64,000 bases of DNA from Scleroderma bovista (Eukaryota; Basidiomycota; Agaricomycetes; Boletales; Sclerodermataceae), in assembly GCA_037178675.1 (NCBI GenBank), contig JAYMGJ010000001.1, positions 1 through 64,000 on the forward strand, in the 5' to 3' direction. A program made the translations under genes and the position numbers. How positions within the stretch are numbered: the stretch's first letter is position 1; the number at the start of each line of letters is the position of its first letter. Positions 1-64,000 of this stretch are shown here, piece after piece. The notes under the pieces were generated by a model that saw only the letters and a list, made by a program, of their open reading frames with translations, had not been told where the DNA came from and did no database searches.

Positions 1-440
1 TCTAAAGTCGGTAGGTCACTCACAAACCGGGTATTTGTATGGGTACCAGTCTGACTCATCACTAACAGGTGTTTGAGGCTCGTCCTCTGAGACATGTTCA
101 GGGCAGTCTCAACCTCTGACCAGTCATCGTCCATGTTGATCAGCTCGGGTACGTCATCCATATCAACTGACTCAGAGTATTCCACCAGGTTGACGTGCAC
201 CCCGGACGTGCTTGCCTTAGAAAGCTTTCGCTGACATTCGATGTCCCCGGAGTCGACGTCCACAGCTCGTCACCCCTGGGGCGAGTTGTCTTCTGAGGAT
301 GACATGACCTTGTTGCGTTGTGGGCAGTTCCGCAAGAAATGGCCCATCCCACTGCAGATGAAGCACAGGCCCTCGGCCTTGCGTCACTGCTGCTTGTCCT
401 TGCTTGACTTAGGACGTGAGGTACGCATATTCTTGCGGTA
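1..440 (-). pseudogene. Ty3/Gypsy-type gag relic, zinc-knuckle end (copy A)
   Basis: Read on the minus strand, about 368-320 encodes a perfect CCHC knuckle (C-x2-C-x4-H-x4-C; residues CFICSGMGHFLRNC), the RNA-binding zinc finger of retrotransposon Gag. The downstream acidic segment contains EYSESVDMDD. The N-terminal Gag domain seen in copy B (57,469-57,972) is deleted here, so this is a 3' fragment. No protease or reverse transcriptase follows within the window. Confidence 0.75.
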
Positions 441-497
441 ATTTCCGTGTGTATTGTTGGTCTGGGAGAACTTGGGGTGGAAAGACCCAGGTGTATA

Positions 498-1254
498 TCA
501 AGCAATCTCCGATGCCTTCACCCTGCCATCTTCCACGCGATGACGTTTGATACGAGAATCTGGAAAATAAGCCGCGGCACTTTGGCAAGGAGGATGGACT
601 GGAGATAAAAAAACTTACGCTGGAGCATGGCGCTGTGGTTAATCTGGCTGTGGGAACGTTTGTACTCGATAGATGGATTGTCAGAGAGTCCTGTACTCAT
701 AGCAGTTTGGGTAGCTTGTGAGCTGCGACCAGGCCCGGAGGTGGTGATTTGGGGGTTTGGGATGAGTCTGATCTCTTGTCTTCGAGGATTGGGCTTGTTT
801 ATCGATGTCTGTGATTTGTCGTACGTTGTGAGAGCTGGAAGGCTGGATGCGGAGATACATACCGAGGTTTTCCATATGATGTGCAACGTCTGTTAGGTTT
901 AAAGAAAATGTTAGCAACAGTGCATTGGGAGGAGACAAGGGAAGAATCTGGGGTGTCTGACCTTGGGATGGGTTGATATGCGTCCGAGTGAGAACAGCTG
1001 AGCCGCTGTGTACACGGAGGTGAGAGTCTTGGATTGCCCATCTCGATGTCGATCTTGCCTTGTGGCGAAGTGGTCAGCTGTTCATTCACATAGACGGCTT
1101 CAAAGATATTCTCTTCGCCATTGCTGGGATCACCTTCAACTGCATCGCGAGGTTCTGTTCCGATGGCAGTTTCGTCTATTGCAGACTTATGGCCGCCATC
1201 ATCGTACCTCTCATTACCATGATTCTCCAATCCGCTCACATCCTCGCTGTCCAT
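498..1254 (-). pseudogene. Truncated C-terminal copy of the GGQHR multi-exon gene
   Basis: This is the paralogue of the last four exons (59,681-58,919) of the gene at 58,919-63,378, with the same intron positions and stop region. It keeps the acidic exon (EENIFEAVYVNEQ), the short DVAHHMENLG exon and the basic C-terminus. A small indel near 1,000 changes the frame: copy B reads on through RAVDLTRTHINQSQ, copy A does not. Upstream exons are absent. It is most simply a dead copy left after deletion. Confidence 0.75.
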
Positions 1255-1319
1255 ACAGAATTATTAACCTAATATCGGGACTGCGAGACATGCACGTCAG
1301 CTATGACCCACCCTTGTGA

Positions 1320-1800
1320 TCTTCATCCAGACATATCCATGTCGAGTGTTGACATCATCGCGCTGGTGGTGATGGCTGGCGTCGACGAGTAGTTGTCGTT
1401 GTCATCATCCGTTGGCTAACGGTAGGGTGATGGTGGCGGTTGGTATCAACATCGTCCTGGTGTAGTGGCTGGCATCAACGAGCAGTTGTTGTTGTTGTCG
1501 TCCGTTGGCTGATGGTAGGGGTGGTCATCATCATTGTCGTTGCACCAACTGGCACGTCTATCCGTCCTTCTCTCTCGTCATTACACCAGCTAGTACACGC
1601 GTCTGTCCTCCCCTCGTCATCACCATGCTGGCGTGGTCGTCCCCATCCCATGCGCCACGCCGCCGTCATCGTCACCATCACTGGTGGTGTTTCATGTCAT
1701 GACTGACCGTAGGGGTGGTGATGGTGGCTGGCGTCGACACCGTTGTGGCGATGGTTGTTGATGTCATCGTCCATTGACTGGTGGATGAGGGTGTCATGTC
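1320..1800. repeat. Low-complexity GTCGTCGTT/TGGTGATGG region
   Basis: Imperfect triplet-like repeats (gtcgtcgttgtcatcatcc, ggtggtgatggctggcgtcg) fill this stretch. The same composition recurs at 8.44-9.15, 20.4-21.4, 39.26-39.54, 52.65-53.06, 54.23-54.59 and 63.7-64.0 kb. The open frames here read as long Val/Thr/His runs and are not credible genes. Confidence 0.8.
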
Positions 1801-2219
1801 GTCTGGTCGATACAGCTTAACACTGATCCGATGTGTGTCGATGCGAATCGATGTCAGATAAAAACATACCAGATTCATGATTGGATGCGCAGCGAGACGA
1901 GTGGTGACAGCGCCGACGCGAAACAACGCAGCTAGCTGCAGAGTCAGCGTGCACCAGGTGAGGAACTTCACGGCTTACATGTGTTGTCTGGGCCGCCATC
2001 CACAAGCCCATCTACGCTGGATTGTTAGACGTCACACGGAAGCGCTGATTACTAATATGACGGACTTGACTCCCCCTGCACTTTACAGATTCTGGCCTCG
2101 AGGGCCAGCGCAACGTTGCAACCACGGGGAGCTCATGTCAGCCATATCACCAATGCTTCCACGCTCCGACTCGTCTCCGTCTCCGTAGGCTCTCTCTCTT
2201 CGTCCACCCTCATCTTTAC

Positions 2220-3010
2220 ACCCTTCGTCGTTCCATCAAAGGAAACAAGATTTCATGATTGTCGCGGTCGGTGTGTACATCACTCTGATGGGTGGTGTAG
2301 ACAATTGAGCGCTTGTCTGCGTCGTAGGTGCGTCTGGAACACCGGGTCGCACTACTTTTTGTCAAAACCCTCTGCAATTCCTCAGAGGTCTTGGCTCACA
2401 AAGTACCCGACAACGCAGACACTGTGTACATCGAGGAAGGCATCAGGATCAAGCTTGTTAGCGTTGGTATGTTGGTTTACTGACAACCACGTCACCGCAT
2501 GATTCTAACAGTTGTCATGCACAGCTTAAGAAAGACGGCATCCGCACCATTGTAGACACCCTGGATTTTTGGAAAATATTGACAACGAGTTTGAGTTTGT
2601 ATTTCTTTCCATCCTACCCGACCTCGTCCGAATCTCGCTCTCATGTTACAGGAGATCATTGGCTACCTTGAGCGTCAATACGACGACATTTTGGCTGAAG
2701 AGTCTCGTATCAAGCGTAATCCCCGGTTCAGGGATAGCCAAGTACACGCTCTACTTTACTTCATCCCACCCGCTGGCAATGCGTAGGTGCATCGAAGAAA
2801 AGTATACCTTCCACTGACCTTCTCCGTCTAACAGCCTCAGGATGGTCATTGAGCTGGTGCGCCATTTATCGCCACATGTCAACGTGATTCCCGTCATGGG
2901 TAAGGTGGATTCCTTGACCCCAAGCGAACGTTCTTTCGCTGACTTGGGGGAATAGATTATGGCAGACATCAAACTCCACGATATTTCAGTTGTCCACTTT
3001 TCCTATGATG
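2220..3010 (+). pseudogene. Septin pseudogene (Cdc11-type), left copy
   Basis: Septins are filament-forming GTPases of the fungal septum and cortex. Visible pieces: a P-loop region GASGT..GRTTF with the Cdc11-style Arg, FVKTLCNSSEVLAHKVPDN, YIEEGIRIKLVSVG, a G3 region PGFLENIDNEFE, ERQYDDILAEESRIKR, RFRDSQVHALLYFIPP, and LSPHVNVIPVMGKVDSLTPSE (G4-like). Frame is lost inside the P-loop, at ACTTTTTGTC, and at GACACCCTGG just before PGF. An in-frame stop follows the ADLGE segment. GT-AG introns remain. The order and phrases fit septin well; the Cdc11 assignment rests on the GRTTF P-loop and is less certain. Confidence 0.8.
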
Positions 3011-3039
3011 TGCTTGCTGTCCCTGCTCTGTTTGGCAGG

Positions 3040-3290
3040 ACACGTATCCATTCAGGCTCCAGTTTATTGTAAGTAGAGGTTTTCAATATAGGGGCTCATA
3101 TTACTTTTCAGATGTGGATGTAAGTCTCGGAACGTGTTGTGTATGTAGAGACTGACATTTCGGCAGATCGTTTGTGCTCACGTGAATTTCCATTTTAACC
3201 TGCAACTTCATTATGATGACAGCGCTGCATCCACTGTCTCTGGTGGATCTTCCTGCAATCTAACTGACTGGGTGGTGTATGCTGTTCTTT
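3040..3290 (+). other. Unrecognised coding-like tail after the septin relic
   Basis: Two GT-AG-like introns (from about 3,069 and 3,120) join short segments ending in VCAHVNFHFNLQL and SGGSS..LTDWVVYAV. The same reading is conserved in the right arm (about 35,370-35,270, minus strand), where it runs into the 59-bp array. I do not recognise it. Confidence 0.35.
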
Positions 3291-3294
3291 GACT

Positions 3295-3395
3295 CAGGCG
3301 GGGTGAAGTACGCTCGGCTCGACTTGGGTGAGGCGAAGTACGCTCGCTCGATTTGGGCGAGGCCAGGTACCCCCGACCTGAGCATGTGTAGTCAA
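3295..3395 (+). repeat. Short remnant of the 59-bp repeat
   Basis: About three half-units (agtacgctcg..tcgacttggg) correspond to the seven-unit array at 34,823-35,250 in the other arm. From 3,400 to 4,370 only fragmentary frames are seen that have counterparts in the other arm but no recognisable protein. Confidence 0.7.
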
Positions 3396-4369
3396 AGAGG
3401 TGGTGAGGGTGTTCCCCTTGTTAGGTGGCTTTGTGCAGGCCCGCGTTCTGATGTACTTTCTCCGTCCCTGTCACCCAGTGCCATGTCCCATTAGATCGGT
3501 TGCAAGTGTACCCCAGTACTGTACTGCGTCCTGAGGTGAGCTCTGACAGCGTGCTGTGGTTACCTTCCTTCCTCACTTCACGCTCTCCTGTGTAAGGTAT
3601 TGTCATGGCGGTTCGTGGAATAAGGACGGTGTGTGAACTTGTACTTGGTACAGCTTGGTGTTTGAATGCACCACCCTCAGGCGTTGCTCTGTCAGTGAAC
3701 TTGCGGTCAATGATGGCTTGCATGGGCCATGGAATCAGATAGATCCTCCTCATATTCTGTGGGTTGGGTTTAATGCTAGGAAAGGTGCCTGTTCTCTCAC
3801 TTGCCTGCATTTTTGGTCTGATGATGATTGCTTCTCGGTTTGTGGGTGCATCAGCTCACCATGTGTTCACATGGCGTAGCGTTGGTCCTGGAGCGTCACC
3901 TGAAACCCGGACCATAATTGGGTGCCTCATGATCATCACTTCATGCATATTTTGTCTTTGAAGGACCTGATTGACCGCAGCTCACTGGAGAATTTGAACT
4001 GCCAGCAGGTCCGGTGGATCTCACTCGGCGTTTCAAAGAACTACTTGGATTCTTTGGCTTTCGTTGGGATGTGGTAAGTTATTTGCTTCGTTGCCTTCCA
4101 TGCAACCAATTGAATTGCCCAGGCCCCAGGCGAGGCACAAGCAGGGCCTGCACGGCTTAACTTGCAGGGTCATCTTGATGCTGTGATGTCGTGCGAAGGT
4201 GGTGCATTTTTGTTCGCTCAAGCGACGTCGTCGTTAAGACTCTGCCTACCTAGTAGCGGAGACTAAGCTGGACGATGCGAGACCAACGATACCCCCGTCC
4301 GAGATTAAGCCCAGTGATGTCGTGATTCTGTCCGCTCCATCCAGACGCAGCTGCACCCGTGTGCGAATC

Positions 4370-4612
4370 TAATATTTTCTGTTAACAGGGTCTTGGGAAC
4401 AACAGGATCAAGAAAGGGTAATGTTTTTTGATGGTAAAAATGACGGCATTCAATCGTTGCTCACTCACGGACTGTAGTTCATCAATAAACTCACCGGAAT
4501 GCCAGCGGAAAGTGGAATGGACGCACTCGGGTCCTGCATGGTAGACGTTAGGGCTTATGCTTGTAACCATCATGGAAGGTGCTTCGTCTTCGTCGACACT
4601 CCAGGGTTTAAC
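4370..4612 (+). pseudogene. P-loop GTPase relic (fungal AIG1/septin-like G domain), left copy
   Basis: An exon ending in VLGTTGSRK is followed by a 50-odd-base intron and then FINKLTGM, the sequence of a GxxGSGKS/T P-loop split by an intron. Next come an SC.VDVRAYAC segment and CFVFVDTPGF (G3). The P-loop Gly before Lys is Arg here. The frame stops about ten residues after DTPGF at the duplication edge. This is the N-terminal half of a soluble GTPase of the type widely expanded in mushrooms; its function is unknown. Confidence 0.65.
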
Positions 4613-4865
4613 TCCTCAGCGTGGGCAATCGAGAGGTGATGTGTCTAGAAATTATACAAGTGGAAACTGAAAGGAAACAATGATTTGAAACAACAATTGA
4701 ATTCCACTCATTCAAATTCAGGAGCCATGCTTTGTTTGTTCCCCATGAATGGTGAGTGAATCACTGGAAACCCCAAGTTAAGTACTAATCTATCTACCTT
4801 CATGGCTTTCCAAGTCCACTCGGGGGTGGAAACCACCAGCAAATTTTTGCTTTCGTTGCTTAAAC

Positions 4866-5060
4866 ATGGGCCACATGTGTAGCGGGAGGTCGAAATCTGG
4901 CCGTGGCAATGCTTGCAAAAGGTGCAAGGCTGCCAGGACAAAGTGCTCTCTTGTTCTGCAATCAATGCGTCATACAAAGTGTTCCAAATTCAAGATGCCA
5001 AAGGACGGGAAACATGATGGAGAAGTGAACATTTCAGGTGGGGATGATAATACCGAGTGA
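4866..5060 (+). other. Cys-rich 64-aa ORF with a C-x2-C-x6-C motif
   Basis: The frame reads CKRCKAARTKC, the spacing of the first half of a Zn(II)2Cys6 cluster, followed by a Lys-rich segment. A second clear C-x2-C is absent. It could be a fragment of a DNA-binding protein or chance. Confidence is low. Confidence 0.25.
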
Positions 5061-6060
5061 ACCATGTGCACTACTCCTTTGACGTCCAGAGTTGTTCACC
5101 TTCTGTACTAGAACCATACTCTTTGTTCACACTCTGGATACTGGCTTCAACCATCTACTACTAGTAAGACACTATTAGATCACATTGGCAACCGCATGGA
5201 CCTCAGCTGCTCCCCCAACATCAGCAAACCATCCTTTTTGGGCTACAGAGTTCCCAGGATGCCATGCCATGCCTGGACCTGTACAGACAACACATACGGG
5301 TGCTATATTGTACAGAATTTGACAAAGTACATATAAGAAAATGTGTCCCAATTCCAACAGACATCACAACAGTATATAGAAAGCACAGAAAGCACAGACA
5401 TAATGCAAATATTTCAACATAGTACTAACAAGTTGCAGTGACTTGTAGCAAATCATACCAATACCGCAGTCTCACTGCAGTTCCCTACACTGGTGTTTGC
5501 ACTCAGTGATTCTAATACATGGTCACTAGTACCACAAACATGATTTCCATCATAATAACCATTAAAACAACCTACTAGAAAAAGGCCGTTGGATCACATA
5601 GTTCAGTCACCAGCCCTCGCAAAACTGGGTCATTCGACACGCACATTTACCTGTAAAAGCAGGACTAGCCGGTGCCGGCCGGGGTCTGATTACATTCGCA
5701 TAGGTAGGGCTGGCCGGCGTGTGGTGAAATCGAAAAACCAGTACTGGCCAAGAAATGAATATATAGAAACACTACCATAATTCCTAGTGAGTGGCAGGAG
5801 GCAAATGTGGGACAGGCCGGCAAATATAAATGCCATACATGCGGGACCGGCCGGGGTAACAAAAAAAGATTGGAGTTATGCAAATATGGTACAGGCCAAT
5901 AGATGGTTATACCATAGATCAATTGTCGGCAGGGGTGGCAAAAAAAAGTGAAGTGATGCAAATATGGTACAGGCCAACAATGACTTCAACATGTAGATCT
6001 GGGAAACTCTGAGGTAAAACTAAGGATCAGCTATCACTACCCACATCAACCCTGAACTAG
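5060..6060. other. AT-rich spacer with short dispersed repeats
   Basis: No gene is supported. A repeated phrase, gcaaatatggtacaggccaa, occurs near 5,879 and 5,957, with related GGCCGG-bearing versions between 5,670 and 5,860. This may be the 3' flank of the dioxygenase gene or an old repeat. Confidence 0.5.
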
Positions 6061-6064
6061 TCTA

Positions 6065-7441
6065 CTACTGACCAGAACCAAATTTGGACCACCATGACAG
6101 CTGGGAGGGCAAAGATGGGCATGGTACACCCATCCTATCATGGAGAAGGTCCTTCATATAGTGAGCAACAGCCACTCTCTCTCCCCCCTTCCATTCAGGA
6201 ACAGCATGCTCCAAGACCCTCCCAGTCAGGAAGACCAGAGTACCAGGCCAGTACGTGAGCTGCGCACCGAGATCTGTCAAGTGCAGATCTGCAAGCCCCT
6301 CACCTAGACTAATTAAGAGATCATAAGAAGATGCAGCGCCACCAGCATCACGATGGGGAGGTGTCAACCGATTGACAATTACGTCAATGCCAGAGTAGAC
6401 TGATGGCCAATCAGACAGCTTGTCCGATTCTGCATTGGCTTCATAAACTTGGTTTGCCATTTGCCCCATCTGGTGGAGATCAGGATGGACTATACTTAGG
6501 ATGGCATTGGCCAGACTCTCCATTGGCTCTGACTGGTGCAGCCATTCCTGGACCTCAGGAAGTCTCAGAGCAGCGGATCGCACAATCGGATCCACGAGTC
6601 GCTAACCAGGAAACATATATTAACTCATATATGACATTCATTTTTTAATGAAACTTACCTTTCGGCCCACCATGAATGTTCCTGGGGCAATGGATATTGT
6701 ACCCACACCAAATTTTCGACGCGCCAACTGGGAGATTTATTGGGATTTTCGACCAGAACAGTGGCCAGGCCCTTTACAGCACAATTGAACTTTGCCTGTA
6801 GGCAGACCGTGAATATATCCAAAATAACTATCACTTTTAGGCAAAACATACCGTGCGACCAGGGAAAAGAATGTTGGGGAGATACCATACAAGCAATTTT
6901 CCGTGCCTGTCCACTATGGTGGTCGGTTTGTCGATCCTGCCCATCTTATCCATTTGGAAAAAGACTTCCAGATTTCCTTTCCGTCCAACTCCACTTTTCG
7001 TTGCCTGAGAAAATCTGTCGAAGTCCCACTCCACAGCAACTAGATCACCAATGAATGTTATTTTCAACTAACTGAGAATTACGTACGAGGGTTAAGATAT
7101 GCAGCCGCAATCGTAGCTGCACACCGGGCCAGCTCCTGTTCAGTAAAAGCCTCTGGGAACTCCCCTTCCCCAGGGTCATTGGAGCCTGTGAGATCTGACA
7201 GGACACATTCTGCCCTCATCCTGTTGATCTCAGCAAGTCCGTAAACAATGTGTCAAGAGTCAAGACAAACCTGGGTTTCAGCAATTTTTTCAGAGATATC
7301 TGGTCCCCTGAAAGAAGGTGGGTGTTCAACACTACACCATCCAGAGTTTTCTTCAGGTAGCCAAGCAAAGTGCAACAGATTTGTTCTTCAGACGACATAG
7401 TAGTTGGTTCAAGAAAATTTTCTCGGGAGCAAATGGGGTTT
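6065..7441 (-). CDS. TET/JBP-family 2-oxoglutarate/Fe(II) DNA dioxygenase
   Basis: TET/JBP enzymes oxidise the methyl group of 5-methylcytosine or thymine in DNA. The last exon (6,603-6,065) reads DPIVRSAALRLPEVQEWLH, then DVIVNRLTPPHRDAGGA with the iron-binding H-x-D. DLGAQLTYWPGT follows, then LEHAVPEW with the distal His and GERVAVAHYMKD with the 2-oxoglutarate-binding Arg. Upstream exons give WVQYPLPQEHSWW, a segment containing DLVAVEWDFDRF, and an acidic/helical N-terminal part. Introns at about 6,660-6,603 and 6,850-6,795 have GT-AG ends. Catalytic residues are all present, so it may be functional. The start near 7,441 (ATSSEE-like N-terminus MSSEEQ) and the 7,080-7,250 joins are uncertain. 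Basidiomycete members are known to be expanded and linked to KDZ transposons, but no KDZ transposase is visible here. Confidence 0.85.
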
Positions 7442-7559
7442 GATAAGGGATCAGACCATTCCTGATGCAGTAACATTACATATTACGTAAATGCAAGAGA
7501 CGACCAATCAGCCTAGCCAGGATCTTGGAACAAAGAAGTGTCTAAATACAGTTTGTTAA

Positions 7560-7800
7560 GAAGTTCAGCAATAATACCAAATCAGGGGGTGTTCGATCGC
7601 ATGTGCACTCGAGCTACATCAGATATGCGTGATGTCTGGTCGACGAACCAAGGGTCAGTGCCTCAGGCCTGGATAATTTGCACACTCGAGCTACAACTCC
7701 TTGACAATCAGATGTGCGCCTGAGCTATATATATACAAAAAGTCAGATATGTGTGATCTCCGACTGACGAACTAAGAGACGTGCTCTAGGTCAGTGCCTT
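7560..7800. repeat. Imperfect tandem duplication of about 100 bp
   Basis: The phrases cactcgagctaca and cagatatg.gtgat..c..cgacgaac appear twice (around 7,605-7,650 and 7,682-7,770). From 7,800 to 8,015 nothing recognisable is seen. Confidence 0.4.
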
Positions 7801-8018
7801 GCGACTGGCCGTGATAATGTGGTCCTTGGTAGCACTGGTGAAGCGCATTGCAGTGACTGATAGCTTGGGCAGCTCGGTGAGGTGGACGTTGTCGGTGACG
7901 GCGGATACCTATGCGATAATTTCCGATTCAAGGTCACTTTGCTAGTCTCGACAGTGCATCAAAGGGGATGGGTAACCGAGGAGAGGAAGAGGCGGCAGAG
8001 GATTTGTAAGTATGTTAA

Positions 8019-8147
8019 AGTCTAATGGGCCTTAAGCATCGCTTTCTGACGGAGAGGACATATATAGTAGAGACCGATTCCCAGACTGATCGGCATGAAT
8101 GAGCTTGCCCGGGAATCCTATAGTACATACAGGGGGCTCGAGTACTT
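8019..8147 (-). mobile_element. LTR-like fragment, copy 1
   Basis: About 130 bp, inverted relative to 17,760-17,891. Read on the minus strand it has a TATA-like tatatatgtcctctccgtc followed about 20 bases later by cttaaggcccattagact, the layout of an LTR promoter/R region. No paired LTR or coding region is attached, so it is likely a solo or broken LTR. Confidence 0.5.
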
Positions 8148-8439
8148 GGGGAAGTGCTGGCTGGCGCCAGCAGCCACCTTGCTTGGTTGAGCTCACTCCC
8201 CCCCTTTCCCCCCATCTAGGATGACACCACCACTCCACCTACGACGTGCATGTAGCTAGTTCACTAGATATATTATGAATAGTATACATAGTGCATGTAA
8301 TGATATGCTAATATACCCTTCGACACCCCTTGAGGTACCCTTAGGGGCTAAGTTGGTGGGTGTGGGTCAGCTGCGGGTCGGGCCCAGGTTGGTACTAGGT
8401 AGTCGGATACCTGCAGATTTGCTCGCAGGGCAGGCATTG

Positions 8440-9150
8440 GCAGCAAGGGTTGCCGTCGCTGTCTGTCGTCGTGCTGCTGACTGCGTGGTGGAGATGGAAG
8501 AGGTCATGTCATTGGTGTATCGCTGGCTGGTGGTAATAGCCGTCGTTGTGACTGTCGTCATCATCATCCCCAGTGGGGTGGTGGTGACCGCCTCGGATGA
8601 CATCGTTGCGCTGCCAGTTGCAAGGCAGTGGTAGTAATGTTGGCGTGGCGCTGGCTACACGGGTGGTTGTGGTGGTGATGTCACTGGTTCACGCGATGTT
8701 CCCCATCGGCAGTGGCTATACAGTGCTGCAAGCAGGCGTCGTCGGCGTGTCTCAGTGGGCAGCAGGTAGATGTTGTCGATGTTCCATGGCGGCAGTGGCC
8801 GTTCGTGGGCATTGTTGTCGTCGATGCACCTCTATACGTGGCAGGTAGTAGATGTCATTTTCGATGTTCCATGGGCAGTGGCCGTATGTGGACATCATTG
8901 ATGTCACCATCGTTCGGCTGCAAATGATGGGCATCACCATGGGGTGGCTGTAGGCAGCCATTGCTGTCATTGTCATACCTCCGTGGGCTGCAGGCGGGTG
9001 TCGTTACCATTGTCATGCCTCTGCATGTGGCAGGTAGTACATGGGTGGTTGTGGTTGTGGTTGTGGCCGTGCTTCTGCAGGATGCAGATAGTCGTCCTCG
9101 TCCTCGCCATCTTTGGTGGTGTGGTGTGGCGGCAGCGGCGGTTGTAGGTG
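8440..9150. repeat. Low-complexity GTCGTC/GTGGTTGTGG region
   Basis: Same composition class as 1,320-1,800. Within it are repeats of a gatgttccatgg.ggcagtggccgt phrase near 8,780 and 8,865. The competing open frames on both strands are low-complexity shadows. From 9,150 to 9,400 nothing is recognised. Confidence 0.75.
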
Positions 9151-9399
9151 AATTGACAGCTGCTACGACCCGCTGTATTACTGGACACACGAAAGAATAC
9201 AGTAAGTAAAGACAAATGGCCTGAGCGTGTTTCCTGAGAATTTCTTTGGGTATGCGTCGCAACAAGTGTGCCGTCATCGATTCATGCTCGATTAAGGACT
9301 ACATAGTACTACATTCGGCTCGGGTTTTTGCGACACGACAGGGGCTGAGCTTGCCAAGCAAGGTAAAAGGTAATGTTATTTTGCCTTTAGGCGGCGACT

Positions 9400-9475
9400 G
9401 CCGGTAGTATAGGGGGCGCGTTCTCACGATTTTTGGGGGGCCATAGGACCTTGCCCAAGCAAGGTGACTATAAAA
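9400..9475 (+). repeat. Dispersed hairpin-bearing repeat, copy 1
   Basis: Shares gttctcacgattttgggggg followed by a short hairpin (ccttgc-ccaa-gcaagg) with 44,695-44,755. Probably a scrap of the same retroelement. The stretch 9,480-10,060 holds no convincing gene. Confidence 0.6.
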
Positions 9476-10064
9476 TGAGATGAGGAGTCGATGTACCTAC
9501 CTGACAAGACGACAGGAGCAGATGGCACCTCCTGCCGTACCGCCGTTCTCCAGATAAAGTCAGCATGACGACACACCTGATCAAATGTTGCACATGTAAT
9601 GAGGGCTCGGGCATCCTCTTGACAGCTACGGTCCTGACTATTACACTACCAATCCCTCTCAGGAGCTTGACCAACCCAGTCTATACTCGCACACAATCAC
9701 ACGGTCACGTGACCTTAGGAGAGGTTTGCAGATTACAAATTGAATTTACAAATGGATCGACAATTTACAAAGTTACAAAGTAAGACTAGAAACGGAAGAT
9801 AATAATAAAAAAAGAAAACTGTGGCAGCCAATTTGCCAAGAGGGGGCCCTCCTCTTGACAAGCTGGCTCCCAAAGCGAAAAACTACTGTTACTACGATAC
9901 TATCAAGGTGAAAGGTAACAGACGCCATGCGCGCAAGTGTTAGTAATTGGGAATGCACACCCAAGAGTAATATTCACCTAAGTGCTTAATCCGCAGGGGC
10001 TAACTAGGAATGTAAACAGAGGACCTGCGAGACACGTTAGTAATTAGAAATACACGCCAAAGAC

Positions 10065-10320
10065 CAATACTCACCCTGCAAACGCTATCCAGTGCGAGGG
10101 GAGGGGGGTGGGCAACATCCCACCGCTGGCTGGTGCTGCAGTTGGCAGTTTCAGCAGTGTAAGAGGGATAAGATGAGGGAAAAGAGTAATACTCACCATG
10201 CAAACACTTTACCCAATGCAGTGTGTGCGGCGGGGAAGGGAGGGAAGGGGGGGTAACAGGCACCAATTTCACACCGCCAGCTGGTGATGCTGTTGACCGT
10301 GTCAGCGATGTAAGGGGAAA
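10065..10320. repeat. Two degenerate copies of a roughly 125-bp unit
   Basis: Both copies begin with aatactcacc.tgcaaac, continue through a G-rich tract and a ccgc.ggctggtg.tgc phrase, and end near gtgtaag/gatgtaag. A purine-rich tract continues to about 11,100 with no gene I can support. Confidence 0.5.
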
Positions 10321-10350
10321 AAATGAGACTTCACCAAGTTAGAAATACCA

Positions 10351-10405
10351 GCGATGGGAGGAGTGCATGCGCACCCACGTCACCGTCGCTGGACGGAAGG
10401 GGCTA
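10351..10405 (+). repeat. Solitary unit of the 69-bp minisatellite
   Basis: Carries cagcgatgggaggagtgc and the dyad partner ccgtcgctgg followed by gg.gctaaccaacgg, the same order as the array units at 12,073-12,480. Confidence 0.75.
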
Positions 10406-11189
10406 ACCAACGGTGTAGAAGGTTAGTTCCGGAAGGGTGCAAAACAGGTCCGCCCAAGGGAACTGGGTCTGGCTCAAACTGGTAGAGTCGGAAAAGCGAA
10501 GGAAGGTGCACAGAGCACTTGGACTAGCAAGGAGTGGGGTGTGACGAGCAGCGCAGTGGAAAAGAGGGTGGACGAGAGAGCGCGAGGTGCGCTCTGGTCA
10601 AAAGCCTAGAGAGTTCCCTAGAGAGCGGAGGAGAGACGTATGTGAAAGTGAGGGACACATGGCGAAAGACGAAACGATACGACGAAACGAGCGAATACGA
10701 TAAAATGCGACGATGAGACCTTGAACAAACTGAAACCTCACGTAGAAGCTGGGGCTCTTACTCTGCTATGAGGGGGAGAAAAAGAATGTTGTATTCTTCC
10801 AGGGTAAGGTATATGTGGCCCTAGGACCAATGTACGGAACATAAGGGTCAGGAAACACTGTAGCGCTCCAAGCGCGTCTAAGCGGTAACTCTAGTCTAAA
10901 TAAGGGAAATGGTGGGCACTCTGGCACTATCTGACATAACGAAAAGGGTCCACAACCGAGTAACAGGCACCCGAGCATCAACAGATGACATAAAGAAGTG
11001 GGAAACTCTAACAAGGGAGATGGGCGCGAAGACATACCCATGACGCGAAGTGTACAAAAGAGGGAGGACCGGAACAGCTTAACAGGGTCGCGGGTGGTTG
11101 CGTTTGCGTGCGAGTGAGCGAGGGTGGTCGAGTCGGGTCCTACTTGAGCTTGGGCGAGCGTTCAGGTGGTCTGTGCATTGAGTCGCGAT

Positions 11190-11960
11190 TTCACCCGTGC
11201 GAGTGATCGGGCGCACAGCAGCCACGGATGCACTCGCACGAGCGAGCAAGTCGGGTGTGACGCGATCGAACAGATGCGAGTGGACAGGCGAGCATGCAGG
11301 TCGGACGGGATGCGATCGGGTGGTCTGCGAGTCAAGTCGTGGCTACACCCGTGTGAGCGATTGGGCGCACAGCAGCCGCGGATACACTCGCACGAGAGAG
11401 AATGCGAGTGGGTTGGACGTGACGTGATCGAGTGCGATGCGAGACGAGTCGCGACTACACCCGTGCGAGTGATCGGGCGCGCAGCAGCCACGGATGCACT
11501 CGCGCGAGCGAGCGAGCGAGTCGGGTGTGATGCGATCGAACAGATGTGAGTGGGCGGGTGAGCATGCGGGTCGGACGGGATGCGATCGGGTGATCTGCGA
11601 GTCAAGTCGTGGCTACACCCGTGCGAGCGATCGGGCGCACAGCAGCCGCGGATACGCTCGCACGAGAGAGAATGCGAGCGGGTTGGACGGGATGCGATCG
11701 GGTGGTCTGCGAGTCGAGTCGTGGCTACACCCGTGCGAGCGATCGGGCGCACAGCAGCCGCGGATACACTGGCACAAGAGAGAACGCGAGCGGGTTGTGA
11801 CGTGATTGAGTGCGATGCGAGACGAGTCGCGACTACACCCGTGCGAGTGATCGGGCGCGCAGCAGCCACGGATGCACTCGCGCGAGCGAGCGAGCGAGTC
11901 GGGTGTGATGCGATCGAACAGATGCAAGTGGACGGGCTAGTATGCGGGTCGGATATGATG
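11190..11960. repeat. Long-period minisatellite with alternating units
   Basis: Six copies of a core (acacccgtgcgag.gatcgg through gcagccacggat) start near 11,192, 11,347, 11,457, 11,617, 11,727 and 11,835. Spacings are about 155, 110, 160, 110 and 108 bp. A block with cgatcgaacagatg is inserted only in the longer intervals, so two unit types alternate. Stop-free frames across it on both strands arise from the repeat. Confidence 0.85.
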
Positions 11961-12072
11961 CGATCGGGGGGGTGTGCCTTACCGCGGGGGGCGCGTCTAG
12001 GTGGGTCTCTCGCAGGGCTTAGGGTGTGACAGCTAGGGAGCTGTGCGCCTAGAGACCCGGGTGTCTCTACAA

Positions 12073-12480
12073 CGGACATCAGCGACGGGAGGAGTGCATG
12101 CGCACTCACGTCACCGTCGCTGGACCGGAGGGGCAAACCAACGGACACCAGTGACGGGAGGAGTGCATGCGCACTCACATCACCGTCGCTGGACTGGAGG
12201 GGCAAACCAACGGACGCCAGCGACGGGAGGAGTGCATGCGCACTCACGTCACCGTCGCTGGAAGGGGCAAGCCAATGGACGCCGGCGACGGGAGGAGTGC
12301 ATGCGCACTCACATCACCGTCGCTGGACTGGAGGGGCAAACCAACGGACGCCAGTGACGGGAGGAGTGCATGCGCACTCACGTCACCGTCGCTGGACTGG
12401 AGGGGCAAAACCAACGGACGCCAGCGATGGGAGGAGTGCATGCACACTCACATCACCGTCGCTGGACTGGAGGGGCAAAT
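12073..12480. repeat. 69-bp minisatellite array, six units, each with a dyad
   Basis: The phrase gggaggagtgcatgc recurs near 12,087, 12,156, 12,225, 12,290, 12,359 and 12,429. Each unit contains cagcgacgg and, about 27 bases on, its reverse complement ccgtcgctg, so each could form a hairpin. A pair of further related segments (tgccaacgacaa.ctgaaaca) follows to 12,610. Confidence 0.9.
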
Positions 12481-12672
12481 AGATGCTTGCCAACGACAAT
12501 CTGAAACATAAAGAAACGTTAGCAAAAAAAAATGGCGCCGAACGGGAGGGGCAAACAGACGGTTGCCAACGACAAGCTGAAACATAAAGAAACGTTAGTA
12601 AAAAAACAAACATCGCTGTAGGGAAAATATCAACAGACACAAAAGTTTGAGTACTCACCTTTTCTCAGTAGT

Positions 12673-12727
12673 CATGGTCTTTTTTATTAGGCAGGCTGCA
12701 GTCCTGCCTAATAAAAAAGAAGCCATG
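12673..12727. repeat. Near-perfect 23-bp inverted repeat with 7-bp loop
   Basis: Left arm 12,673-12,695 (ending ttattaggcagg) and right arm 12,703-12,727 (beginning cctgcctaataa) are reverse complements except for a two-base bulge. The loop is ctgcagt. It could be a cruciform, the tip of a small foldback element or a hairpin RNA. Confidence 0.85.
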
Positions 12728-12729
12728 AG

Positions 12730-13426
12730 GCAGCCAAATTGAATGGGGAGGAACTTCTTTTACAGCCCAGTTGGGCCAATGACGTGTCATGTTAGCGCAG
12801 TAATCATTTTAACGGAGGCCTTGACTTACGTTGGATTTGCCACGTGAGAACAGGGTGGGGCCGCAGGGTGAAGGGTGAAAGCCGTTGATGGGAGTTGGAG
12901 AAGAAGAGGTTGAGTGTGGAAAAAACGGTTGATAATGAACAATGTGTGTCAATATTTGGCTATGATCACTTGACTCATGCGTTGCGCGACTTGTGTCCAC
13001 TCCATGTACTATCTTGGAGTCTTACCATCACTCGCTGTGGTTTGTCGCTCTCGCAATGTGCGTGTGTCTGAGAAGGTTCTCATCCAGGTCACGCAAACAT
13101 GGCACACTCGTTCCATCCGTCTCGCTGCTCATCTTTGGGCAGATTTTAAACGTCGTTTGCGTAGTTGGTCATTTCATTTGCCTTCTACTGTACCACATGT
13201 GAACTTACCTGAGCACTTGTCTTATCTGCTATAGTACTAGTTTCTCTGTCGTCGTTGTCTTATAGTACTCTCTCCTCTTGTCTGCTCTGCTCTTTGTTAC
13301 TGTTAGTGCCGGCGAGGTCTTATTTGGCCTGAGCTTTGTATAGCGTAGTCCGCCGTATCTTTATTTCATTTCATTTCAATCAACCAGTGTTGATAGACTA
13401 CGGTCAAACCCGTCTGACCTATAAGG
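12730..13426. other. Spacer without a supported gene
   Basis: Short frames only. A pyrimidine-rich tract (13,230-13,380, including repeated tttcatttca) precedes the hAT terminus. A related ORF at 12,977-13,234 has no recognisable motif. Confidence 0.5.
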
Positions 13427-16400
13427 TAGTGTTGCCGCAGAGGTGAGGTGAGGCGAACCGAAGTGACAGTTCGGTGCCACTTCGAATCATCGAACTTGAA
13501 TGAAGTGAGGTGGAACGAGGTCAGCAATGTTCTCAGCCAATCAGAGCATGATTACTATACAGTGAAATTACGAGAGATTACTAGCTAATAAGTCTGAAGC
13601 GTTGAGCACCAGCTGGTCAAGCTCCGTGAATTTGCCTTCACCAATGAGCTCCTCGACTGCTCTCTGCGTCAAAGGTCCTTCAATACAATAGTCTTCTTCT
13701 CGTGCAAGAAAATCGCCTGTAAAATTTAGCCTGTCCTTCCTCAGGGCGAATTTGAGAATTTGTAATGCCTCTAATAGTTGCGGAGAAATCCTGTTTTGAC
13801 GAAGCGTGCAAGTTTCCTTGCTTGAAGAGAATACCCGTTCGCACGGTACAGCAGAGGCCTGAGCAGGAAGGACATCCATAGCAACTCGAAAGAGCAGGGG
13901 GCGAACTTTCTCCATGCGCTGAGGTCAATACCTTGAGTCAGTGTCGTAGTAGAAATGCATGCAATGGTGCTTACCTCCCAATAGCGCACCAAATCTGTTA
14001 CTCATTCTCCGTTATGTAAAGTTGGTGACTCTGCCTTGTAACGGTTGAGTTCGAGCTCTGCATCTCTGCAATCTTGGTCACGCAAGCACTGCTGTTGAAT
14101 GGCCAGCTCCTCGGGCGATAATTGATTTGGTAGTTCGAGTGTGGGGATATAAGGTGATGGTGTTGGAGTTCGACTCGGAAGTGGTGTAGACGCAGAAAGG
14201 GACGAACGACGAACCCCAACATTGATGGAGTTAAGGTGGGAGAATGCACTGGCCTGTGCATGCGATGCTGCATTGGAGCGCTTCATTGACACCGATTGGA
14301 GTTCATGTCCCACCTCACGCTCAGATGTCCGATACAAGGTCATCTAATAAATTACTTGATTAGTTTCATTCGACTCACGATGAATATTTGAGAGACGCAC
14401 AGCTTCAATCGTCCACTCACGTGCATTTGCAACATCTTGTGCATCCCAGTGCAAACTCATCCAACTGAACTTCATGTCTGGATTCAAGACTTCAATGGTG
14501 AAAAGTGATTCATCAGCCAAGGAGCTTATCAGATCCAAATGTGACAACCTACTCATCGAAAGTGCGTAAATCCGTGTTTTTCGTGCTTCCCTCACATACT
14601 GATGAAGCTTGTTGAGAGCCACATCAATATAGTGGGAAAGCTCCGGAATAGTCCTCTTGAGATCACTCCATTTCACGATCAGGACTTCGTAGATTGGTAG
14701 AGCCATCGAAAGCGTTGGTGTGAGCTCAGCAGAGAGTGCTTCCTGAGCAGAGTGCGGAAGTTCAAGAACTTGATGGATATCACGAAGGACGCAGATTTGC
14801 TCCTTTGAAAGGAGAAACTTTTGGAGTTTGGAGTCTTCTTTATCAATGATGAAAGCTCGAATAGCCTACATCAATGGAGTGTAAGTTCGAGATAGCAAAT
14901 CACAAGGTGCACGCACAGGGTATAACAGGATCACACGCTCAACCATCAGATGACTTGATGACCAGCGTGTTTCGCAGTCACGAAGTAGTTGGACAACAGG
15001 AAGAGTATCCGCACCATCGGGGAGCTTTCCAATCCATCGTTTTGACACATTCCCCTCTATAATAGTGGCTTTCAGTCCTTGTCTTCGTTGTCCAGAAGCA
15101 CGGCATGCTGCAACTACACTACGAACTCTCCCCACAGGATCTCCGGTTAATGCTGAGGCATACGTCTCAAGGTACTTCCAAAGCTCAAGTTCGTCATACC
15201 CAGTGTCACTATGGGAGTCAAGCACTGGCTGTGTGGGATTTTTCTTGAGTTCAGCGAGAAAAGCTTGGCATGCCAGATTAACTATGTGAGGGAAACACCT
15301 GAAATTTAATATGCCACTGGCGTCAGTGTGTTTCATTTCACAGTGAATAGGACACATTACCTTAGGCGGTTTCCATTCCTGTCAAAAGGAATACCTCGTG
15401 TTGTGAGCTCAACCTCAATCTGTATCATCATTGTGTGATTATTTGATGCATTGTCTAGAATGAGCTGTCCCATCTGTTGTGGTTGAGTAAGGTAAAATAG
15501 AGCTCAAACATCGGACACACCTTGTGCAATATTTGAAGCTCGTCAAGGATATGAATGAGCTCCTTGCCAATGTTGGCACCTGTGTGCATCCCATTAATGA
15601 GTCGAAAGGCAATAAGGAGCGTCTTCAAAATGAGTTGACCACGTCCATCCCGCGCCATGAAGTGAGCAGTGACAGCCATATAGCTGTCACGGTTTGGGTC
15701 ACTCCATAGATCAGTCGTCATGGACACCCTCCCAAGAGAGTTCTGCAATAGATTTGCCTTAGATCATGTAATTGGAAAAGGAATCAGTCTACTTATGCTG
15801 AGAGACTCTGTGATTTTCTGGTGCTCCTTTTTGTATTCTTCGAGAATCATCGCTGTAAGCTTTGTCCGGTGTGGCAAGGTTCTATCATCAATTTTGTCCT
15901 CGCCCAAATATAGCAGAAGTTCCCGAAATTCATTGCAATCCATGATATTCAGAGACTACATAGATGTGAGATCATGCAGTAAACAGCCCACATATGGACC
16001 TTCACCTGGTCATCAACTGCTATCCACTGCATCAAAAGATAATAGAACTGTTCGAGTGTGAATGGCACTTGTTTCTTGCCAGCCAACGCCTCTCGGAGGT
16101 TCCCAGGTTCTTCAAACCACGGTCCCTACATTCCGTTGCCCACTTTGTTTTGTGTGTATCTTGCAGATGACGCCGATAGCAAGATGTCATGCCATCACCG
16201 TGACTCCAAGATTTCCATTTGCCTTCTTCATTGTGGTAAATCATCTATTAGTAATGATACTCAATTAGTGAGACGACTTACATGCAAACACGACAGGCCA
16301 AGTATTCAGACCGTGTGGGGTTCTTCATCAGCTGTGGGACATCATCCAAGACAGGGAGTTCATTAGGCTGCGATGCTGACTCCACGACCATCATGAACCA

Positions 16401-17497
16401 CCAAACATCAGTTGCAGAGGACCTGTTTTGTATCCGTTGGTTACCCAAAGTTCCAGAGCCTTTTGCGGAAGTTGTAGGATTTGTATACAAGTGGAGAGGT
16501 GGCGGAGCTTCGGAGCCTGGATCAGGTACCAATCCTCTGCTCGCATGCCAGAATGAATAACATTGGCATCATGTACCACTGATGGATTTGCCAAAGCTGA
16601 TGGCCCAACTCCACACACAGCAGCAGCCTGAGGTAAGTCTCCAGATGCCTGTTCATTAGTAGCTTTAGCACGCTTCTTACGACTAGTATTCTTCGGCCTT
16701 GCTGTCATTTCATCAGACCTCCGCTTCCTACTACTTCCGCGAGTCTGACCTGACCCTGTTGTCGACGATATCCCACAGTCACTACCCACAGGCTCGACAG
16801 CCTCTGGTTCATTGATGACAGGTACTGTTGATTGCAAAGTGGTTGCCCAGGCTGTGATGGAACACCTGGCTGTGTGTGTGGCACTGGTTGCGACTCACAT
16901 GGTTGTGGCACATAGTAGTATGTGCCAGTGACCAGGGAGATGTCCTGACCTGGCACAAAACTAGTGTGTGCATCCAGGAATGATGGTGGGTGATGATACT
17001 GACTGTGATTTCGATCGTATGGCAAGTTTATGGGCGGTCCGGTATGCTGAACGTCAGCATGAGATGATGAAGAGAGGTGCCACTGAGAGAACATGGTGAC
17101 TCGACTCTCGCAACGACTGTAGGCTTTCCAGCAGATTTGAAAGCCTTGGGGATGACAAAAGTTGTTTAATGAAATTGTATACTTCGTAGTTTTTGGGGAG
17201 ACAGGGTCGGATACCCCATTATTTTCATGTCCATGAACCAACCATAAAGTACTGAGGGAGATGAGGTTTTGATATTTGGCAGGACAGAGTCTGTGAATAT
17301 GTACTTCGTGCACATACTACACTCTACATACACTGATAAAAGATCCATACTATCTAAGTCCACATTTGGTCACTTCGAAAGGAGTTCGACCCCAGCAGTT
17401 CGTTTGACTTCGAATTTTCGAACTGCAATCGAACTATTCAAATTTCGAACCGAACCGAAGTCACCTCCGAAGTCACCTCACCTCGGCAGCAACACTA
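13427..17497 (-). mobile_element. hAT-superfamily DNA transposon with terminal inverted repeats
   Basis: The left end 13,427 (tagtgttgccgcagaggtga) and the right end at 17,497 (read inward tagtgttgctgccgaggtga) form imperfect TIRs of about 25 bp, with subterminal gaagtga/aagtcacc repeats. The element is 4.07 kb and carries one transposase gene on the minus strand. The 8-bp flanks (ctataagg and gatccggc) do not match, so the target-site duplication is lost or the insertion is old. Confidence 0.85.
13568..17094 (-). CDS. hAT transposase with BED finger and C-terminal dimerisation domain
   Basis: hAT transposases cut and move their own element as multimers. Minus-strand exons in order: a Pro/Gln-rich N-terminus from ATG at 17,094 (MFSQWHLSSSS); a basic segment (RKRRSDEMTARPK) about 16,760; a BED finger with CRVC near 16,290 and RRHLQDTH near 16,170; the RNase-H-fold start SMTTDLWSDPNRDSYMAVTAHF near 15,720; RCFPHIVNLACQAFL near 15,290; LLRDCETRWSSSHLMVERV near 14,960; and PAQASAVPCERVFSSSK with QILKFALR, the hAT dimerisation domain, at 13,880-13,750. 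Several small introns separate these. No certain disabling change was found, but not every junction was verified, so it may be intact or recently dead. Confidence 0.85.
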
Positions 17498-17759
17498 GAT
17501 CCGGCTTGGTTTTGAAACGCTTTGCGGCAGGACGTTCCGACTCATCAGCTGACTTTTCAGCGCTAGCATCCGACTCTTCAGATTCCAGCTGAACATCCTC
17601 TTCCTCAGCTGGCCCGCTTTCACGACTGGGATCAACCTCAGATAGAATACGACTCTCAACTCGTTTTCCTCGCCTCTCCTCTTGTTGAAAAGCTCATTTC
17701 TTCGTACAACATACTTCCTCAAGCGCACATCATCACCTCACTCGTATCGTCGTCTCAAT
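17498..17759 (-). other. Unrecognised Arg-rich coding-like fragment
   Basis: A minus-strand frame (17,728-17,495) runs up to the hAT right end. It contains basic patches but no recognised motif. It may be the remnant of a gene cut by the insertion; no continuation was found left of 13,427. Confidence 0.25.
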
Positions 17760-17891
17760 GTATAGTACTCGCCGAGCCCGTATATACTATAGGATTCCCA
17801 GGCTAGCCCGTTCACGCCAATCAGCCTGGGAATTGGTCTCTGCTATATATGTCCTCTCCGTCGGAAAGCGAGACTTAAGGCCCATTAGACT
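17760..17891 (+). mobile_element. LTR-like fragment, copy 2, just upstream of the H3-mimic gene
   Basis: Reverse complement of 8,019-8,147. In this orientation it carries tgctatatatgtcctctccg and ends ggcccattagact 198 bp before the ATG of the gene at 18,090. It could supply a promoter or TATA element to that gene; this is inference from position only. Confidence 0.5.
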
Positions 17892-18089
17892 CCCGATTGA
17901 ATTGACCATTATTGACTGGAGGTCAAATTGACCTTGCCAACACTGCAATCAACAAGGTTGAATTTTGGCCATGTTTTGCACAGCACATGATCTGCATTTG
18001 CGTTGGTTTTGGGTACCGCTTCTGCGAGCCGCTCAGTAGGTCCTGCCCGATCTGTTCTTCTTTACCATCTACTCAACTGCTTTACATCC

Positions 18090-19730
18090 ATGACACGAAC
18101 TAAGCAAACAGCCAAGAAGACTACTGGTGGCACGGCTCCCCGCAGGAAGATCCCCTCCCATTCTCAACGTTCCAGTCTGGATGCCGCACACGATAAGGTG
18201 GTCAAGAGGAACAGCATTCGCGTGCCACCCCGCAAACGACCCACAGACTCGGAGGCAGGCGTTGCTGAACAGACCATGGCTGTCAGTGCTGGGCGCGAAG
18301 CATTGGTGAGTTTACGGTTGGCTCAGGGCTGTCATTGTGCCTACTGACATTTGTTAGTTTTGTTTCCTATGTCAAGACGGCGGGGACTTGTACCAATGCG
18401 GAGCGTGCCCACGCGCAATGTGCACGGTATGCACGCTGGTGCCACAATCGCACCAGGAGGTCGTCAAGACCGCATCCGTCAAGTTCCGGTGCATGAGTTG
18501 TCACTGGCTATTGAATCAATGCAAGAAAGACTTCACTCCGTACACGGTAAGTATTCTTCATATTGTTGGAATCTGGCTTGGATGAACACTCGACAGGGTT
18601 TTACACAGAATGGTGTCCCCGTTCTCCCCAGCTTCTTGCCAGTGACTGGGCGTTTTGAGGTGGCCACGCGAGGGCATATTTTATCGCCCAAGACACTTTT
18701 TCTGCACTTCCACCTGACGCCCATTCCCGCGACTTTCCACGCCTCAGCGGTTCCTCAATCGCTTTCCGAGTTCTTTCCATATGGTGGCCTGGACGTGATC
18801 GACATACCATTCATTTTGGGTACGGATGAAGGTGTTGCAGAGTACGCCTGCCGCGCTGCCTCGTTAGTTGGACAACTCACCGAGAACTACGTTCACGTCA
18901 TTGTTGTCATCACGGATCATACTGACGAGAAGACTGGAGACCTTTTCCTTGGCCCGGATGAGACTGGATGCATGGTGGCTGGTGCCGTTGATGAAGTGAG
19001 TACCTTCTTTTCTCTATGCCCTACATTTCTTGATGCTGTCCATAGGTTTTTTGTGAACTGTTCACGCCATTCATCGAGTTCATGCGAGGGGCAGTGATGT
19101 ACCTCGCTGCCTGTGGTGCATTGGTGCAAAATCAGGAGAGCTTCAAGTTATTGTGTCGCATGGTTTCCAAGTAAGTAATTCTGCTATATCTTGATTATGA
19201 CAATTTTCTGATGTCTTTCAAGGTTTCAAATTGCTCATACGCTAGCATTTCATGCCTCACGTCTACAACCCATCAGCATTGCCGAACCCTTGATGCGGTT
19301 GACCAGGTCGGTTGTTATTTACGGGTTTCAGTTCACTGAGGCGGTGGAAAAGGTACTCACCGAGTCCCCTTTGCTTGGCATGCACACTGGCGTTGTGCAC
19401 CTGGTGTGGAAGGAGTCAGTGGATGGGGCGGATTCATTGGAGGGTTGCAAGTACGTCTGGACACACCGTGAATGCCAACCATGGGGACAACTGCTGCCGA
19501 TCCAGTGCCCCCAATGCGGAACAGTGCAGAAATGGCACTCCATTTACCTCGATGACGGCTCATACAAGTTTGAATGCACATACAGTAAGTGTGGGTATCA
19601 TGGCGCTGACAGGGAAGGGTGGAGGCACCAAATTATTATACAACGTCCAGAAGGTGCCATCATGCTCCCCAAGTGTAATGGTGGAAAGGGGGCTTGGATG
19701 AAGATGGCAATTGAACTCGGACTTTTGTAG
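18090..19730 (+). CDS. H3-tail-mimic / PHD-like finger / CHAT-like protein, paralogue 1 (478 aa)
   Basis: Five exons: 18,090-18,305, 18,358-18,546, 18,597-18,995, 19,046-19,170 and 19,223-19,730, all with GT-AG introns of about 50 bp and phases that sum to a 478-residue frame. The N-terminus reads MTRTKQTAKKTTGGTAPRRK, matching the histone H3 tail around K4 and K9 through G12-G13 and A15-P16-R17; the rest of histone H3 is absent. Exon 2 is a PHD-like finger with eight Cys ligands (residues 74, 77, 86, 89, 94, 97, 117, 120), containing DGGDLYQC..CPRAMC. The middle has VITDHTDEKTGDLFLG (His243) and YLAACGALVQNQESF (Cys291). The C-terminus has WGQLLPIQCPQCG and a later C-x4-C, a likely zinc ribbon. 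The gene appears intact. The chromatin role and a protease-like core are inferences. Confidence 0.85.
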
Positions 19731-20394
19731 TTATTTTGCCTTGCACAACACTATTTTGTGTAGTTTTTTTGTACTTGTAAACCCATTATTCCATACATTT
19801 AGTTACAGAAGTCATCATTGCATTAGCTTCGAGTTTGATGGTACTGGTTCTGCGGCTCACGAAGCTGGAGTCACCTGACCGAGCTTGTGTACATGGGGTT
19901 GTAACACGTATGCACTAGTGAGCGAGACCTGTGTCTCTACAACAACGCTGTTCGTATTCTTGCGTACTAGCGTCGCCAACAGCAGAGTGCAGGGATTGAT
20001 GGCGAGTAGGTGGGAAGTGCCGAACCGCGTGCCATATGTAAGGCAGGTCTGCACGGGAGCGGACATCGAGGACGGTGAGGATGACATCATTGGGAAGTCA
20101 CAAACTTGTAAGAAGTTCCCCGACTCCCACGGTAGTGGGAGAGGGTTGGGTCGGGCAGAAACGTCCTGTGCCTGCAAATGGACCTGCAGGCACGGACCTC
20201 ACCCAGTATGGAAATTTTATGTAAGATATGGACCTTGTATGTAGACCTGGTAGACCTATTAGTCAGCCAATCGATTTTTGTTCACCACGAAAAGCCTTTG
20301 TCAGGTTTCCTATCCTCATCAATGATCAAAGTGATTCTCGATGGCTTCGCATTTCTACATGATGTCTTGCATCACCTAGCGTTAGGCATTCAAA
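19731..20394. repeat. Intergenic DNA containing inverted repeat 3, left copy
   Basis: About 19,870-20,110 matches 54,930-55,170 in reverse orientation (shared phrases gagcgagacctgtgtctct and gtgccgaaccgcgtgccata). I do not recognise what it encodes. The rest of the interval holds no gene. Confidence 0.6.
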
Positions 20395-21430
20395 TGATAC
20401 GCACCCCCCATGATGATGATGAGGACCCCAATGACGATGATGGTGGTATGGACCACCACCCCAATGGCCACCACCCCACGCCGATGATGACAACCACAAC
20501 AGCAATGACCCCCACCCCTGGCATCGATGATGGGCTTAGTATTAGCACATGTATTAGTTACACTATGTATTGTTTTACCTGATTCGGACGCCGTTGTTGA
20601 ATGACATTGGTCAGTCAATGGTCAATAATAGGCCGGTCCTCGGAGCATCTTGTTGTCTGAGGTGTTCCCTCAAGTCAGACAAAATCAGACACTTGTCACA
20701 GGACATCAGCTATTCAACATCAGACATCTAGTGTGTCTGAGCTGTCTGGCCCAGATGATTTCAGACGTGATTAGACCCATACAAGGTCTCTGCCTGATTA
20801 TTCGTGAGAAAGTGCCTCCTAACGTTCCAGCACTTGCTTCAAGTTAACCGGTTGCAAGTTATACCTCTACTGCGAGTGCGACCATTGTAAGTGCTTACCC
20901 CTAACACTGACCACACCCACCACTGCCACTATGTATGTAGATAACAATGATGACGACCTCCACCGTCAGAGCCGTTGCCAGCTGACCTCCACGTGCACCA
21001 GCGTCAAAGTGACCCCCACCTCCATCAGCATTAATGACGCACAGCCACGACCATGACCAACCACCAGTGTCAATGACTGGATGATGGCAACGACAACAAT
21101 GATGACCAGACGCCAACGATGGCGACCATCCCCACCATGATCAGCATTATGCCTACGCGCACCATGACCTCCATGACCAGTGTCAATGACGAGGACGGCC
21201 AACGATGGCGACCACCCCCACTACCAGTTTTGACGACTACGACTACCATGACCAGCGCCAATGACGAGGTTGGCCAATTGGCAACCAGGTGTCAATGATG
21301 GTGACCACCCCCACCGCCAGCTTTGACAACTACGACCACCACAACCCAGACGCTGATGACGGTGACCATCCCCACCTGCAGCGACGACTACAGCGACGAC
21401 ATTTGCCACCACCACCACCGTTCACACCCA
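20395..21430. repeat. Low-complexity CACC/GATGATG region
   Basis: Imperfect repeats of gatgatgatgaggac and then ccaacgatggcgaccaccccca at irregular spacing (for example near 21,110, 21,195, 21,290). It includes a 20.6-20.85 kb stretch rich in tcagaca words. No gene is supported. Confidence 0.75.
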
Positions 21431-21740
21431 CCAATACCTCTAACGTTGACAGTACCCACTCAATCACACCACTGGACATCCACGCCATTCAATGCTGGGT
21501 GCCGTGGCCCACAGCGCTGACTGTAGTATCCTATGAGGACATCGGACCTAGACCGGCGTCTCGATGCGGACGTACTACTGCCAAATTCAAAACCGTAAAG
21601 GTCAGCACAGCGTGGGAAGGCTTTCCCTCTTCTACACTGTGCACCGTCTGTAGTCCTATATAGAGCACTCCACTTTGCAAATTGTGTACATATTTTGGTT
21701 GTAGGTGTTGGACGAGATTTGTTCCAAGCAGGTGCCTGTT

Positions 21741-22710
21741 TAGTCTGGATACCAGCCTGTCTAATAGGAAGCTTGAGCAGTAAGCTGTTGTTAGACAGTC
21801 TGGTAAATCTGGGTTTGAATTCATAGGGCTGCGTGGGTGGCATGTGTCACATGATCAATAAACCATATCAAGGCATAGACAGTTTACATAATCATAACTG
21901 CTAAGTAGTGTACAGGAGACCCCAGGACACGGGAGAGAACAAAGATATGGAAGAACAAGGAAACAAAGTCCAGATGCGTGAGATGGATAACGCGAGACCA
22001 ACAAAGAGACACGGAAGTCCAAGAACGTGAAGTCCAATGTAGTGACGAGAAAGACAACAACCTGTGTGAGTGCAACGATAGTCTTTGAGAGTGTGATGAG
22101 AGCTGTAACCAGGAGAATGCGAAGAATGTGCGATGAGCCTGTGAGATGCGAGACAATATGAAGAACAGGGAGAATGGACAGTCTATTCCAATGACGACAA
22201 CTGGAGTATGACCGAGGATGCAAAGACGAAGGTCGGAAGGTGCACGATAACTGGATGATGCAAAATAACGAGAAGGCGAAAGACAACAAACATCATAGCG
22301 CCCCCATGATCGGAGTAACAATCGCCCCATGACCGCAAACGAAGAGCGTTGATGTGGCGGCGAGGATTGAGTCATTTGGTGTGTTTGCAATTGTGCCAAT
22401 CGGACCTATATGCCGTCCAGTAGCTGAAATGCGATGTACTCGAGGACTCCCAGGTTTCTGTTCACAATTGTATTGTTAATGGTGGACATGTCCATTGTTG
22501 TAGGAAAGCCATCAGAACGCATCAATGTTGACACGGACGCATCACTTAACAATATGATTTTTGATTTCTCAAGTGTAAATATGGAGTTTTTTCATTGGCC
22601 AGAAGTCACCTGACACATGCCACCTGTGCAGCCCTATGAATTCAAACCCAGATTTACCAGACTGTCTATCAACAGCTTCAAGCTCCATAGACAGTCTGGT
22701 ATCCAGACTA
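21741..22710. mobile_element. 970-bp non-autonomous TIR element with a 9-bp target duplication
   Basis: Both ends begin tagtctggatacca read inward, and the inverted similarity extends about 110 bp (through gacagtctggtaaatctggg and tgaattcatagggctg). The element is flanked by the direct repeat gtgcctgtt at 21,732-21,740 and 22,711-22,719. Each arm also contains its own palindrome built on gacag/ctgtc. The interior has no transposase. A 9-bp duplication suits Mutator-like elements; hAT normally gives 8. Confidence 0.88.
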
Positions 22711-23007
22711 GTGCCTGTTCTAGAGAGTGCTATAGATTTACTATGTCCCATATTATCCCCCCTATGCTGCACCAAGCAAGGTTCATGCTGACGCCAGCTG
22801 GTACTTCCCCAAGTATCAATTGTCAACATTTATACAATGATGATGACTTGACTTGTGCGACTACGCTGGCCCACATAAGACTTATCTCAACTTTCGTGAA
22901 CACTTGAAATCTGTCCATTTATTCGGAGTCGGGGATTGGTGCCTTTGGCACCGCTACGATAGATATGCGTGCGCAGCGCGACTGGAAACCGACGGATTAG
23001 TACATAT

Positions 23008-25800
23008 GTATACTGTTCAGCTAATTCGTGTAATTCAATTTGGTCTTTGTAATTATGTAATCCTACATGAAGCGGAGTCTACAGACTACAACAAATGCGG
23101 CGGTGCGGAGCTTTGATATTTTGCTGTCATTATCTTAGTGCTTGGCCGACTTTTGTCGTGTTGGCTGACCTCTGTCGCCCGTGCCGTGCTTTGATATCTT
23201 GCTATCTTAGCGTTTGGCCGACTTCTGTCGTGTTGGCTGACCTCTGTCGCCCGTGCCGTGCTTTGATATCTTGCTATCTTAGCGTTTGGCCGACTTCTGT
23301 CGCGTTGGCTGACCTCTGTCGCCCGTGCCGTGCTTTGACATTTTGCCGCCATTATCTTAGCGTTTGGCCGACTTCTGTCGTGTTGGCTGACCTCTGTCGC
23401 CCGTGCCGCGCTTTGATATTTTGCTGTCATTATCTTAGCGTTTGGCCGACCTTTGTCGGATTGGCTGACCTCTGTCGCCCGTGCCGTGCTTTGTATATCT
23501 TGCTGGCATTATCTTAGCGTTTGGCCGACCTCTGTCGCCCTGCCGTGCTTTGATATTTTGCCACCATCCTTTTAGCGTTTGGCTTTACAAAGTTTTCGGA
23601 ATCCTTGATCGTTGCGGTGGTACGTTTACCCTTTGGTTTTGGTGGCGCTGATCAGTGCGGAAGTTGCACATTTGCAACAGGACAGTTCCGGCCCAGTCTG
23701 CACCCTGACGCGCACGTACGCCGCTGCACGATTCCTCTCTGGATGTCTGTTTGCCGCATCCCTCTCCCAACAGGCATGCGCCGTCCTCCAATCCTGCATC
23801 AGCCCCATCTTGTTACACACAACAGTGACCGAGTGGCCCACGCCATACTGGGGTAACATCCTCAAATGTGACGTACTTTGGCTTCTCCATCAATAATGTC
23901 AATTGCGATGGGTTTGGATACGTCGATTGTGAAAGATTTGTGGGTCTGGATGGTATCACTCTCGTTAATGTTGTTACAAATCCCGTGGAGGCAACGCTTA
24001 CGGGCCGGAAGGTGTTGTAGAGTGGTGAGTGTGCTCGTGGTTCGTAGTCGTGTGCGCGATGAGCTGCATTGATGCGCATTTCCGGATAATAGAGGGTTGG
24101 ACGACCCCCTTCCCACTGATAAAGAAGAGTCTGATTCTAGTTCACGACGAGCCTGATGAAGCAGGTGGGTCAGTCCAGGCACTGGATCATGTACGATAAG
24201 ACTGAACGCGCCGATTTTTGACAGAGCCGCTCCAGCCAGCCAGGTGCATCGCGGCTGACTCAATGTGGTGAGACCATCGCTCCCTTGTATTGTTCAACAT
24301 TTCTGGCCGTATTACTCTTCGCCTTGAAGACCCACTTACTACTTTACTACTCCCAACTTATCCATGACCTCCCAAGTTCCCATGCCTCTTAGCTGTCCTA
24401 AATCAGCATTTACCGCTTCTTCCACACTCCTTTGTTCAAGCTCAATCACTTCAGCGACTACAGCGGCTATCCCTGACTCTCCAACAATGTCACCTGGAGT
24501 GCTCCAATCGCATTTTGACGCATTTCCTTCAAGAGACGATGCTTAGATACCAGGAGGTAAGCGAGATCGAGAAATGGGGCCTGTTGCTGATCCTACACCT
24601 GCTAACTATTTTTGTAAGGACAGGAAGTGGTACTATGCACACCCGAGAATCGCATACCGGAAGCGGTGTCCTTGACGGTACACGTCACCTGCACGCACGC
24701 ACACGTTTCGCCGTCGACATACGGCTCGATCGTCGTGATTACAAGCTCTTCGAACTCATTCGCGCTCGACTTCCCAACCTGCATTGCCGTCCACCCCACC
24801 TAATTGACTCGTACACTCCACTGACGTGTCTGCGGATTCCCGTCGTCCATGGACCGTCTGCACGCATTCGCGTGCCCTCGCAAGTCCCCTATCTCGCCAC
24901 TCACACTACCTGCCTGCTCCTCCTCGAGCGGCACTCCGTATGTGTTAGGTACGTTGTCATTCACGTCTTCATCGCGCTGATATCTCTTCACATTGTAGTT
25001 TCGTTTGTTGGAGTCATGTGCCTTTGCGCTCCTTCTAGTAGCCTTCATTGACTCCATAAGCCTTCGCCACCAGTTCTCCGCCCGACGCGGCCTTCCTGTC
25101 AACCTCCGCAACGTTCCCGTTCATGTGCTCTTCCGTCACGACGCTTTCCGCCGCCTCCTGCACCCACTCATATGGCCGGCCGTCACCTGGCAGTCTGGTG
25201 TTTCCCGCACTTCTGCAGCCATTTTTGTGTCGTGTACCTAGTACGCCATATTCTTTGTTGCTGACCTCTCTCGACAGGTGCGACTCTTGGGTCTCGGAAT
25301 GCGCACCTGCGCTCGCGAAGTTCCGCAAAAACTTGCACTAACAGCCCTTCCATATGGTGGACGCGCTATCCCCCCTATATTGTGTGAGGAAGCTTTACAG
25401 TAAGCCGGTGGCGAGACATGGACGCAAGTGGCCAGTGCCATGGTGGCGATGTACAGGGAGGACGCCGACGACAGTGACAACCAACAGTAGTGGCAGCGAC
25501 GACGACGACTCGGACGATCTGATGCAGGTGGCCAGTACGACCACGACCACGACCACGACGATGATGTGACGCGGTGGCCAGGTTTCTCCCTTTATGTACA
25601 TGGTTTCTTTTTATATCTATGCTATGTCAATACTATGCACTCTGTGATTATATGCAGCTCGTAAGTGTTTTCAGTGGTTGGTGAGGGTAATCGGAAAAAT
25701 TCGGAGGCAGGGCGGGCAGCCTGGACGCCACTTGGCAATGTCATGTGACGTTTGCTTAGTGTCAATGACGATATGACGCTGATTTGGACGGCGATCTATG
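23008..25800 (+). repeat. Inverted duplication 2, left arm
   Basis: Reverse complement of 48,672-51,565 with few differences over about 2.8 kb. It begins at tatactgttcagct and ends at the ggcgatctatgtactg phrase near 25,800. Frames of 178, 133 and 94 residues are conserved between arms simply because the DNA is; none shows a recognisable domain. An acidic stretch near 25,470-25,570 (GAC/GACGAC repeats) differs in repeat number between arms. Confidence 0.92.
23095..23590 (-). repeat. Tandem repeat of a 72-78 bp coding-like unit (left arm)
   Basis: Read on the minus strand each unit gives ARATEVSQHDRSRPNAKI preceded by a short variable AKYQS-type segment. Some units lack 6 bp and stay in frame. 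The right arm (50,890-51,490) holds more units and keeps one frame for 165 residues. Not recognised as a known protein repeat. Confidence 0.75.
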
Positions 25801-25934
25801 TACTGATCAGATAGCCTGACCGTCGTGTCCATAGTACTCTCCGTCGCCGCGCCAAGGCTCCCCCTGTATCCTATATTTGATGGCAAGTCCATCTACCGTT
25901 CTGACATGCCTTTGATCATCTCCAGATCGGCCGC

Positions 25935-26860
25935 AATTCAAGGTAGGCATTCTCGATTTGAAACTTCCGGCGTTCGACTAACATTTCTAGAGGTAATCTT
26001 AATCCTTTCGCTTCGACGCCTGGGTCCAACGACCCATAGACATGTTTTGAGTCGTTCGTGGATGGCTGCCTGGCACGCGCTCCAGGTCAGCCGCTCTGGC
26101 CTCTAGCACTCAACTAAGTTCCGATCTTGAGTCTCGCGTCCGTACGGTCGCTCTGCGCATTTAATGGGTGGCTCGTAGGACACTGGTGAGTTTATTCGTG
26201 GTCTTCGACTGTAACGCACGGACTCTCTCCAGACAGTAGCGCTGCTTCGACTCGTGTCGACGTCACCGCCGCTGGTTGTATCGCCTACGCCGCCGTTTCG
26301 TTCACTGTTGCTGTATCCAGCCGTCTCGCCCTCAACGCTCACCGCAATGAACCCGTGGTGCCCATGGCTTTCACTGGCACCTTCCATGGCACGAATACAT
26401 TGGCGTTACCAACCCAAACCCTTCTCCATCGACGGACATGCTTGTATCGCTGGGTTTCCGGCGTATTCGGCGTGTTTTGCGTTTTCAGCTTCATCTGACG
26501 CGTTCAAACGCTCTGCGCTTCCTTATCCGCGTCCGTTTCAACGCTCTGGGCGTCCGTGGGCTCATTCACCGCGTTTACAGCACACCCAACACCGTTCGAC
26601 TGGTTTACCGGCCATCTCAGGCCTCCAGCACCCAAGTAGGTGCGTGCACCGTCACCACAGTCGTTTCAGTGCTGTTCGACACGCTCGTGGCATCCGTTGG
26701 GCCTCCCGAATCATCCACCTTGCCGTTCGACTGTCCCTTCCGCTCTCAGGACTGTTCGCGTCACCTGCACGTCAACTCAGACCCTGGCGCCGTCCTGCCT
26801 CGCTCTTTGTGACACAGGTGGCGTGCTGTCACCCTTCGGACCACGGCTCAACTCTCATCC
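25935..26860 (+). repeat. Exon-like cassette repeat, copy 1
   Basis: Related to 36,800-38,200 and 42,965-44,480. Shared landmarks in order: ctgggtccaacgaccc-type opening, a short gtgag-bearing junction, the tcgactgtaac.cac and gtcgacg..gccgccgct block, and a block reading ASSTQV.A.TVTT. Gt(g/a)ag...ttttcag spacings between blocks look like introns. No copy has a continuous frame, so it is a degenerate repeat family, perhaps from a multi-exon gene. Confidence 0.6.
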
Positions 26861-26863
26861 CCG

Positions 26864-27253
26864 TTGTCCTTGCACAATTCCAATCCAACTATTTTGGGTT
26901 CTTCGGTGGTTTCAAGGCTCCAGCAAGTGTTTCTTCCTACCAGGATGAAGGCTGTTAGGGGGATTTCACGTTCAATTTGGATCCGAGCGCACTCTCGGGA
27001 TGGGTTTATTTGGCGCTCTGTTTTCCCCGACAATGTGAAGTTCACGAACAACTCTGTCACCCTGGGGAGTACGAATGACTGTGCCATCATCGTCTACGAG
27101 TGCTCCAAAGATAATATCTTTTTTGCGATGTCTCTCCCGTGCCATTCCCTATCGAGCTCTAAGTCTTTCCAAACGGGGAGTGGTATTAACTGCTCATTCC
27201 TTCGGGTAGTTCTGCAGATCAGTGGAGCCGAAGCAATTACTGTGGCTGACTGA
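26864..27253 (+). CDS. Uncharacterised 129-aa ORF
   Basis: An open frame, possibly starting at the internal Met near 26,942 (MKAVRGISRSIW). Its composition is less biased than neighbouring frames (DNVKFTNNSVTLG, CAIIVYEC). No family is recognised and no intron is apparent. It may be chance. From 27,254 to 27,849 nothing is supported except a likely promoter region for the next gene. Confidence 0.25.
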   Translation: MSLHNSNPTILGSSVVSRLQQVFLPTRMKAVRGISRSIWIRAHSRDGFIWRSVFPDNVKFTNNSVTLGSTNDCAIIVYECSKDNIFFAMSLPCHSLSSSKSFQTGSGINCSFLRVVLQISGAEAITVAD

Positions 27254-27849
27254 GTGCGCCGCGCGCAGTAATGACTTTATTACGACAAGTTATGGACCAT
27301 GGACGAATCACATGTCATTGAAATGGGTCGTTGAGGCTCATCACAGGCCGAAATAAATCTCTATCGGCCCTGTGTCGGGAATCTCAGACCAGGAAAGTTA
27401 CATTGGACCTGCTGCAGACGAGGCAGACACTGCAGACGCCGCAGACGATGCCTCTGGGCGGCTTAGATGGAGTTGCTGCACGCTGTCATGACCAAGTTTG
27501 ACAGGAACTTACTCGCAAAACACGCAGAGATGGTTGGATAGCAAGCAGTGGAGGCGGTGCAAAGAAGGGGGGTAACCAGGCTTATCCTAATGGAGACCCA
27601 GTTGCGACCCAAACAGAGCTGGGAAAAGGTCTCCAATATACCTCCCGGATATATGCATCTGACTACACCTCGGTCAAAACATTGAAATTTCCCATGTGCG
27701 AGTGATAGTAGGCTCAGTTCCCGTCGTCCCCCCCAGTCCGGAGCCTAAGTTCCCCTGTACTCTAGCTTCTTAAATTCGCCTTCCATGCCTGTCCATCCAC
27801 CCAACCTGCCTTGTTATCGAATTTTTTCCAACCACCATCCTTGCCCCCC

Positions 27850-30800
27850 ATGAGCGACACCGATGCTGAAGTTCGGCGACCCCTTTCGTGAGCGGCTGTC
27901 TTTCACGTTCCTTGTCCAATTAACTATTTTCTTCCATAGTCCTTCTCCAACCATTCAAGATGACGACCTCCAAGATGGTGCTTTGGTTGATGAGGCTGCT
28001 CACGACTCCACCTTTGATGTCGCCGAAATTCCATCCCAGCTCATATCCCCAGATGCCCATGACCAGGAAGAGGTTCACTTCGCCCTCTATCGATCCCAGC
28101 ATGTTCGTGCCAACCAAGACTACACCCAGAAATTCAAAGCCGCTTCTGAGAAACCCATCAGGTTCTCCACCTTGCAGACCTTGCACGGCAATGATGATGT
28201 CAAGAGAGCCATCTCTTTACTCTCCTCTCGCCGTCGTCTTGTCATTGACAATCGCTTCCTCGTCGACACCTCCCACCCTGACCGTCTCACTCGCGTCGGT
28301 CCCCATCACCTCGACTACACGCTATACATCGGCGCACGTCGTGGACTTGATGCAGCTCTCCCCAACGTCGAGTCAATGCACACCTGGACTGCATCCATCC
28401 AACTCTACTCTACTCACCGCCTTTGGCCTGACAAAAATGCCAAGGACCTTCCGTTCAATCCTGTCGGAAGGATGCTTTACATTGGAACTCGACTGGATGA
28501 CCAGCTGTGGCTAGCTCTCCTTCCTGAAGCCTATTTCAACGTGGATGACCCCAACAACACCCGCAACAGACTTCCCATCCTCCCAGCCAGCTCCTCTGCT
28601 CTGTCTACCCAGCATGCTCTCATGTTGATCATGTTCATGGCACATGTCTTGGAAGATATGCGCTTTCAGGACATCAGTTGCATTGACACTTACCCAGACC
28701 CTTTGACCTGGCAGTCTGTAAGGGCGTCAACGGAAATATTGTGAGTTCCCGTCATCTTTTGTTTCTCCCCTTCCGCCTCCTATTCTACAAATCCAAAACT
28801 ATTGGATTTGCTTGTTTCCACCATTTCACAGGATGCCGAATTTCTAACAATTCCATAGGGGTCGACTTCAAGAACGGCGTCGCACAATATCCTTGCACTT
28901 AGATCAGTTCAGGGACTTTCATGAAGGCATCCGTGATCTCTGGCATGATTGGGTCAACAATGCTCCCGAGTCTTGGAAAGAAGACAATTTCCTCACACAG
29001 AACCAGCCTGTTGGAATCACCCTTCGCTATGGACAGGACCAGCCCATCATGCACTCAGAAGATCTAGCTATCGAGCGTCGAAATTGGGATGAGGATCGGA
29101 ACTATGAATACATAAGACAGTTCAACTTCTCGTGCGCAACACATATCAGGTATGCTCCCTCTTGCACTTCCTTCCTTCATTAACCCCATCCTCTTCTCAA
29201 GCTATCTCATTGTCGATGAATGGGATGAGGTTCCCAATGAAGTTATTCAGCGCAACCATCGCACGCTCTATGACAGGTCTGACGACGATGAGAACCGCCT
29301 GGAGGTCAACCTAGAAGACGTTCCCCTTCTTGATGAAGATGGTCACGAGGTCAATGTGTTCAACTCCAGTGGTTTTCGGATCCCAAGGCGCCTTCCTGCC
29401 TCCCATCAAGCCTGTGGTGCTCTCCTTAACCTGGAGCGTGTCCACGAACTCTTTCAAAGCGAGGAAGATGCACACGGACATGTCAGGAATGTTGCACCAT
29501 TTGTCGCTTACCCACTCGCCTTCACCAGGACATTTGGCAATGTGACCTGCAACTCCATCATGCCCTCTTTTGACCGCAGACTCCGTGACATTGATGATCG
29601 CATGCGCCCAGTCATCCCTGATGACGCTGAGGACACTGATGCTCATGATGATGAGTATGATGATGACGACCGATCTCGCCGCCGCGGTGCTCCCGTCCTT
29701 CGACCTCTTCGCATGCAGGCCTACAACAACCTCTCCCACCGTGTTCGAGATCAGACAAAGTTTCATTATGTCCAGCTGGGCATAGTTACCAGTGCCTTGG
29801 CTGGTTCTGCTGCAAAGTCTGCTTCCGGCCAATATCACTGGCATCGACGACTCGACTTCTGCAAGGAAAGCTTACCTCATAAGAGGTTTGAAACCAAGGT
29901 TTCAGGAGACGGGCAACCGCAATCGCTTCGCTTCGAAAATACCTACACCCTTGATGTGTACAGGATGGCTGACCACCACAGAAATGGCCGGTGAGCATTC
30001 ATTTGAACTCTGGTTTTACTGCTCCTGACCTTCCCTGTTCCGCAGAACAATGTATAAGTATGTCATTTGCCCTCTACTCAGGGCATGGAGCCATCCGTCT
30101 GTTCTTGGGCCCATCAAGGATGTCCTTGTGGTCTTTCAACCTGATGTATGTGTCTTATCATTTCTTTCTCCCTGCCGGTACACCATCTGACTTCACTTGT
30201 ATCGCGCAGTTTGTTCCCAAGCTGTTCAAATTCGTAACCTTTCCAATAACTGCCCTCATAGAAACCTTTTGGAAGAGCCACGTCGAAGATCTGGACCAGG
30301 GAAAGGTAGTAGAACCTTGCACCATCGAGTTTGTGTCAATGCTGGAGCGTACTCTCAACTATGCCCACACGGGCAACGCAGCCGTCCTGACAAAGAAGTT
30401 GATGGATAGAGCCTGGCTCTCCCTCGGCCTGCTGATAGACGGATTTCCAGCCCTGTCGGATGCGTTCATCGCACACAATGCACTGTTTGCTGGCCAGATC
30501 GCAGTGCGCCAAGATTACTGGCCTGTAGACCGAAGCACACGACGGCCACTCACCTCTTCTCAGAGATGTCAAGAACTGACCTATGGTCCGGAGTACTTTG
30601 AGGTATGTCTATGTCCTCCTTTTGCGGTCTTTTCATCTCCTCGGAAATTATCTCACTCCTGTTTTCATTCAGGCTTATATAGCCCGTTTCACCATTCGCC
30701 TGGCTATGAAGAACATCCCTCAAGATGCATATGAAGATATCCCCAATACCTTAGGGAGGCTGGCTTGCTATGCATTCGACGTGGCTATGGGAGTCTACTT

Positions 30801-32312
30801 CAATGATGTGAAGAACCTTGTTCATGCCAACGTCACCCCTATCTTGAACCCCCTGGTTGACGATGATGATCCCATCATCAGTGAATCCGCTCGAGACAGG
30901 CTCACGGCACTCTCAACTTGGATGGATGAGGAGTTCCCACTTTCTTACACACCCACTGTCCTTGCCAATCTTCTTCAGGCCATCTCTGAGCCGCGTGACA
31001 AACAATTCGAGTTCACCGAGTCTGCTCTTGGTTGCCAGCCAGTCTCGTTCCTGGCAGATTTGATCATCAAACAGTGTGGCAGGTTCGACAACCGCAGAAA
31101 ACCCCCGTTCATCCAGGGCGGCAAGTTCCTCTCTGTCTGCCGCATTGCTGTCGAGGAGATTCGATTGTATGCCGCCGCCAAGGGTTTGACTGATGTTCAA
31201 GTGGAAAGACTTATCTCGGATGCCATCATCACTGTTGCAGAGAGACGCAAGATCAATCACATCCCCTGGTCCCGAAATCAAGCAGGAAATGGCCGCCCCT
31301 CAAATATCGTTGTACACGATGTCTGGCTTAACCTCGGCGCAAAGAAAAACCCCATCTCTTCTTCTGTCCCTTCTTTTCTCACAGTCCAACAGTCCAACAA
31401 TGCTCTCGCTCTTCAAGCTTCCCAGGTGATCCAAGCTGCCGACTCTCGTGGAGACTGGTCCGCTCTCGCTGTCACCCTCAAGTCGTTTCACACCGTCCTC
31501 CACAAGGTCAACCCTCCTTCAGAATGGGACATCCAACATTGCAGCGGAAGTGGAAGGAAGGTACCAGAATATATCAAGAATGTCTACTCTGATGTCAAGA
31601 AGTCGTTCAATGGTACCAAACCTCTTCATCAGCTAGCCCTCATTTGCGGGATTGTGTGCGCTGGCCTCATCCCCGACATCTTCTCTCCTCCCCTTGAACG
31701 CTACCCCAGCGACCCCTCCGGATATGATACCTATGTTCGAGGCTTGGATTGGGTTCGCCGACCTAAGCGGAAGGGAGTCTCCATTCGTGCTCCGTTCATC
31801 ACCATGGTTACCACCTTTATTCTTGCACACATGGAGGACAATGTGGTGCTCCAGAATGAGGAAGACCTCCATATATGGACGAAGAAACACAGTAAGCTCC
31901 TTTTCCGCCTCCTCCACTTCCCCTCCTCAGACATTCTCTAGCTGCAAAGGGCATAACTGTGTTTCTTCTCTGTCGACTTGGCCTCGCCATCCCTGTCACT
32001 CCGAGCGCATTTGCTGCCTCCAAATGGAAGACCGACATCCAACCTCTTCCCACGGCAGATATTGAGCGAAAGCATGCTGAGGTCGTTCGCTTGCTCACTA
32101 GCAAGGGAGAGTATGGGGGATATGATGCTGTCAGATATCTTATGGGCTACAAGGCTGCTGACATCTTGGGGACCCGCCATTTTGTTTATCCCCGCGCCAT
32201 CTCTGCTCCATCCAACACCCCCTCCTCTTCCAAGCGGACTAGAGATGACAATGATGATCATATCGCCGCCTGCGCTGCTCCTGTGAAATCCAGAAAGGTT
32301 TCTGGTCGTTAA
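27850..32312 (+). CDS. Intact multi-exon gene of unknown function (about 1,200 aa)
   Basis: The ATG at 27,850 opens a 38-nt exon (MSDTDAEVRRPLS) spliced at 27,888/27,940. Further exons are 27,940-28,740, 28,859-29,149, 29,202-29,990, then from about 30,046, 30,208 and 30,673, with the last from about 31,942 to the stop at 32,312. All junctions checked keep frame with GT-AG introns of 50-120 bp. The N-terminus is acidic; a central acidic/Arg-rich linker (DDEYDDDDRSRRRG) lies at about 29,640-29,690; the C-terminus has a basic nuclear-signal-like SSSKRTRDD and KSRKVSGR. No catalytic motif, zinc cluster or transposase signature is recognised. Codon-like composition and absence of stops make it a real gene, unlike its surroundings. 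It could be a host gene or cargo of an element. Confidence 0.8.
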
Positions 32313-32555
32313 ATAGATGCACACCGATACATCTCATTTATTACACCATTTGCCAGTAGTACATGTGCTGCGTGTAGTAATCAATAACAAGTCAGCTTTT
32401 CTTCATGACTGAAGTCATTGTCTCTACTACATGTTAGGTGTCACCCATGTTGGAATTCCATTGCCTACTAGTCTGTCTGGTCTTCAGCCCAGTCATCAGG
32501 CAGCAGCGAGATACACAATTAGAGGTTCTTCCCAGTTTATTTAGCAGGATCATGA
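32313..32555. other. Intergenic spacer
   Basis: 3' flank of the preceding gene. Nothing else is seen. Confidence 0.5.
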
Positions 32556-32559
32556 CAGA

Positions 32560-32885
32560 CACAGGTAGTAATTTTCTCTTCTAGCAGAAGCTGTTTGGAT
32601 GTCAGTAATCCAAGCACACCTCTCCACAAATTTGTTAAGTCCTGGAGTGTCGACAAAGATGAAGCGTTTGTCATCGCGGCCACATGCATATGCTTTGACA
32701 TCCACTGTGCAGGTTCCGAGCGTGACAGCTTTGCATTCCTCTGGCGTCCGGGTGCGTTTGTTGGTGAACTACGTGTGCATGAATGGCAATAGAGTATCAA
32801 CAAACCGTCGACTCACATTACTCGTTCCCGATCCCGATATTTATACGGATGAAGGCATAGTTGATATGATATGATGAGGTGTCTA
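32560..32885 (-). pseudogene. P-loop GTPase relic, third copy
   Basis: Minus strand: a P-loop-like exon end (SGSGT) followed by an intron, then ECKAVTLGTCTVDVKAYACG and FIFVDTPGLNKF, parallel to the copies at 33.5-33.8 and 4.4-4.6 kb. The invariant Lys of the P-loop is not present in any frame read here. It ends soon after DTPG. It is an older, more diverged tandem partner of the next feature. Confidence 0.6.
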
Positions 32886-32984
32886 ACGGAAAATACGCAC
32901 ATGATCACAATATCAATGGGTTTGATTTCTGATACATGTATCGCTACCCTCGGGTAGGGCTGTAGTGATCCAGTGGGTTAGTTA

Positions 32985-33800
32985 GTAGTGACTGACTGAC
33001 GCATCAGGAACCACGTACAGAAAATACGGCCTGACTTGGGTTGTTCCCAGATGAAGTTGTCGTCCGACAGTCACCTGTACGAATTCCAAACCGATGTCAA
33101 CGAGTTCCCTTTGAAATAGAAGAGCTTTCTTGCTGTCACCTAAGCCACGCACGATATTCCATGCCGACTGTTTGGTATTGAAGAACCGTTCGCAGCCAGA
33201 CCCTGCACCAAGGAGTGCCTTCCAAGGCCCAGCCGTAACTCTGCTTTCCGTGCGCTCTGCCAACTCCTCATTTGCTTCGCCCCACATGGTTGTTACTAGT
33301 CTCACTCGATCAGCCATCTCGTCTCCGCAAGGCAGCACATAGATGTAGGCCAGTTAGCTCTGCACCAGAAGCGTGCGCGTCGATTATACAATGTGTAAAT
33401 GACACAGGTCAGACGGATGGCACTTGGGTATCTACAATGATGTCAGTGGATCTCGAAGCTGGGATAGATAAATAAATCTACATAGTCCGCAGCCAATGCG
33501 TTATCCTAGTACGCACTTCAGTCTGCGACACTGATGATTTAAACCCTGGAGTGTCGACGAAGACGAAGCACTTTCCATGGTGGTTACAAGCATAAGCCCT
33601 AACGTCTACCGTGCAGGACCCGAGTGCGTCCGTTCCACTTTCTGCTCGCATTCCGGTGAGTTTATTGATGAACTACAGTCCATGAGTGAGCAACGATTGA
33701 ATGCCGTCATTTTTACCATCAACAAACATTGCCCATTCCTGATCCTGTTGTTCCCAAGACCCTGTTGACAGAAAATATTAGATTCGCACACGGATGCAGC
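32985..33800 (-). pseudogene. P-loop GTPase gene or relic, longer copy
   Basis: Minus strand: VLGTTGSGM (P-loop with Met in place of the catalytic Lys) at about 33,765-33,735, intron, then TVDVRAYAC and CFVFVDTPGF near 33,600-33,545. After an interruption comes a 118-residue frame (33,338-32,982) with RLVTTMWGEANEEL and NTKQSAWNIV, features typical of the C-terminal half of mushroom-type G-domain proteins (TTMW occupies the place of the G4 motif). The first part lies in inverted duplication 1; the second has no partner in the left arm, so this is the parental locus. The missing Lys and broken middle suggest loss of function. Confidence 0.62.
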
Positions 33801-34822
33801 TGCGTATGGACGGAGCGCACGGAATCACGACATCACTGGGTTTAATCTCGGACGGGGGTATCGTTGGTCTCGCATCGCCCAGCTTAGTCTCCGCTACTAG
33901 GTAGGCAGAGTCTAACGACGACCGTCGCTTGACCGAAGAAAAATGCATCACCTTCGCACGACATCACAACATCAAGATGACCCTACAAGCTAAGCTGTGC
34001 AAGCTCTGCTTGTACCTCGCTTGGGGCCTGGGCAATTCAACTGGTTGCATGGAAGACAACGAAGCAGGTAACTTACCACATGCCAACGAAAGCCAAAGAA
34101 TCCAAATAGTTCTTTGAAACGTCGAGTGGGATCCACCGGACCTATTGGCAGTTAAAATTCTCCAGTGAGCTGCGATCAATCAGCCTTCAAAGACAAAATA
34201 TGCATGAAGTGAGGGTCATGAGGCGCCCAAATATGGTCCGGATTTCAGGTGACGCTCCAGCACCAGCGCTACGCCATGTGAACACGTTGGTAATCTGATT
34301 GGCATTGCCCACAAACTGAGAAGCAATCATCATCAGACAAAAAAGGCAGGCAAGTGAGAGAAACCTTGCCTAGCATTAAACCCAACCCACAGAATATGAG
34401 GGGGATCTGTCTGATTCCATGGCCCGTGCAGGCCCCCATTGACTGCAAGTTCACTGAGAGAGCAACGCCTGGCTGCTGATGCAACGGCCTGAGGGTGATG
34501 CACTCAAACACCAAGCTGTACCAAGTACAAGTTCACACACCGTCCTTATTCCACGAACCGCCAAGACAATACCTTGCACAGGGGAACGTGAAGTCAGGAA
34601 GGTAACCACAGCACGCTGTCAGAGCTTACCTCAGGACGCAGTACAGTACTGGGGTACACTTGCAACCGATCTAATGGGACGTGACACTGGGTGACAGGGA
34701 CGGAGAAAGTACATCAGAATGCGTGCCTGCACAAAGCCACCTAAAAAAGGGGACACCTACACCACCCCTTTGACCACGCATGCTCAGGTCGGGGGTCCCT
34801 GGCCTCGGCTGACTCGATTAGA

Positions 34823-35250
34823 GGGTACCTGGCCTCGCCCAAGTCGAGCGAGCGTACTTCGCCTCCCCCAAGTCGAGCAGAGGGTACCTGGCCTCGCCCA
34901 AGTCGAGCGAGCGTACTTCGCCTCCCCCAAGTCGAGCAGAGGGTACCTGGCCTCGCCCAAGTCGAGCGAGCGTACTTCGCCTCCCCCAAGTCGAGCAGAG
35001 GGTACCTGGCCTCGCCCAAGTCGAGCGAGCGTACTTCGCCTCCCCCAAGTCGAGCAGAGGGTACCTGGCCTCGCACAAGTCGAGCGAGCGTACTTCGCCT
35101 CCCCCAAGTCGAGCAGAGGGTACCTGGCCTCGCACAAGTCGAGCGAGCGTACTTCGCCTCCCCCAAGTCGAGCAGAGGGTACCTGGCCTCGCACAAGTCG
35201 AGCGAGCGTACTTCGCCTCCCCCAAGTCGAGCAGAGCGTACTTCGCCCCG
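34823..35250. repeat. 59-bp tandem array, seven units
   Basis: The word gggtacct recurs at 34,823 and every 59 bp to 35,177. Each unit is two related halves, gtacctggcctcgc.caagtcgagcga and gcgtacttcgcctcccccaagtcgagcaga. The first four units have gcctcgcccaag, the last three gcctcgcacaag. As 59 is not a multiple of three, each frame cycles through all three readings and no stop appears, which creates 150-180-residue false ORFs on both strands. Confidence 0.95.
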
Positions 35251-35559
35251 CCTGAGTCAATAACAGCATACACCACCCAGTCAGTTAGATCGAAGGAAGA
35301 TCCACCAGAGACGGCGGATGCAGCGCTGGCATCATAATTAAGTTGCAGGTTAAAATGGAAATTCACGTGAGCACAAACGATCTGCCGAAATGTCAGTCTC
35401 TACATACATCCACATCTGAAAAGTAATGAGCCCCTATGGTAAATCACTTTGAAAACCTCTACTTACAATAAACTGCAGCGAGAATGGATACGTGTCCTGC
35501 CAAACAAAGCGGGGACAACAAGCACATCATAGGGGAAGTTGTAAATTGGAATATCGTGG

Positions 35560-36440
35560 TGTTTGATTTCTGCCATGATCTATTCCCCCCAAGTCAGCGA
35601 GAGAACGTTCGCTTGGGGTCAAGGAATCCACCTTACCAATGATGGGAATCACGTTGACATGTGGCAATAAACGGCGCCTCAGCTCAATGTTTATCTCCCT
35701 GAAGCTGTTAGATGAAGAACGTCAGTGGAAGGTATACTTTTCTTCGATGCACCTACGCATTGCCAGCGGGTGGGATGAAGTAAAGTAGAGCGTGCACTCG
35801 GCTGTCCCTGAACCGGGGATTACGCTTGATACGAGACTCCTCAGCCAAAATGTCGTCGTATTGACGCTCAAGGTAGCCAACGATCTCCTGGAACCTGAGA
35901 GCGAGATTCGGACGAGGTCGGGTAGGATGGAAAGAAATACAAACTTAAACTCGTTGTCAATATTTTCAAAAAATCCAGGGTGTCTACAATGATGAGCGCA
36001 ATGCGGGCACTGTCTTTCTTAAGCTGTGCATGACAAGTGTTAGGATGATGCGGTGACGTGGTTGTCAGTAAACCAACATACCAACGTTAACAGGCTTGAT
36101 CCTGATACCTTCCTCGATGTACACAGTGTATGTGTTGTCGGGTACTTTGTGGGTCAAGACCTCGGAGGAACTGCAAAGGGTTTTGACAAAAAGTAGTGCG
36201 ACCCAACGTTCCAGACGCACCTACGACGCAGACAAGCGCTCAATTGTCTACACCACCCATCAGAGTGATGTACACACCGACTGCGACAATCATGAGACCT
36301 TGATCTTGTTTCCTCGATGGAACGACGAAGGACAAAGATTGAAGGGTGTAAAGATGAGGGTGGACGAAGAGAGAGAGCCTACGGAGACGGAGACGAGTCG
36401 GAGCGTGGAAGCATTGGTGATATGGCTGACATGAGCTCCC
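35560..36440 (-). pseudogene. Septin pseudogene (Cdc11-type), right copy
   Basis: Same order of pieces as 2,220-3,010, on the minus strand: MIVAVG exon, GASGTLGRTTF region, HKVPDNTYTVYIEEGIRIK, DSARIALIIVDT, PGFFENIDNEF, RQYDDILAEESRIKRNPRF. It keeps the frame errors at the P-loop, at ACTTTTTGTC and at GACACCCTGG that are also in the left copy. Several residues are closer to functional septin than in the left copy (NVGL, DSARIA). Confidence 0.8.
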
Positions 36441-36799
36441 CCGTGGTTGCAACGTTGCGCTGGCCCTCGAGGCCAGAATCTGTAAAGTGCAGGGGAGTCA
36501 AGTCCGTCATATTAGTAATCAGCGCTTCCGTGTGACGTCTAACAATCCAGCGTAGATGGGCTTGTGGATGGCGGCCCAGACAACACATGTAAGCCGTGAA
36601 GTTCCTCACCTGGTGCACGCTGACTCTGCAGCTGGCTGTGTCGTTTCGCGTCGACGCTACCACCTCTCGCTGTGCCATCTTCACCGTCACGTTGTCCACT
36701 ATCCGCGCCCCCCCTCGTCTCGCTCCGCATCCGATCATGCGGCTTGTATCCAATGAATGTGTTTCAATTCGAATCGAATAAATATTTGAGCTTGATGGA

Positions 36800-38200
36800 C
36801 GCGAGAGCTTGTGACTGCATGACACGCGCCGTTCGGGTGTCGTCGATCTCCACTGGCGCTCGACTAATGTTTCTAGGTTCGATTTTGGTTCGCCAGTGTC
36901 GGCGGCTGGCTCCAACGACCCGCGTTTCGAGTCGTTTGTCGGTGCTGCGCGGCGTGCGCGCGTTCTAGGTAGGTGATTTCGTTTTGCTGACGTTTATACG
37001 CTTGATCTTAAGTCTTGCGCGTCGCCATCGAAGTCTAGCACTTCCGTATGGCCGCTTTGAGGAAGGGATTTTTGGGTGGCTCGGACGACGCAGATAAGTA
37101 TTTGGTTTGTGCTCTTCGACTGTAACACACGCGCCGACTCTCCAGCTGCGTCGCTCCGACTCGCGTTGAGTCGACGTTGCCGCCGCTAGTTGTGCCACCT
37201 TCGTCGCCACTACCGCCTCCGTTTCGGCCGTCATCGTCACCGCCAGTCGTCTTGTCCTCGGCGCTTGGCCCAATCGTTTCGACAGCACTCTCGACATGTC
37301 CGAAACAAAATTTGACTCGCAATCTCGATCAGTGCGTTCATTGGTACGTATACATCAACATCACCTGCGGTTACTCTTCTTTGGCAGCGATCGGTGCGCT
37401 CGGACGGCTCGATCTTGAGCGTAATAGATGAGATTTGCTTCTTCGTCTCCTCTCGGCGCATTCTCACATTTTTCGCGTCGTCTCCAGCGCCTTCGTGTCG
37501 TTCTCGACGCTGTATGTGTCCGCGTGTACGCTCGACGCATCTGTGTGGTCCCCAACGCCATTCGACTTGTGTGAGCACTGCCTTGCAGCCTCTATAGGTG
37601 AGTTCTGGGTCCTCTGTCTGATTCGTCTGCGTTCAGACATTCCTTGCATCGTTTTCAGCCGTTTGCACATTTGTGCGCACTCCGATGCTTCTATGCAGTT
37701 CTGTTGTCGTTCCAGTCGTCTGAGTGCTGCCTTGCAGCCTCAATGGGTGAGCCCGGCAGTTTAAGCTTCTTTCGGTGGGTTCCGACGAATTCTGGTGCGT
37801 TTTCAATTCTACTCGGATCATTTTCAGTGCACCTCGCCCGCTCGACGCATCCGCATGGCTCCCGAGGTCATCCGTCTCCTTGACGCTGCATCTCGCACCT
37901 CCAACACCCAGGTACGTGCCTACACCGTCACCACGACCCATTCCAATGCCATCCAACGTTCTCGGGACATCCGTCTGGCTGTGCGAGGTGCCCGTCCTGT
38001 TCCTGGCACCGTTCACGTCGCCAGCGCACCAACTCGCGCCTCCGAGACGCTCGCGGGCGCTCGTACTACCATCGTCGTCATACAACTCGACCAGCATGGT
38101 AATGAGCCCTTCGAGCTTACTCTGGATGTCCGCTGGCTTGGCTTCCCAGCCTGTATTGCTGTCCGTGCCCAGTAATTGCTGGCAGAATTCTGCGAGCACT
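36800..38200 (+). repeat. Exon-like cassette repeat, copy 2 (most complete)
   Basis: Contains the shared blocks described for 25,935-26,860 and at least two gtgag...cgttttcag intervals (about 37,600-37,660 and 37,745-37,828). The last block keeps an open frame of 126 residues (37,795-38,175) reading RLLDAASRTSNTQVRAYTVTT. From 38,200 to 39,100 no gene is recognised; a minus-strand frame at 38,718-38,407 has no known motif. Confidence 0.6.
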
Positions 38201-39099
38201 CCAACCGCCTCGTCAACGCGCGCTCACACTCTAGTCGCCCGCTCTGACCGTTTACAGGGCGGAAGTTCTTTTGGATAACGGTGTGGTCAGTAAGGGGGTC
38301 ATTGATAACCGCCGAACGCACCATCAATTGCATTTCCACATACCCCGATAGCGGACCACGGCCGGTTTCCGCCCATTATGACATGCATCAGATAGCCGAG
38401 TTAGACCTATCGACTATGGGCTCCAAAGGAGTCGATACTCTGTTTCAGTTGGATTGCCTGGAACGGGAACGAGGTGATAAGCATCAAGGAGTGCTGTGTC
38501 GTTGGGGGTACAGAAAGCTTTTGTGATGACAAAGGCAATGGTGTCATTGGGATGAACGACATCATTGTACATAGAGTAAAGATATTGCCAACCTGTTCGT
38601 AATGGTAACTCTCATAACAGTTGCCACCATCCTTAGTGACGATGCGAACATTATAGGATTGGTTGTCGGCGTGGATGAACTTGGCAGGGGAATCGGCGGA
38701 ATCTCCAGCGCTCATCACGAAACAATCAAGGTAATAAGGTTGTCATTTAGTTCTGCGACTAGGAGGTGTGTGCGCTAGGCACGGTGTACGAGCGGGGCGA
38801 TGATACTTCTTGCAGAATCAGCGCGCTGAAGGCGCCTTTGTCCTAGGTGAAATGCGGTGCATGGATGGACGATCCTTGTCTCTTCTTAAACTCCCATATC
38901 GTGCTGTCGATATCGGAGCACGGTCCTGACGCACAGCGACAATTGCGAGCATAATTAGGCGCTAGCTCACTGGCCTGACGTTGGCATCGCCCCCGGGCTC
39001 TCGGTCCAGCCGCGTCTCGTCTCGTGGCTCTGTTTGGTCAAGAGCCCGAGGTCCATTGGTTGGCTCGTCGAAAGGGATCTGTGAGGGATAGGGAATAGC

Positions 39100-39245
39100 A
39101 CGGGTGTACCCACGGGTGCGGAGGGCTGACCCGCACCCACACGCGGTCAACCCATACCCAAGGATACATTGGGTGCGTACTCGTACCAAGGGTGCCGTGG
39201 GTACATACCCATCGTGGGTGTACCCATGGGTACCCCGCACAGGTT
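39100..39245. repeat. Cluster of GGGTACCC-like imperfect palindromes
   Basis: Repeated words tacccacgggt, acccatacccaagg, gtgggtacatacccat and acccatgggtacccc form overlapping dyads. May be the end of an unidentified element. Confidence 0.5.
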
Positions 39246-39249
39246 ACGC

Positions 39250-39540
39250 CGTGGTCGCTGTGTTTCGCCAGTCGTCGTCGTCGTGTCTCGCCGGCCGTCG
39301 TCGTCGTCGTCGTGACGCCGTGGCATTGGCCATTAGTGTCTCGTCGCCGCCGTCTTCGTTGTGATAGCGAAGACACGCTGTCGCCATCGGGGCGCTGCAG
39401 ACGTGTTGTCGTCGTGTTTCCATAGCATTGGCCATCTGCGTCGTGTCGTCCTCGTCTGCGTTGTGCTGGCGTGGGCGCGTCGATGCACTGTCGTCGTCGT
39501 CGTCCGATCGAGGGCACGAACGTCGACGCGGATGCTACTA
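39250..39540. repeat. Low-complexity CGTCGTCGTC region
   Basis: Runs of cgtcgtcgtcgtcg with interrupted copies of tggcattggccat near 39,320 and 39,425. From 39,545 to 40,960 only short frames are present and nothing is identified. Confidence 0.7.
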
Positions 39541-40964
39541 TCCAGTTCGATGCTGTAAAGGTCGGCGAAGCAGGAGAAGGCGGCGACATGACTTACCTGG
39601 ATACGCGCATGTTGTGTAGTCACCCAGAAACCTGTCGAATACAACGTGGGACCGTCGTTGGACCCACTGGTCGAAGCAGAGGTTTGAAGATGCGAAGAGG
39701 GACGGTCCAGCTATTTTACCAAGCTATCAGGGGTTCAAATCAGCAAACGGGACAGATTCGCAGGACAGATATTAGAACAACATTCAATTATGTAAATGTG
39801 AACTGCAGCCGACGTGGCTGTCTTCAAATAGTAATCGATCTAATCTTCAAAAAGATGCAAGCCCATTTGCACCGAGGGATTGGAACAGAGGTGTCCAGGA
39901 CAGGGAATACGAAGAGTAGCACTAAAAAAAATCGTGGTTTCCACTGGAACGCATACTGGAAAATGCAGCTAATTCGCCAGAAACTTATCAGCTAATAAAT
40001 GTCGGAAAAACCTAAAACGCATTACAATACATTTTTTTGTCACGCTTGTGTCACGTTTTACCATATTTGGTATGCTTGAGGTTTCGCCCTGGAGACCGTG
40101 GGAACCTCTTGAAACTAGTGCCTAAGGTGACCTCTCTCCGAGTTCTCTCCACTCCGAGCACTCGTGTGAGTCCACTCTTCTCTTGGTCATAACGAGGTTG
40201 CAGTGTTAACATCTCGTCAGAAAACCTTCGAGCCCTTCTTTGGTGAGACCAGGTCGAATAAAGGAGTCAAGTCTTAATAACAAGTTGTTCGTGCCGTTCC
40301 ACCTCGGAATAGTGTTGTAGTCGATATCTGTACATTGATGTTCCTTTGGTGAGTACTTCTTGCGTTATCGCAGTCATTTACCTTTTGTATCTAGGTTTTG
40401 TTTCATCTGGCCCTGCCCACCAGGTTAGTAGCAACAATTGCAAATAGCTTAGTGGCCACGAACGGCGTCTCGGAAAATATTGTGTTGGCACCCCAAACTG
40501 ATGGTAGATATGCTTAAGGAGCACTAGGTGCCGTCTCGCCGTTAATAGCCTGTATTGATCGATGTTTCAGAGGGCTTACCGAAATACCTGCATCTTCCCG
40601 CAGCGCAACGAGCAGCATATTCTCCTATGTGCTGTCCTCGTTTAAGCATGATCATTTCCGCTTCCTTTGGAGTATCTTTTGCAAGCATACAAAGGCAGCG
40701 CGGACTCAGGAATTGATGGGAGATGTGATGTGCAGCGAGGTCGGACGGCGTTACAGGTTGCCCTTCGTCATTAATAGGTCTATCCACAGACACTACTCAG
40801 CTTACAGCTTGTATAGCCAAAGAGGTGATCGCACCATCGCCAGACCTGTAACGATTGGCCAGCACCATAGAGCTCAAGGATTACTCTCGCATTCTTCGCC
40901 AAGAGGTCCAATCGCAGATGTTTGCGTGTAATGGCGCCATCATTACGAGCCGGGGGCATACTCG

Positions 40965-42410
40965 GTGGTACGCCTACTTCAAGTGACGCCGGCTTCAAGC
41001 CTGTCTCACATCCCTTTCAAACTCTCGAAGATGCTGTTGCCGACCCAACGGACTTGATGTAATTCCTCTCCTTTCCATGATAACTCCGAATGCTTGCTGG
41101 CGTGCTGGCACGCGCCCTGATTTCAACTTCTCAGTGAGTATTACTTCCAATAAATAAGCTTGTCTCGTAGCCCCATCGTTGAGTCACCTCTCTTCTCACC
41201 TAGAGTCGAAGCCTATCTCCAATAACGGTCGAGTCGTCAGGAACTCCCAAGTTAGAATGTTGACGGATTATACACTGGACGGCAATGCAAAGAGATGCTC
41301 ATGCGGACGAGCCTTCGCTCATGGCACGCACTTGCAAAATTGCGTATGCACACTGACGAAACACTCAAGCTGCTTGAGATCATTACAGAGCGCCTCGGAA
41401 AACTTCTTCGCTGTTTCCAGCTCAAAACTCGTGCTGCATTCGACACTCAGGAGCTCAAGCAAGAAACTCAACGCCGTCAACGCCGCAAAGCAGGAAATTT
41501 GTCAGGAACGGCTACTGCATCAACATCCAAAGCGGCGCGGAGACCGAAGGCTTTCAATCTGCAGACATACAAGTTGTATGCGTTAGGTGATTACTCGAGT
41601 TCAATACGCAAATATGGCACAGCAGATTCTTATAGCACCGAGTCGGCAAGTGCAGTGATGCACGTCAGGTGTCCTCCGTTACTTACGTGGCAGACAAGGA
41701 GAGCTCGAACACCGTACCTCCAAGGCAAGGTATCATCGAACTGATCGGAAACAGTTTGTAAAGCAGATAGCCAGCATCGAACGTTGCGAGACGCAGATGC
41801 GCCACTTCGGGACACGAACAAGCCACCGCCGAGTACCAATGCCGAAGAGGAGGTTGCTACCACTCCGGGGGCTCATTTTCACATGGGGAAATCTCAGAAC
41901 AATCCGGAAAACCTTATGGTGTTCTTGCGCAAGTATTCCGAAGACCCAGCTACCAAAGTGAGTCGACCTTCACTGCGGAAACTATGCAGCTCACGCACTT
42001 CAAACAATAGGACTTTTCCCCCAAGCTCAAGACGTTTTACTTAGAGAGAATGGGCTTCTGAATCTCTCTGAGGACTCCAGTCTGGAGGCCATGTCTGGGG
42101 CTATCCCGAGCTCAATTCCGCCTTTTGAGGAACAAGTGTACATCGCAGGGGAACGGTTTACAGGCATAATCTGATGCGTCTCAACTATACGACGTACGAT
42201 ATCCGCCGAGCACAGGGCGTTATCAACCCCTCGTCATCTCACTGCAATATCATGCTCTTAGCTGATCATGCTGCCAGCAATCCGGGCTGCCATTCACACC
42301 ACCCATACATCTATGCCCGGGTACTCGGTATTCTCCACGTTAATGCAGCCTATGTCGGGCCTGGAACGATGAATTATTGTTCGCGCCGCGGGACACGAGT
42401 TTTCTGAATC
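40965..42410 (+). pseudogene. Plavaka/CACTA-like transposase relic, C-terminal part
   Basis: Scattered frames give AFNLQTYKLYALGDYSSSIR followed by YGTADSYSTESAS (41,560-41,650), and HHPYIYARVLGILHVNAAYVG (42,297-42,357). These phrases resemble the C-terminal region of Plavaka-type transposases common in mushrooms. The frame changes several times and no N-terminal catalytic part is present. It is a fossil fragment; the family name is from memory of the pattern. Confidence 0.55.
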
Positions 42411-42964
42411 GATCGGCATGCCACACGACAAGTACTACAATCATTTACTATCCTCTGCGCCCATCAGCTAACCTTTCCCCCCACTTGCATAGTTTATTCC
42501 AGGCCCTCAAAATATTAATACTAGTCTGCGAAAGTGCTGTGAGTCTTTCTTGAGTTGGAAATGTGTATCACTAACCAGTCGTATCCTTGCAGGCTCCTCT
42601 TGCGTGTTGCTCATGTGTTGGTCAGAGGGAACTCCGGCAGGCGTTGCTGTTTGCCCACCAACGGTTACTGTAATGAATAGAGAGTGAGTACGTGTTCAAT
42701 GCCGTTGAGGTGTCGGACCTCACCCTCATTAAAGTCAACATGCACCATGGGGGCAATGAGGACTGCAGCCTTTATGGAGATATTGATTGTGTGCAGAAGG
42801 CATAGTAGTTGTTGCAGAAGTCTTGAAACACGTCGGTTTTCAACAAGTGCAAATAGACAACCCGTCACTGCCACCCTGCTCGACGACTGCAACTACCACG
42901 GCATATCAACGGTACTATCACCATCACCACCACTACTAGGTGTGCAGGCCTTTATGCGCTAGGA

Positions 42965-44480
42965 TAACGCTTGTAGGTCGCGTCTTCAACCTTCTGTGTC
43001 GGCCCCTGGGTCCCACACCCCCACAGGCCTGACTGGAAGCATCACCGAGTGGCGTAGCCAATTGCGCGTGTGCTAGGTAAGTCATTTCGCTGTAGTGCGT
43101 TTGACTAACGTTTATACGCTCGATCTTGAGTCTGCTGCGTCTAACGACTCCGTATGGACGCTTTGCACGGTTGGTAGGTGGCCAAGACGACACTGGTAAG
43201 TTATTTCTTCGTGATCTCGAGCTGTAGCACATGCACCTCCTCCACAGCCAGCAACGCCTCCTCCACTCGTTTCGAGTTGATGTCGCCGCTGCTCGCTGTG
43301 CCGCCTTCACTACCACTTCGTCCGTCATCACCGTCACTTCGTTTTGGTCGTCACTGCCACCGGCCATTTCGCCCTCGAGTGCAATCGCGATCGTGTGCGT
43401 CCTCGATCTGCCCAAAGACAATATTTCGCTTGCACTCTTTGATGCCTTGATTGGCGTGTCCCATGGTGTATATACGTCGATATCTTCAGCGCTGACCCTT
43501 GTCCACCGATCGGCGCGCTTGGGTCGCTCGATTTCGGGCTTATCTGGTGAGTTCTGCATCCTCATTCCGTGCCGTTCAACAGGTTCGAATTTAGGTCTTC
43601 CATGTCGGCAGTTAGGTCCAATGACCTTGTAGGAACGTTTTTGGGGCTTTGCATGTGGTCTGGATGCACTGGTAAGTCGTTATCTCGCGATCGGCAGGGC
43701 CAGTACGGACACTCGGAGGGATGTGTGGGTGGCCCAGACGACAAATTTAAGTTCTTGATTCTTGGTTTCTGGTCGTGACGCATGCACTGACCCTCTCCAA
43801 TCAGCCGCCTTCCCTTGACTTGCATTGAGTCGACGGTACTGCAGCTCATTATTCCATCTTCGCCATCCGTCACCTCGTCGACCGCCGTCGCCAGCCTGTC
43901 GCCCTCGTTTATGCCAAACGCCTCGTCTTGGTTCTCAATTCGTCCAAAGACAAATATTTGACTCGTGCTCTCGAGTCTCCAGTACATCAACTGGCGCGTT
44001 CCCCATGACTTGGGCGGCTCGATCTTGAGCCCAATAGGTGAGTTATGCGTTTTCGAGTGGTTTCGATGCCTTCTGATGTTCTTCGCGTCGTTTTCAGCAG
44101 CTTTTACATTCTCTCTAATGCTTTGCACGTCCATGTGCACGCTCGATGCGTTTGCGTGGCTTTCAACACCGTCCGTCTCATTTACGCCGCATATTGCACC
44201 TCCAGCACCCTGGCAAGTACGTGCCCACACCATCATTGTGACCCACGTTGGCCATTTCACTGCTGTTCTATACGTTCAGAGTGTCTGTCGGGCCTCTCGA
44301 TGTGACCACCTGGCTGCTCAAGACATCTTCATTGTTTTCAGGTCTTTCAACATCGTCTGCACGCATTCCTGTGCCTCTAAGGTGTACATGCGGTATTTCA
44401 CTTCTGCCTGGGTCCCCGACTCGATTTGCACGGTAATGAGAGTCTCCAGTATGCACCCTTGTACCTGTGAACAACCTGGA
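42965..44480 (+). repeat. Exon-like cassette repeat, copy 3
   Basis: Carries the same blocks (tcgagctgtagcacatgcacc..., the gtcgccgctg block, ctcgatgcgtttgcgtggctttc, cacctccagcaccctggcaagtacgtgc) with gtgagttatgcg...cgttttcag between. Partial internal duplication makes it the longest copy. The interval 42,410-42,965 has no recognised gene. Confidence 0.6.
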
Positions 44481-44694
44481 GCCACCTATGAGTTTCAAGC
44501 AACGTAATTAGCTACTTGTTGTCAACGGGCACCCTTGAAGTATTGTGCCACTTTCTTGATGCCCCATGGCAAGGCCTTTGTTTGTATTATATTGAGGACA
44601 GCGCAACGAACAACTAGGCGTCCTCAAAATATTGTTTGTAATATATTAACGACAGTACAACGACCGTCCTTGATGTTTGCAAGTCCCGGTACTA

Positions 44695-44755
44695 TAATAG
44701 GGGTCACGTTCTCACGATTTTGGGGGGTCAGAGACCTTGCTCCCAAGCAAGGTGA
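44695..44755 (+). repeat. Dispersed hairpin-bearing repeat, copy 2
   Basis: Shares gttctcacgattttgggggg and the hairpin accttgc-tcccaa-gcaaggt with 9,400-9,475. It lies about 300 bp upstream of the second H3-mimic gene. Confidence 0.6.
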
Positions 44756-45053
44756 ATGGGACTAGATTGGCTAATTACACTATGAGAGCTCAGGTACAAA
44801 CATAGGTATAATACCTCGTCAGCCCGCAGAGATGAGGACACAGACCAGACGGAGAAAATCAAAACAAAGAAGAACTACGAACAAAGAATATTATGTAATG
44901 TTGATCGTCCCGGATTGAGGCGCCCGCTTAGTAAGTTTACTTGCTTTGGAAGGTCTATTGGTTGACTCTAGTCCCGTGGCATTCACTTTTATTCCTGACT
45001 CCCATATCCCTGTGGACCTGCCTTGACAGTCTATTGTGTAGCTACAACTTGGT

Positions 45054-46771
45054 ATGGCTAGGACTAAGCAGACAGCAAAAAAAACAACCTCGGACTTCGC
45101 TTCACGAATCAAATTGACAGGAGTGCCACCCCGCACCAAATGCCGCATAATTCTGAAGCTGCCAGCCAGAAGCACCTCACAAGCCCAGGTTTCACGCAGA
45201 AGTCTGGAATCATACTGTCCGAATTCTAGCCCATTGACGTCACCTCCATCATCTCCGATGGAGGTCCTCAGTGACACTATTGGCGACAGCAACAACGTGA
45301 GTAAATTTGGATTGCATCTTACAGTGCTCACACCAAGCTACAGTACTGCTACCTCTGTCATGACGGTGGGGAAAGCTTCTGCTGTAACTTCTGTCCACGT
45401 GTCGTGTGCCACCGATGTCTAGGCATGCTGGAGCCAGTTTCCAATGAAGTTTTCGCTGCCGATGTCAACTTCAAGTGTCCAGGCTGCCATGAACTTGAAG
45501 ATCGCGTTGCCAACCGTCCACCAACTCCATATTTTGTAAGTTTGTTGTGAATACTGTAAATTGAACTAACATTGGCTGCAGGCATTTACACACATGGTAA
45601 ATGGAGAAACTACACATGTCCTCAACAAACCAATTATCGTGCGAGGAGTTTGTGAAAGAACATCAAAGTCGCAAGTTTGCGCCGAGTCAACCTTCATATT
45701 ACATTTAATCTGTACAGGAATGAACACACGAGGCTCCCTTCCCTTGCTTCTCAAGGCATCTCTAGAAGATTATCATCCGGCAGATATGCTTCGTTACGAA
45801 GAAGTCATTTTTGACTTCGGGTCACACCAGAAACTGGATCAATGGAAGAGCAAGATTCAAAAGCTTGAGACTGTCCTCGCTACGTGCAAATTCAAACGGA
45901 AGATAATATTTGTGACGGTCCACAGTGAGCTAGAACGTGGTGACCTGTTTGCAGGCACGGATGAACATGGGGATAGTGTCTCGATGGAGGTGGAGGAGGT
46001 ACGTGCCATCAAAAGCATTCGTTTCTACACTTTCCTTATATTTCTTTTTAAGTTCATGGACTACTTGTTCTTTGGGCATCTGAGAAAAGTTGTTGCCACA
46101 TCCACACTGTTCATTCTTGCATGTGGACCTCTCGTAGGGTTTCAAGATTCCTTTCTGGCGCTGAAGAGATCCATAAAAAGGTGAGTATTTATTGTTCATT
46201 TACAATGAACCATACTAACCACTCCCGAAGCCTCCAGCCCGAATATACAATTGCATTCAGTGCGAACAATTTCATCAGTGCGGTGCTTAAGCCGTTCATT
46301 GTGGCATATGCTACACATGTACTCATTCAAGGACGTACTTTACACGGCGCAATCCAGGATCTCCTCAATTGTTCCCCGGAGATGCGAGCGCACACTGATC
46401 TCCTGCTCTTTCATGTACAGGGCTCGCCATTGACAAATATGGCCTCCCTCGCATCTTCCCTCGCACTGAAGACACCTCAGACTGGCAACCCTTCTGTCCT
46501 TTGTTACAGGTACTCTTGGTACCATAGCCATCGTCGTCCATGGGGCGTAGCTCTTCCCATGGGATGCCCTGGTTGTGGCTGCATCCGCTCATGGCTCCCA
46601 TCCAAAGCGCATCCACAAAGTGCTCATCCCAAGGCACGCATAACCTCGTGCAAGTCCGATAAGTGTACATTCAAGATATGTACACAGCCCCTACCATACA
46701 AGTACGACCTCCTTCAGAGTGACAAGGTGTCTGGGTGGCTTAAATACACTATTTGTAGCGAGATTCTTTAG
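45054..46771 (+). CDS. H3-tail-mimic / PHD-like finger / CHAT-like protein, paralogue 2 (506 aa)
   Basis: Five exons: 45,054-45,296, 45,344-45,535, 45,582-45,998, 46,053-46,180 and 46,231-46,771, with GT-AG introns and consistent phases. The N-terminus is MARTKQTAKKTT; after Met removal it would begin with Ala exactly as H3 does. A Ser/Pro-rich linker follows, then a PHD-like finger with Cys at residues 83, 86, 95, 98, 103, 106, 126 and 129 (CHDGGESFCC..CPRVVC), the same spacing as in the 18,090 gene. Next come FVTVHSELERGDLFAG (His259) and LFILACGPLVGFQDSF (Cys308), then RPWGVALPMGCPGCG and SCKSDKC. Intact. The intron at 45,999-46,052 is a multiple of three and stop-free, so retention is possible. 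Outside the motifs the two paralogues differ greatly. Confidence 0.85.
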
Positions 46772-46783
46772 TACCAATCATAA

Positions 46784-47080
46784 ATGAGAATTCCCAAGTG
46801 TAATATTCTCTTAGGACTGTCGACGATGGCAAAGACCTTGTGCAACACCATCCAAATTATGGCCAATTCACTTTCTATACAATTTGGCATTTATCTGCTC
46901 TCTGTTTCAAATCAGTTTTGTAATTACATAGATATTGTTACCGCCATGGAATCTGGGTTGTCTGCGGAGCAATCGCAGGTAAAATATGCGCTTTTATCCT
47001 TGTTTGATGCATTCCAAGGTTTGTTCCACAACGGTGAGTACGAAGACGTGCTGATGCTCCTGACGAAGATTAGGACATAA
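46784..47080 (+). other. Uncharacterised 98-aa ORF
   Basis: An open frame beginning MRIPKCNILLG with mixed hydrophobic composition, just after the H3-mimic gene. No family is recognised; it may be chance or the 3' UTR. Confidence 0.2.
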
Positions 47081-47214
47081 GCCTCGCACAACGGTGACAA
47101 TGGCGCCCACATGTCCACCTCGACCCGACCACAACTGTCGTCGTCACCGTCGTCGTCTAATGACGTTGTATGTGTATGGACACACTGCGTGGTTCGTGAG
47201 TGGCTTCTCAGGCT

Positions 47215-47690
47215 TTCATGGTCAATAAAGAGGTGCGGACGTCTTGCCAGCTACAGGAGGGCATTGGTGGAAGTTTCCAACAAGGATGATGTTCAATCCT
47301 CCAAAGGACGCTATGGCACGACCAGCTCTCGCACGCGCGATGATATACATCAACTTGGCAAAGAATTAGCAGGGTACCATCGAGATTTCGTCTATGATGA
47401 GGTATTGCCCATCCTGCCAATACTCCGCGAGCTTCTTCATTGTATCCGTCGATTGTTTGCCCCCATTAACTGGTATGTAACGTCTTTCCATCAATGATGG
47501 ACGCTGCGATGCATGTATATGCTGACTTGACGAGCATGCTTTCGACTCCGCGGCTTGCACAGTTGTCAGTGATTGTCAGGATTGTTTTCGACTTCCCCTC
47601 ACCTCCTTCGCCGGCAATGATCATGCGCAGTTGGGGTGGGTTGAGGGCCAATAACATTTTTTGCAAATGCCAGTCTACGATGTCAGATGA
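47215..47690 (-). pseudogene. Helitron/PIF1-type helicase relic
   Basis: Minus strand: DIVDWHLQKM, then IIAGEGGEGKSKTIL (Walker A), DGKTLHTS, PVNGGKQS, YLIIDEISMV (Walker B, typical PIF1/Helitron DEISM) and GGLNIILVGNFHQCPPV. At least two frameshifts separate these motifs, and the C-terminal helicase motifs are absent. A PIF1-like domain unwinds DNA during rolling-circle transposition of Helitrons; a chromosomal PIF1-like gene is the alternative source. Confidence 0.75.
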
Positions 47691-48280
47691 CGGAAGCGGA
47701 GTGTATGTATTTCATCCCTGAGCACTTGAGTGAGAACAATATCCATGATATGCAATCAGGAACAGCGGGACCCCGAAGGATTGGTAGAGAAAGTGTTGAA
47801 CATGCTCGTTCGTGAGAGTCTGTTCTGATTTCATATCCGGTGCGGATGGGGCCCGCTGCAATCAAGGGAAAATGTATAACCACTCACGAGTCCATGAATA
47901 TGTATCTGCCGCCCAAGTGAACATTGCGCGTACGTAAACAGTAGAAGGAAGACGAATTTCTTGATAGTCCGGCGAGATGATAGCATTCATGTCAATCAAT
48001 CCAGTGATATTCTCATGACTTGCGAAATGCCTCAGAAGCGTGATCTCGCGAAGAGCCCACTTGGCAAGCTGGGTTTTCTCAGTTTCCAGCTTGATGGCCA
48101 CAGTCTGGCCAGATATCTGACCCGCCAACGACCTAGATATGTGGGAGTAAATGAGCCTTGCTATATGGTGTTAGTCACCTGTCAGTGAACGCACACAACT
48201 ACCCCGTACGCGCTCGACCCCATCTCCCTGACGAGTTTCCACCACTTCTGCACATGGAACACCGTCCCAAGGGACGACAT
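47691..48280 (-). pseudogene. MAP kinase fragment (Slt2/Mpk1-like N-lobe)
   Basis: Minus strand from ATG at 48,280: KLVREMGSSAYGVVV (Gly-rich loop), intron, GQTVAIKLETEK with the catalytic Lys, KWALREITLLRHFASHENI, GLIDMNAIISPDYQEI, then after further breaks HVQHFLY and GMKYIHSASVI. This follows the N-lobe order of fungal cell-wall-integrity MAP kinases. The sequence stops just before the expected HRDLKPGN, where the helicase relic begins in the same orientation. Frameshifts occur near 47,880 and 47,750. It is a captured or duplicated gene fragment, not a working kinase. Confidence 0.8.
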
Positions 48281-48671
48281 GAACGTATGGTGTTCCCTGC
48301 GTTCTATATCAGTCCTCGCCAGGCTCTCCACTGAACAGAGGCTGAGCCTACTTCTTCATGCTAGGCTGTGCGAGCTGGTTCGACCGCCTTCTGGCAAACG
48401 CGTGATCAACCACAGTCCATGGTCTCTGGGTTGCCCGGCACAACCAACTGTGGAGGAATCATTTGGGCTGTTTTCCATGAGGAAGATGGGAAGACGGTGC
48501 TATCCAACTGCGTATTCCTTTGAGACTCTGACATTGCCGATATATGTTAACACGCTTACCTCGCGTGGTTCATGATGGTGCACTCAGCAGGTTTCAGCAG
48601 TCGCTCGAAACAATGGCTGTGCTTCCTACCCAAGGATGGTCGGTCCCCTGGTGGGACACAGTGAAACAGGG

Positions 48672-51565
48672 TGAGCAGTTAGATCGCCGTCCAAATCAGC
48701 GTCATCTCGTCATTGACACTGAGCAAACGTCACATGACGTTGCGAGGTGGCGTCCTCCCAGGCTGCCCGCCCTGCCTCCGAATTTTTCCGATTACCCTCA
48801 CCAACCACTGAAAACACTTACGAGCTGCATATAATCACAGAGTGCATAGTATTGACATAGCATAGATATAAAAAGAAACCATGTACATAAAGGGAGAAAC
48901 CTGGCCACCGCGTTGATCACATCATCGTCGTGGTCGCGGTCGTACTGGTCATCTGCATCAGATCGTCCGAGTCGTCGTCATCGTCGCTGCCACTACTGTG
49001 GGTTGTCACTGTCGTCGGCGTCCTCCCTGTACATCGCCACCATGGCACTGGCCACTTGCGTCCATGTCTCGCCACCGGCTTATTGTAAAGCTTCCTCACT
49101 CAATATAGGGGGAAAAGCGCGTCGACCATATGGAAGGGTTGTTAGTGCAAGTCTTTGCGAAACCGCGGAGCGCAGAGGCGCATTCCGAGACCCAAGAGTC
49201 GCACCTGTCGAGAGAGGTCAGTATGGCGTACTAGGTACGCGACACAAAAATGGCTGCAGAAATGCGGGAAACACCAGACTGCCAGGTGACGGCCAGCCAT
49301 ATGAGTGGGTGCAGGAGGCGGCGGAAAGCGTCGTGACGGAAGAGCACATGAACGGGAATGTTCCGGAGGTCGACAGGAAGGCCGTGTCGGGCGGAGAACT
49401 GGTGACGAAGGCTTATGGAGTCAATGAAGGCTACAAGAAGGAGCATAAAGGCACATGACTCCAACAAACGAAACTACAGTGTGAAGAGATATCAGCGCGA
49501 TGAAGACGTGAATGACAACGTACCTAACACATACGGAGTGCCGCTCGAGGAGGAGCAGGCAGGTAGTGTGAGTGGCGAGATAGGGGACTTGCGAGGGCAC
49601 GCGAATGCGTGCAGACGGTCCATGGACGACGGGAATCCGCAGACACGTCAGTGGAGTGTACGAGTCAATTAGGTGGGGTGGACGGCAATGCAGGTTGGGA
49701 AGTCGAGTGCGAATGAGTTCGAAGAGCTTGTAATCACGGCGATCGAGCCGTATGTCGACGGCGAAACGTGTGCGTGCATGCAGGTGACGTGTACCGTCAC
49801 GGACACCGCTTCCGGTATGCGCTTCTCGGGTGTGCATAGTACCACTTCCTGTCCTTACAAAAATAGTTAGCAGGTGTAGGATCAGCAACAGGCCCCATTT
49901 CTCGATCTCGCTTACCTCCTGGTATCTAAGCATCGTCTCTTGAAGGAAATGCGTCAAAATGCGATTGGAGCACTCCAGGTGACATTGTTGGAGAGTCAGG
50001 GATAGCCGCTGTAGTCGCTGAAGTGATTGAGCTTGAAAAAAGGAGTGTGGAAGAAGCGGTAAATGCTGATTTAGGACAGCTGAGAGGCATGGGAACTTGG
50101 GAGGTCATGGATAAGTTGGGAGTAGTAAAGTAGTAAGCGGGTCTTCAAGGCGAAGAGTAATACGGCCAGAAATGTTGAACAATACAAGGGAGCGATGGTC
50201 TCACCACATTGAGTCAGCCGCGATGCACCTGGCTGGCTGGAGCGGCTCTGTCAAAAATCGGCGCGTTCAGTCTTATCGTACATGATCCAGTGCCTGGACT
50301 GACCCACCTGCTTCATCAGGCTCGTCGTGAACTAGAATCAGACTCTTCTTTATCAGTGGGAAGGGGGTCATCCAACCCTCTATTATCCGGAAATGCGCAT
50401 CAATGCAGCTCATCGCGCACACGACTACGAACCACGAGCACACTCACCACTCTACAACACCTTCCGGCCCGTAAGCGTTGCCTCCGCGGGATTTGTAACA
50501 ACATTAACGAGAGTGATACCATCCAGACCCACAAGTTTTTCACAATCGACGTATCCAAACCCATCGCAATTGACATTATTGATGGAGAGGCCAAAGTACG
50601 TCACATTTGAGGATGTTAACCCAGTATGACGTGGACCACTCGGTCACTGTTGTGTGTAAAAAGATGGGTCTGATGCAGGATTGGAGGACGGCGCATGCCT
50701 GTTGGGAGAGGGATGCAGTAAACAGACATCCAGAGAGGAATCGTGCAGCGGCGTACGTGCGCGTCAGGGTGCATACTGGGCCGGAACTGTCCTGTTGCAA
50801 ATGTGCAACTTCCGCACTGATCAGCGCCACCAAAACCAAAGGGTAAACGTACCACCGCAACGATCAAGGATTCCGAAAACTTTGTAAAGCCAAACGCTAA
50901 AAGGATGGTGGCAAAATATCAAAGCATGGCACGGGCGACAGAGGTCAGCCAACACGACAAAGGTCGGCCAAACGCTAAGATAATGGCAGCAAGATATACA
51001 AAGCACGGCACGGGCGACAGAGGTCAGCCAATCCGACAAAGGTCGGCCAAACGCTAAGATAATGACAGCAAAATATCAAAGCGCGGCACGGGCGACAGAG
51101 GTCAGCCAACACGACAGAAGTCGGCCAAACGCTAAGATAATGGCGGCAAAATGTCAAAGCACGGCACGGGCGACAGAGGTCAGCCAACGCGACAGAAGTC
51201 GGCCAAGTGCGAAGATAATAGCAGCAAAATATCAAAGCATGGCACGGGCGACAGAGGTCAACCAACACGACAAAAGTCGGCCAAACGCTAAGATAATGGC
51301 AGCAAAATACCAAAGCACGGCACGGGCGACAGAGGTCGGCCAACGCGACAGAAGTCGGCCAAATGCGAAGATAATGGCAGCAAAATATCAAAGCACGGCA
51401 CGGGCGACAGAGGTCAGCCAACGCGACAGAAGTCGGCCAAATGCGAAGATAATGGCAGCAAAATACCAAAGCTCCGCAACGCCGCATTTGTTGTCTCTGC
51501 TTCATGTAGGATTACATAATTACAAAGCCCAAATTGAATTACCCGAATTACATAGCTGAACAGTA
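48672..51565 (-). repeat. Inverted duplication 2, right arm
   Basis: Reverse complement of 23,008-25,800, with only scattered substitutions and a larger tandem array. It ends exactly at the TA of the adjacent MITE. From 48,285 to 48,670 no gene is recognised. Confidence 0.92.
50890..51490 (+). repeat. Tandem repeat of 72-78 bp unit (right arm)
   Basis: Plus-strand frame 51,062-51,559 reads repeats of ARATEVSQ.D.SRPNAKIM.AKYQS. The first units (50,890-51,060) are in other frames. More units than in the left arm, so the array changed length after duplication. Confidence 0.8.
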
Positions 51566-52239
51566 CAGTCATCAACTGCCACTTGAGACACGAAAATCAA
51601 GAATGCTCTTATTACAACACAACACAAATTTAAGTAGATCAGAGTAGACAAGCAGGCTAATAAAGTACTTCTGAATACCTGAACAAATTTGCTATGGGAT
51701 CAAAGGTCCAGGCTTGCAACTGTGAAGCTCGGAAATTTTGTGGCTTTATCTTTGTCATTACTGGCACTTGAGACACCCAAATGCAGTATCTTTTGTATCT
51801 CCGCTAATGACAATGGTCCGATGCCTACACTCCGACCCTAAGTCCGCATGTCAGCCTTACCATAACAGGGATATCATGTTGCTGATATTGCAGTCATGAA
51901 ACACCCTCCTCCGGCATTCATGTGGCAAGTCAATGCGAAGTCCATAGTCCGAAAGGTGTTGGATAGGGCTTCATCAGACCTATTTCTACATCCCACAGAG
52001 AAAGGAAAGTTAGAAATACTTGTTGCAATGGATTGAGACACAAAACAGCTCAATTTGATGCACTATTTGCACTGTAGTTACTTTATCTAGAGGTTACAAT
52101 GCTCAGTATTTGCTGTGGACCTCGAGTGGTCCATTTCCAAGTCACTTATGATGTGTGGAAATCAGTTGTGTTGAAGAAACATGCGAAAAACGCTGCTGTC
52201 TCAAGTGGTGGTGGTGTCTCAAGTGGCAGTGGATGACTG
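51566..52239. mobile_element. Tc1/mariner-type MITE with TA target duplication
   Basis: Terminal inverted repeats 51,566-51,591 (cagtcatcaactgccacttg...) and 52,214-52,239 match at 25 of 26 positions, and each end abuts the dinucleotide TA. The 674-bp interior has no transposase but repeats the subterminal word acttgagacac near 51,765 and 52,195. CAGT-starting termini with a TA duplication are typical of Tc1/mariner derivatives. Confidence 0.88.
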
Positions 52240-52640
52240 TATATTCCGTATACTTAAGCAGATGACCGGCTTTCGTTGACTCCTGTTTGTTCCGTCCCCT
52301 GTCCTGGAAGTTTCACCCCTCGAATGTAGTTGTTTTGGATGTGCGTTTGTTCCGTACTTGGTTGAGTTGTCACAGGTGAGTGACCTGAGCTAATCGAATG
52401 TATTATTTTGGATGTGAGTATGTTCCAGACTTGGTTTATAGGTGGGTGAATTGAATTGATGGATACGGTTGTGTAGGTTTTGCATACGGCTATTCCTGTC
52501 ATGGAAGGCTCAGTCTTGATGCTCTCTTCGTCAGAGCTTAGATCCGCTCCGATACGATCCAGGTTTTCTATTTAATTCTTCAACATGCATGGTAAGCCCC
52601 CACCTCAACCTGCACTGTCTTCACTCAGTGTAATTGGATT
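52240..52640. other. Spacer with an internal direct repeat
   Basis: The phrase ttttggatgtg.gt.tgttcc..actTGGTT occurs near 52,332 and 52,407 within a roughly 75-bp duplicated unit. No gene. Confidence 0.45.
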
Positions 52641-52649
52641 CCTCGGGCC

Positions 52650-53060
52650 ATGCACGGACAGCAAGCACACCACGGAGACGCTGACGACGACGGGCAGTTA
52701 ATGCCACACATGGACGATGATGACGACCGGCACTACCACACACAGCCGACGACAGGCAGTCAAGACCAGCGCGCAGACGTCGCCGATGACGACGGATAAA
52801 CAATGCCACACGCGAACGACGACGACGGTGACAACGGGAAGTCAAGGCCCCCATACAGACCGGGACGACAACGACAACGTTGGGCAGCCAGTGCCAGCAT
52901 GTAGACAACGACAACGACAATGGCGGGCAGCCAATGCCACATGCGGACGGCAACGACAACGGGCAACACTGCGCAGATGACGTTGACGACGATGGACGCC
53001 CGATACCACACGCGGACAACAACGACGACGACAGGCAGGCAAGACCAGCACTAGCGCCAG
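52650..53060. repeat. Low-complexity CGACGACAACGAC region
   Basis: Imperfect repeats of gccacacgcggacgacaacgacgacggg. Long frames on both strands are compositional. Confidence 0.75.
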
Positions 53061-53289
53061 CACCTGTCATCTCAACGCGAGGTACGCCGCCTCCCAGTTG
53101 TCTGCACCATTGCCAGTCGTCTCCCAACCGTCTGCACCAATGCCAGCTGTCTCCCAGCGTCTGCACCATCCCCAGCTGCCAGCACCAGCACTCTCAACGT
53201 CAACGCCAGCGCCACTGGGACTGGTCCCATGAAAAATACAACACGCAGCGGGCCATGCCCTTAGACAGGTTTTTATTCGTTAGTTGTGT

Positions 53290-53597
53290 TATAGTTGCCA
53301 AGGATGCTCGCACAGCTCTTCCGTCAAGAACCTTATTGTTGCTGCTCCCGGTGGTATCCTCACTGTTCACTCGGAGCTTGGGGAACCCATCCACAGGGTC
53401 GCCACTCGCGCTGTCAAGTTATGGTAGGAGTTCGACGACACTGTATTCAAGATGGCAAAGGATAAGCGTGCCGCTTGGCTTGCTGAGCGCAAGGCGAAGG
53501 TCATTGAGAAACTCAACAAGGACTTCGCAAAGCCTTGGTTCGGGTGGAAGAAAGATAGGACTGCCGCGTTTGACCTAGGTGACATCGGCGCAAATTA
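53290..53597 (+). pseudogene. Fatty acid synthase alpha subunit (FAS2) fragment
   Basis: One plus-strand frame reads SSVKNLIVAAPGGILTVHSE, GEPIHRVATRAVKLW, a TAG stop, then EFDDTVFKMAKDKRAAWLAE and KLNKDFAKPWFGWKKD. This closely follows a conserved internal region of the fungal FAS alpha subunit, a large cytosolic multienzyme. The stop replaces a Lys codon (AAG to TAG expected). The similarity ends at GDIGAN, about 100 codons in all, against roughly 1,900 in the full protein. It is a fragment of a duplicated host gene. Confidence 0.78.
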
Positions 53598-53599
53598 AC

Positions 53600-54225
53600 G
53601 GGTGACTGTGTCGAAGAACACTTCGCGGGTGTCAACGGTGGTCTCAAACCAAGTATCTTGCAAAGCTTTACCAGCTACCGCGATCGCGATCGCGACCCCG
53701 ACCATGACTATCTAGGACAGCCACAGAGATGCCCTCCTCCCTCCTCCCTCGTTCCCCCCATCCCTTACTCCAACAACTCTAATGCATTCGTCTCGCAATA
53801 CCACGACTTCCGTGCATGCAGGTATGCTTTCTTTTTGTTTGTTTCGCTCATTAACTACTATTACAGTGCATACACCTATGCCAGCACAGTGCGACTACCT
53901 CCGCTCAGGCTGGTGTGTTTTCTTTTCTTCTTTTTTGTTTACTAACTATTATTACAAACTCAATACCTGCCCCTGCGTAGTACACTATACAGCGCAGCTG
54001 CTCGCACGCACACACTCGCACAGCATGACTCCACCATGTGGATTTTTTTTCTCTTTTTGTTAACTACTTAAACTGCATGCATTGCACACCCAAACAGACG
54101 AACGCAACACACGACCCCACTCACACAAGAATGGCACAACGTCGAGACGGTACATGTTCATCAACTTCATTTTTCTAATTGAAATCATCTGACCAACTCA
54201 CAGTGCCCGACCGCACATTCGCACA
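53600..54225. other. Pyrimidine-rich spacer
   Basis: Includes cgcgatcgcgatcgcgac near 53,683 and ttttcttttcttcttttttg tracts. No gene is supported. Confidence 0.5.
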
Positions 54226-54227
54226 CT

Positions 54228-54590
54228 GTGACACGACCACCACCTTCGTTGACGATGACGCCAACGACCCCAGGGCCAGCACACCAGCATGCATGCATAC
54301 TGGCACCTGCACCCACGATGGCAACACTGACAACGCCAACCAATCCGATGTCAGGATGCATGCTACGACGTGACCACCACCCTAGTCACGATCACCACGG
54401 CCCCAGCCCTGGCACTGGCACCTCTACAATCACGATCGCATTCGTTACCACCACCCCGACCACGACTACCACGACTCCAGCACCAGCTCCTCCTCCAGTA
54501 TCTACATGACCACAACAACAGCCACTGATGGATAATGATGCTGACGACAATGGGGACGATGACAATGCCATAGCAACAGACAGCATTGAC
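54228..54590. repeat. Low-complexity CACCACC/GACGATGA region
   Basis: Imperfect accacc and gacgacaatgg repeats. No credible gene; the stretch to 54,870 is also empty. Confidence 0.7.
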
Positions 54591-54929
54591 AACTCAGCCA
54601 TTAACTTTATCATATAGATTACATTGTACTAGATATGATTGCAATATGATACAGTTTGGCTACTGAATGACAGTGGGATACAGATACTAGATCACATAGT
54701 GCAACCAATACAGATCAACGACATCCATCAGACACTAATCCCATGCACGTGTACGTTTGCGACCAGGCGAAACCACAACATCTAACATATGCACAAGACA
54801 TTGAATACATTATTCACGGTCACAGACTATGAAATCAGCAGGATACCGAAGCGAAGCGATGTATGTCTTGTCTGTTGAATCGCAACAGCACAGTGGAGAC
54901 TCTACCCATGGCCAGTCGCGCTGCGCACG

Positions 54930-55170
54930 CATATCTAAGTTTTTACAAGTTTGTGACTTCCCAATGATGTCATCCTCACCGTGCAGACCTGCCTTACATA
55001 TGGTACGCGGTTCGGCACTTCCCACCTACTCGCCACCAATCCCTGCTCTCTGTCGTCGGCGACGCTAGTACGCAAGAATACGAACAGCGTTGTTATAGAG
55101 ACACAGGTCTCGCTCGCTAGTGCATACATGTTACAACCCCATGTACACGAGCTCGCTGCGAAGATGTAGT
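54930..55170 (-). repeat. Inverted repeat 3, right copy
   Basis: Reverse complement of about 19,870-20,110, including agagacacaggtctcgctc and tatggcacgcggttcggcac-type phrases. Probably a dispersed repeat of unknown type. Confidence 0.65.
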
Positions 55171-55513
55171 CGCCAATGCAGCGACGATGGGAATTGCAGT
55201 CTTCATGCGGTGTGCGTGTCCTTGTCATACCACATTTACTAACCACCCGTTTCTCGATTCATTTAGGAACTCCAAAACTCTTCTGACTGCGAATGTATCA
55301 CAATTATGCCTGCCTGCGCCATCATGGTGTTACAGGCTTCCTACTAGTGGCCCAGATTGCAGACCCACAGACCGATCACGACTGGGGAGTCGATAATGCT
55401 CGTTGGATCTGCCCGGGAACTGCTCGTACGATGCGACTCGCCCGCCTCGACGTCCACGTTAGTCTCCCTCCTACCCTCTTGTCGCTCCCTGTGACTACTC
55501 TCCCCGGCAAACC

Positions 55514-56800
55514 ATGTCCGACAAACCGACCACTTCTGCTGCCAGCGGCCGTCCTCCCACAGGCTCAGCCTCTGCTGCCCACACCTCCTCCTTCATCTTC
55601 CTCGCATCCCCCTGGCGTGCTTGGTCACGGCCGCCATTGTTCCTACGAGAACGCTTTCATCAAGGAGGAGGAAGAAAAAAGCGATGCCGACGACCTATTT
55701 GCATTCCTGCCCGTCGACCGCTGATCAACAGAGGGAACGCGAGAAGCAGCGTGCTCAGGAGCACGTCTGTCAGGTCAAACGCTTCAAAGTCAGTTTACCA
55801 GTGCACTCAGAAGACGCATCTGACGCATCTGATGCATCAAACTTATGCAGAGACTCTCAAGGAGGTCCACCTCCCGTCTGCGCTCGATCCCACAAAATTT
55901 GACCATGGTATAGACGTACACATGCTGTCACATATACCATGTCGTGAATTTATCCTTTCGCAGGACAACCAGTCCCACTTTTATGTATCCCTCCAGCAAT
56001 GGCGTCGGCTCAACCTATCCCCTGCCTTCATCCAATTCGCAAACAAGGTGGACACCCTGTCTGTGTCCATACCCCTTCTCCTACATAACAGGAGAGAAGT
56101 CAGCGACTTGTGGCAAGCCGCCGTTGTCATGGCAGAAGACGAAGCCCTCCGTGCCCTCCTTGAGTATCTATCTTCATTCATGTCCCTGATGGGGTCTTAC
56201 CTTCTTGCAGCTTACTTCAGAAACTGGCACAAGACCTTCGAATGACACTCTTTCTCGTATATGAAAGTCTCCTGAAGACACTTCTGAACTTCCTTCCACG
56301 TCCCATTGCTGCACCTGCACTCACAGCACTACTGGCCACGCTATCGGCATTATTCAGGTATCTTCTTGTCCCTTGTATACATTTATGTAAATGCAGCAGA
56401 CATGGTCGTCCTTCCACTCTACTCTTCCGAAATGTAATGCAGAGGTCCAGGGTGCCGCCGCGGAGGTATGGGCATCGGTCCTTCGTCGCCTCAAGACATC
56501 TGCACGCGAGAAAGCGGTCATACTCGTGTCAAAGAATTTGACCGATTTTGAAGACGCCAATGCGTGGATGTTGAGCTTTGCACGCAAAATGCGTTTCTGA
56601 TGATCAGTTTTTATGGAGTTCGGCCTTGATACGTCACTGCAAGGACGTGGAAGGGTTCTCCAGCATTACAGAGCCGATAACTGCACAGTTTTGTTCTACA
56701 GTCTCAAACACCGCGAGACAAGGTTGGTGTCGATCGTGTTCGGCGCATGCTACATCTTACTTCCGTTCTATGTGGAGCTCGTCAAGGGTCTCATCTGACA
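55514..56800 (+). pseudogene. UTP20 N-terminal fragment (U3 snoRNP component)
   Basis: UTP20 is a very large HEAT-repeat protein of the nucleolar small-subunit processome. The plus strand reads DHGIDVHMLSHIP, SHFYVSLQQWRRLNLSPAF, VSIPLLLHNRREVSDLW, then across an intron (about 56,165-56,211) LLDLLQKLAQDLRMTLFLVY, LLKTLLNFLPRPIAAPALT, and after another intron a segment with AAEVWASVLRRLK. The order and the LLDLxxxLAxDLxM phrase fit the UTP20 N-terminus. The frame is lost after 56,600 and the sequence joins the gag relic at about 56,890. The first part (55,514-55,790) changes frame and is uncertain. Fewer than 400 of the expected 2,500 or more residues remain. Confidence 0.7.
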
Positions 56801-56889
56801 GGTACTTCTCACTGGGCGTCACACACCACCATCTACTTTTTCAACTCCCACGCTACCACGGCGGGGAGAAACACTGTCTACACAAACCC

Positions 56890-58420
56890 ATGGGTCCCGT
56901 CTAGGCGGCTCTCTAAAGTCGGTAGGTCACTCACAAACCGGGTATTTGTATGGGTACCAGTCTGACTCATCACTAACAGGTGTTTGAGACTCGTCCTCTG
57001 AGACATGTTCAGGGCAGTCTCAACCTCTGACCAGTCATCGTCCATGTTGATCAGCTCGGGTGCGTCATCCATATCAACTGACTCAGAGTATTCCACCAGG
57101 TTGACGTGCACCCCGGACGTGCTTGCCTTAGAAAGCTTTCGCTGACATTCGATGTCCCCGGAGTCGACGTCCACAGCTCGTCACCCCTGGGGCGAGTTGT
57201 CTTCTGAGGATGACATGACCTTGTTGCGTTGTGGGCAGTTCCGCGAGAAATGGCCCATCCCACTGCAGACGAGCACAGGCCCTCGGCCTTGCGTCACTGC
57301 TGCTTGTCCTTGCTTGACTTAGGACGTGAGGTACACATATTCTTGCGGTAATTTCCGTGTGTACTGTTGGTCTGGGAGGACTTGGGGTGGAAAGACCCAG
57401 GTTTATGGGTTCAGTCGTACTGCTTGCGCTGACGTCGAAACCCCTTGTGGTGAGTGCCCCCTGTTCCTTCAGGTGTCGTGGCTACGCTTTTGAACCGTTC
57501 CCTCAGGGCGCTTCCCAGGCTTTGTTTCCTTGGGTCCGGTCATGACGGATCTCGAGATCTCGAGAACCTCGGCGGCCGCCACGACCTGTTTTAAAGTCGA
57601 CACTTCCGGAATTAGCTTATCTTTCCATAGATCGGGTTGGAAATCCTTCCGAAGGCCCTTCCAGAACTTGTTGACTTTCGGACCGTCGTTTCGTTCGCCA
57701 ATAGTGCTCCACATCTCGTTCATAGGGAAGCAGAAGATGAACAACCGTTTGAAGAACTCGCGAAGGCGCCAACTGTATGGGTCGGGCGCGACCTCTTCCG
57801 TATAGAAGGTCCCTCCCTTCCCTGTTAAGTAATGCTCCGCAATAAATATCTGCTCCTTTTCAGGTATATTACCGTCCTTAACATGAGCGGTACTCTCGGT
57901 CATGAAATGATGACATGATTTCGAGTCTGCTGAGCCATCATACTTGACTGGGGGAATAGGCTTCAAGGTCATTCTCTTTGCCTTGTGCCTAGACTTCTTT
58001 TCACCTGCCGAGATTCACTCCGTCGTTTACTACGACCACGTCTCCGCCTTCCGTGCCTAAACGATCGGAAAGAAGAGGTTGCGGTTGACGAACTCGCCTC
58101 GCTCGATGTTGACGAAGAGGACAAAGAGGTGCCCGACGAGCTCATACGTCCCTTCTTATTGAGACGCTTAAACGCTAACTCATGTAGCTATTCGGATCGA
58201 TTTGCTCGACTGGATCCATTGCTCTCGGGGTGCAATGGCGCTTCTGTTGCTTGTCACTTAAGGTAATGGCCTCGTCAACCATCGCATTGACTGGGCTCAG
58301 GTTTCGCTTCTCAGTGGCATCCTTGCGTCTTTTGTGTCTAGGCTGATGCCTTTCCTTTGCAGGAGCGCGGGTATTCTTGCAAAGGTTATGTCTTGTAGAT
58401 GCTTTTATAGGGTTTTGTAA
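56890..58420 (-). pseudogene. Ty3/Gypsy-type gag gene relic (copy B)
   Basis: Minus strand: an N-terminal basic segment (RHQPRHKRRKDATEKRN) near 58,330, then a 167-residue frame (57,972-57,469) beginning MTLKPIPPVKYDGSADSKSC, with TGKGGTFYTEEV and FWKGLRKDFQPDLWKDKL, as in retrotransposon Gag/capsid. A CCHC knuckle follows near 57,270-57,240 and an acidic tail to 56,890. At least one frameshift separates capsid and knuckle, and no pol follows. Retrotransposon Gag packages its own RNA. Confidence 0.8.
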
Positions 58421-58640
58421 GCAGTAAAAGGTAGATGGTTAATAGAATTGAGAAAGACCAGGGAAAATACAGGAATACACAAAGAGGTAGAACATCAGCT
58501 GAGCCCCCTGCCAAGTGCCAGGTACTAGGACAACCGACTCACGGAGTCCCACACACCCTGCACGACGCGGGTTATGTAGAGCTAGACTTGTCAGTGGCTA
58601 CATAATGCTATCACTTGTCCAAAAAAAAAGAACTCGTTTT
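58400..58640 (-). promoter_or_regulatory. Possible LTR/leader of the gag relic
   Basis: On the minus strand a tataaaagcatctacaag word lies just upstream of the first gag codons, after a pyrimidine-rich stretch. This is the layout of an LTR promoter. A second LTR was not found, so this is tentative. From 58,640 to 58,918 nothing else is seen. Confidence 0.35.
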
Positions 58641-58918
58641 ACCAGAGAGAAAATGAACAAAGACGAGAGGGAGACGCGGAAGAGGTTCAATGCATTTCTG
58701 AAAAGAATGCACAATATCTGTTGTTATAGAATCAATCAGATGGGGCAGACAGCACCATAGCATGGCAACAGTAGTTCACATTTCAGCAGTGTTGCAGACG
58801 TGCATGAACAATGGCAGTCCATACAGACTGATACCGACTGAGAGATGCAGCTCAGCCCGACGAAGGCACAGGACAAGAAATGAAAATGAAAAGGACAGAA
58901 GAGACGCTGCATGTTGGA

Positions 58919-61900
58919 TCAAGCAATCTCCGATGCCTTCACCCTGCCATCTTCCCCGCGATGACGTTTGATACGAGAATCTGGAAAATAAGCCGCGGCA
59001 CTTTGACAAGAAGAATGGACTGCAGATAAAAAAAACTTACGCTGGGGACTGGTATTGTGGTTAATCTGGCTGTGGGAACGTTTGTACCCGATAGATGGAT
59101 TGTCAGAGGGTCCTGTACTCATAGCAGTTTGGGTAGCTTGTTTGCTGCCACCAGGCCTGGAGGTGACTTTGGGGAGTTTGGGATGAGTCTGATCCCTTGT
59201 CTTCGAGGATTGGGCTTGTTTATCGATGTCTGTGATTTATCGCACATTGTGAGAGCTGGGAGGCTGAATGCGGAGATACATACCGAGGTTTTCCAGATGA
59301 TGTGCAACGTCTGTTAGGTTTAAAGAAAATGTCAGCAACAGTGCACTGGCATATGGAATGGAGGAGACAAGGGAAGAATCCGGGGTGTCTGACCTTGAGA
59401 TTGGTTGATATGCGTCCGAGTGAGATCAACAGCTCGCAGTGTATACGGAGGTGAGAATCTTGGATTGCTCATCTCGATGTCGATCTTGCCTTGCGGAGGA
59501 GTGGTCGGCTGTTCATTCGCATAGACGGCTTCAAAGATATTCTCTTCGCCATTGCTGGAGTCATCTTCAACTGGATCGCGAGATTCTGTTCCGATGGCAG
59601 TTTCGTCTACCGCAGACTTATCGCCACCACCGTCGTACCTCTCATTACCACGATTCTCCAATCCGTTCGCATCCTCACTGCCTACACAGTGTTATTAACC
59701 TAATATCGGGACTGCGAGACATGCACATCAACTATGACCCACCTTTGTAGCCTTCGTCTAGACATATTCATGTAGATCAGTTTTGTAGAATGATAAACAA
59801 AAACTCACTGCGGTCGTTCATCTTGACAGACGGAGATTCGACCCCGGAATCCTGCAGCGCTGAAAGAAATGCCTCATGCTCGACCTGGACTCGCTTCGGA
59901 TGCTCGTTCTCCTCCGTAGCAGACCTCAATAGGAATTTCTTGTTGGCTTGCTTTCCGGTGCCCACCAGATCTGACGTTCCACGCAACTCAACTTGAAGTT
60001 CTTCCATTTCCGCGTCGGCTTCAGACTGCTCGACCTGGTGGCTGCGGATGCCAGAGCGTTGTGTGTATGCGTTGTACTTCAGGGCCTTGCATGCACCGCA
60101 TACGCGATTAGATTTTTCAAGGGACGAAATCAGGGATGGACGACTCACGTTCACGAGCAGTTCAAGTGCGAATTGCACTTTGGCATTGATCGCCGGATTC
60201 TCGCGCACGTCCGCAGTGTTGGTGGTATCGTTCCATGCAATGCGTTGCGTCTCAACAGCATTGACGATGCTCTGCAGCTGAATTCTCTGGTCTTCCTTGC
60301 ATATGCTGCAGTTGTATCGCGCGATCGCCTTGCTGAAGTCGAAGCCATTGACTGTGCATTCTGGCACCTCTATTTCATCAGGCCAGGTCATCGAGATTGC
60401 GACCCTCACAGTCTCTGCAGCCTTTCTCTTCTCTCCATCAAGCATGGTCTGCTGGAGCGTCTTCTGTACTACTTTGATCCTGTAAGGGCGCGTGGCCCGG
60501 TCCAACAAGCATCGGATGAAACAAGGCCCACCACGAGGGTCAGCGAGAAGGTCATGGCGGTAGTTGGCGATGGCCGCATGCTCGAAGATGGCGGCGCATG
60601 CAAGGATACGCAGGAAGCGAGATCTGGATTGACTAGGCGATGCTCCCCACTCCCAGGTATGCCAAGCAATGAGATTCTGTCCGCGAAAAGAGTTAGGGAG
60701 TGCGTTGCTCGATACGGATGACTTGCGAGCCCACGGTTCATATAGACCGTGGGCTTCAATCCCAGTTACCTTGGGACTGCTGAAAAGAACCTTGATTGCA
60801 TCTGTCGCTTCAGAATATAGGCGGCTGAGGCGTGTTGACGTAACGACCTTGACCTTCTCCTGTCTGGCTGCACGTTCTGCCCCCGATTCCCCATCCTCTG
60901 GATCCTCTTCAGCACGATCGTTATTGTTGACAATGTCCTGCTCTCTGCCTTCAATCTCTTCGGGCTCCGCTTCTTCTTCATCTGCATCCATTGCATCCGC
61001 ATTGTCCTCTCTTTCTGCCATCTTTCCCTTACCCTTCTTTGCACCAGATGTCGTCATGTTGAATGCAGCACAAAGGGCTGCTTGCTTTGTTTCTCGCTCT
61101 GGAATGGAGATCTCATTGATTCTGACCTCCATATCGAGGAATGCACCATATTGTGAGAATATTGTGAGAATGATCTATAAGGATGTCAGAAAGAGGACTA
61201 CATGCGATCGAAACTCTTGCCTCGTCCCATAAGTTCTGTCGCTTACTTGGTCGATAGTCTTGGTGAGCAAAGACTGCGCGCATCATGTCTGCACTCGGAG
61301 ATCCGGGAAGCCAGTCTCGCGGGTGCACCTTCGAGAAATACACAAATGGAGATAACCAAGCAGAGACCTGAGTAAGAGTTAGAAAATCTGCTTTGCCAAC
61401 ACAACTTAGCACAAGGTGCCAAAATAAGCACATTTGATTTGCACAAAACATAGCATGGGGAGAGACAGTTGGAACGCTGGATAAGGATGGAACATACCTC
61501 AAGGATAGACTTTGAAATTCGTGCGAGATGCGAATCGATAGCGATGAAGGCCGACTTCGTCATGAAAGGGAAAGACCAGAATGGGTTGTCTTTGGATTGC
61601 AAAGCAAACACGACCTCTGCCTTGATGTGACAGCTCCTCAGGGCGGGAATCAGGTTCTCTGTATCATCTTCTGGGTTGCAGTTGATGGCCATCTGCCTCA
61701 CCGCCTCACACATCTTTGCTGGTACCCGCTGTACATACTGATGGAATGCCTTTGCCCATTCCTTTGATCCTGAATTTCCAAAGTGGTCTACCGCCGGCGT
61801 GCTTCCAATAGTTTCCACGAAACAGTCGTCCAACACCTTGCGCAAGGTATCTCCAACCGCATTGTCCACGGACTCTGCTGCTTTCAACTTATCGTAGAGC

Positions 61901-63378
61901 TCCTTCAGCAATTTCTCTCCTTCATCGGCCTTGCTGTCATCTTCCAACATCAATAACATGTTCGCAACCTCCTGCGCATTCACCTCCACGCGGTTGAAAC
62001 ACATCCGCAGCCTGTCCTCCGATACCTTCACCATATATGCAAGTATCTAGATCAATGTTAGCCATACATCGAGGGATTGCGAGGAAAGGAACCTACCCCT
62101 CCAGAACTTCCCATGAGGCTGTTATAGAAACGGTTGAAGTTCATCACCTCTGACTGGAAGTAATGCGTTTCTGAAGAGTTGAAGTACTCCATCATCTGCC
62201 ACACGTAATCCTGCATCAGTAGTTCTCGCTGCTTTGCAGAAGCACCTTTTGCCATCGGTATTGGCTTAACATCTTTGCAATCTAAGTTTTCTGCCTTCAT
62301 GGCCTTGAACGTCTGGATCATGCCCTCGGTGGGCGACTCCATGTATATATGTTTCGTCTCATTCCGCGACAGGTGGAGCGCGATGCTCAACGGGGTCCTC
62401 TCTGTAAGATAGTATTAGCAATATGTCAACCAAGTAGCAGAATCAGACATCATGCATCTACAGACTGACGTGTTGATTTGCGTTCGTCTGTGATCCTTTG
62501 GATCTGCGCAAATCTACTAGACATCGATCTGCGGTAAACACAGATACTTGTGTTTCGAGCACATCCCCGATCTCGCCGATGTGCACAATGCATATAATTG
62601 TTAGGTCTGTGCATTGTGGAGAAACAGGACTCACTGGAATCAAATAGTGCCACTATCCATTGCCCACCGTATGCGAGCACGCCCCTGAGCTCGTCTAGCT
62701 CGCCCTGAAGCCGTTGGTTATATTGGTCGATATCTGCAGAATCGAAAGAATCCTTCCTCTGGGTTGCTGAGACCTCCGCCTCCAACTCTGCCTTTCTCTT
62801 CTCTCTCTTGTCTTTCCATTCCTTCATTGCATTTGCCCGGTGCTGTCCTCCAGCAGCGTCCAGCACCCAGTTAGGCGGCGCTCCAGACCCCATCCTCAAC
62901 TCTGGCAATTGGTCACCTTTCATCTCTGTCATTGCGTAGCTGCCCTCTTTTAGCCACGACTTCGTCACCACTAGGGGTATCGCATATGCGTAGTTGAACC
63001 GATCAACCCCGTTGACTTGGAACGATGTATGAAGACGATTGAGCTGCAGCTTGTTGATGGGTCGTCCATTCCACTTCCCAAACTTCAGCCGATCCCGATT
63101 CTCCAGGATGTCGAACCGCGCGTATCCGATGAATGCTTCCTTTGCCTGTTCGTTCTTTGAGTTCAGTTGTTCAATTGATTCCTCTAGCCTTGGCTTGCTC
63201 CCTCCTTCTGTCGATTTGTTCGAGAGCAAGGGCTCTGCCGGTAGCTTCGTTTTCTGTTGCCACTTGCCATCAGCCCCGACAAATTGCTTCGCGGACGATG
63301 GTACAATCCTTCTTTACACACCTTAGTTCCTCCTCTCTTTCCTCCTGCACTCCCTCCTTTTGCTTTATTAGTTGACAT
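58919..63378 (-). CDS. Large intact multi-exon gene with ParB/DGQHR-like GGQHR motif
   Basis: Exons by hand: 63,378-63,322, 63,286-62,635, 62,528-62,466, 62,401-62,097, 62,046-61,498, about 61,367-61,215, 61,174-59,809, 59,681-59,394, then two small exons and a last one ending in TGA at 58,919. Phases agree at every junction checked; the 61.2 kb junction needs a weak donor and the first intron would be only 35 nt. The product is about 1,200 aa. The N-terminal region has RDRLKFGKWNGRPINKLQ, and WVLDAAGGQHRANAMKEW near residue 150, which resembles the G-x-HR-x-x-A signature of ParB/Srx and DGQHR domains. An acidic stretch (ADAMDADEEEAEPEEIEG) lies mid-protein, CxxC pairs (CSICKE, CGACKA) later, and a basic tail (RIKRHRGEDGRVK). 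Function is unknown; nuclear location is a guess from the tail. Confidence 0.75.
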
Positions 63379-63700
63379 CCTTTTGTGATTAGTGTTTTCG
63401 CAGGCAGGTTGCCAATAATAATATGCAAACCGAGTGTTGGGAACGGGACTAAATTGGTTGACTTCGCTACAATACCAGAATTACTATGCTTACATAATTG
63501 CTCCGAGCATTCTCATCGTCAGGAACTCGCAGGACTACTGGGGGGCTGCCAGTACTGCCGCGTTGAGTGATCGAGTCCAGTGCCAAGTACCCTAGCGTTG
63601 CCAAACCAAAGTCAAAGGCATTCCGCTGAGTCATTCAGGGTATGGAAACCAATTGTGAGAGTCATTACCGGGTGTAGAAGTAGCTATTGTCGTCATCCGT
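63379..63700. other. 5' flank of the GGQHR gene
   Basis: No ORF of note. This would be the promoter region of the minus-strand gene; no clear TATA box was found. Confidence 0.4.
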
Positions 63701-64000
63701 TGGTTGAGTGGGGTGATGGGGGCGGCTAGTATTGACATCATCGTGCTGGTGGTGATGGCTGGCGTCGACGAGTAGTTGTCGTTGTCATCATCCGTTGGCT
63801 AACGGTAGGGTGATGGTGGCGGCTGGTATCAACATCGTCCTGGTGTGGTGGCTGGCATCGACGAGCAGTTGTTGTTGTCGTCGACCGTTGGCTGATGGTA
63901 GGGGTGGTCATCATCATTGTCGTTGCACCAACTGGCACGTCCAACCATCCTTCTCTCTCGTCATCGGCATCGGCATCGGCATCGGCATCACACCAGCTAG
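63700..64000. repeat. Low-complexity region with a (GGCATC)n run
   Basis: Same sequence as 1,345-1,600 with substitutions. At 63,963-63,986 there are four atcggc units absent from copy A (which reads tcgtcattacacc there). Confidence 0.85.

What the first reader, a model, noticed from the sequence alone, without database searches (positions are those of the whole stretch)
18090..19730. Protein that starts as a histone H3 tail and continues as a PHD-like reader (paralogue 1)
The first 19 residues follow H3 1-19 with R2, T3, K4, Q5, T6, A7, K9, T11, G12, G13, A15, P16 and R17 retained; then similarity to H3 stops. An exon-bounded zinc finger with a DGGD..C..CPRA core follows. PHD fingers of the DGG(D/E)-CPRAF type are known readers of unmodified H3 tails, so the protein may bind its own N-terminus, compete with nucleosomes for readers and writers, or be modified like H3. 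I know of no described family with this architecture, but I could not search.
Basis: partly seen in the sequence, partly recalled or inferred. Interest (0 to 1): 0.95.

Follow-up and report, generated by a model that had tools for sequence, protein, structure and literature searches.

The report
Histone-tail mimic on protease-like fungal protein
Mushroom-forming fungi carry an apparently undescribed family of proteins that begin with a copy of the histone H3 tail, continue with a finger of the type that reads that tail, and end in a protease-like domain, so a central chromatin signal seems to be built into a possible self-regulated enzyme.

Summary
The gene at 18090-19730 has five exons and encodes 478 residues. 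Residues 2-18 match 14 of the 17 residues of H3 1-17. Exon 2 is a PHD/ADD-like finger. Relatives occur in Scleroderma, Pisolithus, Suillus, Amanita and Trametes, and many in this genome. Of 106 proteins, 42 carry an H3-like tail right after a Met, 41 distinct; R2 and T3 are kept in 38 of 41 each, while R8, K14 and K18 are mostly lost. The part matching H3 1-7 is the slowest-evolving stretch, and its codons differ synonymously from the genome's H3 genes: selection keeps the protein sequence. Most likely the tail is a ligand for an H3-tail reader, first of all the family's own finger, controlling the protease-like domain in cis or by assembly. That step is inferred. Against it: an acidic residue that I recall as binding R2 is missing in this finger and many others. 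Seven literature searches aimed at it listed no such family.

The parts
18090..18146 (+). H3-like tail: Met plus residues aligned to H3 1-18 (MTRTKQTAKKTTGGTAPRR)
   Evidence: Translation; PDB sequence hits to H3; 41 distinct tails in the family; lowest dN of the protein for residues 2-8
18147..18305 (+). Rest of exon 1: fast-evolving basic linker, NLS-like KRNSIRVPPRKRP
   Evidence: dN 1.57 between clades A and B for residues 20-72; NLS reading by eye
18358..18546 (+). Exon 2: PHD/ADD-like zinc finger (Cys 74, 77, 86, 89, 94, 97, 117, 120; His121)
   Evidence: eight zinc ligands; PF00628 over its full length, below cut-off; PHD/ADD folds and sequences
18597..18995 (+). Exon 3: first part of the predicted caspase/CHAT-like domain; His243 codon at 18918-18920
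   Evidence: Fold of relative P0003; His in 78 of 79 proteins
19046..19170 (+). Exon 4: caspase-like domain; Cys291 codon at 19112-19114
   Evidence: Cys in 74 of 76 proteins; the equivalent Cys292 of P0003 follows a predicted strand
19223..19730 (+). Exon 5: end of the caspase-like domain, then a four-cysteine ribbon-like segment (C405, C408, C428, C433), stop at 19728-19730
45054..46771 (+). Paralogue 2 (clade B), MARTKQTAKKTTSDF; exons 45054-45296, 45338-45535, 45582-45998, 46053-46180, 46231-46414, 46472-46768, stop 46769-46771
   Evidence: Spliced alignment; genome searches; exon borders less certain than for paralogue 1 (a second run, placed the last exons otherwise)

Best explanation
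The gene is a member of an agaricomycete protein family with four parts: (1) an N-terminal mimic of H3 1-17, exposed after Met removal; (2) a variable basic linker; (3) a PHD/ADD-like finger; (4) a caspase/CHAT-fold domain with a His-Cys pair, followed by a cysteine segment. Shown by sequence: parts 1-3, conservation of the pair, and selection on the first residues of the tail. Shown by prediction only: the fold of part 4. Inferred: the tail is a ligand for an H3-tail reader, first of all the finger of the same or a sister molecule. Tail-finger binding keeps the protease-like domain off, or joins molecules into an assembly. Nucleosomal H3 with unmodified K4, or loss of the tail, would compete and switch it. 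This has the logic of DNMT3A, whose ADD domain holds the enzyme off until H3 binds, with the H3 tail supplied by the protein itself.
Against: No binding or cleavage data. The model leaves the tail disordered (pLDDT about 30), so no docking is seen. The acid that I recall as contacting R2 is D in only 18 of 48 proteins at that column, and G in this one. H3 K4 is kept in only 26 of 41 tails. Likeness reaches R17, farther than PHD fingers usually read (recalled); yet residues 9-18 are not specially constrained (clade B dN 0.50 against 0.23 for the finger). 9 of 26 Met-started, finger-bearing relatives lack a called tail, though three of these nine may be mis-annotated. Neither the Pfam caspase nor the CHAT model matches, Foldseek's best row is an esterase-like hydrolase, and a one-sequence hhalign test with a CHAT protein of this genome failed. 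A downstream Met (residue 63) could start a tail-less form.
Confidence: 0.42

Rival explanations
1. Decoy or recruiter in trans: the tail binds readers, writers or erasers of other complexes (for example RbAp48/p55-type WD40 proteins, SET1/COMPASS, LSD1-type demethylases, other PHD proteins), bringing the protease-like protein to them or blocking them. The own finger reads real H3.
For: Likeness extends over H3 1-17, more than one PHD finger usually needs (recalled); the R2-contact acid of the own finger is often absent while tail residues 2-8 stay conserved in clade B, where it is absent in the fingers aligned (dN 0.07). Natural precedents: DPPA3 and PAF15 use VRT in place of H3 ART to bind the UHRF1 PHD finger (PMC11187062, passages). 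Two Suillus tails have RTKQTAP (Pro at position 8), like the RRKQxxP motif of FOG1/SALL4 that I recall as binding RBBP4.
Against: H3 tails are in vast excess in a nucleus (established knowledge), so a decoy needs high local concentration; tail and an H3-type finger sit in the same chain, which a pure decoy would not need.
Confidence: 0.33
2. H3-clipping protease: the caspase-like domain cuts H3 tails and the mimic is a built-in pseudosubstrate or propeptide removed by self-cleavage.
For: Caspase/CHAT-like fold and near-invariant His-Cys; an H3-like tail on the same chain; R17 kept in 33 of 41 tails, and metacaspases cut after basic residues (recalled).
Against: No activity data; K18 and Q19 are not conserved, so a clip site near A21 (recalled for other H3 proteases) is not kept; constraint is strongest at 1-7, not around a cut site.
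Confidence: 0.13
3. Pseudoenzyme or recently duplicated selfish genes, with the tail inherited from an H3 exon by exon shuffling and kept only by recent origin.
For: Many copies, some broken by stops or an insertion; one H3 gene has a first exon that ends exactly after H3 Q19, where the similarity ends; some loci are identical over at least 3.9 kb.
Against: Synonymous sites of the tail are saturated between clades while residues 2-8 are kept, and the tail is shared by Suillus, Scleroderma and Pisolithus, so recent origin cannot explain it; the His-Cys pair is nearly invariant.
Confidence: 0.06

Closest known systems
Histone H3 N-terminal tail
   Same: 14 of residues 1-19 match this genome's H3, directly after the initiator Met
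   Different: No histone fold follows (no PF00125 match); across the family R8, K14, K18 are mostly lost; codons differ from the genome's H3 genes
PHD/ADD fingers that read the H3 N-terminus (ATRX ADD, DNMT3A ADD, AIRE PHD1, CHD4 PHD)
   Same: Eight zinc ligands in cross-brace spacing, DGG motif, predicted fold, best sequence hits
   Different: Cys in place of the usual His at the fifth ligand; PF00628 score below cut-off; R2-contact acid (recalled) often missing
Caspase-fold cysteine peptidases (caspases, CHAT; SAVED-CHAT 8tl0)
   Different: No Pfam match at sequence level; substrate, activity and specificity unknown
H3-tail::DNMT3A-ADD chain of PDB 3a1b (that it is an engineered fusion is recalled) and the CHARM epigenome editor (PMC11875203, abstract and passages)
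   Same: A free H3 tail at the N-terminus joined to, or acting on, an H3-reading ADD domain; the CHARM passages say that a free N-terminus seems critical and that in the first tests only a 40-residue linker worked
   Different: Man-made; acts on DNMT3A. Here it is natural, selected, and linked to a protease-like domain
Natural H3-tail mimics DPPA3 and PAF15 (PMC11187062, passages)
   Same: Use an H3 ART-like motif to occupy a PHD finger
   Different: The shared motif named there is three residues (VRT), in unrelated proteins; here 17 residues plus an own finger plus a caspase-like domain

Membership tests
Histone H3 | H3 N-terminal tail | tested here: met
   14 of residues 1-19
Histone H3 | Histone fold (PF00125) | tested here: not met
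   No PF00125 match in the 478 aa at E up to 10
PHD finger (PF00628) | Eight zinc ligands in PHD spacing, including His at the fifth ligand | tested here: inconclusive
   Spacing fits and the eight ligands are invariant or nearly so in 18 chosen fingers; in the wider alignment they are Cys in 78-94% of the proteins that cover them; Cys replaces the His, as I recall for ADD fingers
PHD finger (PF00628) | Curated family score | tested here: not met
   16.4 bits against a cut-off of 24, over the full profile length 1-47
PHD finger (PF00628) | PHD fold | tested here: met
PHD finger (PF00628) | Binding to an H3 tail | not testable with these tools
   Needs peptide binding assays
Caspase/CHAT clan (CD) | Caspase fold | tested here: met
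Caspase/CHAT clan (CD) | His and Cys after successive strands | tested here: met
   His 78 of 79, Cys 74 of 76 aligned proteins; in P0003 His241 and Cys292 follow strands 233-239 and 284-290
Caspase/CHAT clan (CD) | Pfam Peptidase_C14 or CHAT match | tested here: not met
   hhalign to one CHAT protein of this genome negative
Caspase/CHAT clan (CD) | Proteolytic activity | not testable with these tools
   Needs an enzyme assay
Transposase or transposon-borne gene | Lies inside a delimited repeated element | tested here: inconclusive
   The DNA search found no near-identical copy of this gene, and its flanks are mixed repeat fragments; other paralogues are identical over at least 3.9 kb, ends not resolved

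The most novel reading that the evidence does not exclude
A natural chromatin-gated, self-recognising protease: the H3 mimic sits in the family's own H3-reading finger, in cis or in a neighbouring molecule, and holds or assembles a caspase-like enzyme; unmodified nucleosomal H3 competes and switches it. Paralogue-specific tail and finger pairs would form a recognition code, and the family would be the natural counterpart of engineered H3-tail::ADD fusions.
Probability: 0.3. Interest if true: 0.96.

Novelty: categorically new. Interest (0 to 1): 0.9.

Why it matters
The N-terminus of H3 is among the most studied peptides in chromatin biology, yet no natural non-histone family that carries some 17 residues of it at its own N-terminus turned up in my searches. 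Here selection has kept the H3 1-7 part through saturation of synonymous sites, and has done an alanine-scan-like experiment on the tail: A/P/T1, R2, T3, Q5, T6, A7, K/R9, G13, A15, P16 and R17 mostly stay; R8, K14 and K18 mostly go. That hints at which face of the tail a partner needs. The family joins histone mimicry, a PHD-like reader and a caspase-like domain in one chain, and makes directly testable whether chromatin state can gate a protease, and whether the H3-ADD autoinhibition logic exists outside animals.

Tried and rejected
Chance resemblance: rejected. Recent capture of a host H3 exon: rejected by the codons; an ancient origin from an H3 first exon ending after Q19 stays possible. 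KDZ transposon proteins with CxC fingers (recalled): no such Pfam match; a paper search with these terms gave 0. CK2-beta zinc ribbon: its Pfam score is higher than that of PHD for the finger exon (22.6 bits, E 1.1e-4, cut-off 27), below cut-off; set aside because fold and PDB profile searches gave PHD/ADD and the match spans residues 14-52 of 63, without the first zinc pair. Esterase-like hydrolases head the Foldseek list beside SAVED-CHAT; set aside because none is among the 50 rows shown by VIA, which CHAT and caspases lead, and the His-Cys pair fits. CHAT by hhalign with one sequence: negative and uninformative. Delimiting a mobile element: not resolved.

Literature: ten searches. Seven were aimed at the family, one at the mechanism, two at analogues. 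I saw listings with titles and starts of abstracts only, except two papers read by passages. No listing names such a family; subscription papers and preprints are not in that library.

Full report
Observation. The gene lies at 18090-19730 on the plus strand. Its five exons join at GT-AG introns of 50-52 nt into 478 codons without a stop. It starts MTRTKQTAKKTTGGTAPRRK. The genome (G000, 51.8 Mb, 850 contigs) has three H3 genes whose proteins begin MARTKQTARKTTGGKAPRKQ; 14 of H3 residues 1-19 are shared. The open frame upstream of the ATG holds no earlier Met. The finger is one exon, 18358-18546.

The tail is not chance. In a sequence search of the PDB the first 135 residues find histone H3 with residues 1-39 (best E 2.2e-4) and separately PHD fingers. 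In the genome a degenerate pattern for M-[APST]-R-T-K-Q-T-A-x-K gave 12 places: the three H3 genes and nine copies of this family; another pattern added copy C271. A search with the protein gave 84 exon-level matches. Of 26 paralogous loci scanned for an upstream H3-like start, 15 scored 42 or more against the H3 tail; the other 11 were weaker or had none. Near-identical copies are included in that count.

Relatives elsewhere. The first protein search gave 12 hits: Amanita muscaria, Scleroderma citrinum, eight from Suillus, Trametes cinnabarina and one unnamed. A profile gave 17. A third search with the tail-less bodies of clades B and C gave 76, in the named cases Pisolithus, Scleroderma and Suillus. 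Examples of tails: MARTKQTAPKSTGGLAPRKN in Suillus discolor, MTHTKQTAKKTTGGTAPRRR in Scleroderma citrinum, MARTKQTSKRNVGDKPGR in Pisolithus orientalis. Among 93 such proteins plus 13 gene models of this genome, 42 tails stand directly after a Met, 41 of them distinct; 35 are at residue 2, 7 follow a Met inside the annotated protein. Many of the other 64 are fragments. Tails were called by likeness to H3 1-17, so totals lean upward, but the pattern inside is informative: position 1 is A (33), P (5) or T (3); R2 38 of 41; T3 38; K4 26 with R 7; Q5 31; T6 31; A7 32; R8 only 4; K9 33, the other 8 Arg; G13 34; K14 only 3; A15 35; P16 28; R17 33; K18 6. Of 26 relatives with a Met start and a finger, 17 have a called tail. 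Of the other nine, P0001 and P0052 have a tail-like stretch inside and P0010 begins in mid-tail, which may be annotation; P0012, P0019, P0020, P0029, P0032 and P0075 show none.

Selection. For seven paralogues of clades A and B (C383 and C271 carry stops) the codon comparison gave, between clades, dN 0.14 for residues 2-8, 0.50 for 9-18, 1.57 for the linker, 0.63 for the finger, 1.16 for 134-230, 0.96 for the caspase core and 0.73 for 341-420, with synonymous change saturated or nearly so. The H3 1-7 part is thus the most constrained stretch. Residues 9-18 are not: within clade B their dN (0.50) exceeds that of the finger (0.23) and core (0.25). Compared with the genome's H3 genes, this gene's first 18 codons have 5-9 synonymous and 3 non-synonymous differences. 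A protein tree of 33 bodies without tails has tail-bearing rows on both sides of its midpoint root and in its larger starred clades; with no outgroup, ancestry of the tail is likely, not proven.

Mechanism. DNMT3A works by this logic, its ADD domain blocking the enzyme until H3K4me0 binds (PMC11875203 passages). CHARM shows that a free H3 tail on an artificial protein can act on such a domain, and that its free N-terminus seems to matter (same call). All steps beyond sequence are inferred. Against: the column after the third zinc Cys, where I recall an Asp of AIRE contacting R2, is D in only 18 of 48 proteins and G here, while tail residues 2-8 in clade B, whose aligned fingers lack that acid, are strongly kept; and likeness to H3 reaches R17. 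This favours partners in trans, the main rival.

Context. The DNA search found no near-identical copy of this gene; its flanks are mosaics of dispersed repeats. Another group (C74, C127, C324) is identical over 4.6 kb, and C252 with them over 3.9 kb. Ten kilobases upstream C74, C127 and C252 still match, at 97-100%; C324 matches none of these three there, and ten kilobases downstream the four do not match each other. Whether that is a mobile element or a large duplication is open.

Verdict. Observation confirmed; interpretation extended. I label it categorically new because the combination of H3 tail, H3-type reader and caspase-like domain matches no Pfam family above cut-off in this protein and appears in no listing of seven literature searches aimed at it, although histone mimicry as a principle is known. 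Interest 0.9.

Noticed in passing
G000 C119:82147, C385:139644, C477:8284 (L064-L066): The three H3 genes found in this genome encode Thr at position 10 (ARKTTGG) instead of the usual Ser10, the mitotic phosphorylation site.
   Followed up: partly
G000 C119 (L064): One H3 gene has a first exon of 60 nt that ends exactly after Q19, the point where the mimic's likeness to H3 stops; a possible exon-shuffling source.
   Followed up: partly
G000 C7, C30, C59, C112 and others (clade C): Copies with MARTKCTARK followed about 20 residues later by a second H3-like piece such as RKRSAGGRAHRR; in C59 and C112 the R2 codon reads TGA.
   Followed up: partly
G000 C1:45054 and 176243, C193:128144 and 1764, C12:66957 and 20517: The same two paralogues lie 131 kb apart on C1, 126 kb on C193 and 46 kb on C12, with identical sequence around paralogue 2 where compared: duplicated region or separated haplotypes.
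   Followed up: no
window 23538-25250 and 49222-50934: Inverted repeat, 1713 nt, 98% complementary, 24 kb apart; tandem arrays of 59 nt at 34731-35317 and of 78 nt at 50921-51544.
   Followed up: no
G000 C491:6919-3790: A copy of the family split by an insertion of about 1.5 kb.
   Followed up: no
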